Made by a program: the position numbers and the translations under genes. A DNA stretch of 64,000 nt from an uncultured Vicinamibacterales bacterium. GTDB lineage: Bacteria > Acidobacteriota > Vicinamibacteria > Vicinamibacterales > UBA8438. Location of the stretch: positions 124,001-188,000 of the forward strand of contig OY282382.1 in assembly GCA_958295905.1 (NCBI GenBank), written 5' to 3'. Below the pieces are notes generated by a model. That model saw only the letters and a list, made by a program, of their open reading frames with translations, was not told the origin of the DNA and ran no database searches. Shown one piece after another: positions 1 to 64,000 of the stretch (within the stretch, counting starts at the first letter, position 1; each line of letters opens with the position of its first letter).

Positions 1-195
1 TGGGCGGAGGCGTTACTGGACGCCGGACGGCTGCGGGCGGAGGGGTTCCTCGACCCGCGGCCAGTCCGCCGGAAGTGGCATGAATTCCTGAATGGGCATG
101 AGCAATGCAAACAGCACCTCTGGAACGTTCTGATGTTTCAGGCGTGGCTGGACCGCCGTCGACGGAACTCCGGACCAGGCGTAACCGCGGCATGA
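1..195 (+). CDS. asnB: Asparagine synthetase (glutamine-hydrolysing), C-terminal end, partial
   Basis: Only the last 64 codons are in the window; the reading frame is open from base 1 and stops at 193-195. The translated tail has the pattern of the AsnB synthetase domain C-terminus: a run like FLDPRPVRRKWHEFLNG followed by HLWNVLMFQAWL, the usual end of bacterial AsnB before a short variable tail. AsnB makes asparagine from aspartate with glutamine and ATP. AsnB paralogues often sit inside polysaccharide clusters, which fits the glycosyltransferases and flippase just downstream on the other strand. The identification rests on this short tail alone. Confidence 0.75.
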   Translation, partial: WAEALLDAGRLRAEGFLDPRPVRRKWHEFLNGHEQCKQHLWNVLMFQAWLDRRRRNSGPGVTAA

Positions 196-350
196 CCTTG
201 GGAATGTTCGCCGACCCGTCCTTTCCGCTGCGGCGTTCGCAAGAGCGACTCGAATGCGCCGGCGCTCGATCCGGCTGCCACGACCGGCGGCGCGGCCTCC
301 CGGCGCGCATTCCGCGCCGCGCTCGGCGGCGGGTAACATATTCAACCTGT

Positions 351-1343
351 ATGCGCAGATTCAACACGGAAGGTCCCATCCGCCCCGAGGACCATTACCA
401 CGTTCCGCCGCTGGAACGGGTGGACCTCGACCAGATCCTGGACATGATCCGGCGCAAACGGTACTTCCTGCTGCACGCGCCCCGTCAGACCGGCAAGACC
501 TCGGCTCTCCTGGCGCTTCGGGACCTGCTGAACCGCGGCGAACAAGGCGACTTCCGGTGCGAATATGTGAACGTCGAGGCCGCCCAGGCGCACCGCGAAG
601 ACTTGAGCGGCGCGATGCGCACCATTCTCGGCGCGCTGGCCGACCACGCCTTGCTGTCAGGCGACCGGTTCCTGGACGGGGTCTGGCTGGACATCCTGAG
701 CAGTTTCGGCCCGGGCGGAGCGCTGGGCGCCGCATTGACGCGCTGGAGCCTGGCCGACCCCAAACCGCTGGTGCTGCTGGTTGACGAGATCGACTCGCTC
801 GTCGGCGACACGCTGCTGTCCGTGCTCCGGCAGTTGCGCGCCGGCTACGAGCAGCGTCCCGGGGGCTTTCCGCAAAGCGTCGTGCTTTGCGGCGTGCGAG
901 ACCTTCAGGATTACCGCATCCGCTCCGGCTCGGGCGGGATGATCGCCGGCGGCAGCCCGTTCAACGTGGCCGCCAAGTCGTTGCGCCTCGCCGATTTCGC
1001 CGAAGCCGAGACGCGGAAACTGCTTGCGCAGCACACCGCCGAAACCGGGCAGGCGTTCACGCCGGAGGCGCTGAAGATGGTCTGGACCCAGACGCAGGGT
1101 CAGCCCTGGCTGGTCAACGCGCTGTGCGCCGACGCCTGCTTCGACAACGAGTCCGGCCGCGACCGCTCCCGCGCCGTTACCGCCGCCGACGTCCTCGACG
1201 CCCGCGAGCGGCTGATTCTGAGCCGGCGCACCCACCTCGACCAACTCGCCCACCAACTCGAGGAGGAACGGGTGCGGCGGGTCGTGGAACCCGTACTGAG
1301 CGGCGGCGACGAGCCCCGCTACCATCTTGGCGGCGCGCCTTGA
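351..1343 (+). CDS. AAA-like ATPase (AAA_35 type), C-terminus apparently truncated
   Basis: Predicted 330-aa cytoplasmic P-loop ATPase. A Walker A-like run HAPRQTGKTSAL lies near residue 43 and a Walker B-like run LVLLVDEIDSL near residue 140; a later QPWLVNALC segment is typical of the family. Proteins of this AAA-like family usually continue after RRVVEPVLSGG into a winged-helix tail of more than 100 residues. Here the frame ends about 12 residues later, so the tail looks lost by frameshift or rearrangement. The start is the ATG at 351, where homology to the family begins; the frame is open back to 105 but that stretch looks non-coding and carries no clear ribosome site. Function unknown; many relatives sit in accessory regions. 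Confidence 0.65.
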   Translation: MRRFNTEGPIRPEDHYHVPPLERVDLDQILDMIRRKRYFLLHAPRQTGKTSALLALRDLLNRGEQGDFRCEYVNVEAAQAHREDLSGAMRTILGALADHALLSGDRFLDGVWLDILSSFGPGGALGAALTRWSLADPKPLVLLVDEIDSLVGDTLLSVLRQLRAGYEQRPGGFPQSVVLCGVRDLQDYRIRSGSGGMIAGGSPFNVAAKSLRLADFAEAETRKLLAQHTAETGQAFTPEALKMVWTQTQGQPWLVNALCADACFDNESGRDRSRAVTAADVLDARERLILSRRTHLDQLAHQLEEERVRRVVEPVLSGGDEPRYHLGGAP

Positions 1344-1431
1344 GCTAGTAACGCTCCGGCGGCAGGTTGAGCGCGGCATCGAGCGGAGGCAGCCTGTCGT
1401 GACCGGGGCGCGCGTGGCGCAGCGAGGGTCA

Positions 1432-2502
1432 CTATTGCTCCGAGACCGCGAGCCGCAGGTCCGTAACCAGACGATCATGCCATTTCGCGCTTCGGAAGTC
1501 CTCTCCCCGGCGTTCGGCTCCCTTGCAGAGCCGCCGGTACAGATCGGGATCGTCCAGCAACCGCTCGATGGCGGACCGCACCGCGTCGGCGGATCGGGGC
1601 TCCACGAGCAGCCCGTGCTCTTCGTGCCCGACGATCTCCGGAACGGCGCGCCACTTGGCGGCGATGACGGGCAGCCCGCACTGGAAAGCTTCGAGGATGA
1701 CGCCGGGATGGCCCTCCCCGGAGTAATAGCTGGGGAACAGCAGCAAGTCGTGCTCGCTCAAAACCCGGGGTATGTCCCCCGGCTCCAGCACGCCGCCATA
1801 GGTCGCCCGGGGATGGGTCTCGAACAGGGACCAGTCCGTGTCGGACATGCCGGGTCCGAAGACGTGAAGGTGGCACCGCTCGGGCAGCTGGCGGCACGCA
1901 TCAAGGGCCTCGGCCAGCCCCTTGTCCATGTGCAGCCGGGAGACGAAGATCAGCTTTCTGACCTCCTCACGCCTGATCCTGGCGGGCGCCTGGACGTTTC
2001 TCGTGCCGGGAAGCCAGCGAAAATTGGGCAGGTGGTCGAAGTCCCGGTACGCCTGCCACGTCTCGACGTACACCAGCGAACAGCGCATCCAGGCCCGGGC
2101 CGCCAGCCAGCGGGCCACGGCGCCGTATCCGTGAAACACCAGACTCAGGTCACCTCCGGAAAGCCTCAGCACCAGAGGCCGGCGCGTCATTCTGCAGATC
2201 GCCCAGACGGACGACGCGAGGACGAGCGCTGAACCGGGGGCGGTGACGAGGAACACGCCCTCGGAGCGTCGGATCTTCGTCACGACTCCCCGGATGACCC
2301 GCAAGAACCGCGCAAGGCGAGAGACATGAAATCTCCACCGGGAGATATTGGTCACATCGCCCGACGTGTCGAGGACCTCCAGCTCGAACCCCCGCTGACC
2401 CAGTTCACGAACCGCCTCGACGGCCTGCACCGTGTGCCCGCCGATCACGTTGGTGGCCGACGCCCCGGAGCCCAGCGGGGCGATGAGCAGGAGCTTCGTC
2501 AT
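1432..2502 (-). CDS. Family 4 (GT-B) glycosyltransferase
   Basis: A 356-aa GT-B fold glycosyltransferase. The N-terminus MTKLLLIAPLG is followed by a glycine-rich GGHTVQAVEAV segment. The C-terminal half carries the PF00534-type E-x7-E signature in GEGHPGVILEAFQ and a VPEIV-HGLLVEP nucleotide-sugar binding region. It probably adds a sugar to a lipid-linked polysaccharide precursor at the cytoplasmic face. The ATG overlaps the TGA of the flippase gene (ATGA at 2499-2502), so the two are translationally coupled and the longer upstream frame can be discarded. It is the last gene of the run GT2-flippase-GT4. The sugar and acceptor cannot be told from sequence. Confidence 0.85.
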   Translation of the reverse strand: MTKLLLIAPLGSGASATNVIGGHTVQAVEAVRELGQRGFELEVLDTSGDVTNISRWRFHVSRLARFLRVIRGVVTKIRRSEGVFLVTAPGSALVLASSVWAICRMTRRPLVLRLSGGDLSLVFHGYGAVARWLAARAWMRCSLVYVETWQAYRDFDHLPNFRWLPGTRNVQAPARIRREEVRKLIFVSRLHMDKGLAEALDACRQLPERCHLHVFGPGMSDTDWSLFETHPRATYGGVLEPGDIPRVLSEHDLLLFPSYYSGEGHPGVILEAFQCGLPVIAAKWRAVPEIVGHEEHGLLVEPRSADAVRSAIERLLDDPDLYRRLCKGAERRGEDFRSAKWHDRLVTDLRLAVSEQ

Positions 2503-3890
2503 CTCGTCATCTTGATCAGCATTTGACGGCCGAACACGGATCGGCCGGCCGCCCACAAGAAACTCATGTCGCCGCGTCCCGGCAACCAGATCGGGAGCCA
2601 CGCCATTCGCGTGGTCTTTTCGAACATGATCGCGAGGGCCAGGCAACGGCCGAGCATGCCGATGGTCATCGCCCAAGCGGCCGCCTCGACGCCGAGTCGC
2701 GGGTAGAGCAGAAAAATCGCGCCGAGATTGCCGCACAACCCGAGGCCAACCGCCCACGAGCAGACGTCCGGGCGGTTGACGCCCTTGAAGTGCGTCATGA
2801 AGATGCCCACGCCGGCATAGGCCAGAATCCCGGGCGCCATGATCCAGATCAGCGGGACCGCCGGCAGGAAAGCGTCCGAAAGCAGGAGCCGAATCAGCGG
2901 CGTGCTGATCGCCAGCAGGGCCAGGAGGGCGATGGCGGTCGCTCCGCAGCCGAGGCGCAGGCAGCGGGCCGACAGTTCGGGACTACGTCCGCTGGTGACA
3001 CGCGGCAGCAGCGCGTTGCCGACCGCGCTGGAGATCACGGTGAGCCGAAGCATGATCGCGCTGGCGACGGCGAACAATCCGACATCGGCCTGGCCGGCGA
3101 TCAACCCGAGCACGAGAATGCCGACGTGCTGTTCAGCCGCGTCCCCGATTCGCGCGACATGATATCTCAAACCGTAGCCGAGAATGCCGGTGACGGCCGA
3201 GCGGGACGGCATCTCCGGGACCAGCCCGCCATGCCGCCGCAGGTCCCGGAGGCAGGCGGCGATCAGGACAAGATGACCGCCGGCGAACGCCAGGAGGGCG
3301 CCGTCGACCCCGAGGCCCCCGCGCCACACGAGAACCAGGATCGCGAGGACGTGCGCCCACGCCTGCAACAGCAGGAAGATCGCAAGCCGGCCGAAGCGCC
3401 TGAGCGCGGCGAGTTGATGCTGGACCGCGAACGAGAACGCCGTCAGCGGAATCAGTGCGAGCGCCAAGTGAAACGAGCGCATCTCCGCCTTCTGGAAGAA
3501 GGCGGTGCCGCTGTGGATCATCGGGATCGCCAACGCGATCGCCAATCCACCGCCGACGAGACAGATCGTCAGCGCGGAGGACACGCCCTGCGACACGCTT
3601 GCCTGTCCCGCCAAGACGGAATACTGCGCGCCCGACTGGGCGCCGGGCGTGAAGAGCATCCCCAGCAGCGTGCCGAACGCGAGGCAGACGGCATAGCTGC
3701 CCCGGCCTTCGGGCAGCAGCAGCCAAGCGAGCAGCCCCTGGATGAGGACAGCGGGGGCGACGAGACCGATGCGGGCGGCGAACAACATGGCGAGGTCCTG
3801 GCCGCCGGTCGTGCCCGGACCGCGCAGCGCATCGTCGGCGCCTGGCCTTGATGGCGCGGCCCCCCGATCGCCGTGACTGGATCCGCCCAT
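2499..3890 (-). CDS. Polysaccharide flippase (MATE/Wzx-like membrane protein)
   Basis: A 463-aa integral membrane protein with about 12 to 14 hydrophobic segments spread along its length and short charged loops, the layout of the oligosaccharide flippase (MVF/Wzx) superfamily. It likely moves a lipid-linked glycan across the inner membrane. It starts 3 bases after the stop of the double glycosyltransferase and overlaps the next glycosyltransferase by 4 bases, so the three form one translationally linked set. An internal ATG at 3788 (MLFAARIG) just before the first membrane segment is an alternative start; the first 34 residues are polar and not family-like. Confidence 0.8.
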   Translation of the reverse strand: MGGSSHGDRGAAPSRPGADDALRGPGTTGGQDLAMLFAARIGLVAPAVLIQGLLAWLLLPEGRGSYAVCLAFGTLLGMLFTPGAQSGAQYSVLAGQASVSQGVSSALTICLVGGGLAIALAIPMIHSGTAFFQKAEMRSFHLALALIPLTAFSFAVQHQLAALRRFGRLAIFLLLQAWAHVLAILVLVWRGGLGVDGALLAFAGGHLVLIAACLRDLRRHGGLVPEMPSRSAVTGILGYGLRYHVARIGDAAEQHVGILVLGLIAGQADVGLFAVASAIMLRLTVISSAVGNALLPRVTSGRSPELSARCLRLGCGATAIALLALLAISTPLIRLLLSDAFLPAVPLIWIMAPGILAYAGVGIFMTHFKGVNRPDVCSWAVGLGLCGNLGAIFLLYPRLGVEAAAWAMTIGMLGRCLALAIMFEKTTRMAWLPIWLPGRGDMSFLWAAGRSVFGRQMLIKMTR

Positions 3891-3893
3891 CTG

Positions 3894-5912
3894 TCAATGG
3901 GAAGGGACGACGGTCTCGGTCGCACCGGTCGAACCGGCCGGCGTCGGGGTAAAGAAACCGATTCCCCAGCTCAGGTGCATGGTTGCGAGGACCAGCGGGA
4001 GCAGGATCCCGGCGGACGAACGGCGACGGACGCCGACCGCCAGAGAGCCGACGGCCAGGGTGAGGACGTACATGAGCGGCACTGCCGCCGCCCAGGAGAC
4101 GCCGGCCCCGGCCAGGACCGGCCAAGCGGCCAACCCCAGCAGCAACAGCGGGCTGGCGAGATGCCGGGGCAGCAGGGAGGCCGGATGCCGCCGCGCCACG
4201 ACCCGCTTCCATCGGCCGTAATTGAAATACTGCCAAGCGAGATCCCGCAACGTGCCGCGGGGCTGGTAGGTGGCCACGAGTTCGGGATCGAACCACACCG
4301 TTTCCCCGCGCACCCGCAGCCGCCAGTTGAGTTCGTAGTCCTGATTTCGAACGAAGGCAGGGTCGACGCCGCCCGCCGCCTCCAGCGCATCGCGCCGGAA
4401 CGCGCCCAGGTAGACGGTGTCGACGGGCCCCTCGGGGCCGCCCAGCCGGTAGCGGGCGCCGCCGGCTCCCAGGGGGGTGGTCATCGCGACCGCCACCGCG
4501 CGCCCGAAGAACGTGGCGCCGACCGGCCGTTGCCGCCCGCCGACGTTGGCCGCCCCCGTCCTTCGCAACGTGCTCACGGCGCGGCGCACGTATCCGGGTG
4601 GGAACACCGTATGGGCGTCGCACCGCACGATGATCTCGCCGGTCGCCGCCCGGTGCGCCGCGCGCAACCCGAAGCCGGCGGTCTGTTCCTGATTGCGAAT
4701 CAGTTTCACCGTCGGGTACCGCCGCCGGATCAGATCGGACGTGGCCGCGGTGTCGGATCCGTCGGCGACGATGACCTCTACCGAACCCTCGTAGTCTTGA
4801 GACAACACCGACTCTATCGCCGCCCCGATGGTCGCCTCGGCGTTCCGAACCGGTATGAGAACCGACACCGGCGGCAAGGCAGCGGCGACCGGACGAAAAG
4901 GCGCCCGGCGCGCCATCCGCCCCCTCGTGGTCCGCACCGGAGTCAAGAAACCGATGCCCCAGCTCAGGTGCATGGTTGCGAGGACCAGCGGGAGCAGGAT
5001 CGCGGCGGACGAACGGCGACGGACGCCGACCGCCAGAGAACCGACCGCCAAGGTAAGGACGTACGCGAGCGGCACTACCGCCGCCCCGGAGACGCCGGCC
5101 AGGGCCAGGACCGGCGAGGCGGCCAATCCCAGCAGCAACAGCGGGCTGGCGAGATGCCGGGGCAGCAGGGAGGCCGGATGCCGCCGCGCCACGACCCGTT
5201 TCCATCGGCCGTAATTGAAATATTGCCAAGCGAGATCCGGCAACGTGCCGCGGGGCCGGTAGGTGGCCACGAGTTCGGGAGCGAACCACACCGTTTCCCC
5301 GCGCGCCCGCAGCCGCCAGTTGAGTTCGTAGTCCTCGGCGCCGCCAAGGGTAGGGTCGACGCCGCCCACCGACGCCAACGCATCGCGCCGGAACGCACCC
5401 AGGAAGACGGTGTCGACGGGCCCCTCGGGGCCGCCCAGCCGGTAGCGGGCGCCGCCGGCTCCCAGGGGGGTGGTCATCGCGACCGCCACCGCGCGCTCGA
5501 AGAACGTGGCGCCGACCGGCCGTTGCCGGCCGCCGACGTTGGCCGCCCCCGTCCTCTGCGACACGCTCACCGCAGTGGACAAGTATCCCGGTGGGAACAC
5601 CGTATGGGCGTCGCACCGCACGATGAGCTCTCCGGTCGCCGCCCCGTACCCCGCGTGGATTCCGAACGTGATGACCTGTTCAGGATTGGAAACCAGTTTC
5701 ACCGTCGGGTACCGCCGCCGGACCAGATCGGACGTGGCCGCGGTGTCGGATCCGTCGGCGACGACAACCTCTACCGAACCCTCGTAGTCCTGAGACAACA
5801 CCGACTCTATCGCCGTCCCGATCGTCGCCTCGGCGTTCCGAACCGGAATAAGAACCGACACCGACGGCAAGGCGGTCGCAGTGGCCGGGGGCGGACCAGA
5901 ACTCTCTTTCAT
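3894..5912 (-). CDS. Double glycosyltransferase family 2 protein (in-frame tandem duplication, ExoA-like)
   Basis: A 672-aa protein made of two nearly identical GT2 units of 331 residues each (about residues 15-345 and 346-672). Each unit has the VSVLIPVRNAEATIG start, a VRCDAHTVFPPGY segment with the metal-binding D-A-H variant of DxD, a DYELNWRLR acceptor-site motif (EDYEL in unit 1, QDYEL in unit 2) and three C-terminal membrane helices. Single units resemble ExoA-type membrane glycosyltransferases. It probably builds a repeat-unit glycan with the neighbouring flippase. I chose the ATG at 5912 (MKESSG); the frame is open to 5984 but that extension overlaps the preceding gene and has noticeably lower third-position GC. 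Confidence 0.85.
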   Translation of the reverse strand: MKESSGPPPATATALPSVSVLIPVRNAEATIGTAIESVLSQDYEGSVEVVVADGSDTAATSDLVRRRYPTVKLVSNPEQVITFGIHAGYGAATGELIVRCDAHTVFPPGYLSTAVSVSQRTGAANVGGRQRPVGATFFERAVAVAMTTPLGAGGARYRLGGPEGPVDTVFLGAFRRDALASVGGVDPTLGGAEDYELNWRLRARGETVWFAPELVATYRPRGTLPDLAWQYFNYGRWKRVVARRHPASLLPRHLASPLLLLGLAASPVLALAGVSGAAVVPLAYVLTLAVGSLAVGVRRRSSAAILLPLVLATMHLSWGIGFLTPVRTTRGRMARRAPFRPVAAALPPVSVLIPVRNAEATIGAAIESVLSQDYEGSVEVIVADGSDTAATSDLIRRRYPTVKLIRNQEQTAGFGLRAAHRAATGEIIVRCDAHTVFPPGYVRRAVSTLRRTGAANVGGRQRPVGATFFGRAVAVAMTTPLGAGGARYRLGGPEGPVDTVYLGAFRRDALEAAGGVDPAFVRNQDYELNWRLRVRGETVWFDPELVATYQPRGTLRDLAWQYFNYGRWKRVVARRHPASLLPRHLASPLLLLGLAAWPVLAGAGVSWAAAVPLMYVLTLAVGSLAVGVRRRSSAGILLPLVLATMHLSWGIGFFTPTPAGSTGATETVVPSH
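3952..5875. repeat. Direct repeat of 993-bp period inside the double glycosyltransferase gene
   Basis: Bases 3952-4882 are repeated at 4945-5875 with a constant offset of 993 bp (331 codons). Long blocks are identical at the DNA level, with scattered substitutions, so this is a diverged genomic duplication and not an assembly duplicate. The stop of the first unit has been lost and replaced by an arginine-rich linker. Confidence 0.9.
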
Positions 5913-5970
5913 GTCGCGTGACGCCAAGGGGTATCGAGCCGGCTGCCCCCAGGGAGCATCCGGTTTATCG

Positions 5971-6294
5971 TCAGTTGGGAGCATTCAGTTTAGCACCGGA
6001 TGCACGGCCGGCTCGAATCTCTCTCCACAGCCGGATCGCGGCCGGGAAGTCGCGGTCCGCCAAGGCGGCCAACGCCAACGCCATCAGCGACTCGGGAGAG
6101 CGGTGGAGCGTGCAGGCGCGGCCGGCGCGGTGGCGGGCCTCCGCGGGGTCGCCGAGATCGAGCGCGGCGCGGGCCTGCCGCCGGCAGCGGGCGGCGGCCT
6201 GCTCGACCGCCAGCACCTGTCGAAGGTCGGTGCGGCAGCGGTGGCAGGACGGTCCGCCGGCATGCCGGGCGCCGCAGGTCGGACAGCTTTCCAT
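5971..6294 (-). CDS. Small zinc-ribbon protein of the chaperone operon
   Basis: A 107-aa protein with four cysteines in an N-terminal zinc ribbon (C-P-T-C about residue 4, C-H-R-C about residue 17) followed by an alanine-rich helical segment that resembles one or two TPR-like hairpins. It begins 5 bases after the Hsp70 stop, so it is the last gene of the J-GrpE-Hsp70 set and presumably an accessory or client-recognition subunit. No catalytic motif is visible. Its end lies about 60 bases before the glycosyltransferase start. Confidence 0.65.
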   Translation of the reverse strand: MESCPTCGARHAGGPSCHRCRTDLRQVLAVEQAAARCRRQARAALDLGDPAEARHRAGRACTLHRSPESLMALALAALADRDFPAAIRLWREIRAGRASGAKLNAPN

Positions 6295-6299
6295 GCCGG

Positions 6300-8096
6300 C
6301 TACTCGACGTAGAAGAGGATCTCGTCGAGGTTGCGCCTGAGCTCGGATGCCTGCCCGGCGCGCCCCTCCTTGAGGGCGCCCCGGAGATCCTCCATCAGGT
6401 TGATCATCTCTTCCCGGTCTTCGGCCGGCGCGGCGTCGAGCGCCCGTTCGGCCCGCGCCAGGGTCTCCTCGGCCCCGCGGACCACGTCCGGGGGGACGGC
6501 GGACGCCGGCGCCGGTTCCCCGCCGCGGCCGGCGGCGGCGTCCCCGGCTTCCCCCCCGCGGGCCCCGCCCCAGAGCGTCGAGACCCGTTCCCGGGCGGCG
6601 CCGAGAGCCTCGCCGGTGGAGCGCCCGATGGCGTTCTCGACGACGCCGCGGATCTCGCGGCCGGTCGCCCGTTCCCGGGCGCGCACATGCAGCAGACCGT
6701 CGAGGTCCAGACTGTAGGTGAAGAGCAGGCCCTGCCGGTGGGCGTCCCGCTGCTGGTTCAGACCGCTGAACAGGAAGGTGCCGATCTCCACGTTCTTCAG
6801 GGCGTCCGGGTCTTCCCCCTGATAGACCTTGACGTCCACGGCTTCCTGGTCCTCGAACATTGTGAAGAACACCTCGGTCCGGGTGGCCGGCAGCTTGCTG
6901 TTGCGCCGGATGAGGGGAAAGAACTGGTGGGCGTACGGCATGCCGTAGAGCTCGCCGGCGGCGCTGGTGCCGAAGGTGTAGGGCGTGATGTCGACCAGCA
7001 CCGCCTGCATGTCCCGCCCCATCTCGATACCGGCCTGCACGCCCGCCCCCAGCGCCACGCACAGATCCGGATCGACCTCGCCGTGCGGCTCCTGCCCCAG
7101 CCGCTCCGCGAGGACCGCCGCGATCCTCGGAATGCGGGTGGAGCCGCCCACCAGCAGCACGCGGTCGAGCTCGCTCGGACGCACCGCGGCATCCTGCAGA
7201 GCCGTGGTCACGGCCCGGAGGGAACGGTCGAGAAGCGGCTCCAGGTCGCTCTCGAATTCGGTGCGGCTCAGCTCGCAGGCGAGATGCGCGGGTGCGCCGT
7301 CCACCGTGGCGACATGGTCCTCTTCGACGCGGACCCAGGGTTGATCCGACAGATCGATCTTGGCGCGTTCCGCCGCCCGCCGCAGACGCGCCTGCAGGAG
7401 ACGGTCGCCGCGCGCGCCCTCGACGCCCAGCTCCTTCTCGATATGAGCGTTGAGGCGTTCGACGATGAGCGCGTCGAAATCGTCGCCGCCGAGCCGGTTG
7501 TCGCCGGCGGTGGCCAGGACCTCGACCACGCCCTCCTCCACGCGCACCACCGAGACGTCGAACGTGCCGCCCCCCAGATCGTAGACGAGAAGGGTGCCGC
7601 GCCCGGTGCTGCCGCTCTCGTAGCTGAGGGCGGCGGCCGTCGGTTCGTTGATGATCCGGACGACCGTCAGGCCGGCGATTTCCCCGGCCTCCCGCGTCGC
7701 CTGCCGCTGGACGTCGGTGAAGTAGGCGGGAACGGTGATGACGGCCTTGCGCACCTCCCGGCCGACCGCGCGGTCCGCGCGTTCCTTGAGCGCCTTGAGG
7801 ATGAAGGCCGAGATCTCCTGCGGCGCATAGTCGCCGTCGCCCATCCGCACCCGCGTTCCCGAGCCCATCAGCCGCTTGACCGAGAGCACCGTCCGCTCGG
7901 GGGCGGCCTCGGCCTGGTTGCGGGCCTGCCGCCCGACGATGACGGCGCCGCGGTCGTCGAGTCCCACGCACGAGGGCAGGACGGCCTCGCCGCGGTCCTC
8001 CACGATCGTGGGCTTCCCGCCGGTGATGATCGCCACCTCGGAGTTCGTGGTGCCCAGATCGATGCCGATGATGGTGTCGTCGCCGCTCACTGCCAT
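6300..8096 (-). CDS. Hsp70 family chaperone (DnaK paralogue)
   Basis: A 598-aa cytoplasmic Hsp70, shorter than canonical DnaK (about 640). The ATPase domain is complete: GIDLGTTNSEVA phosphate-1 motif, VITVPAYF, the connector INEPTAAAL, VYDLGGGTFDVS phosphate-2 motif and the LVGGSTRIPRI adenosine motif. The substrate-binding domain follows, and the tail ends in acidic helices without a DnaK-type EEV end. The start ATG at 8096 (MAVSGDDTIIGIDLGTT) places the motif normally; longer frames are spurious. It lies 5 bases after the GrpE-like gene, so J-like, GrpE-like and Hsp70 proteins are co-expressed as a dedicated chaperone machine distinct from housekeeping DnaK. Confidence 0.9.
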   Translation of the reverse strand: MAVSGDDTIIGIDLGTTNSEVAIITGGKPTIVEDRGEAVLPSCVGLDDRGAVIVGRQARNQAEAAPERTVLSVKRLMGSGTRVRMGDGDYAPQEISAFILKALKERADRAVGREVRKAVITVPAYFTDVQRQATREAGEIAGLTVVRIINEPTAAALSYESGSTGRGTLLVYDLGGGTFDVSVVRVEEGVVEVLATAGDNRLGGDDFDALIVERLNAHIEKELGVEGARGDRLLQARLRRAAERAKIDLSDQPWVRVEEDHVATVDGAPAHLACELSRTEFESDLEPLLDRSLRAVTTALQDAAVRPSELDRVLLVGGSTRIPRIAAVLAERLGQEPHGEVDPDLCVALGAGVQAGIEMGRDMQAVLVDITPYTFGTSAAGELYGMPYAHQFFPLIRRNSKLPATRTEVFFTMFEDQEAVDVKVYQGEDPDALKNVEIGTFLFSGLNQQRDAHRQGLLFTYSLDLDGLLHVRARERATGREIRGVVENAIGRSTGEALGAARERVSTLWGGARGGEAGDAAAGRGGEPAPASAVPPDVVRGAEETLARAERALDAAPAEDREEMINLMEDLRGALKEGRAGQASELRRNLDEILFYVE

Positions 8097-8101
8097 CCGT
8101 G

Positions 8102-8770
8102 TCACTCCTGTGCGCCGAGCCGGTTCACCACGACGTCGGCGGGACGGAGCACGTCGTCGTGCCGGACGAACCCGCTCCGAAGCTCCTCGACCACCCGGCC
8201 GTCCCCGGCCTCGTCGACCCGCCGCGCCTCCACCGCGTGCATGACCCGGCTGTCGAAGGATCGTCCCACGGTCTCCACGCGCCGGACTTCGAACCGGGAC
8301 AGCATCCGATCGAATCGTCTGATCGCCATCTCGTACCCTTCGACGACCCCGTCGACGTCCCGCGGCGGGCGCCTGAACAGCCGGGGCCGCCCGCGCAACC
8401 GAACCGCGGCATCCCGGCCCCGCACCAGGGCGTCGCGCACCTCGAAGGTCTCCACGAGACAGCGGTCCTCGGCGGTTCTGGAGATGCGTTTCTCGAACGC
8501 GGCCAGCGCCTCGCCCCGGTGCTCGACCTCGCGGGCGGCCGTCTCGTAGCGCGCCGCCGCCGCCGCCAGCTCGCGGCCCGCTCTGGCCTGCCCGCGGTTC
8601 TGCAGGCGGATCTCCTGCCGCAGCGCGGCGAACTCGGCGAACAGATCGCGCAGGTCGCAGTCGGCGGCGTCGGGCTCCCCGGGTTCCGGCGCATCGTCTC
8701 CCAGGGCGTCGAGCCACTGCCGAAAGTCCTCCAGCGCCCGCCGCTGCCATTCTCCGCCCGGCTCATGCAT
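8102..8770 (-). CDS. GrpE-like nucleotide exchange factor
   Basis: A 222-aa protein with the GrpE plan: a long N-terminal coiled coil (about residues 30-110, rich in Q, R, E and A heptads) and a C-terminal beta-wing segment reading VVEELRSGFVRHDDVLRPADVVV, very close to the GrpE signature. It should release ADP from the Hsp70 encoded next. The start (MHEPGGEWQ) overlaps the stop of the J-like gene by 8 bases, so translation is coupled. It is divergent from housekeeping GrpE in the middle region. Confidence 0.8.
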   Translation of the reverse strand: MHEPGGEWQRRALEDFRQWLDALGDDAPEPGEPDAADCDLRDLFAEFAALRQEIRLQNRGQARAGRELAAAAARYETAAREVEHRGEALAAFEKRISRTAEDRCLVETFEVRDALVRGRDAAVRLRGRPRLFRRPPRDVDGVVEGYEMAIRRFDRMLSRFEVRRVETVGRSFDSRVMHAVEARRVDEAGDGRVVEELRSGFVRHDDVLRPADVVVNRLGAQE

Positions 8771-9068
8771 CCAGCTTCTCTTCCACCGCCAGGAGGGTCT
8801 GCAGACCGGGCGCCTTGCGGCGCTCCGCACGAGCCCGCACCAGCGCATCCAGCGCCAGGTCGAAGTCGCCGTAGCCCGCCATCCCGAAGAGGGCCGTCTT
8901 CACGCGCGCACGTTCGTCCTTCAGGGCCTCGTAGGCGGCGGTGAACTGCTGAAAACGCTCGGGGTCCCGCGCGGGCCGATGCGCGCGCACCAGTTCCAGG
9001 TAGCGCCGGCGGATCTCCGCCTGCGTCGCCGACGGCGACAGTCCCAGCACGAGAAAGGGGGCAAGCAT
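8763..9068 (-). CDS. J-domain-like protein lacking a canonical HPD motif
   Basis: A 101-aa protein whose first 55 residues follow the J-domain plan: VLGLSPSATQAEIRRRYLEL (helices I and II), then a loop, then DPERFQQFTAAYEAL (helix III). The loop reads AHRPARD where DnaJ has HPD, so the histidine is followed by R-P instead of P-D. HPD is needed for stimulation of Hsp70 ATPase in standard J proteins. The rest is an arginine- and alanine-rich helix. It is the first gene of the J-GrpE-Hsp70 run and probably targets that Hsp70 only. Confidence 0.7.
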   Translation of the reverse strand: MLAPFLVLGLSPSATQAEIRRRYLELVRAHRPARDPERFQQFTAAYEALKDERARVKTALFGMAGYGDFDLALDALVRARAERRKAPGLQTLLAVEEKLDA

Positions 9069-9247
9069 GCTTCTTCTCCCGGCCCGGACCGCGCCGCCTG
9101 ACGGCGCCGCTGCCCGCCCGACCCATCCTGCAGGAGCCTGCGCCGTCCTGCGGCGGGCACTCCCCGGCGCCCTGTTACCGGCTCCTCTTCCTTACCCGCG
9201 CGTCCCGCCAAGCGTTGAGCTACCTGCGCTGCGACCGCACCGGCGCC

Positions 9248-12055
9248 CTACCGGCGCCCCTTCCTTCCCGCGCGGGGGAACAGCAGGACGCCCAGCTCGG
9301 GCGACAGCCGGTCACCGAGGCCGGAGGCCTCGCAGGCGCGCGCGACACGGTCCAGCTTGCGCCGCAGCGTCGGCTCCGCCCGCATGTTGCCGGCGACCTC
9401 CTTCAACGCCGCCGGAGACTCGCCGCGCAGGCCGCTGTCGTCGATCATGTCCTCCAGGCCGACGATCTCTTCGGACGGGTTCCAGTCGAACGACGTCCCG
9501 TGAAACTGCTCGCCGAGCGCGGAATCGGTCAGGCCGAGCGGCGGCGCCGGGCCGTCGGGTTCGTCCGGACGGTCTTCGATGCCCAGATGCTGATCGAGCA
9601 GCGACAGGATCTCCGAGAGCCCCGGCAGCTCCTCGCCGGCCTCGGCCGGCGGCCCGTCCAGCGGCTTGAAATCGAACGTGAGCAGGGCTTGGCGCAACGG
9701 GCCCCGGGTATGGCGGGCGAGCCGCGCCGCGACCGCCCGAAGCCGCTCGCGGGTGGCGGCGTCCACCCGGTTCAGGACGTCCACGAAGCGCCGGAAATCG
9801 TGGTCGCTGCCATCCTCGTAGCGGATCACCGCCAAGTGGAAAAGCAGCACCGGATCGCGCCCGGCCCTGCCGACCCCGTGCAGCCGGTGTTCGATCTCGG
9901 CCCGAACCTCCTCGAACCCGCCGCAGTCGAGGAGGATGTCGAGGACCGCCGCCAGGCGTTCTCCGTCGAGGCGCGCGAGGAGCGCAGGCCACCGGTCGAC
10001 GAAGATCAGCGCGAGCCGACGGTCGCGGTAGAGGATGTCGTGCTCGGCCGGCAACGGCTCGAAGAGCCCCGCGATCTCCTCGGGGCTGCACTCGTCGAAC
10101 AGCACCGCCTTGTCGGCCAGCATGCCCCTCACGGCGGTGGCCATGCGCGGCCCGACGTTGCCGATGTGGCTGTTGTCGTACAGATCCCGGATGAGCAGGA
10201 CCAGCGTCCGAAGCTGCGCGCCGGGCGGCAGACCCTTCAGGCGGCGGGCGACCTTCGCGCCCGCCGACCGGCCGCCCGACACGATCTCCAGCATCAGCCG
10301 CTTCGCCGGGAGGACCTGCCCGATCACCCTGCGCCCGAGGTCCTCGGCCCGCTCCAGGTCCCGCGCCGCGAGCGCGAACCGGCCCTTGTTGCGGCTCTCG
10401 TCGGCGGACTTGAGGAAACCGACGGCCTGCAGATCCAGGAGTCTGTCGTCGTGGGGAGCTCGCCGGCGGGCCTCCGCCAGGGCGCTCTCGGCCTGCCGAT
10501 AGGCATTCCTCGAATAGTGAACGGCGGCCAGCTCCAGCCAGGGCATCGGATCGTCGGGAAACCGGTCCGCCATGTCCTGCAGGACACGCTGAAGCCTCGG
10601 TTTGGCGCCGGGATGCCCACGCAGCAGATCGAGAAGAAAGAGGTAACCGTCGCGGTTGTCGGGATCGGCCGCGAGACTCGCAGTCATCAGCTCGACGAAG
10701 ACCATCCCGACGTCGTCGAGCGGCCGCCCCAGCAACTCGGCCACCGCCGCCTGCCTCTCGGGCGGCAGAAGCTCGGGATGCACGGCATCGCGGCCCGCCC
10801 GCGCCAGTGTCTCGAACACGCACGCGCGGGCGAGGGCCTGATCCTCCGTCCGGGGGAACTCCACCGGCAACCGCTCGAGGAGGGCGGCGGCGGGGGAGGG
10901 ATTCCACAACGGAAGCGCGACCTGCTGGCCCAAGAGCAAGACGCGGGCGAGCACCCCGACCGCCCGATCCGCCGGCAGGAGACGATGCGCCAGCCCGATG
11001 AGCGCCGGGGCGGGGAACACGCCCCGCGACGCCGCCATCGACGCGATCTCCAACAGGTCGATACGGGCGAGAACGGGGTCGTCGGGATAGAGGGCGTCGG
11101 CCAGGCGCTCCATCGCCGGCCCCATCGCCCGCACGTTCTTCTTGCGGAAAGCCCGTTTCAGCTCGCCGGCCAGGGCCTCCGCCTTCCCGCGTCCGCCGCC
11201 GAGCGGCGAGGGCGCGCCGGCCGAACCGTCGCCGCCGCCGTCAACCGCGATCAGTCGCCGGCACTCGGCCACCGTGCGGGCCAGGGCGAAGTCGGCCGGC
11301 AGACGATCGAGGATGCGCCGGAGCCCGTCGTCGTCGCCGGCGCCGAAGCAGGCCATGGCCCGGCAGAACAGACGCCACGCGGCGAACGGAGATCGCCGCG
11401 GCACGTCCAGAAGCGCGGCGGCCCGCGCCCAGTCGCCGGCATCCATGGCGTCGAGACCGGCCGCGACCGCGACCGCGTCCCGCCGCAGCGGATGGCTCTC
11501 GTCGAGGACCTCGAGACCCTCCCAGCACCGCTCGATGACGAGCCGGTCCGCCAGCACCCGTTCCGCCCGCGGCCCGGGCTGCCCGTGGGCGCAAGCCGCC
11601 AGCGCGTCGGCGGCGTCCAGATACCGGACGTACCAGACCCAATCGTCTTCCGTCAGCGCCTGCTCGGCGATGGACGCCCGATACCCCTCCGCCCTCGCGC
11701 GCATGGCGGCGGCTTCCCGGTCCATGCCCTTGGCCGCGAGCTGCCGGGCGCGCCGCATGCAGGCGCAGAAGGACAGCAGCGGCAGCGCCGGCAGGTTCAG
11801 GTCCCGGTCCCGCGCCTGCCTGAGCAGATCGAGCGCCCTGCGTCCGTCGCCCCCGGCGAGAGCCTCCCGCGCCTGTTCCAGCAGACGGCGGGGGGAAACG
11901 CGCGGTGCGCGCGCGGGGACGGACCGTTTGCCGTTGCGGCGTTTGCGTCGGGCGGACACCGTCGAATCGTCCAGGCTCGGGGGCTCGAGACGCCCGTCAC
12001 CGCGAGTTGCGGGCGGCCTGGATCGTCGAGGCCGCGGACCGGGGGTCCGCGACAT
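9248..12055 (-). CDS. Large TPR-like helical-repeat protein upstream of the chaperone operon
   Basis: A 935-aa cytoplasmic protein with no signal peptide. The first 50 residues are basic and low complexity; the rest is almost entirely alanine- and leucine-rich helix pairs of the TPR or Sel1 kind, for example the stretches RALDLLRQARDRDLN near residue 75 and FPDDPMPWLELAAVHYS near residue 520. No enzymatic motif was seen. It lies 179 bases upstream of and in the same direction as the J-like gene, so it is probably part of the same chaperone system as a scaffold or client adaptor. I cannot name a family with confidence. Confidence 0.7.
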   Translation of the reverse strand: MSRTPGPRPRRSRPPATRGDGRLEPPSLDDSTVSARRKRRNGKRSVPARAPRVSPRRLLEQAREALAGGDGRRALDLLRQARDRDLNLPALPLLSFCACMRRARQLAAKGMDREAAAMRARAEGYRASIAEQALTEDDWVWYVRYLDAADALAACAHGQPGPRAERVLADRLVIERCWEGLEVLDESHPLRRDAVAVAAGLDAMDAGDWARAAALLDVPRRSPFAAWRLFCRAMACFGAGDDDGLRRILDRLPADFALARTVAECRRLIAVDGGGDGSAGAPSPLGGGRGKAEALAGELKRAFRKKNVRAMGPAMERLADALYPDDPVLARIDLLEIASMAASRGVFPAPALIGLAHRLLPADRAVGVLARVLLLGQQVALPLWNPSPAAALLERLPVEFPRTEDQALARACVFETLARAGRDAVHPELLPPERQAAVAELLGRPLDDVGMVFVELMTASLAADPDNRDGYLFLLDLLRGHPGAKPRLQRVLQDMADRFPDDPMPWLELAAVHYSRNAYRQAESALAEARRRAPHDDRLLDLQAVGFLKSADESRNKGRFALAARDLERAEDLGRRVIGQVLPAKRLMLEIVSGGRSAGAKVARRLKGLPPGAQLRTLVLLIRDLYDNSHIGNVGPRMATAVRGMLADKAVLFDECSPEEIAGLFEPLPAEHDILYRDRRLALIFVDRWPALLARLDGERLAAVLDILLDCGGFEEVRAEIEHRLHGVGRAGRDPVLLFHLAVIRYEDGSDHDFRRFVDVLNRVDAATRERLRAVAARLARHTRGPLRQALLTFDFKPLDGPPAEAGEELPGLSEILSLLDQHLGIEDRPDEPDGPAPPLGLTDSALGEQFHGTSFDWNPSEEIVGLEDMIDDSGLRGESPAALKEVAGNMRAEPTLRRKLDRVARACEASGLGDRLSPELGVLLFPRAGRKGRR

Positions 12056-12177
12056 GGTATCCGAGATTGCGGGCGCGCGGCCACGCCGGCGCCCGCGCGG
12101 TCCCCGTCCCCAATCCCGGCGGAGAGACGATCACGCCGGCCCCGGACGCTTGCGCCGGACGACCATCGGCCAAACCG

Positions 12178-12395
12178 CCCGCGGCGAAGGCCGCCGCTTG
12201 CCTTCGAGCGGCGATGCATCCCGCCTGACCGCGTTGTTCGCCGGACGGCGTGCCGTCCGCGTTGCGGTATGCCCGATAACGCCCCCCGCGTCACGCCTTC
12301 AGGCGCGGGCGGTCTTCGCCCGCGGACGCCTTGCCAACCCGCGGGCGCCCGCGCCGCTCCCGGCGCGACGCGGGGTTCCACCACGGGCGGCAAGG
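12178..12395. repeat. Mosaic intergenic repeat (families VI and III) after the TonB receptor stop
   Basis: The 356-base gap between two minus-strand genes is mostly repeat. Bases 12178-12255 match (reverse complement) part of 52205-52318, and 12290-12395 match 62345-62440 and the reverse complement of 51940-52070. The family III part begins 17 bases after the TonB-receptor stop, in the same orientation as at its other two sites. It contains a GC-rich hairpin around 12302-12325. A role at mRNA 3' ends is inferred from position only. Confidence 0.65.
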
Positions 12396-12411
12396 GGCGG
12401 GAGCCGGCCGC

Positions 12412-15400
12412 TCACCCCCCGAAGCTCCAGCTCAACGCCGCCTTGAACCGGCGGCCCTTCGGATCGTGGGTGAAGCCGTCGTAGGACTGCTCGACGTTGG
12501 CCCAGGGCGGGATGCTCCCGGTCAGGTTCATCGCGTACAGGGTGAGGCTCATGCCGCTGGCGGGGAAACGCCACAGAAAGCTCGTGTCCCAGGTGAGGAA
12601 CGGGTCGATGCGGGGCACGGTGGTGTTGACGCCCCGGTCCTTGTAGGCGGAAAGGTAGCTCACGTAGTTCGCCAGAGTGTACCGGCTCCAGTCCCAGGAG
12701 GCCGACCAGCGGCTCTTCCAGCGGGGCAGGGGCACTGCGATGGGGTGGGCGAAGTTCAGATAGCCGGCGGCCTGCCGCGGCTCGTAGAGGGTCAGGGCGG
12801 TATCCTGCAGCAGCAACCGCTTCGTGTCGTACCCCACCGTGTAGGTCGAGTCCCAGCTCAGCGAGAGCCGGCCCGGCCCCACCTCGGTCCGGGCCGCGAG
12901 GTGGGTGTCGATGCCCGAGGTGGTGAGCCCCGGCCAGTTCACGAGGTCGATCTGGATCCGCTCCAGTTGCTGGGCCATGCAGCGATCGGCGGGAGCCAGG
13001 TCCGAGGCCCGGCCGTCGGGACAGATGATGAACGGCGACACCGCGGCGCGGGCGGCGGGGTCGGCGCTGGCGTACAGGCTCGTGACCGCGTCGTAGGGCA
13101 TCGACCCGATCACGTTCTCGAAGTCGTAGGACCAGTAGTCGACGGTCGCTTCGAGGCCCCCTTCGAGGAACAGCACGGTGCCCACGTTGTAAGTGAAGGC
13201 CCGCTCCGAGAGCAGGTCCGGGCGCCCGAAGCGGTCGACCGCCTGGTAGGCGCCGGTCTCCGGAATCCACTCCAGCGTCGTCAGCGGGCTCGTGTTCAGA
13301 TCGTCGAGCGACGGCGTCCGGAAGGTGGTCTGCACCGAGCCGCGGAACGACAGCGAGTAATGCTGGTTCTCCGCCGCCTGCAGACGCACGCCGACCTTCG
13401 GGTCGATGCTGTTCACGCGGCGGCCGGCCACGTTGTAGAACTCGTAGTTCGCGGCGAGCTGGGTGTCGACGCGGGAGCCCACGGCCAGCGCCAGCTCGCC
13501 GAAGAGCCGTTGCACCTGCTGGTCGGCGGCGTAGGGCCGGTGGACGTTGGTGAACAGGTACGGCCCGAACCGGTCGCCGGCCGAGCAGTCCATGTCGCCG
13601 GACACCGGGCAGGGGTTCCGGGTGACGTCGCCGGGATCGTTGGGGTTGCTGGCGGCGTTCACCTGGCGGTACTGGTAGCCGACCGCGAAGTCGGCGACGT
13701 TCTCGACGAGATTGCCGCTCAACGTCGCGTCGGCCACGAACAGGTCGGTCGTGCCGACGAGGTCCACTTCCTCGTTGAGCCACTGCCGCAACGCCTCGGG
13801 GTTCGCCAAGTCGGCGACGTAGTCGGGGTTCGCGGTGTTCTCGAACGGCGCGCCCGGCTGAGCGGAGCGTTCGATGGCGTTGCTGAACGGGTTGTAGTAC
13901 ATGCAGGGCCCCTGGCCCGCCACCGCGCCGCCGAGCGGGCCGAGAGCCATGCCGGCGGGAGACGTGCGGTCCGCCGCCACCCCGACGCCGCAGTCGGGGC
14001 CGCCGAAGCCTCGGAACGCGCGGAACATCCGGTCGGTGTACACCGCCGGCAGGCTCAGGTTGCCCCGCGCCCGCGAGTAGCTGACGCCGACGTCCCAGTG
14101 GGCGTCCCGCCCGCCGGCCAGGAAGTCGCCGTCGACGGAGGCGGCGACCCGTTGCGTGCGCGACTGGCGGCGCAGCCGGCGTTCGGGGCCCGAGTTGCCG
14201 AAGGGGCGGCCGTTGAAGTACCAGGGGTCGTCGCCGGCGCAGGCGCTGCTGGGATCGGCCTTCGACCCGCCGGCATAGCTGCCGCAGAACGCCTGGCGGC
14301 CCGGATGGTTCGCCGCCACCTCCATGACGGTGGTGCTGGTCAGCGGGAAGGGCGGGTAGGACGGCGTCGTGCGCCAACCCGGGATCACCGCGTCGGCCCA
14401 GAGCGCCTCGACGTGGTAGTTGGTCCGGGCGTTCAGCGGACCGTTGAGCTCGGCGAAGGCGCGGGTCTGCTGTTGCTCGTCGATCAGGTTGTCCCACGGC
14501 GCATAGCGGAACCGGCACGTCCAGCCCTCGTCCTGACCGCCGAACTCCTCGCAACGCGGGTCGAAGACGTCGGCGGTCCACGGCACCGGCGCCCCGACCG
14601 CGAACGTCCCGGGGTTGCCGAGACTCGACCAGCCGGCGCGGTTTCCGCCGACATGGGTGCTCAGCCGGTCGAGGGTCCACGGCCGGTCCGCCATCTGCAG
14701 TTCCTGGCGGCCCACCCGCTCGGCCGAGAACACGGCGCTGGAGGACCCGATGCGGCCGCCCCAGATGCCCGCGACGGTCGTATCGCCCCCGCTGTCGAAG
14801 TAGTCGTGCGACACGTTGAGCTCGAAGCCCCGGAAATCTCTGCGCGTGACGAAGTTGGCGACGCCGCCGACCGCGTCCGAGCCGTAGGTCGCGGACGCGC
14901 CTTCCTTCAGCACCTCGAGCCGGCCGACGGCGATGGCGGGAATGGTGTTCACGTCGACGAAGCGCCCCCCGATGAGGCGCGCGGGCACCGGCACCTGGCG
15001 CCGGCCGTTGATGAGCACCAGGGTCCGAGACGCGCCCAGCCCGCGCAGGTTCACGTTCGCCACGTTCTCGGTGAGGGTCGAGGGCTGATTCGAGTTGTAC
15101 CAACTGTTCCGCTCGCCGACGACGCCGTGGCTGACGTTGAGGTTGCGGAACAAGTCGACGAGCTGCGTCGATCCCTGCTGCTCCAGCTCGGCGCGGCTGA
15201 CCACGGTGACGGCGTGGGGCATGTTGATGGCGGGCGCGTCGATCGCGGTCCCGGTCACCGCCACCGTCACCTCCTCGAAGAGGCCGCCGAGCTGCAGGCT
15301 GGCGTTGAGGGTGGCGGCACCCCCCGCCGCCAGCACCACTTCGCGATCCAGGCGCTCGAAACCGGGCAGGATAAACGAGAGGTCATAGCCGCCGGCCGGG

Positions 15401-15600
15401 AGGCCCGCGAACGCGTAGCGGCCTTCGCCGTCGGTCACCGCCACCCGCGGGGTGGGCAGCGCGGGGCCGGAAGCCTCGACGGTCACGCCCGGCAGGACGC
15501 CGCCCGTGTCGTCGGTGACGGCGCCCGCGATGCCGCCGTCCTGCGCTGCGGCGACGCACGGAAGAACCAGCATACCTGCCGCGACGAGCGCGATTCTCAT
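12412..15600 (-). CDS. TonB-dependent receptor with carboxypeptidase-regulatory-like domain
   Basis: A 1062-aa outer-membrane receptor. Signal peptide MRIALVAAGMLVLPCVAAAQ; CarboxypepD_reg-like beta-sandwich (about residues 22-105, GVLPGVTVEASGPALP); plug domain (about 120-240, VNLRGLGASRTLVLINGRR); then a long beta-barrel rich in aromatic and aspartate residues. It should import an unknown large substrate using TonB energy. Clear ribosome site: AAGGAG lies 7 to 12 bases before the ATG, just after a 6-bp-stem hairpin. The 5' region is tandemly duplicated upstream. No TonB/ExbB genes or substrate-processing enzymes are adjacent, so the ligand cannot be guessed. Confidence 0.9.
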   Translation of the reverse strand: MRIALVAAGMLVLPCVAAAQDGGIAGAVTDDTGGVLPGVTVEASGPALPTPRVAVTDGEGRYAFAGLPAGGYDLSFILPGFERLDREVVLAAGGAATLNASLQLGGLFEEVTVAVTGTAIDAPAINMPHAVTVVSRAELEQQGSTQLVDLFRNLNVSHGVVGERNSWYNSNQPSTLTENVANVNLRGLGASRTLVLINGRRQVPVPARLIGGRFVDVNTIPAIAVGRLEVLKEGASATYGSDAVGGVANFVTRRDFRGFELNVSHDYFDSGGDTTVAGIWGGRIGSSSAVFSAERVGRQELQMADRPWTLDRLSTHVGGNRAGWSSLGNPGTFAVGAPVPWTADVFDPRCEEFGGQDEGWTCRFRYAPWDNLIDEQQQTRAFAELNGPLNARTNYHVEALWADAVIPGWRTTPSYPPFPLTSTTVMEVAANHPGRQAFCGSYAGGSKADPSSACAGDDPWYFNGRPFGNSGPERRLRRQSRTQRVAASVDGDFLAGGRDAHWDVGVSYSRARGNLSLPAVYTDRMFRAFRGFGGPDCGVGVAADRTSPAGMALGPLGGAVAGQGPCMYYNPFSNAIERSAQPGAPFENTANPDYVADLANPEALRQWLNEEVDLVGTTDLFVADATLSGNLVENVADFAVGYQYRQVNAASNPNDPGDVTRNPCPVSGDMDCSAGDRFGPYLFTNVHRPYAADQQVQRLFGELALAVGSRVDTQLAANYEFYNVAGRRVNSIDPKVGVRLQAAENQHYSLSFRGSVQTTFRTPSLDDLNTSPLTTLEWIPETGAYQAVDRFGRPDLLSERAFTYNVGTVLFLEGGLEATVDYWSYDFENVIGSMPYDAVTSLYASADPAARAAVSPFIICPDGRASDLAPADRCMAQQLERIQIDLVNWPGLTTSGIDTHLAARTEVGPGRLSLSWDSTYTVGYDTKRLLLQDTALTLYEPRQAAGYLNFAHPIAVPLPRWKSRWSASWDWSRYTLANYVSYLSAYKDRGVNTTVPRIDPFLTWDTSFLWRFPASGMSLTLYAMNLTGSIPPWANVEQSYDGFTHDPKGRRFKAALSWSFGG

Positions 15601-15689
15601 AGTCTTTCTCCTTCTCTGCATCCATGGGATGCGGATCGAGGCAACGCCGCTCGACGACCCCGACCCAACGCGGCGAGCGCGATTCTCAT
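15597..15689 (-). other. Upstream leader ORF made by duplication of the TonB-receptor start
   Basis: An imperfect 89-bp tandem copy of the receptor 5' end (hairpin, ribosome site, ATG and first codons) lies upstream. Its ORF of 30 codons begins MRIAL, as the receptor does, and its TGA overlaps the receptor ATG (ATGA, 15597-15600). It could couple ribosomes into the receptor gene or simply be a remnant. Confidence 0.4.
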
Positions 15690-15746
15690 TTGTCTTTAGT
15701 CCTTCGCTCGCATCCCTGGGGATGCGAACCGCGCGGTGACGCTGCT
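15600..15746 (-). promoter_or_regulatory. Duplicated hairpin plus ribosome-site module before the TonB receptor
   Basis: On the minus strand both copies have a 6-bp stem GCATCC/GGATGC with a 3- or 4-base loop, directly followed by a purine-rich ribosome site (GAAGGAGAAAGACT in the proximal copy, GAAGGACTAAAGAC in the distal) and the ATG. The conserved hairpin next to the ribosome site suggests translational control, but no known motif is recognised. Confidence 0.4.
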
Positions 15747-16431
15747 CGGCACCCCTGAGCGTCGCAGCAGCGCAGGGCGCCGCACGACGAGACCCCGAGC
15801 GGAACGGCAGCGGCTCCGGATTCACGGCATGGACAGTCCAGTCGTCAGGGATGCCGGGCAGACCCTGCGCCCTCGGGTCGGAGCGCATGCCGGGCGTGTC
15901 CCGTGCGCAACGAGCAGCTCTCGGAGGCCGGGACGTGGCCGGTCAGTCGGCCGACCCGGCTATTTACGCTCAGGACGTTCGTGTTCATCCCTCCGGTCCC
16001 GGTCCTGTCCACTCCCGGACAGGCTCGAAGAATGGTATCGGCACCTGATGCCCCGTCCATTAGCCGGATCCCCCGCCGGGGTGTCGGCGCCACCGCCGAG
16101 AGCGTCCCGTCGGGACCGTCCCCCGCCCGGGGCGCCGCCCCGCGCCGCCCCGCGGACGGCGCCCGGCGGGACGCCGATGGCGCTGGTGGACGAGACGAGG
16201 TGCGTGAACCCTGCCGCACGGCCGAGAAGGCTGCGCCGCCCTTCGTATAATAATGCTCAATGCTACGCTCAAGGCTACCCCAACCTTCATGATCGGGGCG
16301 GGAGCAACCCTCGTTCCCGGTTCGCCGAAACGGGTTGAATCCGACAGTCGGTTTCGATAACGTCCAGGCTCCGAGCGGCGATTCCGGGGTCGGACGGCGG
16401 GATGGATGACGAAATCCAGGAGGCACGGCGC
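15747..16431. other. Gene-free spacer between divergent genes
   Basis: About 680 bases between the TonB-receptor leader (minus strand) and the GyrI-like gene (plus strand). No frame in it resembles a protein. A perfect TATAAT hexamer at 16246-16251 in an AT-richer patch is a possible -10 element for the GyrI-like gene, but no good -35 lies 17 bases upstream. Confidence 0.4.
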
Positions 16432-16893
16432 ATGACGTCGGAATTCACAACCAGGCAGATCGACGCGCAGCCCATCGTGAGCATCCGAACGAAGACCACG
16501 ATGGACAAGATAGGGAAGGTCATGGGGCCGCTGTTCGGCGAGGTGTACGGGTACATCCAGCAGAGCGGACAGGCGCCGGCGGGCATGCCCTTCGCCATCT
16601 ACCATGCGATGGACGGCGGCTCCCTCGACCTCGAGTGCGGGATGCCCGTCGCCGCGCCGGTGGCCGGGACGGACCGCATCCGCGCCGGGGAGCTTCCCGG
16701 CGGGACCGCCGCGACCGTGACCCACACGGGTCCCTACGATGATCTTCGGCAGTCGTGGGCGGCGCTGACGGAATGGATGAAGTCGCAGGGCCTCGAGCCC
16801 GCGGGAGCCCCCTGGGAGGTCTACGTCACCGACCCCGGCGCGGAGCCGGATTCGTCGAAGTGGCGTACCGACATCTTCTTCCCGGTCCGCTGA
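16432..16893 (+). CDS. GyrI-like small-molecule-binding domain protein
   Basis: A stand-alone 153-aa GyrI-like domain: an N-terminal strand VSIRTKTTMDKIGKVMG, then FAIYHAMDGGSLDLECGMPV, then TAATVTHTGPYDDL and a final strand WRTDIFFPV. This matches the SHS2-repeat fold of GyrI and of AraC/MerR effector domains. Such single-domain proteins bind hydrophobic small molecules; some hydrolyse or sequester toxic compounds. The ATG at 16432 has an AGGAGG ribosome site 8 bases upstream, so I prefer it to the ATG at 16402. No DNA-binding domain is attached. Confidence 0.85.
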   Translation: MTSEFTTRQIDAQPIVSIRTKTTMDKIGKVMGPLFGEVYGYIQQSGQAPAGMPFAIYHAMDGGSLDLECGMPVAAPVAGTDRIRAGELPGGTAATVTHTGPYDDLRQSWAALTEWMKSQGLEPAGAPWEVYVTDPGAEPDSSKWRTDIFFPVR

Positions 16894-16905
16894 TCCGACG
16901 CCTTG

Positions 16906-17212
16906 TCCGGGGGGCGCTGAGCCGTCGGCACCGGATCAGCTCGAGCCTCGAAGGCGGCGCGCGGGGGATGTCGCGCCCGGGGAGCCCGTTACCGGGGGAC
17001 GCTGAGCCGTCGGCGCCGGATCAGCTCGGGCCTCGAAGGCGGCGCGCGGGGGTATCGCGCCCGGGGAGCCCGTGCCGAACCCGGCGGGGCGCGGAGACCG
17101 GCGAAGCCGCCGGCCATCCGCACGGCGGGATCGTCTGACAGAGAGGCGGCGGGGCGCGGAGACCGGCGAAGCCGCCGGCCATCCGCACGGCGGGATCGTC
17201 TGACAGAGAGGC
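16906..17212. repeat. Two adjacent tandem duplications (85 bp x2 and 65 bp x2)
   Basis: An 85-bp unit at about 16906-16990 is repeated at 16991-17075 with a few changes, and a 65-bp unit at 17083-17147 is repeated at 17148-17212 without visible change. Both lie in the gap between the GyrI-like gene and moxR and do not look coding. Confidence 0.8.
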
Positions 17213-17215
17213 GGC

Positions 17216-17296
17216 GGACCCCGCCGAAGGGGCGCGGTGCCGCCTCCGGGGGGGCCCGCCGGCGGCACCGCGCGTTGCGCAGGGACCGGCGGGGTC
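17216..17296. other. Nested inverted repeats able to form a large hairpin or cruciform
   Basis: Outer arms GGACCCCGCCG (17216-17226) and CGGCGGGGTCC (17286-17296) are perfect complements. Inside them GCGCGGTGCCGCC (17232-17244) and GGCGGCACCGCGC (17261-17273) form a perfect 13-bp stem. It ends about 170 bases before moxR and could be a terminator for the upstream gene or a 5' leader structure; there is no U-tract. Confidence 0.6.
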
Positions 17297-17462
17297 CGGG
17301 CGGCGCTCCCGGCGGCACGCCCGCCCTGCCCGCGCCAATGGCGCACCGGAACCCGCCGCCGGCAGCCCGGACCCCGCCCAGAGGCCGGCGGGCCGGTTTC
17401 CCGGAAATGCGGGCCGGTTTCCCGGAATGGAAGGTCGATTGGAGAACCCGCGCGACGACACC

Positions 17463-18448
<986 letters not shown>

Positions 18449-18452
<4 letters not shown>

Positions 18453-19327
18453 TACCGCGGGAGATCCTCACGCAGGTCCGCCGGGTCGAGATCGCCACGC
18501 GGGGTCTCGTGCACGAGGTCTTCTCGGGCGAGTACCACTCGGTGTTCAAGGGCCGCGGCATGAACTTCGCCGAGGTGCGCGAGTACCACTACGGCGACGA
18601 CATCCGCAACATCGACTGGAACGTGACCGCGCGCGCCGGCGCGCCGTTCGTCAAGGTTTTCGACGAGGAGCGCGAGCTGACGGTGATGCTCGTCGTCGAC
18701 GTCAGCGCTTCCGGCGACTTCGGCTCGGCCGGCCGCATGAAGGGCGAGGTGGCGGTCGAAATCTGCGCGGTGCTGGCCTTCTCGGCCATCACCAACAACG
18801 ACAAGGTCGGCCTGATCATCTTCAGCGACCGCATCGAGAAGTTCGTGCCGCCCCGCAAGGGACGCCGCCACGTGCTGCGGGTACTGCGCGAGCTGCTCTA
18901 CTTCGAGCCGGCGGGGCGCGGCACCGACATCGCCGGCGCGCTCGAGTACCTGGCCCGCGTCATCCGGCGCCGCGCCGTGACCTTCGTGGTCTCCGACTTT
19001 CTCGCCGGCGGCTACCGGCGGGCCCTGGCGGTGGCCGGCCGCCGGCACGACACCATCGTCATACGTATCGGCGACCCCCGCGAGCAGGCGCTGCCGCCGG
19101 TCGGCTACGTCGACCTCGAGGACGCCGAGACCGGCGACCGGCTCACGGTGAACGTGTCGGACCCGGCCTTCCGCCGGGCCTTCGAGCGCCAGGTGGCGGA
19201 GACGCGGGAGGCGCGCGGGCGGGCGTTCCGGCAGGCGGGGGTCGACGTGGTGGAAATCGCCACCGACCGGCCCTACGCCGACCGGCTGATGCGTTTTTTC
19301 CGGCAACGCGCGAAACGGTTCCGATGA
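18449..19327 (+). CDS. DUF58 domain protein
   Basis: A 292-aa cytoplasmic protein with the DUF58 signature (EVREYHYGDDIRNIDWNVTAR near residue 45) and a von Willebrand A-like fold: the MIDAS start VVDVSASG, then KVGLIIFSDRIEKF and the late FVVSDFL strand. DUF58 proteins accompany MoxR in Bat operons. The start is the GTG that overlaps the moxR stop by 4 bases; the next gene overlaps by ATGA. Coupling on both sides supports fixed stoichiometry. Confidence 0.9.
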
Positions 19328-20367
19328 CGACCCGGGCACCGGCGGCGGCGTTCACGGCGTTCCTCGCGGCCGTGACGGCCGCCCGGGCGATCGAGCCCGC
19401 CGTGGAAGCCGTGGAGCCCGCCGCGGAAGCGATTGCGCCCGCGGTCCAGGCCGTCGAGCCCCGCGCCGGGGCGGTCGAGCCCACCGCCGAGACCACCGTC
19501 TCGGCGGCGACGGCGGCGGTGGGCGATCCGGTGACGGTGGTCGTGACGGTGCGGCACGCGCCGGACGCCACGGTGCGGTGGCCCGATCCGATCGACGCCG
19601 GACCGTTCGAGGTCCTCGATCCGCCGGTCCCGCAGTCGACGGCCGTCGACGGGGGAACGGAGTCGCGTCTCGAGCTGCGGATCGCCGCGTTCGAGCTCGG
19701 CGAATTGTCCCTTCCGTCTCTCGACCTCGAGGTCGTGGACGCCGCCGGCGGCGTGACGACCCTCGCGACCGGGACGGTGACGGTCGCCCTCGAGAGCGTC
19801 GGGCGGGACGAGGGCGGGGACATCCGCGACATCAAGGGACCGCTGGCCATTCCGTTCGAGGCCGCCACCCTGCTGCCGTGGATCGCGGCGCTGGCGGCGC
19901 TCGCGGCGGCCGCCGCCTGGATTTACCGGCGCTACCGGCGGCGGACCCGGCCCGAGGCGCCGCGGCCGGCACGCCCGCCGCGGCCGGCCCACGTCGTCGC
20001 CCTCGAAGCGCTCGATGCGTTGGAGGCGGCGGGAATGCCGGAGCGCGGGGAGATCAAGACTTATCACGTCCGGTTGTCGGACATCCTGCGGGTCTACCTC
20101 GAGGGCCGGTTCGGCGTCGACGCGATGGAGATGACCACCGGCGAGGTCCTCGACGGCCTGCGCGGGACGGATACGGACCGTGCGGTCGTCGCCGACGTCC
20201 GGCATCTGCTCGACCGGTGCGACCTCGTGAAGTTCGCGAAGCTCCGGCCCGCAATCCCCGAGTGCCGCGGGCTGGCCCCGCTCGCGCGCCGCGTGGTGGA
20301 CGTCACCACCATCGCCGGGCCGGCCGCCGCCGAGTCGGCGGCCGTTCCCGCGGAGCAGACGACATGA
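19324..20367 (+). CDS. DUF4381-like membrane protein of the Bat operon
   Basis: A 347-aa protein: N-terminal hydrophobic segment or signal, an alanine- and glutamate-rich stretch with repeats of the type AVEP (about residues 25-55), an extracytoplasmic beta domain like the BatD fold (about 55-170), one membrane helix (about 180-200) and a cytoplasmic helical tail with YRRYRRR just inside the membrane. This layout matches the short DUF4381/BatD-like partner found between DUF58 and the VWA proteins. Both ends overlap neighbours by ATGA. Confidence 0.7.
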   Translation: MTTRAPAAAFTAFLAAVTAARAIEPAVEAVEPAAEAIAPAVQAVEPRAGAVEPTAETTVSAATAAVGDPVTVVVTVRHAPDATVRWPDPIDAGPFEVLDPPVPQSTAVDGGTESRLELRIAAFELGELSLPSLDLEVVDAAGGVTTLATGTVTVALESVGRDEGGDIRDIKGPLAIPFEAATLLPWIAALAALAAAAAWIYRRYRRRTRPEAPRPARPPRPAHVVALEALDALEAAGMPERGEIKTYHVRLSDILRVYLEGRFGVDAMEMTTGEVLDGLRGTDTDRAVVADVRHLLDRCDLVKFAKLRPAIPECRGLAPLARRVVDVTTIAGPAAAESAAVPAEQTT

Positions 20368-21359
20368 CCCTGCTCAGGTTCGCCGATCCGGCGTATCTCC
20401 TGCTGCTGCTCGCAGTGCCGCTGCTCGTCTGGTGGTACGTCGCGGGCGGCCGAAGCCGGACCGGGTCGCTGCGCTACTCGTCGCTGGCCTCGATCGCCCG
20501 TGCCGGCGGGCGGCGCACCGGGCGCCACCGCCACGCCCTCTTCGTCCTGCGCAGCCTCGGGCTCGTCGCCCTGGTCGTCGCGTTCGCCCGGCCCCAGACC
20601 GGGGTCACGGCCGAGAACGTCACCACCGAGGGCATCGACATCGTGCTGGCTCTCGATCTGTCGACCTCGATGCTGGCCGAAGACCTGGAGCCGAACCGCA
20701 TCGAGGCGGCCAAGGCGGTGGCCGCCGATTTCGTCGCCGGCCGGCGGAACGACCGCATCGGCTTGGTGGCGTTCGCCGGCGACGCCTTCACGCAGGTCCC
20801 CCTGACCCTCGACTACGGCATCGTGACCACCGTGCTCGGCGAGCTCGAAACCGGTATCCTCGAAGACGGCACCGCCATCGGCATGGGGCTGGCCACCGCG
20901 GTCAAGCGGCTGCAGGACTCGTCCGCCGAGTCGAAGGTGATCGTGCTGCTGACCGACGGGCGGAACAACCGGGGGGAAATCGATCCGGTCACCGCCGCGC
21001 AGATGGCGGCGGCGCTGGACGTCCGGATCTACGCCATCGGCGCCGGCGCCCAGGGCGTGGCGCGGGTGCCGGTGGACGACCCCCTCTTCGGCCGCCGGTA
21101 CGCGCAGATGCGGGTCGACGTCGACGAGCCGACGCTGCAGGAGACGGCGGACCTGACCGGCGGCCGCTACTTCCGCGCGACCGACCGGTCGAGCCTCGAG
21201 GAGATCTACGCGGAGATCGATGCGCTGGAAACAACCGAGATGGAGGTCGAGCAGTTCACCCGCTACGGCGAGCTGTTCCACGTCCCGCTGCTGGCCGGCC
21301 TGGCCCTCCTCCTGCTGGAGATCACGCTGGCCCGCACCGTGCTGAGGAAGATACCGTAG
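20364..21359 (+). CDS. batA: VWA domain membrane protein, BatA-like
   Basis: A 331-aa protein with two N-terminal membrane helices, a periplasm- or cytoplasm-facing von Willebrand A domain with an intact MIDAS (DLSTSM near residue 98, T in the middle, and a late TDGRNN aspartate), and a C-terminal membrane helix. This is the BatA architecture; BatA and BatB form a membrane complex linked to stress or envelope functions together with MoxR. It overlaps the previous gene by ATGA and the following GTG by one base. Confidence 0.88.
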   Translation: MTLLRFADPAYLLLLLAVPLLVWWYVAGGRSRTGSLRYSSLASIARAGGRRTGRHRHALFVLRSLGLVALVVAFARPQTGVTAENVTTEGIDIVLALDLSTSMLAEDLEPNRIEAAKAVAADFVAGRRNDRIGLVAFAGDAFTQVPLTLDYGIVTTVLGELETGILEDGTAIGMGLATAVKRLQDSSAESKVIVLLTDGRNNRGEIDPVTAAQMAAALDVRIYAIGAGAQGVARVPVDDPLFGRRYAQMRVDVDEPTLQETADLTGGRYFRATDRSSLEEIYAEIDALETTEMEVEQFTRYGELFHVPLLAGLALLLLEITLARTVLRKIP

Positions 21360-22390
21360 TGTTCAGGTTCGCCGCGGTCGACATGCTGTTCGCCTGGCTG
21401 CTGGTCCCGGCCCTCGCGGGGCTGGCGTGGTGGGCCCACGCGCGCACGCGCCGGGCGCTCGCCCTGATCGGCGACCGCCACCTCCTCGACCGGCTGACGG
21501 CCACCGTCGACCGGCGGGGCCGGGCCGCGAAGCACGCGGCCCTCGCCGCCGCGGTGGTCCTGCTGGTCACGGCGCTGGCGCGGCCGCAGTTCGGCAGCCG
21601 GGTGGAGACGGTGCGGCGCGAGGGGCAGGACATCGTGGTGGCGCTCGACCTGTCCGCCTCGATGACGGCCGAGGACATCGCGCCGAACCGGCTCGACCGG
21701 GCCAAATTCGCCGTCGCCGATCTGATCGGCCGGCTGGAGGGCGACCGGGTCGGGCTGGTCGCGTTCGCGGGCGAAGCGTTCGTGCAGAGCCCCCTGACCA
21801 GCGACTACGGGGCCGCCGCCCTCTTCCTCAACGCGATGGATCCGGACCTGATCTCGGTGCAGGGCACGAACCTCGGCCAGGCCGTCGCGGTGGCCCTCGA
21901 CGCGTTCGCGGAGACCGGGCGGCGCCACCGGGTCCTCGTGCTGATCACCGACGGCGAGGACCACGAGGGGGAGGTCGAGGACGCCCTCGATCGGGCGGTC
22001 GAGGCGGGGGTCCGCATCTACACCGTCGGCATCGGCTCGACCGAGGGGGTGCCGATTCCCGCGTTCGACGAGGCCGGCCGCGCCCAGGGCTTCCAGCGGG
22101 ACGACGGCGGGGCGGTGGTGACGACGCAACTCGACGAGGCGACCCTCCGGACGATGGCCGAGCGCACCGGCGGCCTCTACTACCGCGCCTCGCCGGCCGG
22201 GAGCGAGCTCGAGGCGCTGGCCGCCGAGGTGACCGGCGGCGACGGGCAGGCGTTCGAAGCCGAGCAGGTGACCGTGTTCGACGAGCAGTATCAGCTCTTT
22301 CTCGGTCTCGCGCTGGCGTTGCTGGCCGCCGAGGTCCTAATTCCGGACCGCCGGCGGGTGCGGGCCGAATGGTCGGGGAGATTCAAGTGA
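21359..22390 (+). CDS. batB: VWA domain membrane protein, BatB-like
   Basis: A 343-aa paralogue of the preceding protein: two N-terminal helices, VWA domain with MIDAS DLSASM and TDGEDHEG, then a C-terminal helix (LFLGLALALLAAEVLI). It starts at a GTG that shares one base with the batA stop. Its last codons (RVRAEWSGRFK) and the GTG start of the next gene have been tandemly duplicated 74 bp downstream. Confidence 0.88.
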   Translation: MFRFAAVDMLFAWLLVPALAGLAWWAHARTRRALALIGDRHLLDRLTATVDRRGRAAKHAALAAAVVLLVTALARPQFGSRVETVRREGQDIVVALDLSASMTAEDIAPNRLDRAKFAVADLIGRLEGDRVGLVAFAGEAFVQSPLTSDYGAAALFLNAMDPDLISVQGTNLGQAVAVALDAFAETGRRHRVLVLITDGEDHEGEVEDALDRAVEAGVRIYTVGIGSTEGVPIPAFDEAGRAQGFQRDDGGAVVTTQLDEATLRTMAERTGGLYYRASPAGSELEALAAEVTGGDGQAFEAEQVTVFDEQYQLFLGLALALLAAEVLIPDRRRVRAEWSGRFK

Positions 22391-22464
22391 GACGAGAGCG
22401 CGTCGGCGGCGGCATGCGCGTGGTCCGCGGGGTGCGGGTCGAGTGGACGGGGAGGTTCAGGTGA
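22387..22464 (+). other. Mini-ORF created by a 74-bp duplication of the batB-batC junction
   Basis: A 25-codon ORF starts at a GTG overlapping the batB stop (GTGA, 22387-22390) and ends in a TGA that overlaps the batC GTG (GTGA, 22461-22464). Its first residues MRRERVGGG copy the batC start (MKRRRAAAG) and its last residues RVEWTGRFR copy the batB end. The duplication therefore keeps a chain of coupled reading frames through the operon. Confidence 0.5.
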
Positions 22465-23315
22465 AACGCCGCCGGGCCGCGGCCGGGCTCGCCTGTCTGG
22501 CCGGTCTGCTGGGGCCGGCCCCCGCCGACGCGCAACCCGGACGGGGCGCGGTGGAGGCGGGCAACCGGCTCTACGCGGAGGGCCGGTTCGACGAGGCCCA
22601 CGAGCAATACCTGGAAGCCCTGCGGGAGGCGCCGGACTCGCCTGTCGTCCCGTTCAACAACGGGAACGCGCTGTACCGGACCGACGAGTTCCAGCGCGCG
22701 ATGGAGGCCTACCGGCGGGCGGCCGAGAGCGGCGATCCCGCCGTCGAGGCACAGGCCTGGTACAACCTCGGCAACGCCTTCTACCGCCGGCGGGAGCTCC
22801 AACCCGCCCTCGAAGCCTACAAGCAGGCGCTGCGCCGCAACCCCGCGGACGTCGATGCGAAGCACAACCTCGAGCTGACCATCGAGCAGCTCCAGGAGCA
22901 ACAACAGCAACCGTCCTCGGATCAGCAGCAGGATCCGAACGAAGACGAGAACGAGGAAAACCAATCCGGGCCGCAGGAGCAGCCGCCGGACCAGCAGGAG
23001 CAGCAGGACCAGGAGGAGGAGCAGCAGGACCAGGAGAAGGAGCAGCAGGACCAGGAGAACCAGGAGAACCAGGACCAGGAGGAGCAGGAACAGAATCAGC
23101 AGCAGAACCCGCAGGAGCAGAACCCGCAGGAGCAGGGGCGGCAGGAGCAGCCGCCGGACCCGTCCCGCGGGGAGTCGCCGTCCGAGCCGCAGCCCGGCGA
23201 GCTGAGCCGCGAGGACGCGGAGCGCCTGCTGGAAGCGATCAACGAGGACCCCGACCAGATTCGACGCCGCCGGCGGACCACCGCCCCGGACCGGCCGCCA
23301 CGGAGGCCGTGGTGA
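22461..23315 (+). CDS. batC: TPR protein with long Q/E/D/N-rich tail, BatC-like
   Basis: A 284-aa exported protein: a signal peptide ending near PAPADAQ, three TPR units (about residues 30-140, with the pattern NRLYAEGRFDEAHEQYLEAL), then about 90 residues of low complexity built from Q, E, D, N and P, and a short basic end. BatC-type proteins carry TPRs that bind the VWA partners. The tail is encoded by CAG/GAG-rich repeats, so length variation between strains is likely. The GTG at 22461 has GGGAGG 5 bases upstream; the stop overlaps the GTG of the next gene. Confidence 0.8.
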   Translation: MKRRRAAAGLACLAGLLGPAPADAQPGRGAVEAGNRLYAEGRFDEAHEQYLEALREAPDSPVVPFNNGNALYRTDEFQRAMEAYRRAAESGDPAVEAQAWYNLGNAFYRRRELQPALEAYKQALRRNPADVDAKHNLELTIEQLQEQQQQPSSDQQQDPNEDENEENQSGPQEQPPDQQEQQDQEEEQQDQEKEQQDQENQENQDQEEQEQNQQQNPQEQNPQEQGRQEQPPDPSRGESPSEPQPGELSREDAERLLEAINEDPDQIRRRRRTTAPDRPPRRPW

Positions 23316-25213
23316 GCACGGGAAGGCAGCCGGGGGCGTCGCGCCCGCGGAACGCGGCGGGCGCCGGCGGCGACCCCGCCGGGACGCGGCGCCGGCCCGG
23401 AACGCGGGCGCTGGCGGCGGCCGCCCTGGCCCTCCTGGCGGTTCCCGCCGCCGCCACGGCGCAGTCGGCGCGGGCCTTCCTGAGCCAGAACCCGGTGCCC
23501 CTCAACGGCCGGTTCGTCCTCAACGTGGAGGTCTCCGGCAGCCAGAACGCGGACCCCGCCCTGCCCGACCTGTCGGCGTTCGCCGTCTACCTCGGCTCGG
23601 GCACGTCGACGTCGATGCAGATCGTCAACGGCCGGATGTCGACCACGTTCACGATCGAGTACCGGTTCCAGGCGACGCAGGAAGGCACGTTCGAGATCGG
23701 TCCGGTGACGGTGACGGCCGGTGGACAGAGCCTGCGCACGGATCCCCTGACCATCGAGATCTCCGGCGCCCCGCCGCCCGGCGCAGGCGGGCGCGGCGGG
23801 TCGGGCGGGCGCGGCGCCGCCGACGGCGGCATCGCCCCCGAGGACCTGTTCGTCACCGCCGCCCCGAGCGCCGAGCAGGTCTACGTCAACCAGCCGGTCG
23901 TTGTGGAGTACCGCATCTTCACCCGGGTCGACGTCGAAGGCGTCAGCGTCGTCCGGCAGCCGGGCACGGCCGGCTTCTGGGTCGAAGAGCTGGCCACCCC
24001 GCAACGACCGGAGCAGGTCGTCCGCGACGGCGTGCAGTACGCCAGCAGCGTCATCCGGCGCATCGCCCTGTTCCCGACCAGCGCCGGCCCGAAGCGCCTC
24101 GATCCGCTGGTGATCGAGGCGCAGGTGCGCGTGCGGCAGCGGTCCCGCTTCGGACGCGACCCTTTCGGCGGCTTCTTCGGCGACAGCTTGCTCGGGCGGC
24201 GGATGCCGGTCTCGGTCGCGTCGAACGCCATCGACCTCGAGGTGCGCCCGGCCCCGCCCGGCGCCCCCGCGTCGTTCTCCGGGTTCGTCGGGCCGCTCGC
24301 GGTCTCGGCCGATGTGGACCGCAACGAGGCGGAGACCAACGACGCCCTGACCCTGCGGCTGGACATCAGCGGCGCCGGCAACATCCGGACCCTGCCCGAG
24401 CCGAGCCTGAACCTCCCGGCCGCCTTCGAGGTCTATCCCCCGGAGATGCGCGAGGAGGTGGAGCCGACCGCGGACGGCGTCCGCGGACGGCGGGTCTACG
24501 AGTACGTCGTCGTGCCGCGCGAACCGGGCCGGATGACCATTCCCCCCGTCGAGTTCGCGTACCTCGACCCCGCACGCGGCGCCTACGCGGTTGCGTCCTC
24601 CGACCCCATCACCCTGACCGTCACCGGCGATCCGGGTCCCGCGCCGATCCTGCCCGGCGCGCGCGCCCGCACCGCCGCGGACCTCCAGCGCCGGGACATC
24701 CGCTTCATCCGCATCGCCGCCCCGTCCTTCCGGCCGATCGGCGGCTCGCTGTTCCGCTCGGCCGGCTTCTGGACGGTGGCCGCCCTGCCCCTGCTCGCGC
24801 TCGCCGGCGCGGTCGCGGTGCGCCGCCACCGGGACCGGCTCGCCGGCGACGTCGCCTGGGCGCGCAGCCGGCGCGCCTCGAAGGTGGCCCGGCGCCGGCT
24901 CGCCCGCGCCGAGTCGCTGTGCGCGCCGGAACGGCACCGGGAGTTCCACGCCGAGGTGGGCCGCGCCATGCAGGGGTTCCTCGGCGACAAACTGAACCTG
25001 GCCGAGGCCGGCCTGATCCACGACGAGATTCGCGCCGCCCTCGCCGCGCGCGGGGTGGGGACGGACCTCATCGACGCGTGTCTCGACTGCCTCGAACGCT
25101 GCGACCGCCAGCGCTTCGCCCCCACCGAGCCGGACACCGCCGCGACGCAGGCGATGCTCGCGGAGGCGGGGCGGGCGATGACCGAGCTCGACGCGGCGTT
25201 GTCCACGTCATGA
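23312..25213 (+). CDS. batD: BatD-like protein
   Basis: A 633-aa protein with an N-terminal signal region that ends near AAATAQ (about residue 50), a series of immunoglobulin-like beta domains of the BatD family (NPVPLNGRFVLNVEVSG near residue 60; QVYVNQPVVVEYRIF near 190; a glycine-rich linker between them), one membrane helix about residue 490 and a helical cytoplasmic tail. BatD works with BatA/B in the periplasm. It starts at a GTG overlapping the batC stop; an in-frame GTG one codon upstream (23309) is possible. It ends in ATGA with the next gene. Confidence 0.82.
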   Translation: MSTGRQPGASRPRNAAGAGGDPAGTRRRPGTRALAAAALALLAVPAAATAQSARAFLSQNPVPLNGRFVLNVEVSGSQNADPALPDLSAFAVYLGSGTSTSMQIVNGRMSTTFTIEYRFQATQEGTFEIGPVTVTAGGQSLRTDPLTIEISGAPPPGAGGRGGSGGRGAADGGIAPEDLFVTAAPSAEQVYVNQPVVVEYRIFTRVDVEGVSVVRQPGTAGFWVEELATPQRPEQVVRDGVQYASSVIRRIALFPTSAGPKRLDPLVIEAQVRVRQRSRFGRDPFGGFFGDSLLGRRMPVSVASNAIDLEVRPAPPGAPASFSGFVGPLAVSADVDRNEAETNDALTLRLDISGAGNIRTLPEPSLNLPAAFEVYPPEMREEVEPTADGVRGRRVYEYVVVPREPGRMTIPPVEFAYLDPARGAYAVASSDPITLTVTGDPGPAPILPGARARTAADLQRRDIRFIRIAAPSFRPIGGSLFRSAGFWTVAALPLLALAGAVAVRRHRDRLAGDVAWARSRRASKVARRRLARAESLCAPERHREFHAEVGRAMQGFLGDKLNLAEAGLIHDEIRAALAARGVGTDLIDACLDCLERCDRQRFAPTEPDTAATQAMLAEAGRAMTELDAALSTS

Positions 25214-26001
25214 CTCGGCGGCATCCGGCATCGTTCGCGGCGGCGGCCCTCGGCGCGCTGTGCCTCGCGATCCCGCCCGCGGCGGCGGCCCAGAGCGCGT
25301 TCTTCGACGAGGGCAACCAGCGCTATCAGGCCGGCGACTTCGAGGGCGCCCTCGACCGCTACCGGCGGATTCTCGACGAGGGGCTCGAGAGCGGCGAGCT
25401 CCACTACAACATCGGGAACGCCCACTTCCGGCTGGGCCGGCTCGCGCCGGCCATCCTCCACTATGAACGCGCCCGGCGCCTGATGCCGGGCGACGACGAC
25501 CTGCTCGCCAACCTCGCCCTCGCCCGGTCGATGACCATCGACGACGTTCCCCCGCGGCCCGAGTTCTGGCTTTTCCGCGTCATCGGTTGGTGGGTCGGGC
25601 TGCTGCCCCGCACCGCCCTGATCTGGCTCGTCGCGCTGGCCTGGGTGACGACGATCGCGGGCACCGCCGTCGTGGTGCTCCGGCCGGCCGCGCGCCCGGC
25701 GGCCTGGGCGCGGCGCATCGCCCTGGCTGCGGCGGCCCTCACGCTCGTCTCCGGTGTCAACCTCGCCGTCCGCGAGCTCGGAATCGGCGCGGCCGAGGAG
25801 GCGATCGTGATGGCCGAGGAGGTGCAGGTGCAGAGCGCGCCCTCGGACGATCCCGCCCTGCGGATCTTCGCCGTCCACGCCGGCACGAAGGTCGTCCTGG
25901 ACCGCCGCTCGGACGAATGGGCGGAGATCGTGCTCGAGGACGGCGCGGTGGGGTGGATGCGGGCCTCTCAGCTCGAGCCGATTCAGGGATCTGCGCCGTA
26001 G
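25210..26001 (+). CDS. batE: TPR and SH3-like membrane protein, BatE-like
   Basis: A 263-aa protein: signal peptide (to about AAAAQ, residue 28), two TPRs (NQRYQAGDFEGALDRYRRIL and NIGNAHFRLGRLAPAI), two membrane helices near residues 130-185, and a C-terminal bacterial SH3-like domain (VHAGTKVVLDRRSDEWAEI, DGAVGWM). This is the BatE layout and closes the operon. The last codons and the TAG fall in a TCTGCGCCG motif that belongs to dispersed repeat family I. Confidence 0.82.
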   Translation: MTRRHPASFAAAALGALCLAIPPAAAAQSAFFDEGNQRYQAGDFEGALDRYRRILDEGLESGELHYNIGNAHFRLGRLAPAILHYERARRLMPGDDDLLANLALARSMTIDDVPPRPEFWLFRVIGWWVGLLPRTALIWLVALAWVTTIAGTAVVVLRPAARPAAWARRIALAAAALTLVSGVNLAVRELGIGAAEEAIVMAEEVQVQSAPSDDPALRIFAVHAGTKVVLDRRSDEWAEIVLEDGAVGWMRASQLEPIQGSAP

Positions 26002-26210
26002 GAGCCGGCGCCGCGGCAACGGCGCGGTCCCTTCCCGCCGCTGTCGCCGGCGCGGCGGCAGACGGCGCGCAACCGCCCGTGGCAAGACTCCGCGGCGCGC
26101 CGGAACCAGCCCGGCAATCGTCGCCTGCGGCGCCGATTGCCGCCCAACCAACCCGCCGGGGAGTCGGCGCCTCCAGAAGGAGGCGGCGCCGTTCTACCGC
26201 GCAGACTCCT
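25989..26210. repeat. Family I intergenic repeat (long form) at the batE 3' end
   Basis: The segment opens with ATCTGCGCCGTAG, which supplies the batE stop, and contains at 26107-26208 a copy of the 83-bp repeat seen four times at 33663-33993, including GCCGCCCAACCAACCC and a terminal GCGCAGACTCC. This copy has an extra hairpin GGCGCCTCC-agaa-GGAGGC in its middle. Confidence 0.65.
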
Positions 26211-26221
26211 GGCCGGCGGGG

Positions 26222-26331
26222 GCGCGGAAACGGCTCGGATCGGCCGGATTTCGGCGATTTCGACCGCTGTTCGACACGCTCCCGTCAGGCCTAATACGGC
26301 CCCGGCCGGATGCATCGCAACTTCCGCCACG
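26222..26331 (-). repeat. Family V intergenic repeat
   Basis: About 110 bp, about 80 per cent identical by eye to the reverse complement of 52085-52195. Shared landmarks are GGGGCCGTATT, CAGCGGTCGAAAT and CCGATCCGAGCC. It lies in the 436-base gap before the ADOP permease gene and does not encode a recognisable protein. Confidence 0.6.
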
Positions 26332-26437
26332 GACTGGTCAGGAACAAGCGGATCCGCTGGAGCGTCCTATCCCTGTAGTCACCGTTCATCCTCGCCGAAG
26401 CGTCCGCCGCACGCGGGCCACGACTGGGACCCCGGCC

Positions 26438-28903
26438 ATGGACACACTCCTGCAGGATCTCCGGCACACCCTCCGCACGCTCCTCCGCAGCCCGGGATTC
26501 ACGCTGGCCGCGGTCGCGGCGCTGGCCCTCGGCATCGGGGCGACGATTGCCGTCTTCTCGATCGTCAACACCGTGCTGCTGAGATCGGCGCCGTTCCCGG
26601 ACTCGGATCGGATCGTGTGGCTGCAGGTCGTCTCGCCGCAGGGCCGGAACCCGGGCGGCTCGCCCGCGAAGTTCGCCTGGTGGCGCGGGCAGACCGCGGT
26701 CCTTCGCGACGTCGCCGCCTTCCGGGACGGCCGCATCAACGACACCGGCGGAGACGTGCCGGAGCAGCTGCGCTGGACGCAGGTGTCGGCCGACTACTTC
26801 CGGCTGTTCGGGGCGCCGATCGTCGCGGGACGGGCCTTCGCGCCGGAGGAGGACCTGCCCAACGGGCCGAAGGCCGCCCTGATCAGCGAACGCCTGTGGG
26901 AGCGGCGCTTCGATCGCGATCCGGGGGTCATCGGCCGCGCCCTCTCGCTGAGCGCCGAGCCGCACGTCGTCGTCGGCGTGGTGGGTGACGGCTTCGACTT
27001 CCGGGACTTCGGGGCGGCGCCCGACGTCTGGACGCCGTTCCAGCTCGACCCGAACGCCACCGACCAGGGGCACTACTTCATCGTCGCCGGCCGGCTCGCG
27101 CCCGGCGTCTCGCTGGCGCAGGCGCAGACCGCGCTGGAGCAGTCGACCGAGGCGTACCGGCAGCGGTTCCCCGACGCCGTCCCCCCCGCCCCCGCGGCCT
27201 TCGGCGCCGAACCGATCCGGGACGCGCTCGTCCGCAACGCCGGCACCCTGCTGCTGGTGCTGCTCGGCGCGGTCGGGTTCGTCCTGCTGATCGCTTGCGC
27301 CAACGTGGCCAACCTGCAGCTCGTGCGCGCGATCGGCCGCCAACGGGAGATCGCGTTGAGGACCGCCCTCGGCGCCGGACGCGGGCGGCTCCTCCGGCAG
27401 TTGTTGACCGAGAGCGTCGTGCTCTCGCTGATCGGCGGCGCGCTCGGATTCGCCCTCGGCGTGGCCGGCATCCGGGCTCTGCTGTCGGTCAGCACCGTCG
27501 GGCTGCCGCGGATCGGTCCCGAGGCCGCCCTGGTCGCCGTCGACTGGCGCGTGGCGCTGTTCGCGGTCGCCGTCTCCGCCGGCGCCGGGGTCCTGTTCGG
27601 GTTGATCCCGGCCCTGCAGGGGTCGCGCACCGATCCCGGCGCGGCCCTCAAGGAGGGCGGCGGACGGGCGGGGGCCGGCGCCGGTCAGAACCGGATGCGC
27701 GCGCTGCTGGTGGTGGGCGAGGTCGCCCTCGCGTCGATCCTGCTGATCGGCGCGGCGTTGCTGATACGCACCTCGATCGCCCTGGGCGCCGTGGACCCCG
27801 GCTTCGACGCCGCCAACGTACTGACGATGCGGACCTCGCTCACCGGCCCGCGCTTCGCGACGGCCGGCGGCGTCGAGGCGCTGCTGCGCCAGGGCGTCGA
27901 TCGGGTGCGGGCGCTGCCCGGCGTCGAGCACGCCGCCGCGACGTGCTGCGTGCCGCTCACGGGCGGGTTCGGGCTGCCGTTCGTCATCGCGGGACGGCCG
28001 CTCGACGACGGACCGTTTCACGGCGGCGGCGGATGGACGACGGTGTCGGACGGGTTCTTCGAGGTGTTCCGGATTCCGACGCTGCGCGGACGGGTGTTCA
28101 CGGACCGGGACGGCAGCGGGGCGCCGCCGGTCGTCGTGATCAACGAGACGATGGCGAATCAGTACTGGCCCGACGGCGACCCCCTCGCGGGCCGCATCGT
28201 GATCGGCCGGGGCGTCATGCGGCAGTTCGCCGACGAGCCCGAACGACAGATCATCGGGGTGGTGGCCGATGTGCGCGACGCCGCCCTCAACGCCGACCCG
28301 CAGTCCCGGATGTACGTCCCGCAGGCGCAGTTGCCGGACGGCGTCAGCGCCCTCAGCCTCGAGATCGCGCCGATGGGCTGGACCGTCCGGACGCGGACCA
28401 GTCCGGGTGGGCTCAGCGCGGCCATCCAGGCCGAGCTCCGCCTCGCCACCGGCCTGCCCGTCTCGGACGTGCGGACCATGGACGAGGTCGTGTCGCGGTC
28501 CACGGCCCGGCAGCGGTTCAACATGCTGCTCATGACGATCTTCGGCGCCGCCGCGCTGGCGCTGGCCGCCATCGGCGTGTACGGGCTGACCGCGTACTCG
28601 GTCGAGCAGCGGACCCAGGAGATCGGCGTGCGTCTGGCCCTCGGCGCCGAGACCGCCCAAGTCTGGCGCATGGTATCGTTCCAGGGCATGCGGCTGGTCG
28701 CGGTCGGCGTCGTCGTCGGGTTGCTCTCCGCCTCGGGACTGACCCGCGTCATCGCCGGCTTCCTCTTCGGGGTCGAGGCGCTGGACCCGGCCACGTTCGT
28801 CGCCGTGCCGGTCACCCTCGCCGCGGTGGCGCTGTGCGCCGTCGCCGTACCGGCGCGCCGCGCGAGCCGGGTCGATCCCGTGCTTGCCCTGCGCAGAGAA
28901 TAG
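26438..28903 (+). CDS. ADOP family duplicated permease (MacB/FtsX-like)
   Basis: An 821-aa protein with the ADOP architecture typical of Acidobacteriota: N-terminal helix followed by a MacB-type periplasmic core domain (about 20-255), three helices (about 270-410), a second helix and periplasmic domain (about 425-680), then three helices (about 690-810). Marker runs are LRHTLRTLLRSPGFTLAAV at the start, LLIACANVANLQLVR and the final GVRLALGA and DPVLALRRE. These permeases usually act as export or efflux modules with a MacB ATPase supplied from elsewhere; none is adjacent. Eight membrane helices are expected. The spacer on either side suggests a monocistronic gene. Confidence 0.92.
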   Translation: MDTLLQDLRHTLRTLLRSPGFTLAAVAALALGIGATIAVFSIVNTVLLRSAPFPDSDRIVWLQVVSPQGRNPGGSPAKFAWWRGQTAVLRDVAAFRDGRINDTGGDVPEQLRWTQVSADYFRLFGAPIVAGRAFAPEEDLPNGPKAALISERLWERRFDRDPGVIGRALSLSAEPHVVVGVVGDGFDFRDFGAAPDVWTPFQLDPNATDQGHYFIVAGRLAPGVSLAQAQTALEQSTEAYRQRFPDAVPPAPAAFGAEPIRDALVRNAGTLLLVLLGAVGFVLLIACANVANLQLVRAIGRQREIALRTALGAGRGRLLRQLLTESVVLSLIGGALGFALGVAGIRALLSVSTVGLPRIGPEAALVAVDWRVALFAVAVSAGAGVLFGLIPALQGSRTDPGAALKEGGGRAGAGAGQNRMRALLVVGEVALASILLIGAALLIRTSIALGAVDPGFDAANVLTMRTSLTGPRFATAGGVEALLRQGVDRVRALPGVEHAAATCCVPLTGGFGLPFVIAGRPLDDGPFHGGGGWTTVSDGFFEVFRIPTLRGRVFTDRDGSGAPPVVVINETMANQYWPDGDPLAGRIVIGRGVMRQFADEPERQIIGVVADVRDAALNADPQSRMYVPQAQLPDGVSALSLEIAPMGWTVRTRTSPGGLSAAIQAELRLATGLPVSDVRTMDEVVSRSTARQRFNMLLMTIFGAAALALAAIGVYGLTAYSVEQRTQEIGVRLALGAETAQVWRMVSFQGMRLVAVGVVVGLLSASGLTRVIAGFLFGVEALDPATFVAVPVTLAAVALCAVAVPARRASRVDPVLALRRE

Positions 28904-29026
28904 CGGCGGCCCTGACCTCGACTCGACCCGCAGAACCAGAGGTTGAAGAAGTTGCCGTCCTTGCGGCTCAAGGGGCTGACGGCGGACACCGGCCGACGGG
29001 GAGATCCGGCCGACCGACCGCCGCTC

Positions 29027-29056
29027 GGTCGGGGGCGCGGAGGCGCGCCCCCGACC
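29027..29056. terminator. Strong GC hairpin between the permease and the toxin-antitoxin pair
   Basis: A perfect 13-bp stem, GGTCGGGGGCGCG (29027-29039) and CGCGCCCCCGACC (29044-29056), closed by a GAGG tetraloop. It lies 12 bases before the GTG start of the MNT gene and 124 bases after the permease stop. It has no U-tract, so it may end the upstream transcript or control translation of the downstream gene. Confidence 0.5.
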
Positions 29057-29068
29057 CCGGCTGATGCC

Positions 29069-29446
29069 GTGTTCGACCCGCTGGTCTCCACGGCGGCGAC
29101 TTGCCGCGGTCTCGAGCTGCTGATCCTGTTCGGCTCTCGGGCGCGGGGCGACGCGCGGCCGGACGCGGACTGGGACTGCGGTTACCTCGCCGAGGCCGAG
29201 GCCGACGTGCCGGGTCTGCTCGCCGCGCTGGTGGAGGCGCTCCGGGACGACCGCGTCGATCTCGTGGATCTGCGCCGCGCCGGCGGCCTGCTGCGGTATC
29301 GGGCCGCGCGCGACGGCCGCCTGGTGCACGAGGCGTCGGCCGGCCTGTTCGATCGCTATCGGCTGGAGGCGGCCCGGTTCTGGTGCGACAACGCGCCTGT
29401 CCTCGAGCCCGGATACGACGAGATCCTGGAGTCCCTGCCGCGATGA
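29069..29446 (+). CDS. mntA: MNT-type nucleotidyltransferase, antitoxin of a MNT-HEPN pair
   Basis: A 125-aa minimal nucleotidyltransferase with the motif LFGSRARGDARPDADWD (G-S-x10-D-x-D) near residue 21. In the well-studied HepT/MntA systems the MNT protein transfers AMP groups to a tyrosine of the HEPN toxin and so blocks it. The start is uncertain: a GTG at 29069 gives a normal-length protein, whereas the frame open from 28943 would include the strong hairpin and a non-domain extension. The stop overlaps the HEPN ATG (ATGA), as expected for a coupled pair. Confidence 0.8.
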   Translation: MFDPLVSTAATCRGLELLILFGSRARGDARPDADWDCGYLAEAEADVPGLLAALVEALRDDRVDLVDLRRAGGLLRYRAARDGRLVHEASAGLFDRYRLEAARFWCDNAPVLEPGYDEILESLPR

Positions 29447-29865
29447 GCGTCCTCGATCGGGCGGTGCTCGCCGAGCGCACGATGGCCGTCCAGCGGCATC
29501 TGGCGCGGGTGGCGGAGCGCCTGCCGTCTTCGCCTGCGGCCCTGCAGCCGGCGACGGACGCATCGGACGCCGTCGTGCTCCATCTCTGGCAGGCCACCCA
29601 GATCGTGATCGACGTCGCGATGGGCGCCTGCCTCGCGTTGCGGCTGGGCACGCCCGGCAGCTACGCAGACGCGTTCCGGCGTCTCGAACAGGCGCGAATC
29701 GTCGACACCGCACTTGCCGATCGTCTGGTGCGGGCGGCAGGATTCCGCAACGTCGTGGCCCACGCCTACGAGTCGCTGGACATGCGGCGCGTCCACCAGG
29801 CGGCTACCGACGGCCCGTCCGACCTCGTGCGGTTCCTGGCGCAACTGGCGGACACTGCACGGTAG
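29443..29865 (+). CDS. hepT: HEPN domain ribonuclease toxin, HepT-like
   Basis: A 140-aa helical HEPN protein. The catalytic motif RNVVAHAY (about residues 101-108) fits both the HEPN ribonuclease pattern R-x4-H and the R-x4-H-x-Y tyrosine that is AMPylated in HepT/MntA systems. It is expected to cleave RNA when freed from its MNT partner. Here the antitoxin-type gene comes first. A partial copy of a toxin-antitoxin-like gene is also found near 34 kb, but no defence genes flank this pair. Confidence 0.85.
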   Translation: MSVLDRAVLAERTMAVQRHLARVAERLPSSPAALQPATDASDAVVLHLWQATQIVIDVAMGACLALRLGTPGSYADAFRRLEQARIVDTALADRLVRAAGFRNVVAHAYESLDMRRVHQAATDGPSDLVRFLAQLADTAR

Positions 29866-29931
29866 GCGGCCGATGCCGGCAAATCCGCTCCATTTGCGGA
29901 GACGCTCATCCGGCCCGCTTGAATGCCATCC

Positions 29932-31212
29932 TCACCGCGTCACCGGCGCGTCGATCGCGTAGGGCGCGCCGAGCCGGTGGTCGCGATGGGCGTCGAGGTA
30001 CGCCGCGATGCGATCGCAGCGGGTCACCGCCTCGGCGATGAACGACACCGCCTCGACGAGCCGGTCGTCGGGCTGCGCGCAGCTCAGCCGCAGGAAGCCG
30101 CCGCCCGCGGCGCCGAAGCACTCGCCCCCCAGACAGGCGACCCCCACCGCCTCGTCGGCCCCTTCGAGCAGATACATGGCCAGCCCGTGCGACGTGATGC
30201 GCCCGCGGTTGCAGACCTCCGCCACCGACGGAAAGACGTAGAAGGTGCCGCCCGGCATGAGGCAGCTCACGCCGTCGACGGTGTTCAAGCCCGCGACCAG
30301 CAGTTCGACCTTGCGGTGAAAGTCACGCATCCGCTCGTCGCGGTACTGCCGGCCGCGCGCGAGAGCGGCGGCCCCCGCGAGCTGCGTGAACGGAGGCACG
30401 CACGACAAGGCGACGTTCGTCAGCAGGTCGAAGACCTTGATGGTGTCCGGGCTCGACACCGCGTAGCCGAGACGCCACCCGCTCATGCTGAACGACTTGC
30501 TGAACGTGTAGGCGGCGACCGTCTGGTCGAGCATGCCCGGCTGAGCCAGCAACGATCGGTGCCGGCCCTCCCACACCATGCAGTCGTAAGGCTCGTCGGC
30601 GAACACCGCCACGTTGCGGCCCCGGATCAGATCGGCGAACTCGTGGAGGTCGTCCTCGGTCGCGACCCCGCCGGTGGGGTTGTGCGGGCTGTTCAGGAAG
30701 ATGGCCTTGGGCCGGGGGTCCTCCTCGAGGAACCGGCGCACATCGTCGAGATTGGGCCGGAACGCCCGCGACGCCCGCAGGTTCGACAGCACCAGACGCG
30801 CCTCGCGACGCCGAATGTTCGCGGCATAGGTCGGGAAGTACGGGCTGAACACGAGCACGCCGTCGCCGGGCTCGACGAACGCGTCGCAGAAGAGCTGCTC
30901 GAACGTCTTCGCGCCGGGTCCCGCGATCACGTGGTCGGCGGTCACCGACAGGCCGTGCTCCTCGTTGACGTAGGCGGCGGCGGCGGCGCGAAGCTCCGGC
31001 AGCCCGGCCGACGGACCGTAGGTGGTGCGGCCGGCCCGGATCGCCTCGATCCCGGCGTCGACGGCGGCCTCCGGGGACGGGAACGGGCTGTCGCCGATCT
31101 CGAGCTCGATGACGTCCTTCCCCGCGGCGGCGAGGCGGCGGGCGGCGGCCAGCACCGTGAACGCCCCCTCGGGCTGCACGGTGGAAGAGAATCGCGTGAG
31201 GGACGGCGGCAT
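29932..31212 (-). CDS. Pyridoxal-phosphate-dependent aminotransferase, class I/II
   Basis: A 426-aa fold-type I aminotransferase of the AspC/AlaT type. The PLP lysine lies in TFSKSFSMSGWRLGY near residue 255; NSPHNPTGG, the FADEPYDCMVWEG aspartate/tyrosine segment and the C-terminal FLRLSCAQPDDR arginine are present. Substrate cannot be assigned. The ATG at 31212 (MPPSLTRF) has AGGAG about 13 bases upstream on the minus strand; longer frames run into the repeat array at 31251-31425. No operon partner is seen. Confidence 0.85.
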   Translation of the reverse strand: MPPSLTRFSSTVQPEGAFTVLAAARRLAAAGKDVIELEIGDSPFPSPEAAVDAGIEAIRAGRTTYGPSAGLPELRAAAAAYVNEEHGLSVTADHVIAGPGAKTFEQLFCDAFVEPGDGVLVFSPYFPTYAANIRRREARLVLSNLRASRAFRPNLDDVRRFLEEDPRPKAIFLNSPHNPTGGVATEDDLHEFADLIRGRNVAVFADEPYDCMVWEGRHRSLLAQPGMLDQTVAAYTFSKSFSMSGWRLGYAVSSPDTIKVFDLLTNVALSCVPPFTQLAGAAALARGRQYRDERMRDFHRKVELLVAGLNTVDGVSCLMPGGTFYVFPSVAEVCNRGRITSHGLAMYLLEGADEAVGVACLGGECFGAAGGGFLRLSCAQPDDRLVEAVSFIAEAVTRCDRIAAYLDAHRDHRLGAPYAIDAPVTR

Positions 31213-31250
31213 TTCGACGAAGCTCCTTTCCGGGTCGGGGTCGTCTGTCT

Positions 31251-31425
31251 CGACGGCCCGGGGGCCGGACCGGTGGTGACGGACCGGCTCCCGGCGCAGG
31301 CCCGGGCGGCCGTCCTGGGTCGCGACGGCCCGGGGGCCGGACCGGTGGTGACGCATCAGTGTCAAGCGCTCGGATCGCCGTCTCCGCCGGGTCGCGACGG
31401 CCCGGGGGCCGGACCGGTGGTGACG
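31251..31425. CRISPR. Candidate minimal CRISPR-like array: three 31-bp repeats, two 41-bp spacers
   Basis: Identical 31-bp repeats at 31251-31281, 31323-31353 and 31395-31425 are separated by two unrelated 41-bp spacers. The repeat contains the stem CGGCCC-GG-GGGCCG. Copies 2 and 3 share six more bases at one end (GGGTCG) that are mostly lost in copy 1, as in a degenerate terminal repeat; the repeat may thus be 35-37 bp with 35-37 bp spacers. No cas gene is in the window, and the array sits only 38 bases before the aminotransferase start, so a leader-regulatory repeat is an alternative. Confidence 0.4.
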
Positions 31426-31500
31426 GCCACCCGTCGGCGGCCTTGTCTTGAGTGTCGCATACTCGGCGCAGCCCTGTCCCCCGGGCGGGACCCGGACGCA

Positions 31501-31670
31501 GGACCGTCCCACGCTCCGCCACCGCCGTGCGCAGGCAGCATCGTGGCGGGTCTTGGGGCTCCGGACGGGCGGAATCGTGGGTCTCACGCGGCGCCGGCCG
31601 GTCGACAGGACGATCGCGACCCCTCGAATCGGGGGCGGGCCGTCACGCGCAGTCAGCGTGGGATGCTCCT
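31501..31670 (+). repeat. Family II repeat, copy A (170 bp, inverted ends)
   Basis: First of five copies of a roughly 170-bp repeat with terminal inverted ends (TCCCACGCT at the left, AGCGTGGGATG at the right). It lies between divergent genes. Internal landmarks shared by all copies are GGGGCTCCGGAC, GGCGCCGGCCGG and TCGGGGGCGGGCCGTCACG. No ORF is conserved. Confidence 0.75.
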
Positions 31671-31729
31671 GGACCCGGACGGGAAACCCGGTGGCGGGAC
31701 CGCGCGGCTCCCGCCACCGGCGCCCCGGC

Positions 31730-31815
31730 CCGAAAGGGCCGCCGGCGGGCTCCGATGGCCGCCCAGCCAACCCGCCAGGGAGTCATCGCCTCCCGCGGGA
31801 GACGGCGCCGTTCAT
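31730..31815. repeat. Partial family I-like repeat
   Basis: A degenerate copy of family I with the landmark GATGGCCGCCCAGCCAACCC followed by a CTCCCGCGGGAG hairpin and GGCGCCGTT. It lies in the gap upstream of the DUF4399 gene. Confidence 0.5.
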
Positions 31816-31855
31816 GACGTCGGGGTGGTCGGCAGCCCGATCAGGACGGTTTGGG

Positions 31856-31884
31856 TTGCGAAACCCGGCCGGGAACACTAGGAT
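31856..31884 (+). promoter_or_regulatory. Possible sigma-70-type promoter of the DUF4399 gene
   Basis: TTGCGA (31856-31861) and TAGGAT (31879-31884) are separated by exactly 17 bases and each match the consensus at four of six positions. The predicted leader is about 100 bases. Confidence 0.3.
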
Positions 31885-31990
31885 GCACCGGTAATCCGCG
31901 GATCTGCGCCGGCGCCCGCCGGAGGCGTGGTGCGGAGGCGACCGACCGGCGGCGGGTCCGTCATTTCCACCAGTCATCTAAGGAGCAGTC

Positions 31991-32434
31991 GTGTTGAACA
32001 TGAAGGAACGGAAGACGAGGGCGCTCGGGGTAGCGGTGCTGGCCGGCGCTGCGGCGGCGGCGGCGTGGTCGATGACCGGCCAGGCCCAGGAGGGGCCGCG
32101 CGTGTTCTTCGTGTCTCCGGCCGACGGCGCCACCGTGTCGAGCCCGGTCGCGTTCGAGTTCGGCAGCGAGGGCTTCTCCCTGTTGCCGGTGCCCGAGGAA
32201 GTCGAGCAGCCCCGGTGGGCGGCCGGGCACTATCACATCGGCATCAACACCGAGTGCCTCGCGGCCGGCGAGATCATTCCCCAGTCGAGTCCGTGGGTGC
32301 ACTTCGGCGACGGCTCGGCCATCTTCGAGAGCCTGATGCCGCCGGGCGAGCACACTTTCGCGGTGCAGGTCGGCGACGACGAGCACCGCACCATCGAGGG
32401 GCTCTGCTCGACGATCACGGTCACCGTCGAGTGA
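31991..32434 (+). CDS. DUF4399 exported protein
   Basis: A 147-aa protein with a signal peptide (positively charged start, hydrophobic core, cut near GQAQ about residue 33) and one DUF4399 domain: VFFVSPADGATVSSPVAFEFG, then GHYHIGIN and a C-terminal beta segment HRTIEGLCSTITVTVE. The family is periplasmic with a histidine cluster (here GHYH) that suggests metal or ligand binding; function unknown. The start is GTG 31991, with AAGGAG 6 bases upstream. It is convergent with the methyltransferase gene across a strong hairpin. Confidence 0.85.
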   Translation: MLNMKERKTRALGVAVLAGAAAAAAWSMTGQAQEGPRVFFVSPADGATVSSPVAFEFGSEGFSLLPVPEEVEQPRWAAGHYHIGINTECLAAGEIIPQSSPWVHFGDGSAIFESLMPPGEHTFAVQVGDDEHRTIEGLCSTITVTVE

Positions 32435-32445
32435 CGGCGAGCCCG

Positions 32446-32535
32446 GGGTCTGCGCCGCGGAAGTCGGTGCCTCCAGCCGGCGGCAGCGCCTCCGGCTGGA
32501 GGGCGGCACCGCTCTACAGCGCAGATTCCGGGCGC
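32446..32535. terminator. Bidirectional hairpin and family I-type ends between convergent genes
   Basis: Arms GGTGCC (32466-32471) plus CCAGCCGG pair with CCGGCTGG plus GGCACC (32505-32510) to give a long stem without a U-tract. It is flanked by TCTGCGCCG (about 32449) and GCGCAGA, the inverted ends of family I. The last codons of the methyltransferase (ESAL, stop) lie inside the right end. Confidence 0.55.
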
Positions 32536-33548
32536 CCGGACCCGCCTCCTTCCCCCTGACCGCGGTCCACCGGCCGGGGGATGCACTCGGCCACGACCAT
32601 GAACGGCCCCTTGGCGTTCGTCCCGCCCATGAAGTGCGACTCGCCCAGGGTTATGCTCTCGCTGTCCAGGAAATCCCGCAGGGTCTTCTCCCAGCCCGTC
32701 CCGAAGGACAGTCCGAAAGCCAACCCTTCGTTCGTGTACTCGAGGATCTTCCTCACCGCCTTCCCGCGGGACAGCCGCACAAACCGCTCCGCGTAGACGT
32801 CCGCGACCAGCACGCTGCCCGGCCCCGCGTGCCCGCAAATGCCCCGCAGCGTCTTCCGCACATCGTGCTCGCTCAGGTAGAGGGTCACCCCCTCCCAGAG
32901 AAACGCCGTCTTCAGGCCCGGGTCATAGCCGCCCGCAGTCAGCTTCTCGAACACATCGTCCCGGCTGAAGTCCACGGGAACGAAGGTGACGCCCGGGGTC
33001 TCGATGCCCGCCTTGCGCAGGCTGGACCGCTTCAGCGCCTGCGTCCCGGGCTGGTCCAGCTCGAAGCAGGCCACCCGGTCCGGCACGAGCGGGCCGTACG
33101 CCCGGGTGTCGTACCCGGCCCCCAACAGCACGAACTGCTCGACCTCGGGCAGAACCCGCCCGAGGATCCGGTCGAAATAGAGCGTCCGGGCGATGACCAT
33201 GTCCGCCATGGTCTCCGCCCCGCCCGGCGGCGGCAGGCGGGGATACCCGAAGTAGTCGCCGCCCAGCTTGTGCTTGGCCCACAGCGGGAACAGGACCAAC
33301 TGCAACCCCAGGATCGACGTGTTGGGCAGGACGCCGACAAGCCGCACCGTCGCCGGGTCCGGCCGGATGCCGAACCAGTCCATGGTCCAGCGCCCGTTGA
33401 TGACCTCGATGCCGGTCTGCGACGCGCCCAATCGCCGGCTGATGACGATCTGCCTGTAGGTGACCATCAGCGTCGCCGGCACCAGCAGGGGCAGGAAGAC
33501 GACCTGAAGGACGACGAAGACGACCCAGGCAATCAGGCGCATGAACAT
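32514..33548 (-). CDS. Membrane-anchored class I SAM-dependent methyltransferase (LCMT/TIGR00027-like)
   Basis: A 344-aa protein with one N-terminal membrane helix (about residues 4-26) and a methyltransferase domain of the leucine carboxyl methyltransferase-like group. The SAM motif is EQFVLLGAGYDTRAYG near residue 130, followed by ACFELDQPGTQALKR and LWEGVTLYLSE, all typical of that group. These enzymes often methylate carboxyl or hydroxyl groups of small molecules; the substrate is unknown. The start ATG at 33548 precedes the helix; a -10-like TATGCT lies 6 bases before it. Confidence 0.85.
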   Translation of the reverse strand: MFMRLIAWVVFVVLQVVFLPLLVPATLMVTYRQIVISRRLGASQTGIEVINGRWTMDWFGIRPDPATVRLVGVLPNTSILGLQLVLFPLWAKHKLGGDYFGYPRLPPPGGAETMADMVIARTLYFDRILGRVLPEVEQFVLLGAGYDTRAYGPLVPDRVACFELDQPGTQALKRSSLRKAGIETPGVTFVPVDFSRDDVFEKLTAGGYDPGLKTAFLWEGVTLYLSEHDVRKTLRGICGHAGPGSVLVADVYAERFVRLSRGKAVRKILEYTNEGLAFGLSFGTGWEKTLRDFLDSESITLGESHFMGGTNAKGPFMVVAECIPRPVDRGQGEGGGSGRPESAL

Positions 33549-33662
33549 GGCTGGAGCATACCGCAACCGCGGGACCGCGCGACCCGGCGCAACCCGGCGC
33601 CCCTGCCGCTCCGACGCCGTTTCCGCCACCCGAAGCCCGACCTCGCCCAACGTCCTCCAAGC

Positions 33663-33993
33663 CCGGAAATCGTCGCCTGCGGCTCCGATTGCCGCCCAAC
33701 CAACCCTCCAGCAGTCCGCGCCGCGCTACGGCGCAGACTCCTGCCCCGGAAATCGTCGCCCGCGGCGCCGATGGCCGCCCAACCAACCCTCCAGCAGTCC
33801 GCGCCGCGCTACGGCGCAGACTCCTGCCCCGGAAATCGCCGCCCGCGGCGCCGATGGCCGCCCAACCAACCCTCCAGCAGTCCGCGCCGCGCTACGGCGC
33901 AGACTCCTGCCCCGGAAATCGTCGCCCGCGGCGCCGATGGCCGCCCAACCAACCCTCCAGCAGTCCGCGCCGTGCTACGGCGCAGACTCCATG
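33663..33993. repeat. Four tandem copies of an 83-bp repeat (family I)
   Basis: Units begin at 33663, 33746, 33829 and 33912, each 83 bp and nearly identical. Each runs from CCGGAAATCG through GCCGCCCAACCAACCC to CTACGGCGCAGACTCC. The unit is not a multiple of three and codes for nothing obvious. The same unit occurs singly, reversed, at the trxA 3' end (52804-52882) and in a longer form at 26107-26208. Confidence 0.9.
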
Positions 33994-34068
33994 CTGCCGC
34001 AAACTCCGTCAGCACCAGCCCGGACCCGCCCGCCGGCCGCACCCGGCGCCGCCGCCGGAGCGGCGGTC

Positions 34069-34350
34069 TCACCACGGCTCCCAAACCTCGCGGAGCCGGC
34101 GGACGGCGCGCCGCGGCACCGCCGGCGCCAGCGGAACCGTCGGGGGCGGAAGGCGGGTCCAGGCCGGCTCGTCCGGGCGGGGATCGAGACCGCGGCGGGC
34201 GAGCCTCGACAGGATCTCGCCGACGCTGACTTGTTCGTCTTCGGCGATGCACTGCGCCGCCTCCAAGACGTCGTCGTCGATCTTCAGGGTGGTGCGCACG
34301 AGCCGCACGTAGCGGCGATCGGATGCGCCGCTCCCTTGGCGTGTGGTCAT
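34069..34350 (-). CDS. Orphan ribbon-helix-helix antitoxin-like protein
   Basis: A 93-aa protein whose centre (VRTTLKIDDDVLEAAQCIAEDEQVSVGEILSRLARRGL, about residues 18-55) matches the ribbon-helix-helix VapB/CopG-like antitoxin pattern; quoted motifs of interest are TLKIDDDVL and SVGEILSRLARRGL. The tail is proline- and arginine-rich, as in VapB proteins that bind a VapC PIN nuclease. No PIN or RelE gene follows; downstream is the 83-bp repeat array. The ATG at 34350 has GGAGG 6 bases upstream, so it is preferred to the internal GTG at 34299. Confidence 0.65.
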   Translation of the reverse strand: MTTRQGSGASDRRYVRLVRTTLKIDDDVLEAAQCIAEDEQVSVGEILSRLARRGLDPRPDEPAWTRLPPPTVPLAPAVPRRAVRRLREVWEPW

Positions 34351-34510
34351 GGTCGTCCTCCAGTCCACGCCACCCTTGCATCGCACGTGCCAGCCACCGC
34401 GGGCGGGTCCTCCCGCCGCGCGCATCCGATCCGGCGGATCCGGCCGGCAGTCGTTGCCGGCAGCCAAGGGTCGGGAGAACGCAGATCCTGCCAACCCGCC
34501 GCGGGGCGGA

Positions 34511-34965
34511 CGGCTCAGCCGCCCGGACAAGAAGAGCCGGACCCTCCGCCGGGGCCCGGCCATCGGCGTTCGCGCTGATCGACAGGCCGGACCGCCGGCC
34601 ATCGGGAGCGGGCGGCTCAGCCGCCCGGACAAGAAAAGCCGGGCCCCCTCGGGGGCCCGGGGGGCCCGGCCATCGGCGTTCACGCCTCGATGTCTTGCAG
34701 GGATCGCTCCGGGACATGGAGGCCCCCCGCGGGGGCCCGGCCATCGGCGTTCGCGCTGATCGACAGGCCGGACCGCCGGCCATCGGGAGCGGGCGGCTCA
34801 GCCGCCCGAACAAGAAAAGCCGGGCCCCCCGCGGGGGGCCCGGCCATCGGCGTTCACGCCTCGATGTCTTGCAGGGATCGCTCCGGGACATGGAGGCCCT
34901 CCGCGGGGGCCCGGCCATCTGCGTTCACGCTGATCGGCGGGCCGGACCGCCGGCCATCGGGACCA
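34511..34965. repeat. About 2.5 tandem units of 174-181 bp with GC-only hairpins
   Basis: The block CGGCTCAGCCGCCCG recurs at 34511, 34614 and 34794, the block CGTTCGCGCTGATCGACAGG at about 34567 and 34749, and the block TCGATGTCTTGCAGGGATCG at about 34687 and 34861. Between them lie perfect GC hairpins such as GGGCCCCCCGCGGGGGGCCC. No protein homology is visible. It fills the 691-base gap upstream of the antitoxin-like gene. Confidence 0.8.
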
Positions 34966-35041
34966 ACCCGGAAATCGTCGCCGCCGCCGCGCTTGAAGGG
35001 GCGCCCCGCGGGTTGACCGGCCGGGGGCACCGTCCGGCGGG

Positions 35042-36718
35042 CTACTCCGGCAGGCGTTCCAGGCCGACCAGCGTCCAGCCGGTGCCGGCGCGCTTGAAGT
35101 AGACGTGCACGGGCCGGGTCCACGCGGCGCGCGGCGGGTCCACGGCCCTCACCTCGATGCGGACGAACGCGGCCGGCCGTGAGGGCAGCGCGCCGGGCGC
35201 CTCGATGCGCGTGCCGGACGACCGGGTGTCGGCCCCCAGGGAACGGGATTCCCCGGCGTGGTTGTCATACTCGGCCCACGCCGCCCGATAACCGCCGGGC
35301 GCGGCCGCGACGCCGGCGTCGACCGCGGCGTTGGCGAACGCGAGCACGCCGTCGGGGCCGAGCGTGAAGTCGACCAGCGGATTGATGCGCGGGAGATACG
35401 CGGCCCCGATCCGATCCCGGCGGGCGATGAGCATGTCGGCCAGATGCCGCTCGGCGGCGGGGTCGCTGAACCCGCCGGCGGTGACCACCGCGCGCAGCAT
35501 CTCGTCGGTGAACGCCATCACGCGGCGGGCCGCCCAGAACGTGTCGTCGTCCCGGGCGTTGAGGAACGCGCCGTTCGGCGTGCGGGGGCGCCACGCGTCG
35601 GGATCGAACGTGTCCGCCTCGAAGCGGCCGACGGACACGTGGTCCTCGTACGCCGCCGTCTGCCAGGGACGCAGATAGAACCCGAACGAGACGAGCCGCT
35701 TCCAGAAGGGCTCGAACTCGAAGAGGTACTCGTGCCCTTCGTCCCAGTCGTGCGGTCCATTGGCGCCGCTGCCGAACGTGGAGCCGACGTCCTGCAGGTA
35801 GTGCCGGACGCGCGCGGCCCCGTTCTCGACGATCAGCGTGTCGAGCGTGTTGCCCGCCTTGATGTCGACCAGGTTCGTCCAGGCGCCGAAGACTTTCAGC
35901 GCCCGCAGCTCGCGGCGGTGCTCGTGCGGCACGACGTCGTTCGGATCATCGGACCGGGTCCCGTGGTAGCGGAAACCGCCGATGACCCGGCCCGGAATGC
36001 CGCGCGCCGCCACCATCCGGTACGATCCGTCCGCGCTGCGGTGGGCGCGCGCGAGAACCGCCTCGAAGTCCTCGCGCCGCAGCGGACGGCGCTGGCCCGA
36101 CGGCATCCGCACCGTCGCGTCGGGCGAGATCCGGATCCCTTCCGCGACGTCGGCGGCGGTGAGCGCGGTCAGGTACTGCTCCACCTGCCAGTAGCCGAGC
36201 GCCCAGAACAGCTTGCTCGCCACCATCAGCGCGCCGGTGGCCGCTTCGGGGTGCCCGGCGGCGTCGAAGGTGACGAACCAGAAGTCGTCGCCGCCGGTCC
36301 GCCCCACGAAGCCCGGAGCCGCCCCGGCGCTCTTCAGGCCGGTGATCACCCCGCGCTGCTCCGCCACGCCGTCGAGCGTGTTGGGGCCGCGCAGCAGCGC
36401 CGTGATCGTGATCGGCTGCGCCAGGATCCGGTTGGTGAACCAGCTCGAGTCGGGCACCTCGTCGATCGTGTTCAGGTTCTGCGCGCGGACACGTGTGGTG
36501 GTCCCGCCGGGCCGCGCGAACAGGTTGTACGGCAGGTCGTACAACAGCTCGATGTCGCGCGCCGCGACGCCCGACGCATCCTGCGTCTCCGGCTCGCGCC
36601 GGAGGGGGTCGTCGTCGTAGAACTTCCGGCCGCTGCCGGTCACGATCGTCAGGGCGATCGCCGCGCCGGCGATCACGGCGGCGGCCAACCGGCGGCGGGC
36701 GTCTGGAAACTGGATCAT
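35042..36718 (-). CDS. Exported protein of unknown function (558 aa)
   Basis: A 558-aa protein with an N-terminal membrane anchor or signal peptide (RRLAAAVIAGAAIALTIVTG, about residues 9-28) and a long soluble domain rich in W, Y, F and D. No catalytic motif is recognised; repeated patterns of the type DDFWFVTFDAAGHPEA and YLQDVGSTFGSGANGPHDWDEGHEYLFEF suggest a kinase-like or beta-rich secreted domain, but this is not secure. It follows the Omp85-like barrel gene in the same direction, 113 bases after its true stop, so the two may act together at the outer membrane. The start ATG is at 36718. Confidence 0.7.
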   Translation of the reverse strand: MIQFPDARRRLAAAVIAGAAIALTIVTGSGRKFYDDDPLRREPETQDASGVAARDIELLYDLPYNLFARPGGTTTRVRAQNLNTIDEVPDSSWFTNRILAQPITITALLRGPNTLDGVAEQRGVITGLKSAGAAPGFVGRTGGDDFWFVTFDAAGHPEAATGALMVASKLFWALGYWQVEQYLTALTAADVAEGIRISPDATVRMPSGQRRPLRREDFEAVLARAHRSADGSYRMVAARGIPGRVIGGFRYHGTRSDDPNDVVPHEHRRELRALKVFGAWTNLVDIKAGNTLDTLIVENGAARVRHYLQDVGSTFGSGANGPHDWDEGHEYLFEFEPFWKRLVSFGFYLRPWQTAAYEDHVSVGRFEADTFDPDAWRPRTPNGAFLNARDDDTFWAARRVMAFTDEMLRAVVTAGGFSDPAAERHLADMLIARRDRIGAAYLPRINPLVDFTLGPDGVLAFANAAVDAGVAAAPGGYRAAWAEYDNHAGESRSLGADTRSSGTRIEAPGALPSRPAAFVRIEVRAVDPPRAAWTRPVHVYFKRAGTGWTLVGLERLPE

Positions 36719-36723
36719 GACCC

Positions 36724-36939
36724 TCAGAAGGCGGGCGCCGCGGTGAAGATGTAGCCCCAACCCTCGCGTCCCTTCGCCACCTCGACCCGCAACGGCGTGC
36801 TGGAGCGACCGTGGAAGCGGGCGCCACCCCCTCAGAAGGCGGGCGCCGCGGTGAAGATGTAGCCCCAACCCTCGCGTCCCTTCGCCACCTCCACCCGTAA
36901 CGGCGTGCTGGAGGGACCGTGGAAGCGGGCGCCGATCCC
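36724..36939. repeat. 108-bp tandem duplication of the barrel gene 3' end
   Basis: The last 36 codons and the stop of the barrel gene (36832-36939) are repeated immediately downstream at 36724-36831 with a few substitutions. The extra copy is after the stop and untranslated from that frame. Its own TGA keeps the original distance to the ATG of the next gene. Confidence 0.85.
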
Positions 36940-38040
36940 CCAGTTGGTGCGCAGCCCGCGCAGATCCAGATCCGCGCGGCGGGACGTCACCTTGCCGGCG
37001 TCGAAGAACAGCGCCATGTCGAAGAAATGCCGGTTCGGGGCCCAGCGCCACTCCGCCGAAAGCAGCAGCGCGTGGCGGTCGCGGAACCGGTCGGTGGCGT
37101 AGGCCCGCAGCGTGCGGCCGCTCCCGAGGGCCGGCAGCAGGTAGAACGGCACGACGTCCCCGTCGTCCAGAATCGACTGGAGCCGCCCCCGTAACGCCAG
37201 CACCCACGTCTCGCGCAGGATCGGCACGTGCTGCACCACGTCGACGTCGAGCCGCTCGAAGGCGTATGCCGAATCCCGGTTGAGCCACGCCTGCAGCGTC
37301 GCGCCGTAGTAGCCGCCGGTCTTCGTGTACCCCGGCGACTCCCGCCAGTCGAAGGCGGCGGTCCCGCCCACCCGCGCGAACGACGACGTCCCGCCCAGGC
37401 CGGGCGCCGCCGCGGCGTGCACCGTCTCGATCGACGGATGCGGCCCCCGCCCGGGCCCGAGGACGTAGCGCTCGACGTCGGCCTCGGCGCGCAGGGCGAC
37501 CCACTTGTGCGGCCGTCCCCGGACGGACCCGCCGGCGTAGGTCTCCTGGACCCTCGAGTTCGTCCGATCCTCCACCGCCGTGTCCATGCCCACGCCGTAG
37601 TACGCGAGCCGGGTCACGTCGCGCCATCCCGTCCGGATCGCAAACTGGAAACGCCCCGGCGCCGGCGTGTCGGCGACGGACGCCGTGCCCAACTCCACCT
37701 GCTTGTAGCCGCGAATCGAGTAGAGCCCGTGCAGATCCCAGTACGTATCGCCGCGGTAGTAGCGCCGGTACCCGCCGCCCGCCGCGAATCCGCCGCCCGA
37801 GCGGACACTGTCGACGAGCGGATAGAACCCGCTGGGGGACTCGAACAGGACGGTCCGCACGGTCGTGACGAGGGCCTCGGCGGCGGACGGCTCCTCGGGC
37901 TCCAGCGCCTCGGCCTTCGCCGCCTGCCGCTCGGCGATGACCTCGGCCCGCGTCGCCGGCCCGCTCTCCGCCTGGCCGGCGGCCGGCGCGGCCATGAACC
38001 CGACGGCCGCGGCGGCGGCCAGGACACGCCAGCCGTTCAT
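36832..38040 (-). CDS. Omp85/BamA-like outer-membrane beta-barrel protein
   Basis: A 402-aa protein with a signal peptide (MNGWRVLAAAAAVGFMAAPAAG), a short helical linker rich in A and E (about 25-60) and a C-terminal beta-barrel. The segment LGSGRTLRAYATDRFRDRHALLLSAEWRW resembles the conserved L6-loop R-G-Y region of Omp85 proteins (here R-A-Y), and the chain ends in alternating aromatic strands with a terminal phenylalanine (TAAPAF), the outer-membrane insertion signal. No POTRA domain is seen, so it may be a short surface-antigen type barrel. Substrate unknown; it is paired with the 558-aa protein. Confidence 0.78.
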   Translation of the reverse strand: MNGWRVLAAAAAVGFMAAPAAGQAESGPATRAEVIAERQAAKAEALEPEEPSAAEALVTTVRTVLFESPSGFYPLVDSVRSGGGFAAGGGYRRYYRGDTYWDLHGLYSIRGYKQVELGTASVADTPAPGRFQFAIRTGWRDVTRLAYYGVGMDTAVEDRTNSRVQETYAGGSVRGRPHKWVALRAEADVERYVLGPGRGPHPSIETVHAAAAPGLGGTSSFARVGGTAAFDWRESPGYTKTGGYYGATLQAWLNRDSAYAFERLDVDVVQHVPILRETWVLALRGRLQSILDDGDVVPFYLLPALGSGRTLRAYATDRFRDRHALLLSAEWRWAPNRHFFDMALFFDAGKVTSRRADLDLRGLRTNWGIGARFHGPSSTPLRVEVAKGREGWGYIFTAAPAF

Positions 38041-38100
38041 CGGATCTCCATGCGGCGCCGAGCTTACCACAGGCGATTCGGCGATCATCTCGACCGCCGG

Positions 38101-38343
38101 GAGCATCCCACGCTGACTGTGCGTGACGGCTCGCCCCCGATTCGAGGGGCCGCCACCGTCTTGCCGACGGCCGGCGCCGCGTGCTGCGCAGGCGGCGGTG
38201 ATGTCCCGTCCGTCCAGCCGGTGTCGCCACCGTCTTGCCGACCGGCCGGCGCCGCGTGAGACCCACGATTCCGCACGTCCGGAGCCCCAGGACCCGCCGC
38301 GATTCCGCCGGCGCACGGCGGTGGCGGCGCGTGGGATGGTCCT
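38101..38343 (-). repeat. Family II repeat, copy B, with an internal 75-bp duplication
   Basis: Same 170-bp family as copies A and C-E, here in reverse orientation and lengthened to 243 bp. The inner block from GCCACCGTCTTGCCGAC to GGCGCCGCGTG occurs twice (about 38153 and 38226), so the repeat itself has been tandemly duplicated internally. It lies downstream of the phosphoesterase gene and upstream of the barrel gene. Confidence 0.75.
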
Positions 38344-38487
38344 GTCTCGACCGCTTTCGACCGCTGCCAGAAAGAAACTCGGCGATGATCGGCAACCTCC
38401 CGTGCGCGCCGCCCCGCCGGCGCCCGTCACCACGCCGCGCGGCGATTTTCAGGCCACGCGGGTCCGACGGCGCCGGGTGGAAAACCA

Positions 38488-39543
38488 CTACCGGAGGGCG
38501 GGACAGGTTCCGGCCGGGAACGCCGTGTCGGCCACGTCACCGGCCGCGAACCAGCCGCCGTCCCGAACGACCCGTTCGTCGTCGATCGCGCAGTACTCGA
38601 AACGGTCCGCGGTCGCCCGCACGTAGACGAAGTGATTGAACCGGCCGCGGTCGGCGCGGGGCCAGGTCCGGTCGTCGGGGTCGAAGGCGTCGGGCGCCCG
38701 GCTGCCGGCCCCGGTGACCACGTAGCGGATCCCCTGTTGCGGGCGCAAGCGGGCGTACAGGTGCTGGTGCCCCTGGAAGGCGACGTCGACGCCGTGCTCG
38801 ACAAAAAGCGGTTCGAGCTGCGCCCGCAGCCGGCCGTCCGGGCCGCGCCGGCCGAAGATCCAGAAGCTCCGGCGGGACGGCGAGTGAATCGGGTGGTGCA
38901 TGGCGACGACCTGCCAGCGGGCCGTGGACTCCCGCAGCGCGCGGTCGAGCCACGCGAGCTGCGCGGCGTCGTGCCCGTCCTCCAGCCGGGTCTGGTCCTC
39001 GCCGAGCGTGTTGGAATCGAGCACGAAGACCTCGACCAGCGGCGGCGATCCGCCGTCCGGCACCGGGACCGCGTAGTAGCGGGCGCCGTCGACGTAGCCG
39101 AATTCCGGCGTCGCCAGGTGCGCGGCCGCGTGGCAGCGCCGGGTCGGGACATAGGCGGACGCGTCGCGCGGCACCGGCCGGCGCGCCGTCCCGTCGCAGC
39201 GCCCGACGTCGTGGTTGCCGAGCGCCGCGTGGATGGCCACGCCGAGATCCCGGACGGGCCGGTAGACATCGAGGAACCGGGGCGCGATGCGCTCCGCCTC
39301 GCCATTGTCGTAGACGTTGTCGCCGAGCAGGAACAGGTGCGACGCCCCGGCCGCCGCGACCGTATCCCGGATCGCGTCCCGAACCCGCCGGGCGCGCCGG
39401 TCGCCGGACCCCGTGTCGCCGACGAAAACCATCCGCGCCTCGCCGGGCGCCGACCCGCCGGGCGTGCCGGAGCCGCCGGCGCCGGGCGGAACGCCGGCGG
39501 CGGCGAGAACCGCCAGCGCGGCGGCGATACGAAGCCGCCTCAT
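38488..39543 (-). CDS. Exported metallophosphoesterase (purple acid phosphatase-like)
   Basis: A 351-aa periplasmic or secreted phosphoesterase. Signal region MRRLRIAAALAVLAAAGV; calcineurin-like metal motifs VFVGDTGSGD (D-x-G), LFLLGDNVYDNG (G-D-N), ALGNHDVG (G-N-H-D), AMHHPIHS and QGHQHLYAR (G-H-x-H) occur in the normal order. The layout resembles tartrate-resistant acid phosphatases. It could release phosphate from organic esters. The ATG at 39543 is preceded by a GGGGA ribosome site; an upstream tandem copy of the 5' end carries a leader ORF. Confidence 0.88.
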   Translation of the reverse strand: MRRLRIAAALAVLAAAGVPPGAGGSGTPGGSAPGEARMVFVGDTGSGDRRARRVRDAIRDTVAAAGASHLFLLGDNVYDNGEAERIAPRFLDVYRPVRDLGVAIHAALGNHDVGRCDGTARRPVPRDASAYVPTRRCHAAAHLATPEFGYVDGARYYAVPVPDGGSPPLVEVFVLDSNTLGEDQTRLEDGHDAAQLAWLDRALRESTARWQVVAMHHPIHSPSRRSFWIFGRRGPDGRLRAQLEPLFVEHGVDVAFQGHQHLYARLRPQQGIRYVVTGAGSRAPDAFDPDDRTWPRADRGRFNHFVYVRATADRFEYCAIDDERVVRDGGWFAAGDVADTAFPAGTCPALR

Positions 39544-39677
39544 CGTTCCGGTCCCCGCAATCCCGCGGCACCCCGGCCAGCTCGCGCCCGCCGGCACCGC
39601 TCGCCGGGGCTCTTCGCCCCGGCTCCCCGCAATCTCACGACGCCCACCCCGCCGCGCAGCAGACGGCACCGCCTCAT
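39540..39677 (-). other. Leader ORF from a 134-bp duplication of the phosphoesterase 5' end
   Basis: The region 39541-39676 is repeated with 134-bp offset upstream (to about 39810). The upstream ATG opens a 45-codon ORF beginning MRRCRLL that ends in a TGA overlapping the real ATG (ATGA, 39540-39543). The copies also share a hairpin CCGGGGC-tctt-GCCCCGG. Expression is not proven. Confidence 0.4.
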
Positions 39678-39905
39678 CGTTCCGGTCCCCGCAATCCCGC
39701 GGCACCCCGGCCAGCTCGCGCCCGCCGGCGCCGCTCGCCGGGGCTCTTCGCCCCGGCTCCCCGCGATCTCACGACGCCCACCCCGCCGCGCAGCAGACGG
39801 CCCCGCCACGGGTGTCGCCCCTGCCCCCCGGGAGCTCACGGCACCGGCCCGGACTGGCGGCAACGTCCCCACCATCCGGCGCGTCTCCGTCCCGCCTTCC
39901 GTATC

Positions 39906-42900
39906 TCACGACGCGGCCGCCCCCGACGGACGGTGCCGGGCGGTGTATCGCTCCATCGGCGACGACTCCTCCCACGCCGCGAAGATCTGTTGCAGCAGCG
40001 CCGGCCGTTCGCTGAGCAGGTCGAAGAAATCCTCGCGGTCGATCCAGAGAATCGAGCACGCGCCGGTGGCGACGAGCCGCGTCGGCCACGTCCCGTCGTC
40101 GAGGCCGGCGAAGGAGCGCTGGCCGATGACGTCGCCCGGGGCCGCCTGCATGATCGTCCGCCGGTCGTCGCCCTCGGTCCGCAGCCCGAACGCGCCCGAC
40201 AGGACGATCGCGATGCCGGCCGGGGTGGTCTGCTGGGCGAAGGAGGTCCCCGGCTCGATCTCCTCCTGCCGCGCGATGGCCGTCAGGTGCAGCATTTCGA
40301 CGCCGGTGACCCTGGCGAACAGCGGGATCCAGCGGAGCACGAGCCCTTTCTGCCCGTCCGTGAGCGGCCCGGTGAAGGCGTCGAGATCGGCCGGCGCGTT
40401 GCTTCGCACCGCGCCTTCGGGAATGTCCACGGCGTGGGCCACCATGCGGAACAGTCCCTGCATGAGGCCGATATGGTTGGACAGCAGCGTGCGCAGGACG
40501 CCGTCGCTGAACGTGAGCAGGAGGGTGGGCCCGGCCGTCCGAATCAGGTCCGGCGCGACGCCGCCCGCGAGCGCCTCGACGAAGCCGAGCGTCGCCGGGG
40601 CGGTCCGGCGCGTCTCCGCCCCCCGCCGGCCCGCGACCACCTCGCCGTCGAGAAGCAGGTGCAGCTCCTCCGGCCGCGCCCCCGCGCGCAGCACCGTCGC
40701 GCCCGCCGCCCGACGCGTCTGGTGGCCGGCCGCGGCGACGCGGAACAGCTCTTCGATCTCAACCGACGCAAAGAGCGGCAGCGTCCGGATACGATCGACC
40801 AGCGCGGTCGCCGGCAGCGCGTCCCGCCGGAGTCGGGGACGCCCCTGCTGCGCCGCCGCGTGCGCGGCGAGGGTCCACGACGCGGCTTCCACGACGTACG
40901 CGTCCGCGGCGTCGCGCGCGGCGAGGACGCTCTCTACGTGGTCGCGCAGGGTCCAGACCGCCTGCTCGCCGATGACGTGGATGGCCGCGGCCGCCACCAC
41001 CGGATCCTCGTCGTCGACCAGTTCGGCGAGCGTCGCCTCCGCGCCGCGCGGGCCGGTCTTCAGGATCGTTCGAGCGTGCTTGATCTTCTCGTCGACCGGC
41101 GATGGTTCGAGCACCGGCAGCAGCGCATTGCGCAGCGGCCCCGCGAGCACGTTGTCGAGGTACTCCAGGGCGGCGGCGCGCTCGCGCGCGGCGCCGCGTT
41201 CGATCGCCCGCCGGGCCGCCACCACGTCGCGCCAGCCGTGAATCAGGCTGAGCAGCCGGTAGATGCGGTCCGATGCGCGATCGATCTTCTCGCGGAGCGC
41301 CTGCGCCAGCACCGCGTTCTTCGGCAGGCCGGCGCGTTCGAACAGGCCGTGATGCTGATCCAGGCGGCGGCAGTAGACGAGGCCTTCAGCCAGGGCGAGC
41401 CGCTCGACCGGGGCCGGATCGAACGTGAGGGCCGGCTGCCCGCGGCGCAGCTTTTCGGCCGCGCTCAGCGCCTTGAACCGCAGGAAGCCGTCGCCGGTGT
41501 CGAGCAGGGCCATGACGACGTCCATCGACGCCTGACAGGGGATGCGCGCGAGCGTCGCCGGTATGTGACGCCGCACCCAGACGTCTTCGCCCGAATCGCC
41601 GAGGATCTGCTTCAGCGTGTCGACGACCGGTTCCCCGTATCGGACCAGCGTCTCCCGCGCCGCCCCCTTCAGCCGACGGTCGCCGAGGAAGGATATCAGC
41701 GTCGGCGCGAAGCCGATATCGGTCATCTCGAGCGCCCGGATGGTCCGCATCACCTCGTCGGCCACCGCCGGATCGGGGTCCTGCAGCAGCGTCGCCAACA
41801 GGTCGCGGGACCGCCGGTGGCCCACCCCGCGAATCGCCGCCGCGAGGTCGCGCCGCACCTCGCCGGCGCCCTCGCGCGTGTCGGCCGCGAGCGCGGCGAA
41901 GACCTGTGCCGCGGTGCGCCGGTCGCCCGCGTCGTCGCTGCCCGACAGCACCAGCGCGGCGGTGGCCGAAATGCGGGGATCGGCGTCGCCGACGAGCGCC
42001 CGACCGACCGCCGACGCCTCCTCGTGGCGGATGGCGGAGAGCGCCTGGACCGCGGCCATCCGCACCCCGGCGCTGGGATCGGTGATCAGCCGCTCGACGG
42101 CCGGGGCCCACCGGACGGCGACGTCGGCGCGCGCCGCGCCGAGCGCGCCGAGCGCCCGGGCGCGCACCGCGGCGGACTCGTGATGCAGCAGCAGCGGCGT
42201 GACGAGGTGGCGCTTGTCGAGCGATTCCAGCACGTCGATCGCATAGAGCACCCGGCGCTCGTCGGGATGGGCGAGCTCCTCGACCAGCGTCTCCACCGTG
42301 GAGAGGTCGGCCACGCTCAAGCGCACCTCGCCCGGCAGGACGCCCTGACGGGCGATCGATTGACGGAACGACGCCAGGTACTGCCGGCGCGCGCGGACCG
42401 CACCGGCCATCCACAGCGCGGTGACGGCCAGACTGACCCAGCTCAGTTGACGCCACGCCAGCCCGAATCCCCACGGCTGAATCAGGACGAGCGTCAGCAC
42501 CGCGCCGAGGCCCTTCGCGAACCGGTCCACGGTGACGTCGATGAACGGTTTGGCCCGATGCTTCAGATCGGCCGGCAACGGCAGGAACAGGATTTCCCGC
42601 GTCGTCTTGTCGACCGAGTACCGCAGCGACGAGTCGAGGATGCGCCCCCCCGCCGCCGCCCAGAGCGCGCCGGTGACCAGAATCAGGCCGCCCGTCGAGC
42701 CGAGGCCGATCGGCAGAATCAACAGGGCGAACCCGATGCCGAGATGGCGGTGGATGCGGCTCGTCAGCCCGACCTGAATGACCAGGCCGGCCAGCGACAG
42801 GTAGAGCTGCACCTGGCCGAGGAACGCCGCGATGCGGTCGGCGCCGCCGCCGCCCGCCGCCTCCTCGACCGCCATGTTCAGTTGCTGGTCGAGCAGGCCG

Positions 42901-43646
42901 GCGCCGATCGCCGCAAAACCGATGATCAGGGCGATGAGCTGCAGGTGGCGCGACCCGCGCAGCATCCGGAACGCCTCGGTGCCGCCGACCCCCTTCTCTT
43001 CGCCGGTGCCGCCGACCCCCGCCGGCGACAGGTCGCGCGCCCGGCGCATGACGATGGAGACGACGCCGGCGCAGGCGATCAGGAGCGCACTGCTGGCGAG
43101 CAGCAGGTTGTTGGCGCCGACCCTGTCGACGGCGAAGACCACCACCGCCGACGCCGTCATGCCGCCGAGGCTCGCGCCGCCGCCGATGAAGCCGAACAGC
43201 CGCTTCGCCTGCCGGGCGTCGTAGATGTCGTTCGCCAGCACCCAGAACTGACTGATGAGGAGCAGGCCGAGAATCTGCCCGACCAGATAGAAGGCCACGG
43301 CGGTCCCGGTGACCCCGATCCGGAACGCCGCCCAGAATCCGATCAGCATCACCGCCACCCCGACCTGGGTGGCCGCGACGACCGCCTTCGGCGGCAGGCG
43401 GGACGCCCCGCGCGTGTAGATCTGCATCACGACGCCGACGATCACCCCGGACGCCAGCAGCACCCACGGCAGGTTGTCGGCCCCGAGCTCACGGATGAAC
43501 TGCGCCCGGGTGAGCGGCTTGACGATGTTGTAGGCCGTCATCACCAGGAACGAGTAGAGGAACATCAGCAGGAGCGACCCCGCTTCCTCCCGGCGGACCG
43601 CCACGATAGGCGACAGCAACCGCTGAACGGCTGACGTTCGTGGCAT
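39906..43646 (-). CDS. Nucleotide-transporter-like MFS protein fused to HEAT repeats and two cNMP-binding domains
   Basis: A 1246-aa inner-membrane protein. Residues 1-430 hold about 12 membrane helices resembling the ATP/ADP exchanger (NTT/Npt) branch of the MFS (IVKPLTRAQFIRELGADNLPWVLL, FGFIGGGASLGG). Residues about 435-880 are HEAT-like repeats (RRVLYAIDVLES, SAAVRARALGALGAA, SAGVRMAAVQALSAI). Two Crp-type cyclic-nucleotide-binding domains follow (about 915-1040 and 1085-1215; the second reads FARVTGVEMLHLTAIARQEEI and PGDVIGQRSFAGL). The ATG at 43646 has GGAGG upstream. It suggests a transporter or sensor regulated by a cyclic nucleotide; the transported substrate is unknown. Confidence 0.85.
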   Translation of the reverse strand: MPRTSAVQRLLSPIVAVRREEAGSLLLMFLYSFLVMTAYNIVKPLTRAQFIRELGADNLPWVLLASGVIVGVVMQIYTRGASRLPPKAVVAATQVGVAVMLIGFWAAFRIGVTGTAVAFYLVGQILGLLLISQFWVLANDIYDARQAKRLFGFIGGGASLGGMTASAVVVFAVDRVGANNLLLASSALLIACAGVVSIVMRRARDLSPAGVGGTGEEKGVGGTEAFRMLRGSRHLQLIALIIGFAAIGAGLLDQQLNMAVEEAAGGGGADRIAAFLGQVQLYLSLAGLVIQVGLTSRIHRHLGIGFALLILPIGLGSTGGLILVTGALWAAAGGRILDSSLRYSVDKTTREILFLPLPADLKHRAKPFIDVTVDRFAKGLGAVLTLVLIQPWGFGLAWRQLSWVSLAVTALWMAGAVRARRQYLASFRQSIARQGVLPGEVRLSVADLSTVETLVEELAHPDERRVLYAIDVLESLDKRHLVTPLLLHHESAAVRARALGALGAARADVAVRWAPAVERLITDPSAGVRMAAVQALSAIRHEEASAVGRALVGDADPRISATAALVLSGSDDAGDRRTAAQVFAALAADTREGAGEVRRDLAAAIRGVGHRRSRDLLATLLQDPDPAVADEVMRTIRALEMTDIGFAPTLISFLGDRRLKGAARETLVRYGEPVVDTLKQILGDSGEDVWVRRHIPATLARIPCQASMDVVMALLDTGDGFLRFKALSAAEKLRRGQPALTFDPAPVERLALAEGLVYCRRLDQHHGLFERAGLPKNAVLAQALREKIDRASDRIYRLLSLIHGWRDVVAARRAIERGAARERAAALEYLDNVLAGPLRNALLPVLEPSPVDEKIKHARTILKTGPRGAEATLAELVDDEDPVVAAAAIHVIGEQAVWTLRDHVESVLAARDAADAYVVEAASWTLAAHAAAQQGRPRLRRDALPATALVDRIRTLPLFASVEIEELFRVAAAGHQTRRAAGATVLRAGARPEELHLLLDGEVVAGRRGAETRRTAPATLGFVEALAGGVAPDLIRTAGPTLLLTFSDGVLRTLLSNHIGLMQGLFRMVAHAVDIPEGAVRSNAPADLDAFTGPLTDGQKGLVLRWIPLFARVTGVEMLHLTAIARQEEIEPGTSFAQQTTPAGIAIVLSGAFGLRTEGDDRRTIMQAAPGDVIGQRSFAGLDDGTWPTRLVATGACSILWIDREDFFDLLSERPALLQQIFAAWEESSPMERYTARHRPSGAAAS

Positions 43647-43875
43647 GACTCGCCTCCTCCCGTTCGTCCCGCCCGCGTCTCGCGCCGACGGGCGCGGGGC
43701 GGGGGCGGCGCCGGTTCGCTACCGGGTGACGCCGGCGCCGCGATAGCCGAGCGAGACGTCGTCCTCGAGGGCGGTCCGTTCGACGCTGGTGATCACCCCG
43801 GCCAGCCCGCCATCGTCCGGCAGCGTTGATCGCCGCCGCCGCCGTTCCCCCGGGATGTCGTTGGCCGGTGCCGGG

Positions 43876-45330
43876 TCACGAGCCAATATCAGGGTCAAAA
43901 TCGGGGAACTCGCCTCGAAGTTCGATGGGCTCACCCGGGGTCAAATCCAACCCTTGCAGACCCGGGTAGTCCGGCGCATACCGATAAGCGCGGTACACCA
44001 GATTGGCCGGTCTTTCCGCATCATCCACCAGTTCGATCGGCACCGGTTCACCTTGACGCAAAGGGCCGTTGGCGGTCAGGGGATTGATGTATTTCCAAAC
44101 CGTTTTCCCGGCCGGCGTGACCTCGAAAAGCGTGCCGTGCACACCGTCGCAAATCAGCGTGTTCCCGTTGGGAAGCCGCTGCGTTCCTGATATGTATGGG
44201 GCGAAAAAGTCGCTGGGCCTTTCTGCGGTATAAGTCCATACCGGTTCTGCCGGAGCATAAACCGAACCGGGATCCAGACGATAGTTGGTCCCGTCCACCG
44301 GCGGGGTGATCTCATCCACCGATGAATAACCACGCTGGAACTCCGAGACCTCGCTGCCATTGTTGAAAATGAGGATGTTTCCGGCACCCGGCAGGCCGGG
44401 GGCAATCCATTGGCTGTTATGCGGCCGGAAGAGTTGCTGGTCCTCCGGAGTTCCGGCGCGCCAAGCCCGCGGGTTACCCCAGCGGAACAGCAGGTCGCCA
44501 CCCTTGCCGCCCTTGCCGCCGTGGTGGTCTGCCGCCTCCGAAGTCGTGGTGCTGTGGTCGATAATCCACACTTCACCGAAGAATCGGGGCGACAGTATGA
44601 TCTGGTCCAATTCCGGGTTGTAGTCGATTCCATTGCTCCGTATCCAGTACCGCGGGTCGTATAGCTCGGAAGGGCGGTAGTTGAGGTCAATCAACTCCGG
44701 ATGATCGGCCACCACTCCGTAATTCGCCTTGCTCGAATCAAGGTCCTGAATCAGATGATCCCACACCGACCACTCCCAAACGATTTCGCAGCTCGCGGGC
44801 CCGGTGGGTCGGGCTTCGACGATATGCGGCACCCTCAAGCCATCGGCACTAACGAAGTCCGGATCGGCGCCGGCGGCGATGGCCTCCTCCGCCGTCTTGT
44901 GTTGCCGTGACAGCAGCAATACATTTCCGTTGGGCATTTTGAGGAAGTCATGATGCGGAATGCCCTGGCTGCACTCCCAAAGGATGTTCCCGTTCGGGTC
45001 AATTTCCCTCACGGCGCGGCCCGGGTCAACATTGGCGAAAGTCAGAAGATTTCCATTCTCAAGCAACCTTGCGAACAGGGCGTCGGCATCCAGGTCCCAC
45101 CTGTGAACCACCCGCCCCTGATTGTCAATCAGGTATATCGTCTTGCTTTGTCGCATGTTGAACAGGGTATAGCCGTCAAATGCCTCCGGCTCGTTCAGGA
45201 TCAACCCCACCGTGTTGGCGGTAGGGGTCGGGGCACAAGCCAGCGGTGAAACTGCCGCCACGCCAAACAAGACGATGGTCCGTATCAACGCCATCCCCGA
45301 TGCTGGGCTGGCTGGCAAATTGTGTGCCAT
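43876..45330 (-). CDS. Arylsulfotransferase (ASST) family exported protein
   Basis: A 484-aa protein with a signal peptide (MALIRTIVLFGVAAVSPLAC, possibly lipidated at that cysteine although the lipobox is atypical) and a beta-propeller of the ASST family: NGNLLTFANVDPGRAVREID, DFLKMPNGNVLLLSRQH and PHNSQWI with GNILIFNNGS, then TQRLPNGNTLICDG. It may be a true aryl-sulfate sulfotransferase or only a structural homologue. The ATG at 45330 has GGAGG 6 bases upstream. The gene is clearly less GC-rich than its neighbours and flanked by mobile-element-like sequence, so recent transfer is likely. Confidence 0.8.
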   Translation of the reverse strand: MAHNLPASPASGMALIRTIVLFGVAAVSPLACAPTPTANTVGLILNEPEAFDGYTLFNMRQSKTIYLIDNQGRVVHRWDLDADALFARLLENGNLLTFANVDPGRAVREIDPNGNILWECSQGIPHHDFLKMPNGNVLLLSRQHKTAEEAIAAGADPDFVSADGLRVPHIVEARPTGPASCEIVWEWSVWDHLIQDLDSSKANYGVVADHPELIDLNYRPSELYDPRYWIRSNGIDYNPELDQIILSPRFFGEVWIIDHSTTTSEAADHHGGKGGKGGDLLFRWGNPRAWRAGTPEDQQLFRPHNSQWIAPGLPGAGNILIFNNGSEVSEFQRGYSSVDEITPPVDGTNYRLDPGSVYAPAEPVWTYTAERPSDFFAPYISGTQRLPNGNTLICDGVHGTLFEVTPAGKTVWKYINPLTANGPLRQGEPVPIELVDDAERPANLVYRAYRYAPDYPGLQGLDLTPGEPIELRGEFPDFDPDIGS

Positions 45331-45381
45331 ATTAGACCTCCAAGGATTTTCATAGCAGCCCAAGGTAGCAGTCCTCCGTGT

Positions 45382-45606
45382 TCAGACGGCTGGCTGAAGG
45401 GGCCGGTGGCTCGATAGCGCGGCGACCCGCGCCGAATTGGGACGGAATCGCGTCAAGAGCCGCTCCAGACCGCTCCACAGGCCCACAAACCGCCCGAGCA
45501 GCCCGCAGACGGCGGATACCACCCCGCCCCGCAGGCCGCGCGGGGCGTGCCGACGCCGATCTGCCTGACGCAGAAGCAGCCCGAGGTTGATGACGTGACG
45601 GACCAC
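45382..45606 (-). pseudogene. Possible transposase remnant next to a MITE
   Basis: A 74-codon frame reading VRHVINLGLLLRQADRR near its start begins inside a TIR-like sequence (ACTAGTGGTCCGTCACG on the minus strand) that resembles the ends of the adjacent MITE. The tail is basic and tryptophan-poor and could be a decayed C-terminal transposase fragment. This is a weak call; no catalytic motif is present. Confidence 0.25.
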
Positions 45607-45626
45607 TAGTAGTTCGTCACGTCATC
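45589..45626. other. 38-bp palindrome centred on ACTAGT
   Basis: GATGACGTGACG and CGTCACGTCATC are perfect 12-bp arms around a nearly symmetric centre ACTAGT. It is formed where the left end of the MITE-like element abuts a second, similar inverted end. It could also act as a hairpin at the 3' end of the monooxygenase transcript. Confidence 0.65.
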
Positions 45627-45743
45627 ATATTCGGATAGACGAACTTGGGTCGAATGATGTAGTTCGCCTGCATTTGGGGGACTCTTCTTGGTTCGAGGTG
45701 AGTGCCCGACGGCTCTAACATTTGTTCGTGACGAACCACTAGT
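45605..45743. mobile_element. MITE-like element, 139 bp, with 16-bp terminal inverted repeats
   Basis: Left end ACTAGTAGTTCGTCAC (45605-45620) and right end GTGACGAACCACTAGT (45728-45743) are inverted repeats matching at 15 of 16 positions. The interior is AT-richer than the surroundings and has no ORF. The ends include CTAG, or a TA target as in IS630/Tc1-type insertions. The right end supplies the TAG stop of the monooxygenase gene (45739-45741). Confidence 0.65.
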
Positions 45744-47085
45744 CGTCGTTCGCCAGATCTCCGCGCTCGGCGACCAGCTCGTCGTACTCGTCCTGATCGA
45801 GATACGTGACGTCGACCCAGGCGTGGGCCATCTCGTCGACGGTGCGGGACCCGTTGCCGACCCACTGGCGCGGGTCCGGGTTCTCGCGGTTGCCGGTCGA
45901 GTTGTCGTGCCACGCGGTGACGACGATCATCGTGCCGCCGGGCAGCAGCGGCGCCACGTCGTCGGCGTAGATGTAGTTGATGTGCCAATTCCACTGGAAG
46001 TTGTTCACGTTGTTGAGCATCCGGCGCGAACCGTCGGGCAGGACCGCCTCCATCGACATCGCCTTGCCGCGCATGTGCATGTGCGGCTGGTAGTTCTCCA
46101 GGCGGGCGGGCCCCTTGAGCATGGTGAAGCCCTGGCTCATGCCGATCTGGCCGGGGGCGATGTCGATGCCGCCCTGGTGCCCGCGGAAGCCGTGCAGGAT
46201 GGTCCGATACTTCGGCTTGTAGCCGGGGTCGTAGAAGTAGACCCCCAGCTCGACGACGTCGTCGACCACCTCTTCACCGATCGCGTGGTAGTGGATGTCC
46301 CACTGAATGCGGGCCCCCGGCAGCATGAGCTTGCCGGCGTCGTCGGGGAAGATCTCGCCTTCCTTGCCGACCGCCCACTCCATGAACGTGCCGGGACCGA
46401 TGTCGTCGTCGAAGTCCACGCTGTTGGCCAGCCCCGTCACCCCCTCCTCTTCCTGGAGGAGCCGCGCGATGGCGTGATGCACGACCTTGCGGCCGCCGGG
46501 GAACGAGGGCTTGATCTCGATCGCCTTCACCCAGCGCTCGTCGGTCAGCCCGGTCTCGGCCATCGGCCGCCACCACTTGTCCTGGCCGTCGGCGGGCACA
46601 GTGTAGGGCGCCGAGGGGACGACGAGGTCGGGCTCGCCGAAACGGTCCGACAGGCGCCACGCCCCGGGGTCGGGCCACTCGACGGCGGGCGGCAGGTCGG
46701 CGCGGTCGCCCAAGGGAGCGCCGCCGTCCACCCACTTCACGATGGTGTCGATCTGCTCCTGGCTCAGCGATCGGTCGTTCTGGAACGTCTGGATGCCGAC
46801 GGTCCGGTCGATGTGCCAGGGCGGCATCTCCAGCGAGACCACGCGATCCTTGATCGCCCGCGCCCAGGGCCGCACCTCGCCGTAGGTCAGCAGCGACATG
46901 GGGGCGATGGAGTTGGGCTGATGGCACTCCTGGCACTTCTGCTGCAGAATCGGCGCGACGTCCTTCGCGAACGTCGGCTGGTAGTCGGCCTCGGCCTCGT
47001 TGGCCGCCGCGGGACCGGGCGCGGCCACGAGCGCGCAGAGCGCCACCCCGACACCGAGCCACCGGCGGTACGACTTCGCATGCAT
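45739..47085 (-). CDS. Cytochrome c-type domain fused to copper type II monooxygenase-like protein
   Basis: A 448-aa exported protein: signal peptide (ending near PAAANE), a haem-binding CQECH motif near residue 51 with a distal methionine region, and a C-terminal domain like peptidylglycine alpha-hydroxylating and dopamine beta monooxygenases, with histidine motifs VVHHAIA, IHYHAIG and YQPHMHMRGK placed for two copper sites. Such fusions are known as ascorbate-type monooxygenases of bacteria; the haem may feed electrons. The ATG at 47085 has AAGGAG 7 bases upstream. The last residue and the stop lie at the junction with the MITE-like element. Confidence 0.82.
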   Translation of the reverse strand: MHAKSYRRWLGVGVALCALVAAPGPAAANEAEADYQPTFAKDVAPILQQKCQECHQPNSIAPMSLLTYGEVRPWARAIKDRVVSLEMPPWHIDRTVGIQTFQNDRSLSQEQIDTIVKWVDGGAPLGDRADLPPAVEWPDPGAWRLSDRFGEPDLVVPSAPYTVPADGQDKWWRPMAETGLTDERWVKAIEIKPSFPGGRKVVHHAIARLLQEEEGVTGLANSVDFDDDIGPGTFMEWAVGKEGEIFPDDAGKLMLPGARIQWDIHYHAIGEEVVDDVVELGVYFYDPGYKPKYRTILHGFRGHQGGIDIAPGQIGMSQGFTMLKGPARLENYQPHMHMRGKAMSMEAVLPDGSRRMLNNVNNFQWNWHINYIYADDVAPLLPGGTMIVVTAWHDNSTGNRENPDPRQWVGNGSRTVDEMAHAWVDVTYLDQDEYDELVAERGDLANDD

Positions 47086-47195
47086 GGCTTGCTCCTTACA
47101 CCCGCGCGGGCTCCACGCGGGAAATTAACGTGACGGATTACCGCGAGTTTTATCACGGCCGACCCCGCGGGTCCAGCCGCAAACACCACACGGGG

Positions 47196-47538
47196 GCACG
47201 TCAAAATTCGCCAACCTGACTGCCCCGGCGCCGTCAGGTTGGCGAATTCGGCGCCGTTCTCGGCATTGAGGCCCTCCCGAACGGGCTTTTCTTGGGGCCT
47301 TGGCGCGCCGGGGATCCCTCGGGGGACCAGTTCCAGCGGCGGCGCCTCACTTCCTTGTCGTGCGCCCACACCACCCGGACGCACGTCAGATTGTGAGACG
47401 ACCGCCCTTGTTGCTGCCGGATTGGCGATTTCGATTCCGTTCCCGGCCTCGATGCCCTCCGAACGGCGGGCCGCACCGGATATCGCCGCCGGCGGCGTCT
47501 CACCTTCACCTTGACGTGCGCCCACACCACCCGGACGC
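47196..47538. repeat. Family IV repeat, two units between monooxygenase and hydrolase genes
   Basis: Units 47196-47373 and 47381-47519 each start GCACGTCA and end in TTGACGTGC or TTGTCGTGC, and each is followed by the same CCCACACCACCCGGAC. Unit 1 contains a perfect 16-bp stem AATTCGCCAACCTGAC (47205-47220) and its complement (47233-47248). The array ends 7 bases before the stop codon of the serine hydrolase. Confidence 0.75.
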
Positions 47539-47544
47539 GGCATT

Positions 47545-48870
47545 TCAGTCGCCGACGACCGCCTGGTACACCAAGCTGCGCGACAGCCGCTGCACCTCGT
47601 TGATCGCGCCGCCGTTGTTCTGAATCATCCCCACGAACGTCAGGTCCTCCTCGGGGTCGACCCAGAACCAGGTCCCGGCGATGCCGATCCAGTAGTAGGA
47701 GCCGGTGGACCAGGACTCGCCGGACGCGGGGCCGTCGGTCACCACCGAGAAGTTCAGCCCCCACCCCTGACCCGGCCGCCGGTAGGTCGCCTGCTGGGCG
47801 TCGGTCAGGTGGTTGGCGCGCATCAGCTCGACCGAGCGGGGAGCGAGCAGGCGCACCCCGCCGAGCTCGCCGCCGTTCAGCAGCATCTGGGCGAACCGCA
47901 GGTAGTCGGGCGCCGTACCGTACAGCCCGCCGCCGCCCGACGGTCCCTTCAGGGGCGCGTTCGGCGCCTGGGCGCCCCCCGGCGGGGCCATGAGCGTGCC
48001 GTCGGGACCCGGGGTGTGCCGCGCGGCCAGCCGGCGCATCTTGCCGGGGGGCACGTGGAACGCGGTGTCGACCATGCCGAGCGGCTCGAAGATGCGTTCG
48101 TGGAGGAACTCTCCCAGCGGCCGGCCGGAGATCCGCTCGACGAGATACCCCTGCACGTCGACCGAGATGCTGTACGCCCACGCCGTCCCCGGCTGCGACA
48201 GCAGCGGAATCGCCGCCAGCTTGTCGATCATCGTCTCGAGCGGGGCCCCGGTGTCGAGGACCCGGCCGTCGATGACGGCCCGGTTCACCGGATGGCGCGG
48301 GTTGAGGACGTAACCCAGCCCCGCGGTGTGCCGCATGAGATCGCGCATGGTGATGCGCCGCCCGCGTTCGATCGGCTCGACCTGCATGGCGCCGTCTTCA
48401 TCCACGCCGGTGAAGACCTGCAGTTCGGCGAACGCGGGGATGTACTGCGACACCGGGTCGTCGAGGTGCCACCGGCCCTCCTCGTGCAGCATCATCAGGG
48501 CCGTGCCGACGACCGGCTTGGTCATCGAGAAGATGCGGAAGATCGAGTCGAGCTCGACCGGGGCGTCCTTGCCGACGTCGAGCTTGCCCACCGTATCGGT
48601 GAAGACGACCTTCCCGTGCCGGGCCAGCATCGTGACGATGCCCGCCAGCTTGCCGTCGTCGACCATCGCCTGCATGCCCGCGTCGAGCCGTTCGAGGCGC
48701 CTGGCGGAGACGCCCACCTCGGCGGGGTCGGCGACGGCGAGGTCGCGCGCCGCCTCCGCCCCGGCCGCGGCTACCGGCGCGGCGTGAAACGGCGCATGAC
48801 CGACGACGAGCGCCACCAGGGCGGCGCCCCCGAACAGGCACGACCGCCACCGAATCAACCTGCCATTCAC
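47545..48870 (-). CDS. Serine hydrolase, beta-lactamase class C/esterase family
   Basis: A 441-aa exported serine hydrolase. Signal peptide about residues 1-36 (GGAALVALVVGHAPFHAAPVA); active-site SMTK near residue 114 (S-x-x-K), YSI near residue 215 in the Y-x-N position and GGGGL-type glycine box late in the chain, giving the layout of the EstB/AmpC superfamily. Many such proteins are esterases or peptidases, so beta-lactam hydrolysis should not be assumed. The start is the GTG at 48870 with a GAGGGGG ribosome site; the frame extends further but without homology. Confidence 0.88.
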   Translation of the reverse strand: MNGRLIRWRSCLFGGAALVALVVGHAPFHAAPVAAAGAEAARDLAVADPAEVGVSARRLERLDAGMQAMVDDGKLAGIVTMLARHGKVVFTDTVGKLDVGKDAPVELDSIFRIFSMTKPVVGTALMMLHEEGRWHLDDPVSQYIPAFAELQVFTGVDEDGAMQVEPIERGRRITMRDLMRHTAGLGYVLNPRHPVNRAVIDGRVLDTGAPLETMIDKLAAIPLLSQPGTAWAYSISVDVQGYLVERISGRPLGEFLHERIFEPLGMVDTAFHVPPGKMRRLAARHTPGPDGTLMAPPGGAQAPNAPLKGPSGGGGLYGTAPDYLRFAQMLLNGGELGGVRLLAPRSVELMRANHLTDAQQATYRRPGQGWGLNFSVVTDGPASGESWSTGSYYWIGIAGTWFWVDPEEDLTFVGMIQNNGGAINEVQRLSRSLVYQAVVGD

Positions 48871-49108
48871 TCTGTTCCCCCTCTCAATCCCCGATTCGTG
48901 CGCCGTGCGCGAAGCACCCTCGCTTGCCGTCGCGTTCCGATGGCCGAGTTCGCGCCGCCGATAAGGCGTCGACCGTGCGGGACGGATCTTGCGCGAAGCT
49001 GCCCGCACGGAACACCAAGTCCCAGGCACGCCGGACGCCGGGACGCCCCCAACCGTGCGGACGCGTCGTCGTCCGGCGGTCCGGTGACGAACGCCCCGGC
49101 GGCGAACG
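48871..49108. other. Spacer without visible feature
   Basis: About 240 bases between the BNR-type lipoprotein gene and the serine hydrolase gene, both on the minus strand. I see no repeat family, hairpin or ORF of interest. Confidence 0.4.
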
Positions 49109-50245
49109 TCAATAGACGATGACGAACGAGCCGTCGGCCCTGGTGACGGCGGCCGGCACGCTGCGCGCCGGTATCGGCGCCTCCGCGCGGCCCGCGTCGC
49201 CGCGGGGACGGCCGCCCGCGTCGAACGCCTGCCAGCGCAGGTTGCCTCCCGACTGCCAGCCGGGACCGTCCCCCCACGCCAGCAGGACATCGCCTCGGTG
49301 GTTGACGGCCACGGTGGCGTTCTTGCGCCGGAACTCCGCCTTTCCCGGCGCGGACCACGGCTCGTCCAGCCGTTCCGTGTTCGCGGCGTAGACCTGCCCC
49401 GCCGTCTCCCACGCCACCAGCGTGCCGTCCGGTCCGCTGGCCAGGGTGGTGGTCGCGACCGGGCACGCGCCGATGTCCCAGGGCTGAATCAACCGGTCGC
49501 GGAAGGTCACGCCGCGATCGGTGCTCGTGAGCAGCCGCATGCCGCGGCGCACGTTGTCGCCGGCGCCGCGATAGGACACGTGGACCGCGTCCGCCCCATC
49601 GGCGGCCGCCCGCAGGCCGCAGCATCCGCACGCCCCCGCGGAGGCCGGACTGACGGGGCGCGGCGGGTCGAAGCGCTCCCCGCCGTCGCGCGAGGCCGCG
49701 AGATAGACGCGGCGGTCGGCATCCTCGACCGGATCGGCGTGCCAGAAGACGTAGACGTTGCCGCCGGCATCCACCGCGACCGTCGAGCCGGTCTCGACGC
49801 CGCCTTCCTCCCGCGCCGACAGCTTCCGCTGGGGCTCGAACGCGCCGGCATCGTCGCTGCGCGTGTAGTAGAACCACGTGGGTTCCCGGTGAAACCAGGT
49901 CACGTGCAGGCGCCCGTCGGGCCCGACGGCGAGCTGTCCGCCGTCGACGGGCCCGAGCCCGGTCACCGAGTGCGGCCGGCTGTTGACCCGCTGCGGCGCC
50001 GACCAGCCCGCCGCCTCCGGAGCCCGGGTGACGTGCCACAGGTCGCCGCTGCTCATCGACCCCGTGTAATAAATCAGATGCAGCCGCCCGTCACCGTCGA
50101 CCGCCGCCTGCGGCAGGCTGGCCCCGGCCGGGGCGCGCAGCACCTCGACGGCGGGCGCCGACCCGCCGCAGGCGGCGGCCGCGGCCGCAACGAGCGCGAG
50201 CCCGAAGAGCCCGCAGCGAACCCCCGCGTTACCGGAACGCCTCAT
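49109..50245 (-). CDS. BNR/sialidase-like lipoprotein
   Basis: A 378-aa exported protein with a signal ending in AAAAAACGG, a probable lipobox, then a beta-propeller with repeated BNR-like motifs of the type DGRLHLIYY, DGRLHVTWF, GNVYVFWHA, DAVHVSYRG and DGTLVAWE. A cysteine cluster AGACGCCG lies near residue 208. It resembles sialidase-fold proteins that bind rather than cut glycans, since the arginine triad is not evident. The ATG has GGGAGG 3 bases upstream. A truncated tandem copy of its 5' end lies upstream. Confidence 0.75.
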   Translation of the reverse strand: MRRSGNAGVRCGLFGLALVAAAAAACGGSAPAVEVLRAPAGASLPQAAVDGDGRLHLIYYTGSMSSGDLWHVTRAPEAAGWSAPQRVNSRPHSVTGLGPVDGGQLAVGPDGRLHVTWFHREPTWFYYTRSDDAGAFEPQRKLSAREEGGVETGSTVAVDAGGNVYVFWHADPVEDADRRVYLAASRDGGERFDPPRPVSPASAGACGCCGLRAAADGADAVHVSYRGAGDNVRRGMRLLTSTDRGVTFRDRLIQPWDIGACPVATTTLASGPDGTLVAWETAGQVYAANTERLDEPWSAPGKAEFRRKNATVAVNHRGDVLLAWGDGPGWQSGGNLRWQAFDAGGRPRGDAGRAEAPIPARSVPAAVTRADGSFVIVY

Positions 50246-50364
50246 GAGCCTCCCCCCGGTGACGGCCTCGAATGCAGCCGCCCGTCACCGTCGACCGCCG
50301 CAGCCGCAACGAGCGCGAGCCCGAAGAGCCCGCAGCGAACCCCCGCGTTGCCGGAACGCCTCAT
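50242..50364 (-). other. Leader ORF from a 119-bp duplication of the lipoprotein gene 5' end
   Basis: A partial copy of the signal-peptide region is present 119 bp upstream, with an internal deletion. It opens a 40-codon ORF (MRRSGNAGVRCGLFG at the start) whose TGA overlaps the real ATG (ATGA, 50242-50245). The ribosome site GGGGGGAGG is duplicated too. Confidence 0.45.
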
Positions 50365-50478
50365 GAGCCTCCCCCCGGTGACGGCCTCGAACCGCGCGTG
50401 GTTGGCGCGAACCCGCCGTACGACCAACGATAGGACGTGCGCGCCGCCGGCGCAAGCACCGCGACGCCCCGCGTTCGA

Positions 50479-51063
50479 TCAACCCGCGGCGTGGAGCCGC
50501 CGCCGCTTCCGGATCCACTTCACCGCGACAAGCAGGAACACGGCCAAGGCCAGCGCGGCGCCGATCGTCGGATAGTGCCGCTGCAGCGTCTCGAACGCGC
50601 GGTCGCCGAGGCGAACCGCCAGGTACGCTTCGGCGGTGAAGCGAACCACGCGTCCGACGAATATCGCACCGGCGAACCGCGTCCAGGGCATGCCGACGAT
50701 CCCGGCGACGAGCATGAACACCTTCGTCGGGAACGGCGGAGGCGCGAGGACCGCGACCAGCATGGCCGCAACGTCGTTCTCGCGGACCTTCCGAACCACC
50801 CACCGGCGTTTCTCGGGGTCGAGGCGGCGGACGGCGCGGTCACCGCCGGTGCGCCCGATCCGATGGAGCACCAGGCATCCCAGCGTGGAGCCCGCCGCCG
50901 CGACCAGGGCAATCAGGACGAACTGCGACGGCTCTTGCCAAGCCAGCAGCAGCAGCACGACGTCGACGCCGCCCGGCAACGGGATGCCGGCCGAGTCGCA
51001 AAGGGCGATGAGAAACAGCCCGGGGACCCCCAAGGCCAGGAGACTGTCGCGAAATCCGTCCAT
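50479..51063 (-). CDS. VTT (DedA-like) domain membrane protein
   Basis: A 194-aa inner-membrane protein of the VTT/SNARE-associated family. Motifs include GIPLPGGVDVVLLLLA, the loop PPPFPTKVFMLVAG and MPWTRFAGAIFVGRVVRF, where the conserved F-x-x-R and R-x-x-R arginines of DedA proteins are visible. Such proteins are linked to lipid (undecaprenyl phosphate) flipping and membrane homeostasis. A perfect TATAAT on the minus strand lies 29 bases before the ATG. Confidence 0.85.
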   Translation of the reverse strand: MDGFRDSLLALGVPGLFLIALCDSAGIPLPGGVDVVLLLLAWQEPSQFVLIALVAAAGSTLGCLVLHRIGRTGGDRAVRRLDPEKRRWVVRKVRENDVAAMLVAVLAPPPFPTKVFMLVAGIVGMPWTRFAGAIFVGRVVRFTAEAYLAVRLGDRAFETLQRHYPTIGAALALAVFLLVAVKWIRKRRRLHAAG

Positions 51064-51091
51064 GAGTCGAAATCGAACCGCAGGAGTCGGG

Positions 51092-51097
51092 ATTATA
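51092..51097 (-). promoter_or_regulatory. Consensus -10 hexamer upstream of the VTT protein gene
   Basis: TATAAT on the minus strand, 28 bases before the ATG at 51063. In this GC-rich context a perfect hexamer is unusual. No matching -35 was found. Confidence 0.35.
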
Positions 51098-51125
51098 GTG
51101 CCGCGCGCGGGGCGCCGACGCCGGC

Positions 51126-51475
51126 TTCGTGATGCGACCGCCCCCGCGTGTCACGTTGGCGATTCCCGTACGTTCTCGGCGCCGAGGCCCTCCGAACGGG
51201 CTCTTCTTGGGGCTTTGGCGCTGGAATCCATCGGGGACCCGTTCCAGCGGCGGCACCTCACTTCTTGACGCGCACCGACGGCGGCTCTCGGTGCGGGGGT
51301 GCACGTCAGATTCGTGAAACGACCGCCCCGTCGCTGCCAGATTGGCGATTCCGATCCCGTTCCCGGCCTGGATGCCCTCCGAAACGGGCCTTTCGGGCTT
51401 CGACGCGATGGGGCGCCTCGGGGCCGCCCGCGCCGGATACCCCCCGACGCCGGCGTCTCACTTTCTTGACGTGCA
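51126..51475. repeat. Family IV repeat, second pair
   Basis: Two units (about 51126-51272 and 51301-51475) with the same landmarks as at 47.2-47.5 kb: TTGGCGATTCC, CCGTTCCCGGCC or CGTTCTCGGC, CCCTCCGAA and CACTT-CTTGACG. The units are joined by an 8-bp-stem hairpin CGCACCGA/TCGGTGCG. It fills most of the divergent spacer before the small charged protein. Confidence 0.7.
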
Positions 51476-51672
51476 CCCCGCACCGACGGCGGCTTTGCCT
51501 TTCGGCGCCGGCGCTGATAAGCTTGATGAACAGTTTTGACACAGATCGGCCGGTGGGGTAACCCCATCCTTTGAGCCGACAGGTCTCCAACCGCTCTACC
51601 TACAGCGCGTCACTCTCGACAGACCTGTCCTTCTGCTCAGGCCGATCCGCACCCCGCCCGAGGAGGTGACGA

Positions 51673-51933
51673 TTGGCAACTCGTGGACGACCGACACAGC
51701 AGAAGCGGCAGCGCGAACGCGCCCGGCAGGAGCAACGCAAGCTGAAGGACGCGCGGCGGCTGGAGGCGAAGGAGCGCCGCCAGCAGGTCTCGACGCAGAC
51801 ATCCGCCGGTGGCGATCCGGATCTTGACGGGATCGTCGCGGGGCCCCAACCCCTGGCAGAGTGGCAGGTGGAGGGTCTCGCGACCTTCGAGGAGGCCGAC
51901 GAGGCCGCGGAAGAGCCGGGGCAGAACGGCTGA
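51673..51933 (+). CDS. Small highly charged conserved-type protein
   Basis: An 86-aa protein, strongly basic and helical in its first 40 residues (QQKRQRERARQEQRKLK), then acidic, with a DPDLDGIVAGPQPLAEW segment near residue 49. It starts at TTG 51673; AGGAGGTGA lies 6 bases upstream, so translation is very likely in spite of the rare start codon. I recall similar small proteins with a GIVPGPQP-type motif in Acidobacteriota but cannot name a function. RNA or ribosome association is possible given the charge pattern. Confidence 0.65.
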   Translation: MATRGRPTQQKRQRERARQEQRKLKDARRLEAKERRQQVSTQTSAGGDPDLDGIVAGPQPLAEWQVEGLATFEEADEAAEEPGQNG

Positions 51934-51939
51934 GCCCCG

Positions 51940-52318
51940 GGCGTCCGCGGCCTTGGCGGCCTTGGCGAACCCCGCGTCGCACCGGGAGCGGCGGGGGCGC
52001 ATAGACGGGCTCAAGAGCGCCCCGCGGGTCAGAGAACGCCCGTGCCTGACCAGGCGTGAGGAGGGCGCCTGTCGGGCATGGCGGTCCGTGGCAGACGTTG
52101 CGCCGCATCCGACCGGGGCCGTATTCGGCCCAAGAACGTGTCGTGCAGCGGTCGAAATTTGCCGAAATCTGACCGATCCGAGCCCTTTCCGCGCCACCGC
52201 CGGCCGGTTCTGGCGCGCCGCGGAGTTTGCCGCGGGCCGACAGGCAACCGACGAACGACGCCGTCAGGCGGGCGGCATCGCCGCTCGAAAGCGGCGGGGA
52301 CTTCGCCGCGGGCGGCCG
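51940..52318. repeat. Largest mosaic repeat: families III, V and VI in series
   Basis: Family III (51940-52070) begins 7 bases after the small-protein stop, then family V (52085-52195) and family VI (52205-52318). The 12.2-12.4 kb copy has VI and III only, the 26.2-kb copy V only, the 58.87-kb copy part of VI, and the 62.4-kb copy III only, so the 380-bp form may be the ancestral unit. A stem GCCTG-ac-CAGGC sits at about 52046. Confidence 0.65.
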
Positions 52319-52468
52319 GGCGGCAAGCCGTTGGAACGGCGAAGCGAAGAGCGCCGTATCACAAGTATGCCGAATGTTGTGTCCCGGATGCGGAATCCGG
52401 CCCGAACCCTCTGACCGTTGACTCCAAGTACGGCGCGAGCCGGAGAAAGAACGAGGAAAACAGCAACG

Positions 52469-52816
52469 ATGGCCTCGGAACACACGATGACCCTCACCGA
52501 CGGCGATTTCGAACAGTCGGTGCTGCAATCGGACAAGCCGGTGCTGGTGGACTTCTGGGCGGAGTGGTGCGGCCCGTGCCGCATGATCGCCCCCGCGGTC
52601 GAGGCGCTGGCCGACGAGTACACGGGCCGCGTCGTCGTCGGCAAGTTGAACATCGACGACAACCCGGACACCCCGATGAAGTACGCCGTCCGTTCCATTC
52701 CCACGCTGTTGCTTTTCAAGGGCGGCGAGGTCGTGGAAGCGACGGTGGGCGTGGCCGGCAAGGATCAGTTGGCCGAGCTGCTCGACAAGCACGTCGCCCA
52801 GGAGTCTGCGCCGTAG
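52469..52816 (+). CDS. trxA: Thioredoxin
   Basis: A 115-aa cytoplasmic thioredoxin with the WCGPC active site (about residues 33-37), the cis-proline IPT at about 77 and the KGGEVV strand, of normal length. It reduces disulfides as part of the thioredoxin system. The ATG at 52469 has a GAGG upstream. The last four residues ESAP and the TAG are encoded by the first bases of a family I repeat (52804-52882), so the C-terminus is repeat-derived. Confidence 0.95.
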   Translation: MASEHTMTLTDGDFEQSVLQSDKPVLVDFWAEWCGPCRMIAPAVEALADEYTGRVVVGKLNIDDNPDTPMKYAVRSIPTLLLFKGGEVVEATVGVAGKDQLAELLDKHVAQESAP

Positions 52817-52882
52817 AACGTCGCGGACCACCGGCGGATTGGTTGGGCGGCAATCGGAGCCGCAGGCGACGATTTCCGGGCT
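52804..52882 (-). repeat. Family I repeat overlapping the trxA 3' end
   Basis: Reverse complement of the 83-bp unit at 33663-33993: it starts GGAGTCTGCGCCGTAG, where the TAG is the trxA stop, and runs through GGTTGGGCGGCAATCGG to GACGATTTCCGGG. Confidence 0.8.
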
Positions 52883-52952
52883 GCCGCCGCATCTGCGCGG
52901 AGGACGGATCGCGGGCCGGCCAAGGCTGGTCTCCGCTCTTCAGGATGTCGTC

Positions 52953-54101
52953 ATGGCACAGAGATCCATTCAGCGCCGCTTCGTTTCGACGACCCGAACC
53001 CTGGCTGCAATCACCCTGCTTGCCGTCACCGCGGGCGGCTGCACCATCGAGTTGAACCCGGGCACCGCCGCCGTCGCGCCGGTCGAGGCCCGGCCGGTCA
53101 GCCTGCTGCAACCCGGGCCGGCCCCCGAGCCCTATGCCGACCTCCGGCCGGACGAGCAGGCGATCGTCGAGCTCTTCGAGCACACCAGCCCGTCCGTCGT
53201 GTACATCAGCACCGTCACCCGCCGCCGGGACTTCTTCGGGCGCGGCGTCGAGAACGTGCCCCTGGGTACCGGAACCGGCTTCGTCTGGGACCGGGACGGC
53301 CATGTCGTCACCAACTTCCACGTCGTGCAGGGTTCGACGTCCATTCGGGTCGTCATGCACGACCAGACCAGCTACATGGCCGACTACGTCGGGGGCTCGG
53401 CCCGGCACGATCTGGCGGTGCTGCGCATCGACGCCCCCGCCGACTCCCTGCGTCAGGTCCGGCTGGGCGAGAGCGACCGTGTGCGCGTCGGGCAGAGCGT
53501 GTACGCGATCGGGAACCCGTTCGGGCTGAGCGCCACGCTGACCACCGGGATCATCTCGGCCCTCAATCGTCGGATCGAGGGTCTGACCGGCGACATCATC
53601 GAGGACGTCATCCAGATCGACGCGGCGATCAACCGGGGCAACTCCGGCGGCCCCCTGCTCGACAGCCGCGGGCGTTTGATCGGTATCAACAGCCAGATCG
53701 CGAGCCCCTCGGGCACCTCGGCCGGGGTCGGCTTCGCCATCCCCGTCAACACCGTGATACGGGTCGTGCCGCAGTTGATCGGTCATGGCGAGTACACCCC
53801 GGCCCGCCTCGGCATTACGACCAATATGCAGTTGAACCGGATCGTCACGGCGCGGCTCGGCGTGAACGGGGTTCTCGTCGCCGAGGTCGACCCGCGGTCC
53901 CCGGCGGCCCGGGCCGGCCTGCGCGGCACGGAACCGAACGCCAATCAGCTCGGCGACATCATCGTCCGCATCGCCGACGAGCCGGTGCAATCGCTGCGCG
54001 ACCTGCGCCTCGTGCTCGATCGGTACGAACCCGGCCACGAGGTCGAGGTGACCGTCTCCCGCGACGGGGACCTGCTCGACATCCTCGTCCCGCTGATTTA
54101 G
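52953..54101 (+). CDS. DegP/HtrA-type serine protease with one PDZ domain
   Basis: A 382-aa exported protease, possibly a lipoprotein (AVTAGGC about residue 31). The trypsin-like domain carries H in TNFHVVQ (about 126), D in ARHDLAVLR (about 156) and S in RGNSGGP (about 231). A PDZ domain covers about 290-380 (GVLVAEVDPRSPAARAGLRG, RIADEPVQSLRDLR). It degrades misfolded envelope proteins. The start ATG at 52953 gives a clear signal sequence; the frame is open to 52839 through the repeat. The TAG abuts a TIR-bounded AT-rich element. Confidence 0.93.
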   Translation: MAQRSIQRRFVSTTRTLAAITLLAVTAGGCTIELNPGTAAVAPVEARPVSLLQPGPAPEPYADLRPDEQAIVELFEHTSPSVVYISTVTRRRDFFGRGVENVPLGTGTGFVWDRDGHVVTNFHVVQGSTSIRVVMHDQTSYMADYVGGSARHDLAVLRIDAPADSLRQVRLGESDRVRVGQSVYAIGNPFGLSATLTTGIISALNRRIEGLTGDIIEDVIQIDAAINRGNSGGPLLDSRGRLIGINSQIASPSGTSAGVGFAIPVNTVIRVVPQLIGHGEYTPARLGITTNMQLNRIVTARLGVNGVLVAEVDPRSPAARAGLRGTEPNANQLGDIIVRIADEPVQSLRDLRLVLDRYEPGHEVEVTVSRDGDLLDILVPLI

Positions 54102-54102
54102 C

Positions 54103-54209
54103 AGTCTGCGCCGTGGAACGGTTTTGAGCCCGATTAGACTCTGTATATAGTAGCCGTAGACCTTCGACTCCACTATATGTGGGGGCTGATTTTTCCTGCG
54201 GCGCAGACT
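54103..54209. repeat. 107-bp AT-rich element with 11-bp perfect inverted ends
   Basis: AGTCTGCGCCG (54103-54113) and CGGCGCAGACT (54199-54209) are perfect complements and equal the ends of family I. The interior is unusually AT-rich and has its own inverted repeat ATATAGT...ACTATAT (about 54143-54177). It starts two bases after the DegP-type stop and ends before the SUMF1 gene. Confidence 0.7.
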
Positions 54210-54234
54210 TCCAGCGCGACTTTCCCCCGCCCGC

Positions 54235-54915
54235 ATGCCCGAGTTCGTCACCATCCCGCGAGGTTGGTTCCTGATGGGGAGCGACGAAGGCCAGCCGCCG
54301 GAGCGCCCCGTCCACCGGGTGTGGGTGGACGCGTTCCGGATGGCCGTCCATCCCGTGACGCGGGTCGAGTACGCCGGGTTTCTCGACGCCACCGGCCACG
54401 AGCCGCCGCGCGGGTGGGACAATCCCGTATTCGCGGGGGAAGACCTGCCGGTGGTCGGGGTGAGCTGGCACGACGCGGTCGCGTTCTGCGCCTGGCGCTC
54501 GCGCCGCGGCGCCGCGGTCCGGCTGCCGACGGAAGCGGAGTGGGAGCGGGCGGCCCGCGGCGGACCCGACGGCCAGCGGTATCCCTGGGGCGACGCCATT
54601 CCCGACTGGGTGCCGAACCGCGGGCGGGGCCCCCTCGACGGTCCGTGGGCGGTCACCCTGGGCACGCCCAACGGATTCGGGCTCTACGGCATCGGCGCCA
54701 ACATTCACGAGTGGTGCGCCGACTGGCATGCGCGCGACTTCTACGAGCGCGCGCCGGCCGTCAATCCGGCGGGCCCGGACGAGGGCCGGCGCCGCGCTTC
54801 CCGGGGCGGCGCGTGGCGTCACGCGCTGACCCTCAACCGAACCGCCGCGCGCAGCAGCCTCGACCCGTCGTTGCGCTACACCGACTACGGGTTCCGGCTC
54901 GCGGGCTGGCGCTGA
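54235..54915 (+). CDS. SUMF1/formylglycine-generating-enzyme-like domain protein
   Basis: A 226-aa single-domain protein of the SUMF1 (FGE-sulfatase) fold: FVTIPRGWFLMGSDEG start, HPVTRVEYAGFL, PVVGVSWHDAVAFCAW, LPTEAEWERAARGG and NIHEWCADW, ending in DYGFRLAGWR. The active-site cysteine pair of true formylglycine-generating enzymes is not present in the segment RASRGGAWRHALTLNRTAARSS, so it probably binds or modifies something else. No sulfatase is adjacent. The start is the ATG after the AT-rich element. Confidence 0.85.
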   Translation: MPEFVTIPRGWFLMGSDEGQPPERPVHRVWVDAFRMAVHPVTRVEYAGFLDATGHEPPRGWDNPVFAGEDLPVVGVSWHDAVAFCAWRSRRGAAVRLPTEAEWERAARGGPDGQRYPWGDAIPDWVPNRGRGPLDGPWAVTLGTPNGFGLYGIGANIHEWCADWHARDFYERAPAVNPAGPDEGRRRASRGGAWRHALTLNRTAARSSLDPSLRYTDYGFRLAGWR

Positions 54916-55128
54916 CGCCGCCCGCCGGGTGCGCCCGCGGCGGAACCTCGGTTGCGCCGGCAGCGGCAAGGGGCCGGCGGGCGGGGCGCGGCGCGGACTC
55001 CCTGCCGGGCCCAGACAACCGCCGAGCGGCGCCGCTCGGCGGAGCGACAGTCCACGCGGGACGCACCGCCGGCCGACGGCGGCGGGGCTCCCGCCACGGC
55101 TCCTCGGTGCCCGGTCCGGACGGAACCC

Positions 55129-57081
55129 ATGACGACTGAATCAACCATCGCCCCCTGCGGCTCGTGGGAGTCTCCGATCACCCCGGAGATGCTGACCGCG
55201 GGGGCATTGCGGTTCGAAGGTATCGCCGTCGACGGCGGCGATCTGTACTGGGTCGAGTCGCGTCCGGGGGAGGCCGGCCGGTGCGCGGCGATGCGGCGGG
55301 ACGCGGCCGGCGCGGTGTCGGAGGTCACGACGCCCGCGTTCAGCGCCCGGACCCGGGTTCACGAGTACGGGGGCGGGGCGCTCGCGGTGTCGAACGGCGT
55401 GGCGTACTTCTCGAACTTCTCCGACCAGCGCCTGTACCGCAGGCCGGTGGACGGGTCGGAGGGGCCGACGGCGATCACGCCGGAGATCGCGGTTCGGTAT
55501 GCCGATGCGACGGTGGACGACGCCCGGGGACGGATGATATGCGTGGCCGAGGACCATCGCCGCGCGGGAACCGAGGCGGAGAACCTGCTGGCGGCGGTGC
55601 CGACCGGCGGCGGCGAGCCGGCGCCCGTGCATCGGGGCTTCGACTTCTATGCGTCGCCGCGCCTCAGTCCCGACGGGCATCGGCTGGCGTGGGTCTGCTG
55701 GAACCACCCGAACCTGCCGTGGGACGCGACGGAGCTGTGGGTCGCCGACGTGGCCGCCGACGGGGCCCTGTCGGCGCCGCGCCGGATCGCCGGCGGCGCC
55801 GCCGGCGACGTGTCGGTGATCCAGCCGGCGTGGGGTCCGGACGGCACGCTGTACTGCGTCTCGGACGCCTCCGGCTGGTGGAACCTCCACCGCTGGAACG
55901 GCGGGCGGCTGGTTCCGGTGCTGCCGATGGAGGCCGAGTTCGGACTCCCTCCCTGGCTGTTCGGCATGTCCCGCTACGCGGTGCTGGACGCGGATCGCCT
56001 CGTCGCCCACTACGGCAACGCGGACGGGAGCCGGCTGGGCGTGATCGACGTCGCGGCGGAGCGGCTGCGCGGGATTGCCACGCCGTTCACGACATTCGGC
56101 TCCTTCGCGGCCGCCGCGCGGGGACGGCTGGTGTGCGTCGCCGCGGGCGCGGAGACGGGCGCCGCCCTCGTCGCGATCGACCCGGAGAGCGGCGGGTGCG
56201 AAACGCTGCGCCGGGGCGCGGAGCCGAAGCTCGACGGTTCGTACGTGTCGCCCGCCGAGTCCATCACCTTTCCGAGCGCGGGCGGACACACCGCGCACGC
56301 CTGCTACTACGCGCCGCGAAACCCCGCGTTCCGCGCCCCCGAGGGCGAGCGGCCGCCGCTGCTCACGTTCATCCACGGCGGTCCGACCGCCGGCGCCGAC
56401 CCCGGGTTCAGGCTCGCGATTCAGTACTGGACGACGCGCGGGTTCGCCGTCGTCGACGTGGACTACGGCGGGTCGACGGGGTACGGGACCGCCTACCGGC
56501 GCCTCCTGCGCGGCGCCTGGGGCATCGTCGATCGCGAGGACTGCGAGGCGGCGGCGGGTCATCTCGTCGCGCGCGGGGACGTCGATCCGACCCGCCTCGC
56601 GATTCGCGGCGGCTCCGCCGGCGGCTACACCACGCTGTGCGCGCTCGCGTTCGGCCGCGTGTTCACGGCGGGGGCGTCGCACTACGGCGTCTCCGACCCG
56701 GCCGCCCTGGCCCGGGACACCCACAAGTTCGAGTCGCGCTACCTCGACGCGCTCATCGGTCCCTGGCCCGAGCGCGCCGATCTGTACGAAGAGCGCTCGC
56801 CGATTCACGCCGCCGACCGCCTCTCGCGCCCCGTCATCTTCCTGCAAGGCCTCGAGGACGCCGTCGTGCCTCCCGACCAGACCGAGCGCATGGTCGACGC
56901 CCTGCGGAAGAAGGGAGTCCCGGTCGCCTGCCTGACGTTCGAGGGTGAGCAGCACGGATTCCGCCGGGCCGCGAGCATCGAGCGCGCGGCCGAGGCCGAG
57001 CTGTACTTCTACGGCCGCATCTTCGGCTTCAACCCGGCCGGAGAGGTCGAGCCGGTCGAGATCGAGAACCTCGATCCATGA
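55129..57081 (+). CDS. S9 family prolyl oligopeptidase-type peptidase
   Basis: A 650-aa cytoplasmic protein: an N-terminal seven-bladed propeller (about 20-390, with repeats such as [13 protein letters not shown]) and a C-terminal alpha/beta hydrolase. The nucleophile is in [11 protein letters not shown] (about 503), the aspartate in [11 protein letters not shown] and the histidine in GEQHGF (about 607). It cleaves short peptides, commonly acylaminoacyl or dipeptidyl types. The start at 55129 is preceded by CGGAAC without a strong ribosome site. Its stop overlaps the ATG of the nucleotidyltransferase gene (ATGA). Confidence 0.92.
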
Positions 57082-58439
57082 GCGGCGCCGAGCTCGCGGC
57101 GGCCGTCGCGAACCGGGTGGGCCGGGCCGGCGGACGGGCCCTGTACGTCGGCGGGTGGGTCCGCGACCGCCTGCTCGGCCGCGAGTCGAAGGACATCGAC
57201 CTCGAGGTGTACGGCATCGAGGCCGACCGGCTGCGCGAGCTGCTCGGAGAGATCGGCCCCGTCAACACCGTCGGCCAGAGCTTCACCGTCTACAAGCTGG
57301 GGGGAATCGACGTCTCGCTGCCCCGCGCCGAGTCGAAACGGGGCCGCGGCCATCGCGGATTCGTCGTCACCGGCGAACCCCGGATGCCCGTGGAGGAGGC
57401 GGCCCGGCGGCGCGACTTCACGGTCAACGCCATCGCCTGGGACCCGCGGCGCGACGAGTACATCGACCCCTTCGGGGGCCGGGACGACCTGGCGCGGCGA
57501 CGCCTTCGGGTGGTGGACCCCGCCACCTTCGCGGACGACAGCCTGCGGGTGCTGCGCGCCGTGCAGCTCGCGGCCCGCTTCGAGCTCACCCCCGACGACG
57601 CCACCCTGCGCCTCTGCCGCGGCATCGCCCTCGACGACCTCCCCGCCGAACGCATCCGGAGCGAAATCGAGAAGCTGCTGCTGCAGGCCCGGCGGCCGTC
57701 GCTCGGGTTCGGCCTCGCCCTGCGCCTCGGGGTGATCGCGCGGCTCTTTCCCGAGCTGGAGGCCCTCGTCGGCTGCGGGCAGGAGCCCGAGTGGCATCCG
57801 GAGGGCGACGTCTGGGTGCATACCCTCATGGTCGTCGACGAGGCCCGGAAGCGCATCGACGACCTCGGCCCTCCGCAGCAGATGACCCTGATGCTCGCCG
57901 CGGTCTGCCACGACCTCGGCAAGCCCGCCACCACCGAGCTCATCGACGGGCGCATCCGCTCGCGCGGCCACGAAGAGGCCGGCGTCCCCCCCACCCGCGC
58001 CCTCCTCGACCGCCTCGACGTCCACACCCTCGCCGGCTACGACGTCCGCCGGCAGGTGCTCGGTCTCGTCGCCCACCACCTGAAGCCCGGCCTGTGGCGC
58101 CGGGGCGCCAATCCCGTCCGCGACGGCGCGTTCCGCCGCCTGGCCAGAAAGGTGGACCTGGAGCTGCTGGCCCGACTGTCGGCGGCCGACTGCCTCGGCC
58201 GTACCGGAGACTTCGACTGCGCGGCCACGATGAACTGGTTCCTCGACCGCGCCCGCGCCCTCGGCGTCGAGCACGAAGGCCCCGCGCCGCTGTTGCTGGG
58301 GCGCCACCTGCTTCAACTCGGGCTGTCGCCGGGGCCACCGATCGGGCGGATTCTGAAGAGGGTCTACGAGCGGCAGCTCGACGGGGAGGTCAGGTCGCTG
58401 GAAGAAGCGCTGGAGGCCGCGCGGGCGCTTCTTGAATGA
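57078..58439 (+). CDS. CCA-adding/poly(A) polymerase family nucleotidyltransferase with HD domain
   Basis: A 453-aa class II nucleotidyltransferase: the head motif [22 protein letters not shown] (residues 25-46), [13 protein letters not shown], the [15 protein letters not shown] neck, and a C-terminal HD region with [10 protein letters not shown] (about 276) and HHLKPG. It is either a tRNA CCA-adding enzyme or a poly(A) polymerase; sequence alone does not separate them. The ATG overlaps the S9 peptidase stop by 4 bases, so translation is coupled, although the functions seem unrelated. Confidence 0.9.
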
Positions 58440-58595
58440 CACGCCCGGCACGGCCTTCCGAGCGGCTCCGCGAAGGAACTGCCGCACCCCCACGCCTCTG
58501 TCGTCAGACCGCCGTTGCGGGTGGCTCACGACGACCGGCTCCGAACCAGGATCGTCACCCCGCCGCGGGAAGCCGGGTTGTGGGCCACGCGGACA

Positions 58596-58765
58596 GGAGC
58601 ATCCTACGCTGACGGCGCGTGACGGCTCGCCCCCGTCTCGAGGGGATCGCCACCGTCTCGCCGACCGGCCGGTGCCGCGTGAACCCACGATTCCGCACGT
58701 CCGGAGCCCCAGGACCCGCCACGATGCCGCCTGCGCACGGCGGTGGCGGGGCGTGGGATGGTCCT
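58596..58765 (-). repeat. Family II repeat, copy C
   Basis: A 170-bp copy in reverse orientation, ends CATCCTACGCTGAC and GCGTGGGATGGTCCTG. It lies 157 bases after the nucleotidyltransferase stop. Confidence 0.75.
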
Positions 58766-58866
58766 GGCCACGCAGAAGACGCGGAAGACACAGCCCCTGA
58801 GATTGGGGCATACTTTACGACCGTGGAGTGAACGCAGTTCGACGACACGCAGTTCGGGCGCGATGC

Positions 58867-59005
58867 ATGCCGCTCGAATGCGGCGGGGACTGCCGCCGCC
58901 GGCCGCCATGACCGGTGGTGCCGCGTTGTCAGCCGGCCTGCGCCCGACTACTTGTCGCCGCAGGCCGCCGTGACCGGCGACGCCGCGTTTGTCAGCCGGA
59001 TGCTC
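58867..59005. repeat. Family VI fragment and an imperfect 64-67 bp tandem repeat
   Basis: Bases 58867-58905 match family VI (CCGCTCGAATGCGGCGGGGACT). From 58899 on, a segment with CCGCCATGACCGG...GTTGTCAGCCGG is repeated at 58966-59003. The remaining spacer to 59119 has no recognised feature. Confidence 0.5.
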
Positions 59006-59119
59006 TTGGCTCCAGCGGTGCCTTTGCAGACCATTTACCTTGCGGTCCGTACCGTTCGTCCGCGCCGCACGCGCCCGATTTCCCGTGAACGGGATCGGGC
59101 CTGCGGGAAGGTACCGATC

Positions 59120-61867
59120 ATGAGACGTACGTGCGCTCTCCGGCCCGACGCCCCCGCCCCCCGCCACCGACACGCGGTCGTCCTCCGATTGCTCGCCGGC
59201 CTCCTGGTTCCCGGGCTCGCGGGCCCGCCGGCCGCCGCGGCCCAGACGGCGCTGCTCACCGGGCGGGTCAGCGACGCGCAGGGCGCGGCCCTGCGCGGGG
59301 TGGTGGTCACCGCCGCCTCGCCGTCGCTGCCGGCGCCGGCCACCGCCGTCAGCGACGACGCCGGCGAATATGCCCTGGCGCTGGCGCCGGGCGCCTACAC
59401 CGTGACCTTCGCGCTGGACGGGTTCGAGCCGCAGCGGCGCGGCGGCCTGCGCCTGACGGCGGGGAGCCCGCGGGTTCTCGACGTGACGCTGACCCTCGGC
59501 GTGATCGCGGAGCAGGTCGACGTGGTGGCGGTCACCCCCCTCCCCGGCTCCGGGATCAGCCGGGATCGCGTGGCCGCGGCGGTCTCGGTGATCGACGGGG
59601 GCGATCTCGCGGCGCGCGGGGCGGCCTCGATGGCCGACGCCCTGAACGAGCGTCTGGGCTCGGTCACCCTCGAGGGCACGACCACGAATCCCTTTCAGCC
59701 GACGCTCCGCTTCCGCGGCTTCAGCGCCTCGCCGTTGCTCGGCCTGCCCCAGGGCATCGCCGTCTACCAGAACGGCGTCCGCATCAACGAGCCGTTCGGC
59801 GACACCGTGCAGTTCGACCTGTTCCCGCAGTTCGCCGTCGATCGGGTGCAGCTCAGCGCCGGCGCCGACCCCACCTACGGGTTGAACGCCCTCGGGGGGG
59901 CGCTCGCCCTCCAGCTCAAGAACGGGTTCGATCACACCGGATTCCGCGGCGAGGTCTCCGGGGGCTCGTTCGGGCGCTACGCCGCCGCCGCCGAGTACGG
60001 CGCCAACCGCGGAGCGTGGGCGTTCTACACCGGGGCGACGCACTTCTCGGAAACGGGGTGGCGCGTCGCCTCGCCGTCCGAGGTCACGCAGGCCTTCGCC
60101 GACGTCGGCTACCGGGACGCATCGGTGGATGCGGGCATCAGCTTCACCTACGCCGACACCCGCCTGAACGGGAACGCGCCCGCGCCGGTGGAGCTGCTCG
60201 AAGCGGACCGCTCGGCGGTCTTCACCTTCCCCGACACCACCGAAAATCGGCTCGCGTTCGTGCAGGGCCGGGCCAACGTCGCGGCCTCCGACACGTGGTC
60301 GGTGCAGGTGACCGGCTACTACCGCGACCTCGACCGCCGCACCCTGAACGGCGACGAAGCGGAGTTCGGCGTCTGCGACGACGGCGCGCTGCCGGACGGC
60401 GCCCCGGACCGGACGCTGTGTTTCGGGGCTGACGAGGACGACGATGACGGCGACGCGCACGACGGAGACGCCGTCCCGGACGACGACGGGGATGACGACG
60501 GCGGCGACGGGGATGACGACGGCGGCGGGGCGGCCTCGCCCCTGGTCGACGTGCTGTCCGGACGCTACATCACCCTGCTGGACGCGGCGGGCGACGCCGC
60601 CTACAACCGAAGCGCGACGCTGGCCCAGGGATACGGCGCCACCGTGCAGGCGACGGCGAACACTGCGGCCGGCGGCCGCGGCAACGTGTTGGTGCTGGGC
60701 GCGTCCGCCGATCTCGCCGACGTCGACTTCACCACGACCAGCGAGGTGGGAACGCTGACCGCCGAGCGGGGCGTCGCCGGATCGGGGCTCCTGGCGAGTC
60801 TCCACGGCCTCGGCGGCGACGACCTGTTCAACACCGCCATCGACACCGCGAACCGGGCCCTGGGCCTGTACGCCAGCAACACGCTGTCGGTGACGGACCG
60901 CGTCCATCTGACCGTCTCCGGACGCTACAACCGGGCGCGCATCGACATCGGGGATCGACTCGGCACGTCGCTCGACGGCACGCATGCGTTCGCACGCTTC
61001 AACCCCGCGGCCGGCATCGTCTATCAGACGGGCGGCGGCACCTCGATCTTCGCGCGGTACTCCGAGTCGAACCGCGCCCCGACGGCGGCCGAGCTGAGCT
61101 GCGCCGACCCCGCCGAGCCGTGCCGCGTGCCGAACGCCTTCGTCTCCGACCCCCCCCTGGAACAGGTCGTCGCGCGCTCCGTCGAGGCGGGGCTCCGGGG
61201 TCGATGGACCGTCGGCTCCGGTGGCGGCGGGTGGTCGGTGTCCGTGTATCGGACCGGGATCAACGACGACATCCTGTTCATCGCCTCCCCCGAACTCATC
61301 GGGACCGGGTACTTCCAGAACGCCGGCAACACCGCGCGGGCCGGACTCGACGTCGAGCTCGACGGCGGCCGGGCCGGGACCGGCTGGTACGTCGGATACG
61401 GGCTGGTGGACGCGACCTTCCAGTCACCGCTGCAGCTTCCGGGCAACGATGAGGTCAACGACGCCGCCTCGGAGGCGGGCGCGATCGCCGTCGAGCCGGG
61501 CGACCGGCTGCCCGGCATCCCGCGCCACAGCCTGAAGGCGGGCATCCGGCAGGCGATCACCGACGCGTGGGACGCCGCCATCGAAACGGTCGTCGCGTCG
61601 GACCGGGTGTTCGTCGGCGACGAGGGCAACGATCAGGCGCGGCTGGACGGCTACGGGGTGGTGAACCTGCGTTCGTCGTACCGCCTCGATCAGGGCGTCG
61701 AACTGTTCGCGCGGGTGGATAACCTGCTCGACGCGCGGTACGGGACGGCCGGGGTGCTGGCCGAGCTCGAGGTGTATCTGCACGAGGCGCCCGACGCCGG
61801 CGATCCGCGGTTCATCGGACCCGGCCCGCCGCGCAGCGCGTTCGCGGGCGTCCGCGTGCGGTTCTGA
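59120..61867 (+). CDS. TonB-dependent receptor with an acidic Asp-rich insertion
   Basis: A 915-aa outer-membrane receptor: signal peptide (about residues 1-47), CarboxypepD_reg-like domain (about 50-130, GVVVTAASPSLPAPATAVSDD), plug (about 155-280, TLRFRGFSASPLLGLPQGIAVYQNGVRINEPFGD) and beta-barrel ending in a terminal phenylalanine (SAFAGVRVRF). Residues about 440-475 are a run of D and G residues (DEDDDDGD, DDDGDDDGGDGDDDGGG) in a predicted extracellular loop, reminiscent of calcium-binding linkers. The ATG at 59120 has GGGAAGG upstream. Substrate unknown; no neighbouring TonB system. Confidence 0.9.
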   Translation: MRRTCALRPDAPAPRHRHAVVLRLLAGLLVPGLAGPPAAAAQTALLTGRVSDAQGAALRGVVVTAASPSLPAPATAVSDDAGEYALALAPGAYTVTFALDGFEPQRRGGLRLTAGSPRVLDVTLTLGVIAEQVDVVAVTPLPGSGISRDRVAAAVSVIDGGDLAARGAASMADALNERLGSVTLEGTTTNPFQPTLRFRGFSASPLLGLPQGIAVYQNGVRINEPFGDTVQFDLFPQFAVDRVQLSAGADPTYGLNALGGALALQLKNGFDHTGFRGEVSGGSFGRYAAAAEYGANRGAWAFYTGATHFSETGWRVASPSEVTQAFADVGYRDASVDAGISFTYADTRLNGNAPAPVELLEADRSAVFTFPDTTENRLAFVQGRANVAASDTWSVQVTGYYRDLDRRTLNGDEAEFGVCDDGALPDGAPDRTLCFGADEDDDDGDAHDGDAVPDDDGDDDGGDGDDDGGGAASPLVDVLSGRYITLLDAAGDAAYNRSATLAQGYGATVQATANTAAGGRGNVLVLGASADLADVDFTTTSEVGTLTAERGVAGSGLLASLHGLGGDDLFNTAIDTANRALGLYASNTLSVTDRVHLTVSGRYNRARIDIGDRLGTSLDGTHAFARFNPAAGIVYQTGGGTSIFARYSESNRAPTAAELSCADPAEPCRVPNAFVSDPPLEQVVARSVEAGLRGRWTVGSGGGGWSVSVYRTGINDDILFIASPELIGTGYFQNAGNTARAGLDVELDGGRAGTGWYVGYGLVDATFQSPLQLPGNDEVNDAASEAGAIAVEPGDRLPGIPRHSLKAGIRQAITDAWDAAIETVVASDRVFVGDEGNDQARLDGYGVVNLRSSYRLDQGVELFARVDNLLDARYGTAGVLAELEVYLHEAPDAGDPRFIGPGPPRSAFAGVRVRF

Positions 61868-61988
61868 GCCGGACGGCCGCGAACGCGCCCGCCACGGGAA
61901 TCCCGCGGGTGAAACCGCGGTCCCGACGCGGGTGCGCCCAGGCGCGCCTCGGACCGACGAGCATGCGGATCTGCGCAAGGGTTGGACC

Positions 61989-62150
61989 CAGTGGCCCCCG
62001 GCGACGACCGATCGCGAAACGGACCGCGAGCGAATCCGACTCGACGGCGTTCACCGGCCAGCGCATCACGCCGACGTTCAGCGCAGTGGCCCCGGCGACG
62101 ACCGATCGCGAAACGGACCGCGAGCGAATCCGACTCGACGGCAAAAGCCC
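61989..62150. repeat. 60-bp direct repeat with 95-bp offset
   Basis: CAGTGGCCCCCGGCGACG to GACTCGACGGC (61989-62049) recurs at 62084-62143 with one base gap; the unit is also rich in CGATCGCGAAACGGACCGCG. It lies between convergent genes. Confidence 0.75.
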
Positions 62151-62169
62151 CGCCGCTCAACCGCCATCA

Positions 62170-62340
62170 GGACCATTCCACGCTCCGCCACCGCCGTGCG
62201 CAGGCAGAATCGTGGTGGGTCCTGGGGCTCCGGACGTGCGGAATCGCAGGTCTCACGCGGCGCCGGCCGGTCGGCAAGACAGTGGCGACCCCTCGAATCG
62301 GGGGCGGGCCGTCACGCGCCGTCAGCGTGGGATGCCCCTG
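62170..62340 (+). repeat. Family II repeat, copy D
   Basis: Plus-orientation copy of the 170-bp family, ends CCATTCCACGCTCC and AGCGTGGGATG, in the convergent gap between the TonB receptor and the threonine dehydratase. Confidence 0.75.
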
Positions 62341-62344
62341 CGAC

Positions 62345-62440
62345 CGCCCTCCTCACGCCTGGTCAGGCACGGGCGTTCTGGGCCCGCGGGCGCCCTCGCC
62401 GCTCCCGGCGCCGCGCGGGGTCCACCACGGGCCGTCAAGG
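62345..62440 (+). repeat. Family III repeat overlapping the dehydratase stop
   Basis: A copy of the 12.3-kb and 51.9-kb repeat (ACGCCTGGTCAGGCACGGGCG, CCGCTCCCGGCGC, CCACCACGGGC). Its edge contains the stop codon of the dehydratase gene (62435-62437). Confidence 0.7.
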
Positions 62441-63433
62441 AATCCGGTCCTGCCGCCGATCCTCCGGCGATCGGCGGGCGGCGAGCTGCGCCAGGGTCTC
62501 GAGGCCGAGGTTTCCGCCGCTCAACACGACGACGGTGGGGCCGACCGGCCCCGGCGGGGCCGACCCGGCCGCGGCGGGGAGGGCGGCAAGGGTCGCGGCA
62601 CCGCTGGTCTCGACGACGAGCTTGGCCCGGCGAAACAGCCAGAGCACCGCGTCGGCGATCGGATCGTCGTCGACGGTGACCACCTCGTCGACGAAACGCT
62701 GGACATGGTGGAAGGTCAGGTCCCCGGGCCGCACCGGCAGCAGTCCGTCGGCCAGGCTCGACACCCGATCGAGGGAGACCGGCCGGCCCGCCGCGAGCGA
62801 CGCGGTCATTTTGGCGGCGCCCCCGGGCTCGACGCCGACGACCCGGACATCGGGACGGCGCTGCTTGACGGCGGCCGCCACCCCGGCCGCCAGCCCTCCC
62901 CCCCCTACCGGCACGAGGACGCGCGCCACGGCCGGACAGTCGCGCAGGATCTCCAGGCCCACCGTGCCCTGACCCGCGATGATCCAGGGGTGGTCGAACG
63001 GCGGCACCATCTGCAGTCGCCGGGTCCGCGCCTCCGCCTCGGCCCGCCGCTTCCGCTCGATCGAGGTCGTCCCCTCGAAGAGGATCTCGGCCCCGAGGGC
63101 CCGCGCCCCCTCGACCTTGACGGCGGGGGCGGTCGTCGGCATGACCACCACCGCGGGCACGCCGACCCGGCGCGCGGCCAACGCCACCGCCTGCGCGTGG
63201 TTGCCGGACGAGTAGGTGATGACCCCGTGGCGGCGCGCATCCGGGTCGAGCCGCGCGAGGAAGTTGGAGGCGCCGCGTATCTTGAAGGCGCCGGCCGCCT
63301 GCAGGTTCTCGCACTTGGCGTACACCGGCGCCTCGCCGTCCACCGGCAACCGCAGCAGCGGGGTGCGGCGAACGAGGCCGTCGATACGCCGCGCGGCCTC
63401 CTCGACGGCGCTCACGGAAACGACGCTGGGCAT
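62435..63433 (-). CDS. Threonine/serine dehydratase (PLP-dependent)
   Basis: A 332-aa fold-type II enzyme: the PLP lysine in FKIRGASN (about 52), the SSGNHAQAVA motif, the glycine loop GGGGLAAG and a late serine SGGNLG. This matches catabolic threonine dehydratase or related serine racemase/ammonia-lyase families (forming 2-oxobutanoate and ammonia). No regulatory ACT domain is present, so it is a biodegradative or alternative type. The start ATG at 63433 is preceded by a TATACT hexamer only 7 bases upstream, so the mRNA may be almost leaderless. Confidence 0.88.
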   Translation of the reverse strand: MPSVVSVSAVEEAARRIDGLVRRTPLLRLPVDGEAPVYAKCENLQAAGAFKIRGASNFLARLDPDARRHGVITYSSGNHAQAVALAARRVGVPAVVVMPTTAPAVKVEGARALGAEILFEGTTSIERKRRAEAEARTRRLQMVPPFDHPWIIAGQGTVGLEILRDCPAVARVLVPVGGGGLAAGVAAAVKQRRPDVRVVGVEPGGAAKMTASLAAGRPVSLDRVSSLADGLLPVRPGDLTFHHVQRFVDEVVTVDDDPIADAVLWLFRRAKLVVETSGAATLAALPAAAGSAPPGPVGPTVVVLSGGNLGLETLAQLAARRSPEDRRQDRIP

Positions 63434-63440
63434 GCGGCGC

Positions 63441-63446
63441 AGTATA
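63441..63446 (-). promoter_or_regulatory. -10-like TATACT very close to the dehydratase start
   Basis: CCGGTATACTG occurs on both strands of this spacer: here on the minus strand 7 bases before the dehydratase ATG, and on the plus strand at 63853-63858, 9 bases before the ATG at 63868. The spacing suggests leaderless or near-leaderless transcripts. Confidence 0.4.
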
Positions 63447-63637
63447 CCGGCAGACCGGCGCGGCAGACCGCGGCAAGACCCCGCGTCGCGCCGACAACCC
63501 CCGGACGGAATGCCCCGCCGGCCGAATTCGGAGAGCGGCCTGCAGCGGTGGCGGGACGCGCCGCGGGGCCATCCCCCGGACGGGATGCCCCGCCGGCCGA
63601 ATACGGCGGGGGCCTGCCGCCGGCGGCCGACGGGCGG

Positions 63638-63810
63638 GAGCATCCCACGCTGACTGCCCGTGACGGCTCGCCCCCGATTCAAGGGGCCGCCACCGTCTTG
63701 CCGACCGGCCGGCGCCGCGTGAGACCCACGATTCCGCACGGCCGGAGCCCCAGGACCCGCCACGATTCTTGCCTTGCGCACGGCGGTGGCGGAGCGTGGG
63801 ATGGTCCTGG
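63638..63810 (-). repeat. Family II repeat, copy E
   Basis: Reverse-orientation copy of the 170-bp family, with all landmarks and inverted ends (GAGCATCCCACGCTGAC and GGAGCGTGGGATGG), placed 58 bases before the last gene. Confidence 0.75.
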
Positions 63811-63852
63811 GCCGACGGGATTCACGCCCACCGGCGGCCGCGCCGGCGCCGG

Positions 63853-63858
63853 TATACT
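63853..63858 (+). promoter_or_regulatory. -10-like TATACT very close to the last gene's start
   Basis: CCGGTATACTG, the same motif as before the dehydratase, ends 9 bases before the ATG at 63868, consistent with a very short leader; a GCGGAG ribosome-like run overlaps. Confidence 0.4.
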
Positions 63859-63867
63859 GGGCGGAGC

Positions 63868-64000
63868 ATGTCGAGCGCCCAAGTGCGGACCGCGTTGCGG
63901 GTCGCGTTCCTGCTCGCGGTGACCGTCTCCGGCGTGGCCGCGCAGGACCCGGAACCCATCGGCCGCTACATCATCGACCTCCGGGGCTCGACGGTGAGCC
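63868..64000 (+). CDS. Start of an exported protein, partial
   Basis: The first 44 codons of a gene running off the window. A basic start (MSSAQVRTALR), a hydrophobic stretch and an alanine-x-alanine cut site (VAAQD) form a signal peptide; the mature start reads PEPIGRYIIDLRG. The family cannot be named from this fragment. Confidence 0.6.
   Translation, partial: MSSAQVRTALRVAFLLAVTVSGVAAQDPEPIGRYIIDLRGSTVS

Follow-up and report, generated by a model that had tools for sequence, protein, structure and literature searches.

Evidence for gene conversion around two protected islands in a two-headed glycosyltransferase gene found in several bacterial phyla

Proteins that combine two GT2 glycosyltransferase modules in one chain are already known, KfoC and PmHAS being examples (PMC10939387). 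PmHAS, a Class II hyaluronan synthase, has two independent GT2 modules, one for each monosaccharide, and is a peripheral protein that becomes soluble once truncated, and in the Class I hyaluronan synthases one GT2 module adds both sugars (PMC10939387). KfoC, the chondroitin polymerase of E. coli K4 (PDB 2z86/2z87), has two GT2 (GT-A) domains per chain, one per sugar. What determines sugar specificity in GT2 enzymes is a long-standing problem. Here, we describe a two-headed GT2 gene in a 64,000-nt stretch of DNA (contig OY282382.1, hereafter the window) from an uncultured Vicinamibacterales bacterium. By analogy, KfoC and the Class II hyaluronan synthase appear to be the closest counterparts of the encoded enzyme; what differs here is that the heads are near-identical and under gene conversion, that two islands are protected, and that each head is followed by hydrophobic helices. 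A literature search found no report of the two-headed gene, and searches on converting fused duplicates returned no relevant papers. The gene and its parts are as follows.

3894..5984, minus strand: two-headed GT2 gene, longest open reading frame of 696 aa (open reading frame list, self-alignment, two stretches of Pfam PF00535)
5912, minus strand: conserved Met of the two-headed gene, giving 672 aa (start region compared with relatives)
4947..5867, minus strand: unit a, residues 40-346, GT-A domain and C-terminal hydrophobic helices
4875..4946, minus strand: Arg-rich linker of 24 aa between the units
3954..4874, minus strand: unit b, residues 371-677, GT-A domain and C-terminal hydrophobic helices, inside the 342-aa AlphaFold2 model
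5655..5675, minus strand: VITFGIH, island 1 of unit a, in the loop and helix immediately ahead of the DxH strand (position from the unit b model), diagnostic columns fixed in 10/10 genes
4662..4682, minus strand: island 1 of unit b, TAGFGLR, counterpart of VITFGIH
5334..5348, minus strand: island 2 of unit a, LGGAE, abutting the predicted catalytic Asp 218
4341..4355, minus strand: island 2 of unit b, FVRNQ, abutting the predicted catalytic Asp 549

The first-pass annotation had described two units duplicated in frame and joined by a linker, and self-alignment bears this out: the units are offset by exactly 331 residues in an open frame, with 272 identical positions at this offset and at most 39 at the other tested offsets (320-344). 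At the DNA level, 300-nt repeats lie 993 nt apart at 91-92% identity, and over 936 nt units a and b are 90.9% identical (pS 0.107, pN 0.084). The end that had been placed at 5912 coincides with a Met (..DMKES..) kept in most relatives, and comparison of the start regions makes this Met a likelier start than 5984. ADGSD, DAH, ED or QD ahead of YELN, and QYFNYGRWK are found in each unit, and hydrophobic helices come after them, the hydrophobic segments of the protein being 277-347 and 609-678. The reported clustering of substitutions between the units holds as well, with the 85 differences concentrated at codons 91-120, 136-146, 203-218 and 287-308 (p = 0.0002). Two of the four clusters are common to relatives, at residues 104-110 and 213-217 of unit a, and compared with the nine relatives described below those at 136-146 and 287-308 are peculiar to the window gene. 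Unit a of the window gene also has a D235A change in its VWFDP motif (5280-5282) that is not seen in unit a of the nine relatives.

Pfam PF00535 matches each unit, in two stretches and over its curated cut-off (E 6.5e-41), and the GT-A fold is supported by a model of unit b and by PDB superpositions. ADGSD, DAH and ED/QD, which include the metal/nucleotide motif and the predicted catalytic Asp, are kept in both units of all ten genes, which supports the earlier proposal of two heads, and the catalytic motifs are intact in each. The units resemble a single-unit GT2 subfamily that we take to be ExoA-like, the label being our own. Unit b has the whole ExoA-like signature (RNQDYELN, QY..YG.WK and C-terminal helices), and unit a deviates only at the island, where it reads GGAEDYELN. 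NCBIfam equivalog cut-offs were not reached for MftF (174.8 against 280), PgaC (the PgaC/IcaA family; 93.6 against 422), EpsD (99.2 against 370) or HpnI (88.5 against 310). Profile and structure comparisons point to KfoC, PcManGT, WrtF and the hyaluronan synthases.

Two further genes follow on the same strand, and by their spacing in the sequence the three form a tight operon.

2499..3890, minus strand: flippase-like polysaccharide exporter (Pfam PF13440), first ATG 3 nt past the stop of the two-headed gene
1432..2502, minus strand: GT4 glycosyltransferase (Pfam PF00534), its ATG overlapping the flippase stop (ATGA, 2502-2499)

The same order of GT2, flippase and GT4 is found at L047, where the GT2 is single-unit. 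In five relatives the GT4 gene, 81-89% identical in DNA, comes right after the two-headed gene and an entire flippase gene is missing from the interval, and flippase remnants are present in L040 and L037. Heptose genes resembling HddA and GmhA lie beside several copies, with scores far below the equivalog cut-offs, and none was seen beside the window gene; for both reasons we name no donor sugar on the strength of the neighbours. Directly upstream of the operon (6300-9068, minus strand) lie a DnaK-like Hsp70 gene, a GrpE-like gene and a short gene of J-domain-like appearance.

KfoC is the best PDB match to the unit profile, in two stretches, and unit b can be superposed on either of its domains (Z 20.4). 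The best structural match across almost the entire unit, including the helices behind the GT domain, is the Class I hyaluronan synthase of Chlorella virus (8snc; Z 23.9 over 314 residues), of which only residues 76-452 align, and the window unit has no counterpart of its N-terminal part. Both matches would suit an enzyme whose heads take turns at the chain end and make a polymer of disaccharide repeats, in the manner of KfoC or a Class II hyaluronan synthase. However, the flippase and GT4 neighbours better fit stepwise assembly of a lipid-linked repeat, and neither an ABC exporter nor a Wzy-like gene was identified among the annotated close neighbours of the two-headed gene, and we consider alternating polymerization rather improbable. 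The protein does have the two GT2 modules in one polypeptide that characterize Class II bifunctional synthases, but these synthases are peripheral and lack transmembrane helices, whereas the window protein has predicted hydrophobic segments and, in the model, helices. The hydrophobic helices behind each head, together with the flippase and GT4 among the neighbours, set it apart from PmHAS. In contrast to those of KfoC, its heads are near-identical tandem copies that conversion keeps alike, with about three hydrophobic helices after each.

A scan of ~85,000 species genomes recovered nine further two-unit genes in eight genomes, one of which has two copies (L036 and L038). All nine belong to the record series OY282xxx, and by title their hosts are metagenome-assembled genomes (MAGs) of Gammaproteobacteria, Pseudomonadales, Nitrospirales and Entotheonella. 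The first-pass annotation had proposed comparing orthologues for one- and two-unit forms, and both exist: after the nine two-unit relatives, the next relatives are single-unit, namely L077 from Gammaproteobacteria at about 70% identity, and L044, L047 and L048 from Chloroflexota or relatives at 57-63%. Many Acidimicrobiia also have single-unit homologues, at 42-52%. The single-unit proteins L044, L047 and L077 match each unit of the window gene in fold, motifs, helices and length, but have one unit; among the single-unit sequences as a whole, Asn is near-invariant at both islands (60/61). The distribution of the two-unit gene is restricted and patchy. Neither of the two remaining genomes in the window's genus has it, nor do the 395 further genomes examined in its phylum, leaving the window genome as the one carrier in 396; a single-unit homologue at 57-60% is present in six of these 396, which all belong to one genus. 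Few genomes in orders related to the other hosts have the two-unit form (3/17, 1/146 and 1/194), and in the class of Entotheonella it occurs in 1/5 genomes.

Other arrangements of related domains were also seen. Two Pseudomonadales carry in-frame fusions of an ExoA-like unit with a different GT2 (L045:7965-9932 and L049:7950-9818); these fusions resemble the window gene in having two GT2 domains in one open reading frame with the ExoA-like unit first, but their second domain is no copy of the first. A similar GT2 pair occurs as two separate adjacent genes at L077:8007-9923. At L044:7032-8966, a 644-aa open reading frame joins an NAD-dependent epimerase domain, closest in NCBIfam to GDP-L-fucose synthase but under the cut-off, to an ExoA-like GT2 unit. 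At L042:10112-13635, the two-unit gene is followed by a third GT2 unit, which forms a gene of its own and changes frame late; its island 1 is a-like and its island 2, VRAED, resembles that of L077. The GT4 gene after this third unit is tandem-duplicated, and an 85-bp piece of the GT4 3' end is repeated.

With its units 91% identical in DNA, the window gene could be taken for a recent in-frame duplication private to its lineage, or for an assembly artefact, but a two-unit gene of this kind, with its islands unchanged in pattern, occurs in other phyla at nine other loci on chromosome-level MAG contigs, and we give this explanation next to no credence. As these nine loci differ in sequence, an assembly duplication is ruled out, and a pseudogene is likewise ruled out by the two-unit reading frame being open at all nine.

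The relation between the units is not uniform along the gene. Across the ten genes, ten alignment columns are consistently unit-specific, and 10/10 lie inside the two islands. Island 1 reads (V/I)IT.GI(H/L/Q) in unit a and TAGFGL(R/C/G) in unit b, and is distinct between the units in 10/10 genes; island 2 reads LGGAE against (F/L)VRNQ, and is distinct in 9, the exceptions to the consensus being L036b and L037b. The first-pass annotation had singled out EDYEL versus QDYEL and the loop before D-A-H, and these are the sites at which the units stay different in all, or all but a few, of the nine relatives. In the backbone, pS is 0.100 within genes (minimum 0.017) compared with 0.17-0.19 between genes. 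The islands behave in the opposite way: within genes pS is 0.47 and pN 0.44, whereas between genes pS is 0.16 for a-a and 0.26 for b-b comparisons and pN is about 0.10. In every gene, the differences between its units are enriched in the islands (p between 1e-5 and 7e-28). Homogenisation is weaker in L039 and L042 (pS 0.31-0.34), yet these keep the same islands.

Trees separate the two regions in the same manner. In the backbone tree, units a and b of one gene pair with each other, with support of 96-100 in six relatives and 63 in L042, and those of the window gene (WINa and WINb) are adjacent; only L036 and L038, the paralogues of one genome, pair a-a and b-b. In the island tree, all a units are split from all b units. 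AU tests agree: for the backbone, a topology that splits a from b is rejected (delta lnL 527, p = 5e-6), and for the islands, one that pairs the units by gene (delta lnL 265-301, p = 2e-5). Taken together, the trees, the AU tests and the synonymous divergence indicate that a single old duplication was followed by gene conversion, from which two islands were protected. It is unlikely that the duplications were independent and the islands convergent, as the island codons are nearly identical across phyla. The earlier view that the fusion is recent therefore does not stand: the duplication predates the spread across several phyla, and the high similarity of the units is explained by gene conversion, not by recency. 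The protection of island 2 is not absolute, given two cases. In L036b the island 2 codons, GGG GGG GGC GAG, are close to those of its own unit a and likely mark a conversion event, the canonical copy L038 being kept in the same genome, and in L037b there is a Q-to-E change.

The AlphaFold2 model of unit b (342 aa, pLDDT 93.8, pTM 0.89) comprises a GT-A domain, then an amphipathic helix and three hydrophobic helices. In GT2 enzymes, the region ahead of the DAH strand contacts the nucleotide. Island 1 (model residues 81-87) begins the helix ahead of the DAH-bearing strand, and island 2 (model residues 190-194) stands immediately before Asp 195, the predicted catalytic base; the model thus puts the two islands next to the predicted active site and at no obvious interface. 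Across 73 unit sequences, D102 of the model is invariant and D195 nearly so. Of 61 single-unit relatives, 60 have Asn 87 and 60 have Asn 193, the sole exception for both being L077, the nearest single-unit relative, which is unit-a-like. Because unit b keeps the near-invariant family NQD at island 2, it is likely to be nearer the ancestral chemistry there, with unit a as the GGAED variant. A full-length prediction from a 10-sequence alignment reached a pLDDT of 40 and was not used, and we infer the relative placement of the heads and the topology. The Arg-rich linker suggests, by the positive-inside rule, that both heads are cytosolic; as each unit has three helices, an odd number, a cytosolic unit b in turn means that one of the three probably does not cross the membrane.

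Two accounts of the heads can be weighed against these features. One is that a single head is catalytic and the other serves as an acceptor-binding or regulatory module, and unit a, which lacks both near-invariant Asn residues (model positions 87 and 193) and in the window gene also has D235A, would be the candidate for the latter. However, unit a keeps ADGSD, DAH, ED, R224 and QYFNYGRWK in 10/10 genes, and L077 has the same H/A/E state with no second unit beside it, so we regard a silent head as improbable. The other is that the protein is a covalent dimer whose heads carry out the same reaction twice, adding the same sugar for reasons of dosage or avidity, the island differences being historical or structural, for example at a head-head interface. 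The presence of all catalytic motifs in both heads and their near-identity outside the islands would fit this account, but the backbone is homogenised close to the islands, yet island 1 is distinct in every gene and island 2 in nearly all, and the islands sit beside the predicted active site rather than at an obvious interface. We therefore consider two equivalent heads unlikely.

The first-pass annotation had allowed for two sugars or for one sugar added twice, and between these the maintained divergence of the islands favours different specificities for the two heads. The reading that we prefer, with moderate confidence, is that both heads are active and prefer different donors and/or acceptors, so that a lipid-linked glycan receives successive sugars from them. 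The gene would encode an ExoA-like, membrane-associated GT2, its one original unit having been doubled in frame ahead of the spread between phyla. Conversion homogenises the units within most genes, except at the two islands, and conversions crossing the islands would be removed by selection, the heads needing different donor and/or acceptor recognition. With both heads facing the cytosol, they may then extend the lipid-linked glycan by two residues in succession, either different ones or one residue in two contexts, and the neighbouring flippase-type exporter would move this glycan. The gene offers a natural controlled comparison, in which a scaffold has repeatedly been made alike and about ten residues in two islands have been held apart; if the heads do differ in specificity, the island residues are prime candidates for setting it. 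A bolder picture, which we hold to be improbable, is a membrane-embedded two-headed synthase with its own helices for each head, alternating to make a disaccharide-repeat polymer and shared across the phyla of one symbiotic community, with conversion running around two protected active-site islands whose ~ten residues define two specificities.

The identity of the two-headed gene between hosts is far higher than that of a core gene. RpoB of the window genome is only 50-60% identical to that of the other hosts, and the two-headed gene is 75-83% identical in protein and 82-89% in DNA to its relatives; therefore, the gene has moved between phyla. Vertical inheritance is ruled out by the RpoB comparison together with the patchy distribution. 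The most parsimonious history starts from an old operon with a single-unit GT2, which was duplicated internally and later spread between phyla. Entotheonella is known from sponges (PMC12858407, PMC10227082), and because it is among the hosts a sponge community is the likely source of them; lateral transfer within sponge communities has already been studied (PMC8163846). The two-headed gene documents an exchange of surface-glycan genes across bacterial phyla, seemingly in a sponge-associated community.

Other sequences are shared among these genomes. A 2.1-kb block with heptose-kinase-like (GHMP) and SIS isomerase-like genes is 92.8% identical in DNA between L036:10241-12353 and L040:12625-14732, a gammaproteobacterial and a Nitrospirales MAG respectively, and similar blocks occur in L037, L039 and L041, which suggests a wider exchange of glycan genes. 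An AAA-like ATPase gene (PF13401; window 105-1343, plus strand) is multi-copy in the hosts of the two-headed gene, with 8 matches in the window genome and as many as 28 in G423; across phyla these are about 60-84% identical. Plasmid matches, from Sinorhizobium and Nonomuraea, are without annotation in the collection. At L042, two inverted copies of the PF13401 ATPase gene (2955-4474 and 17467-18986) flank the cassette.
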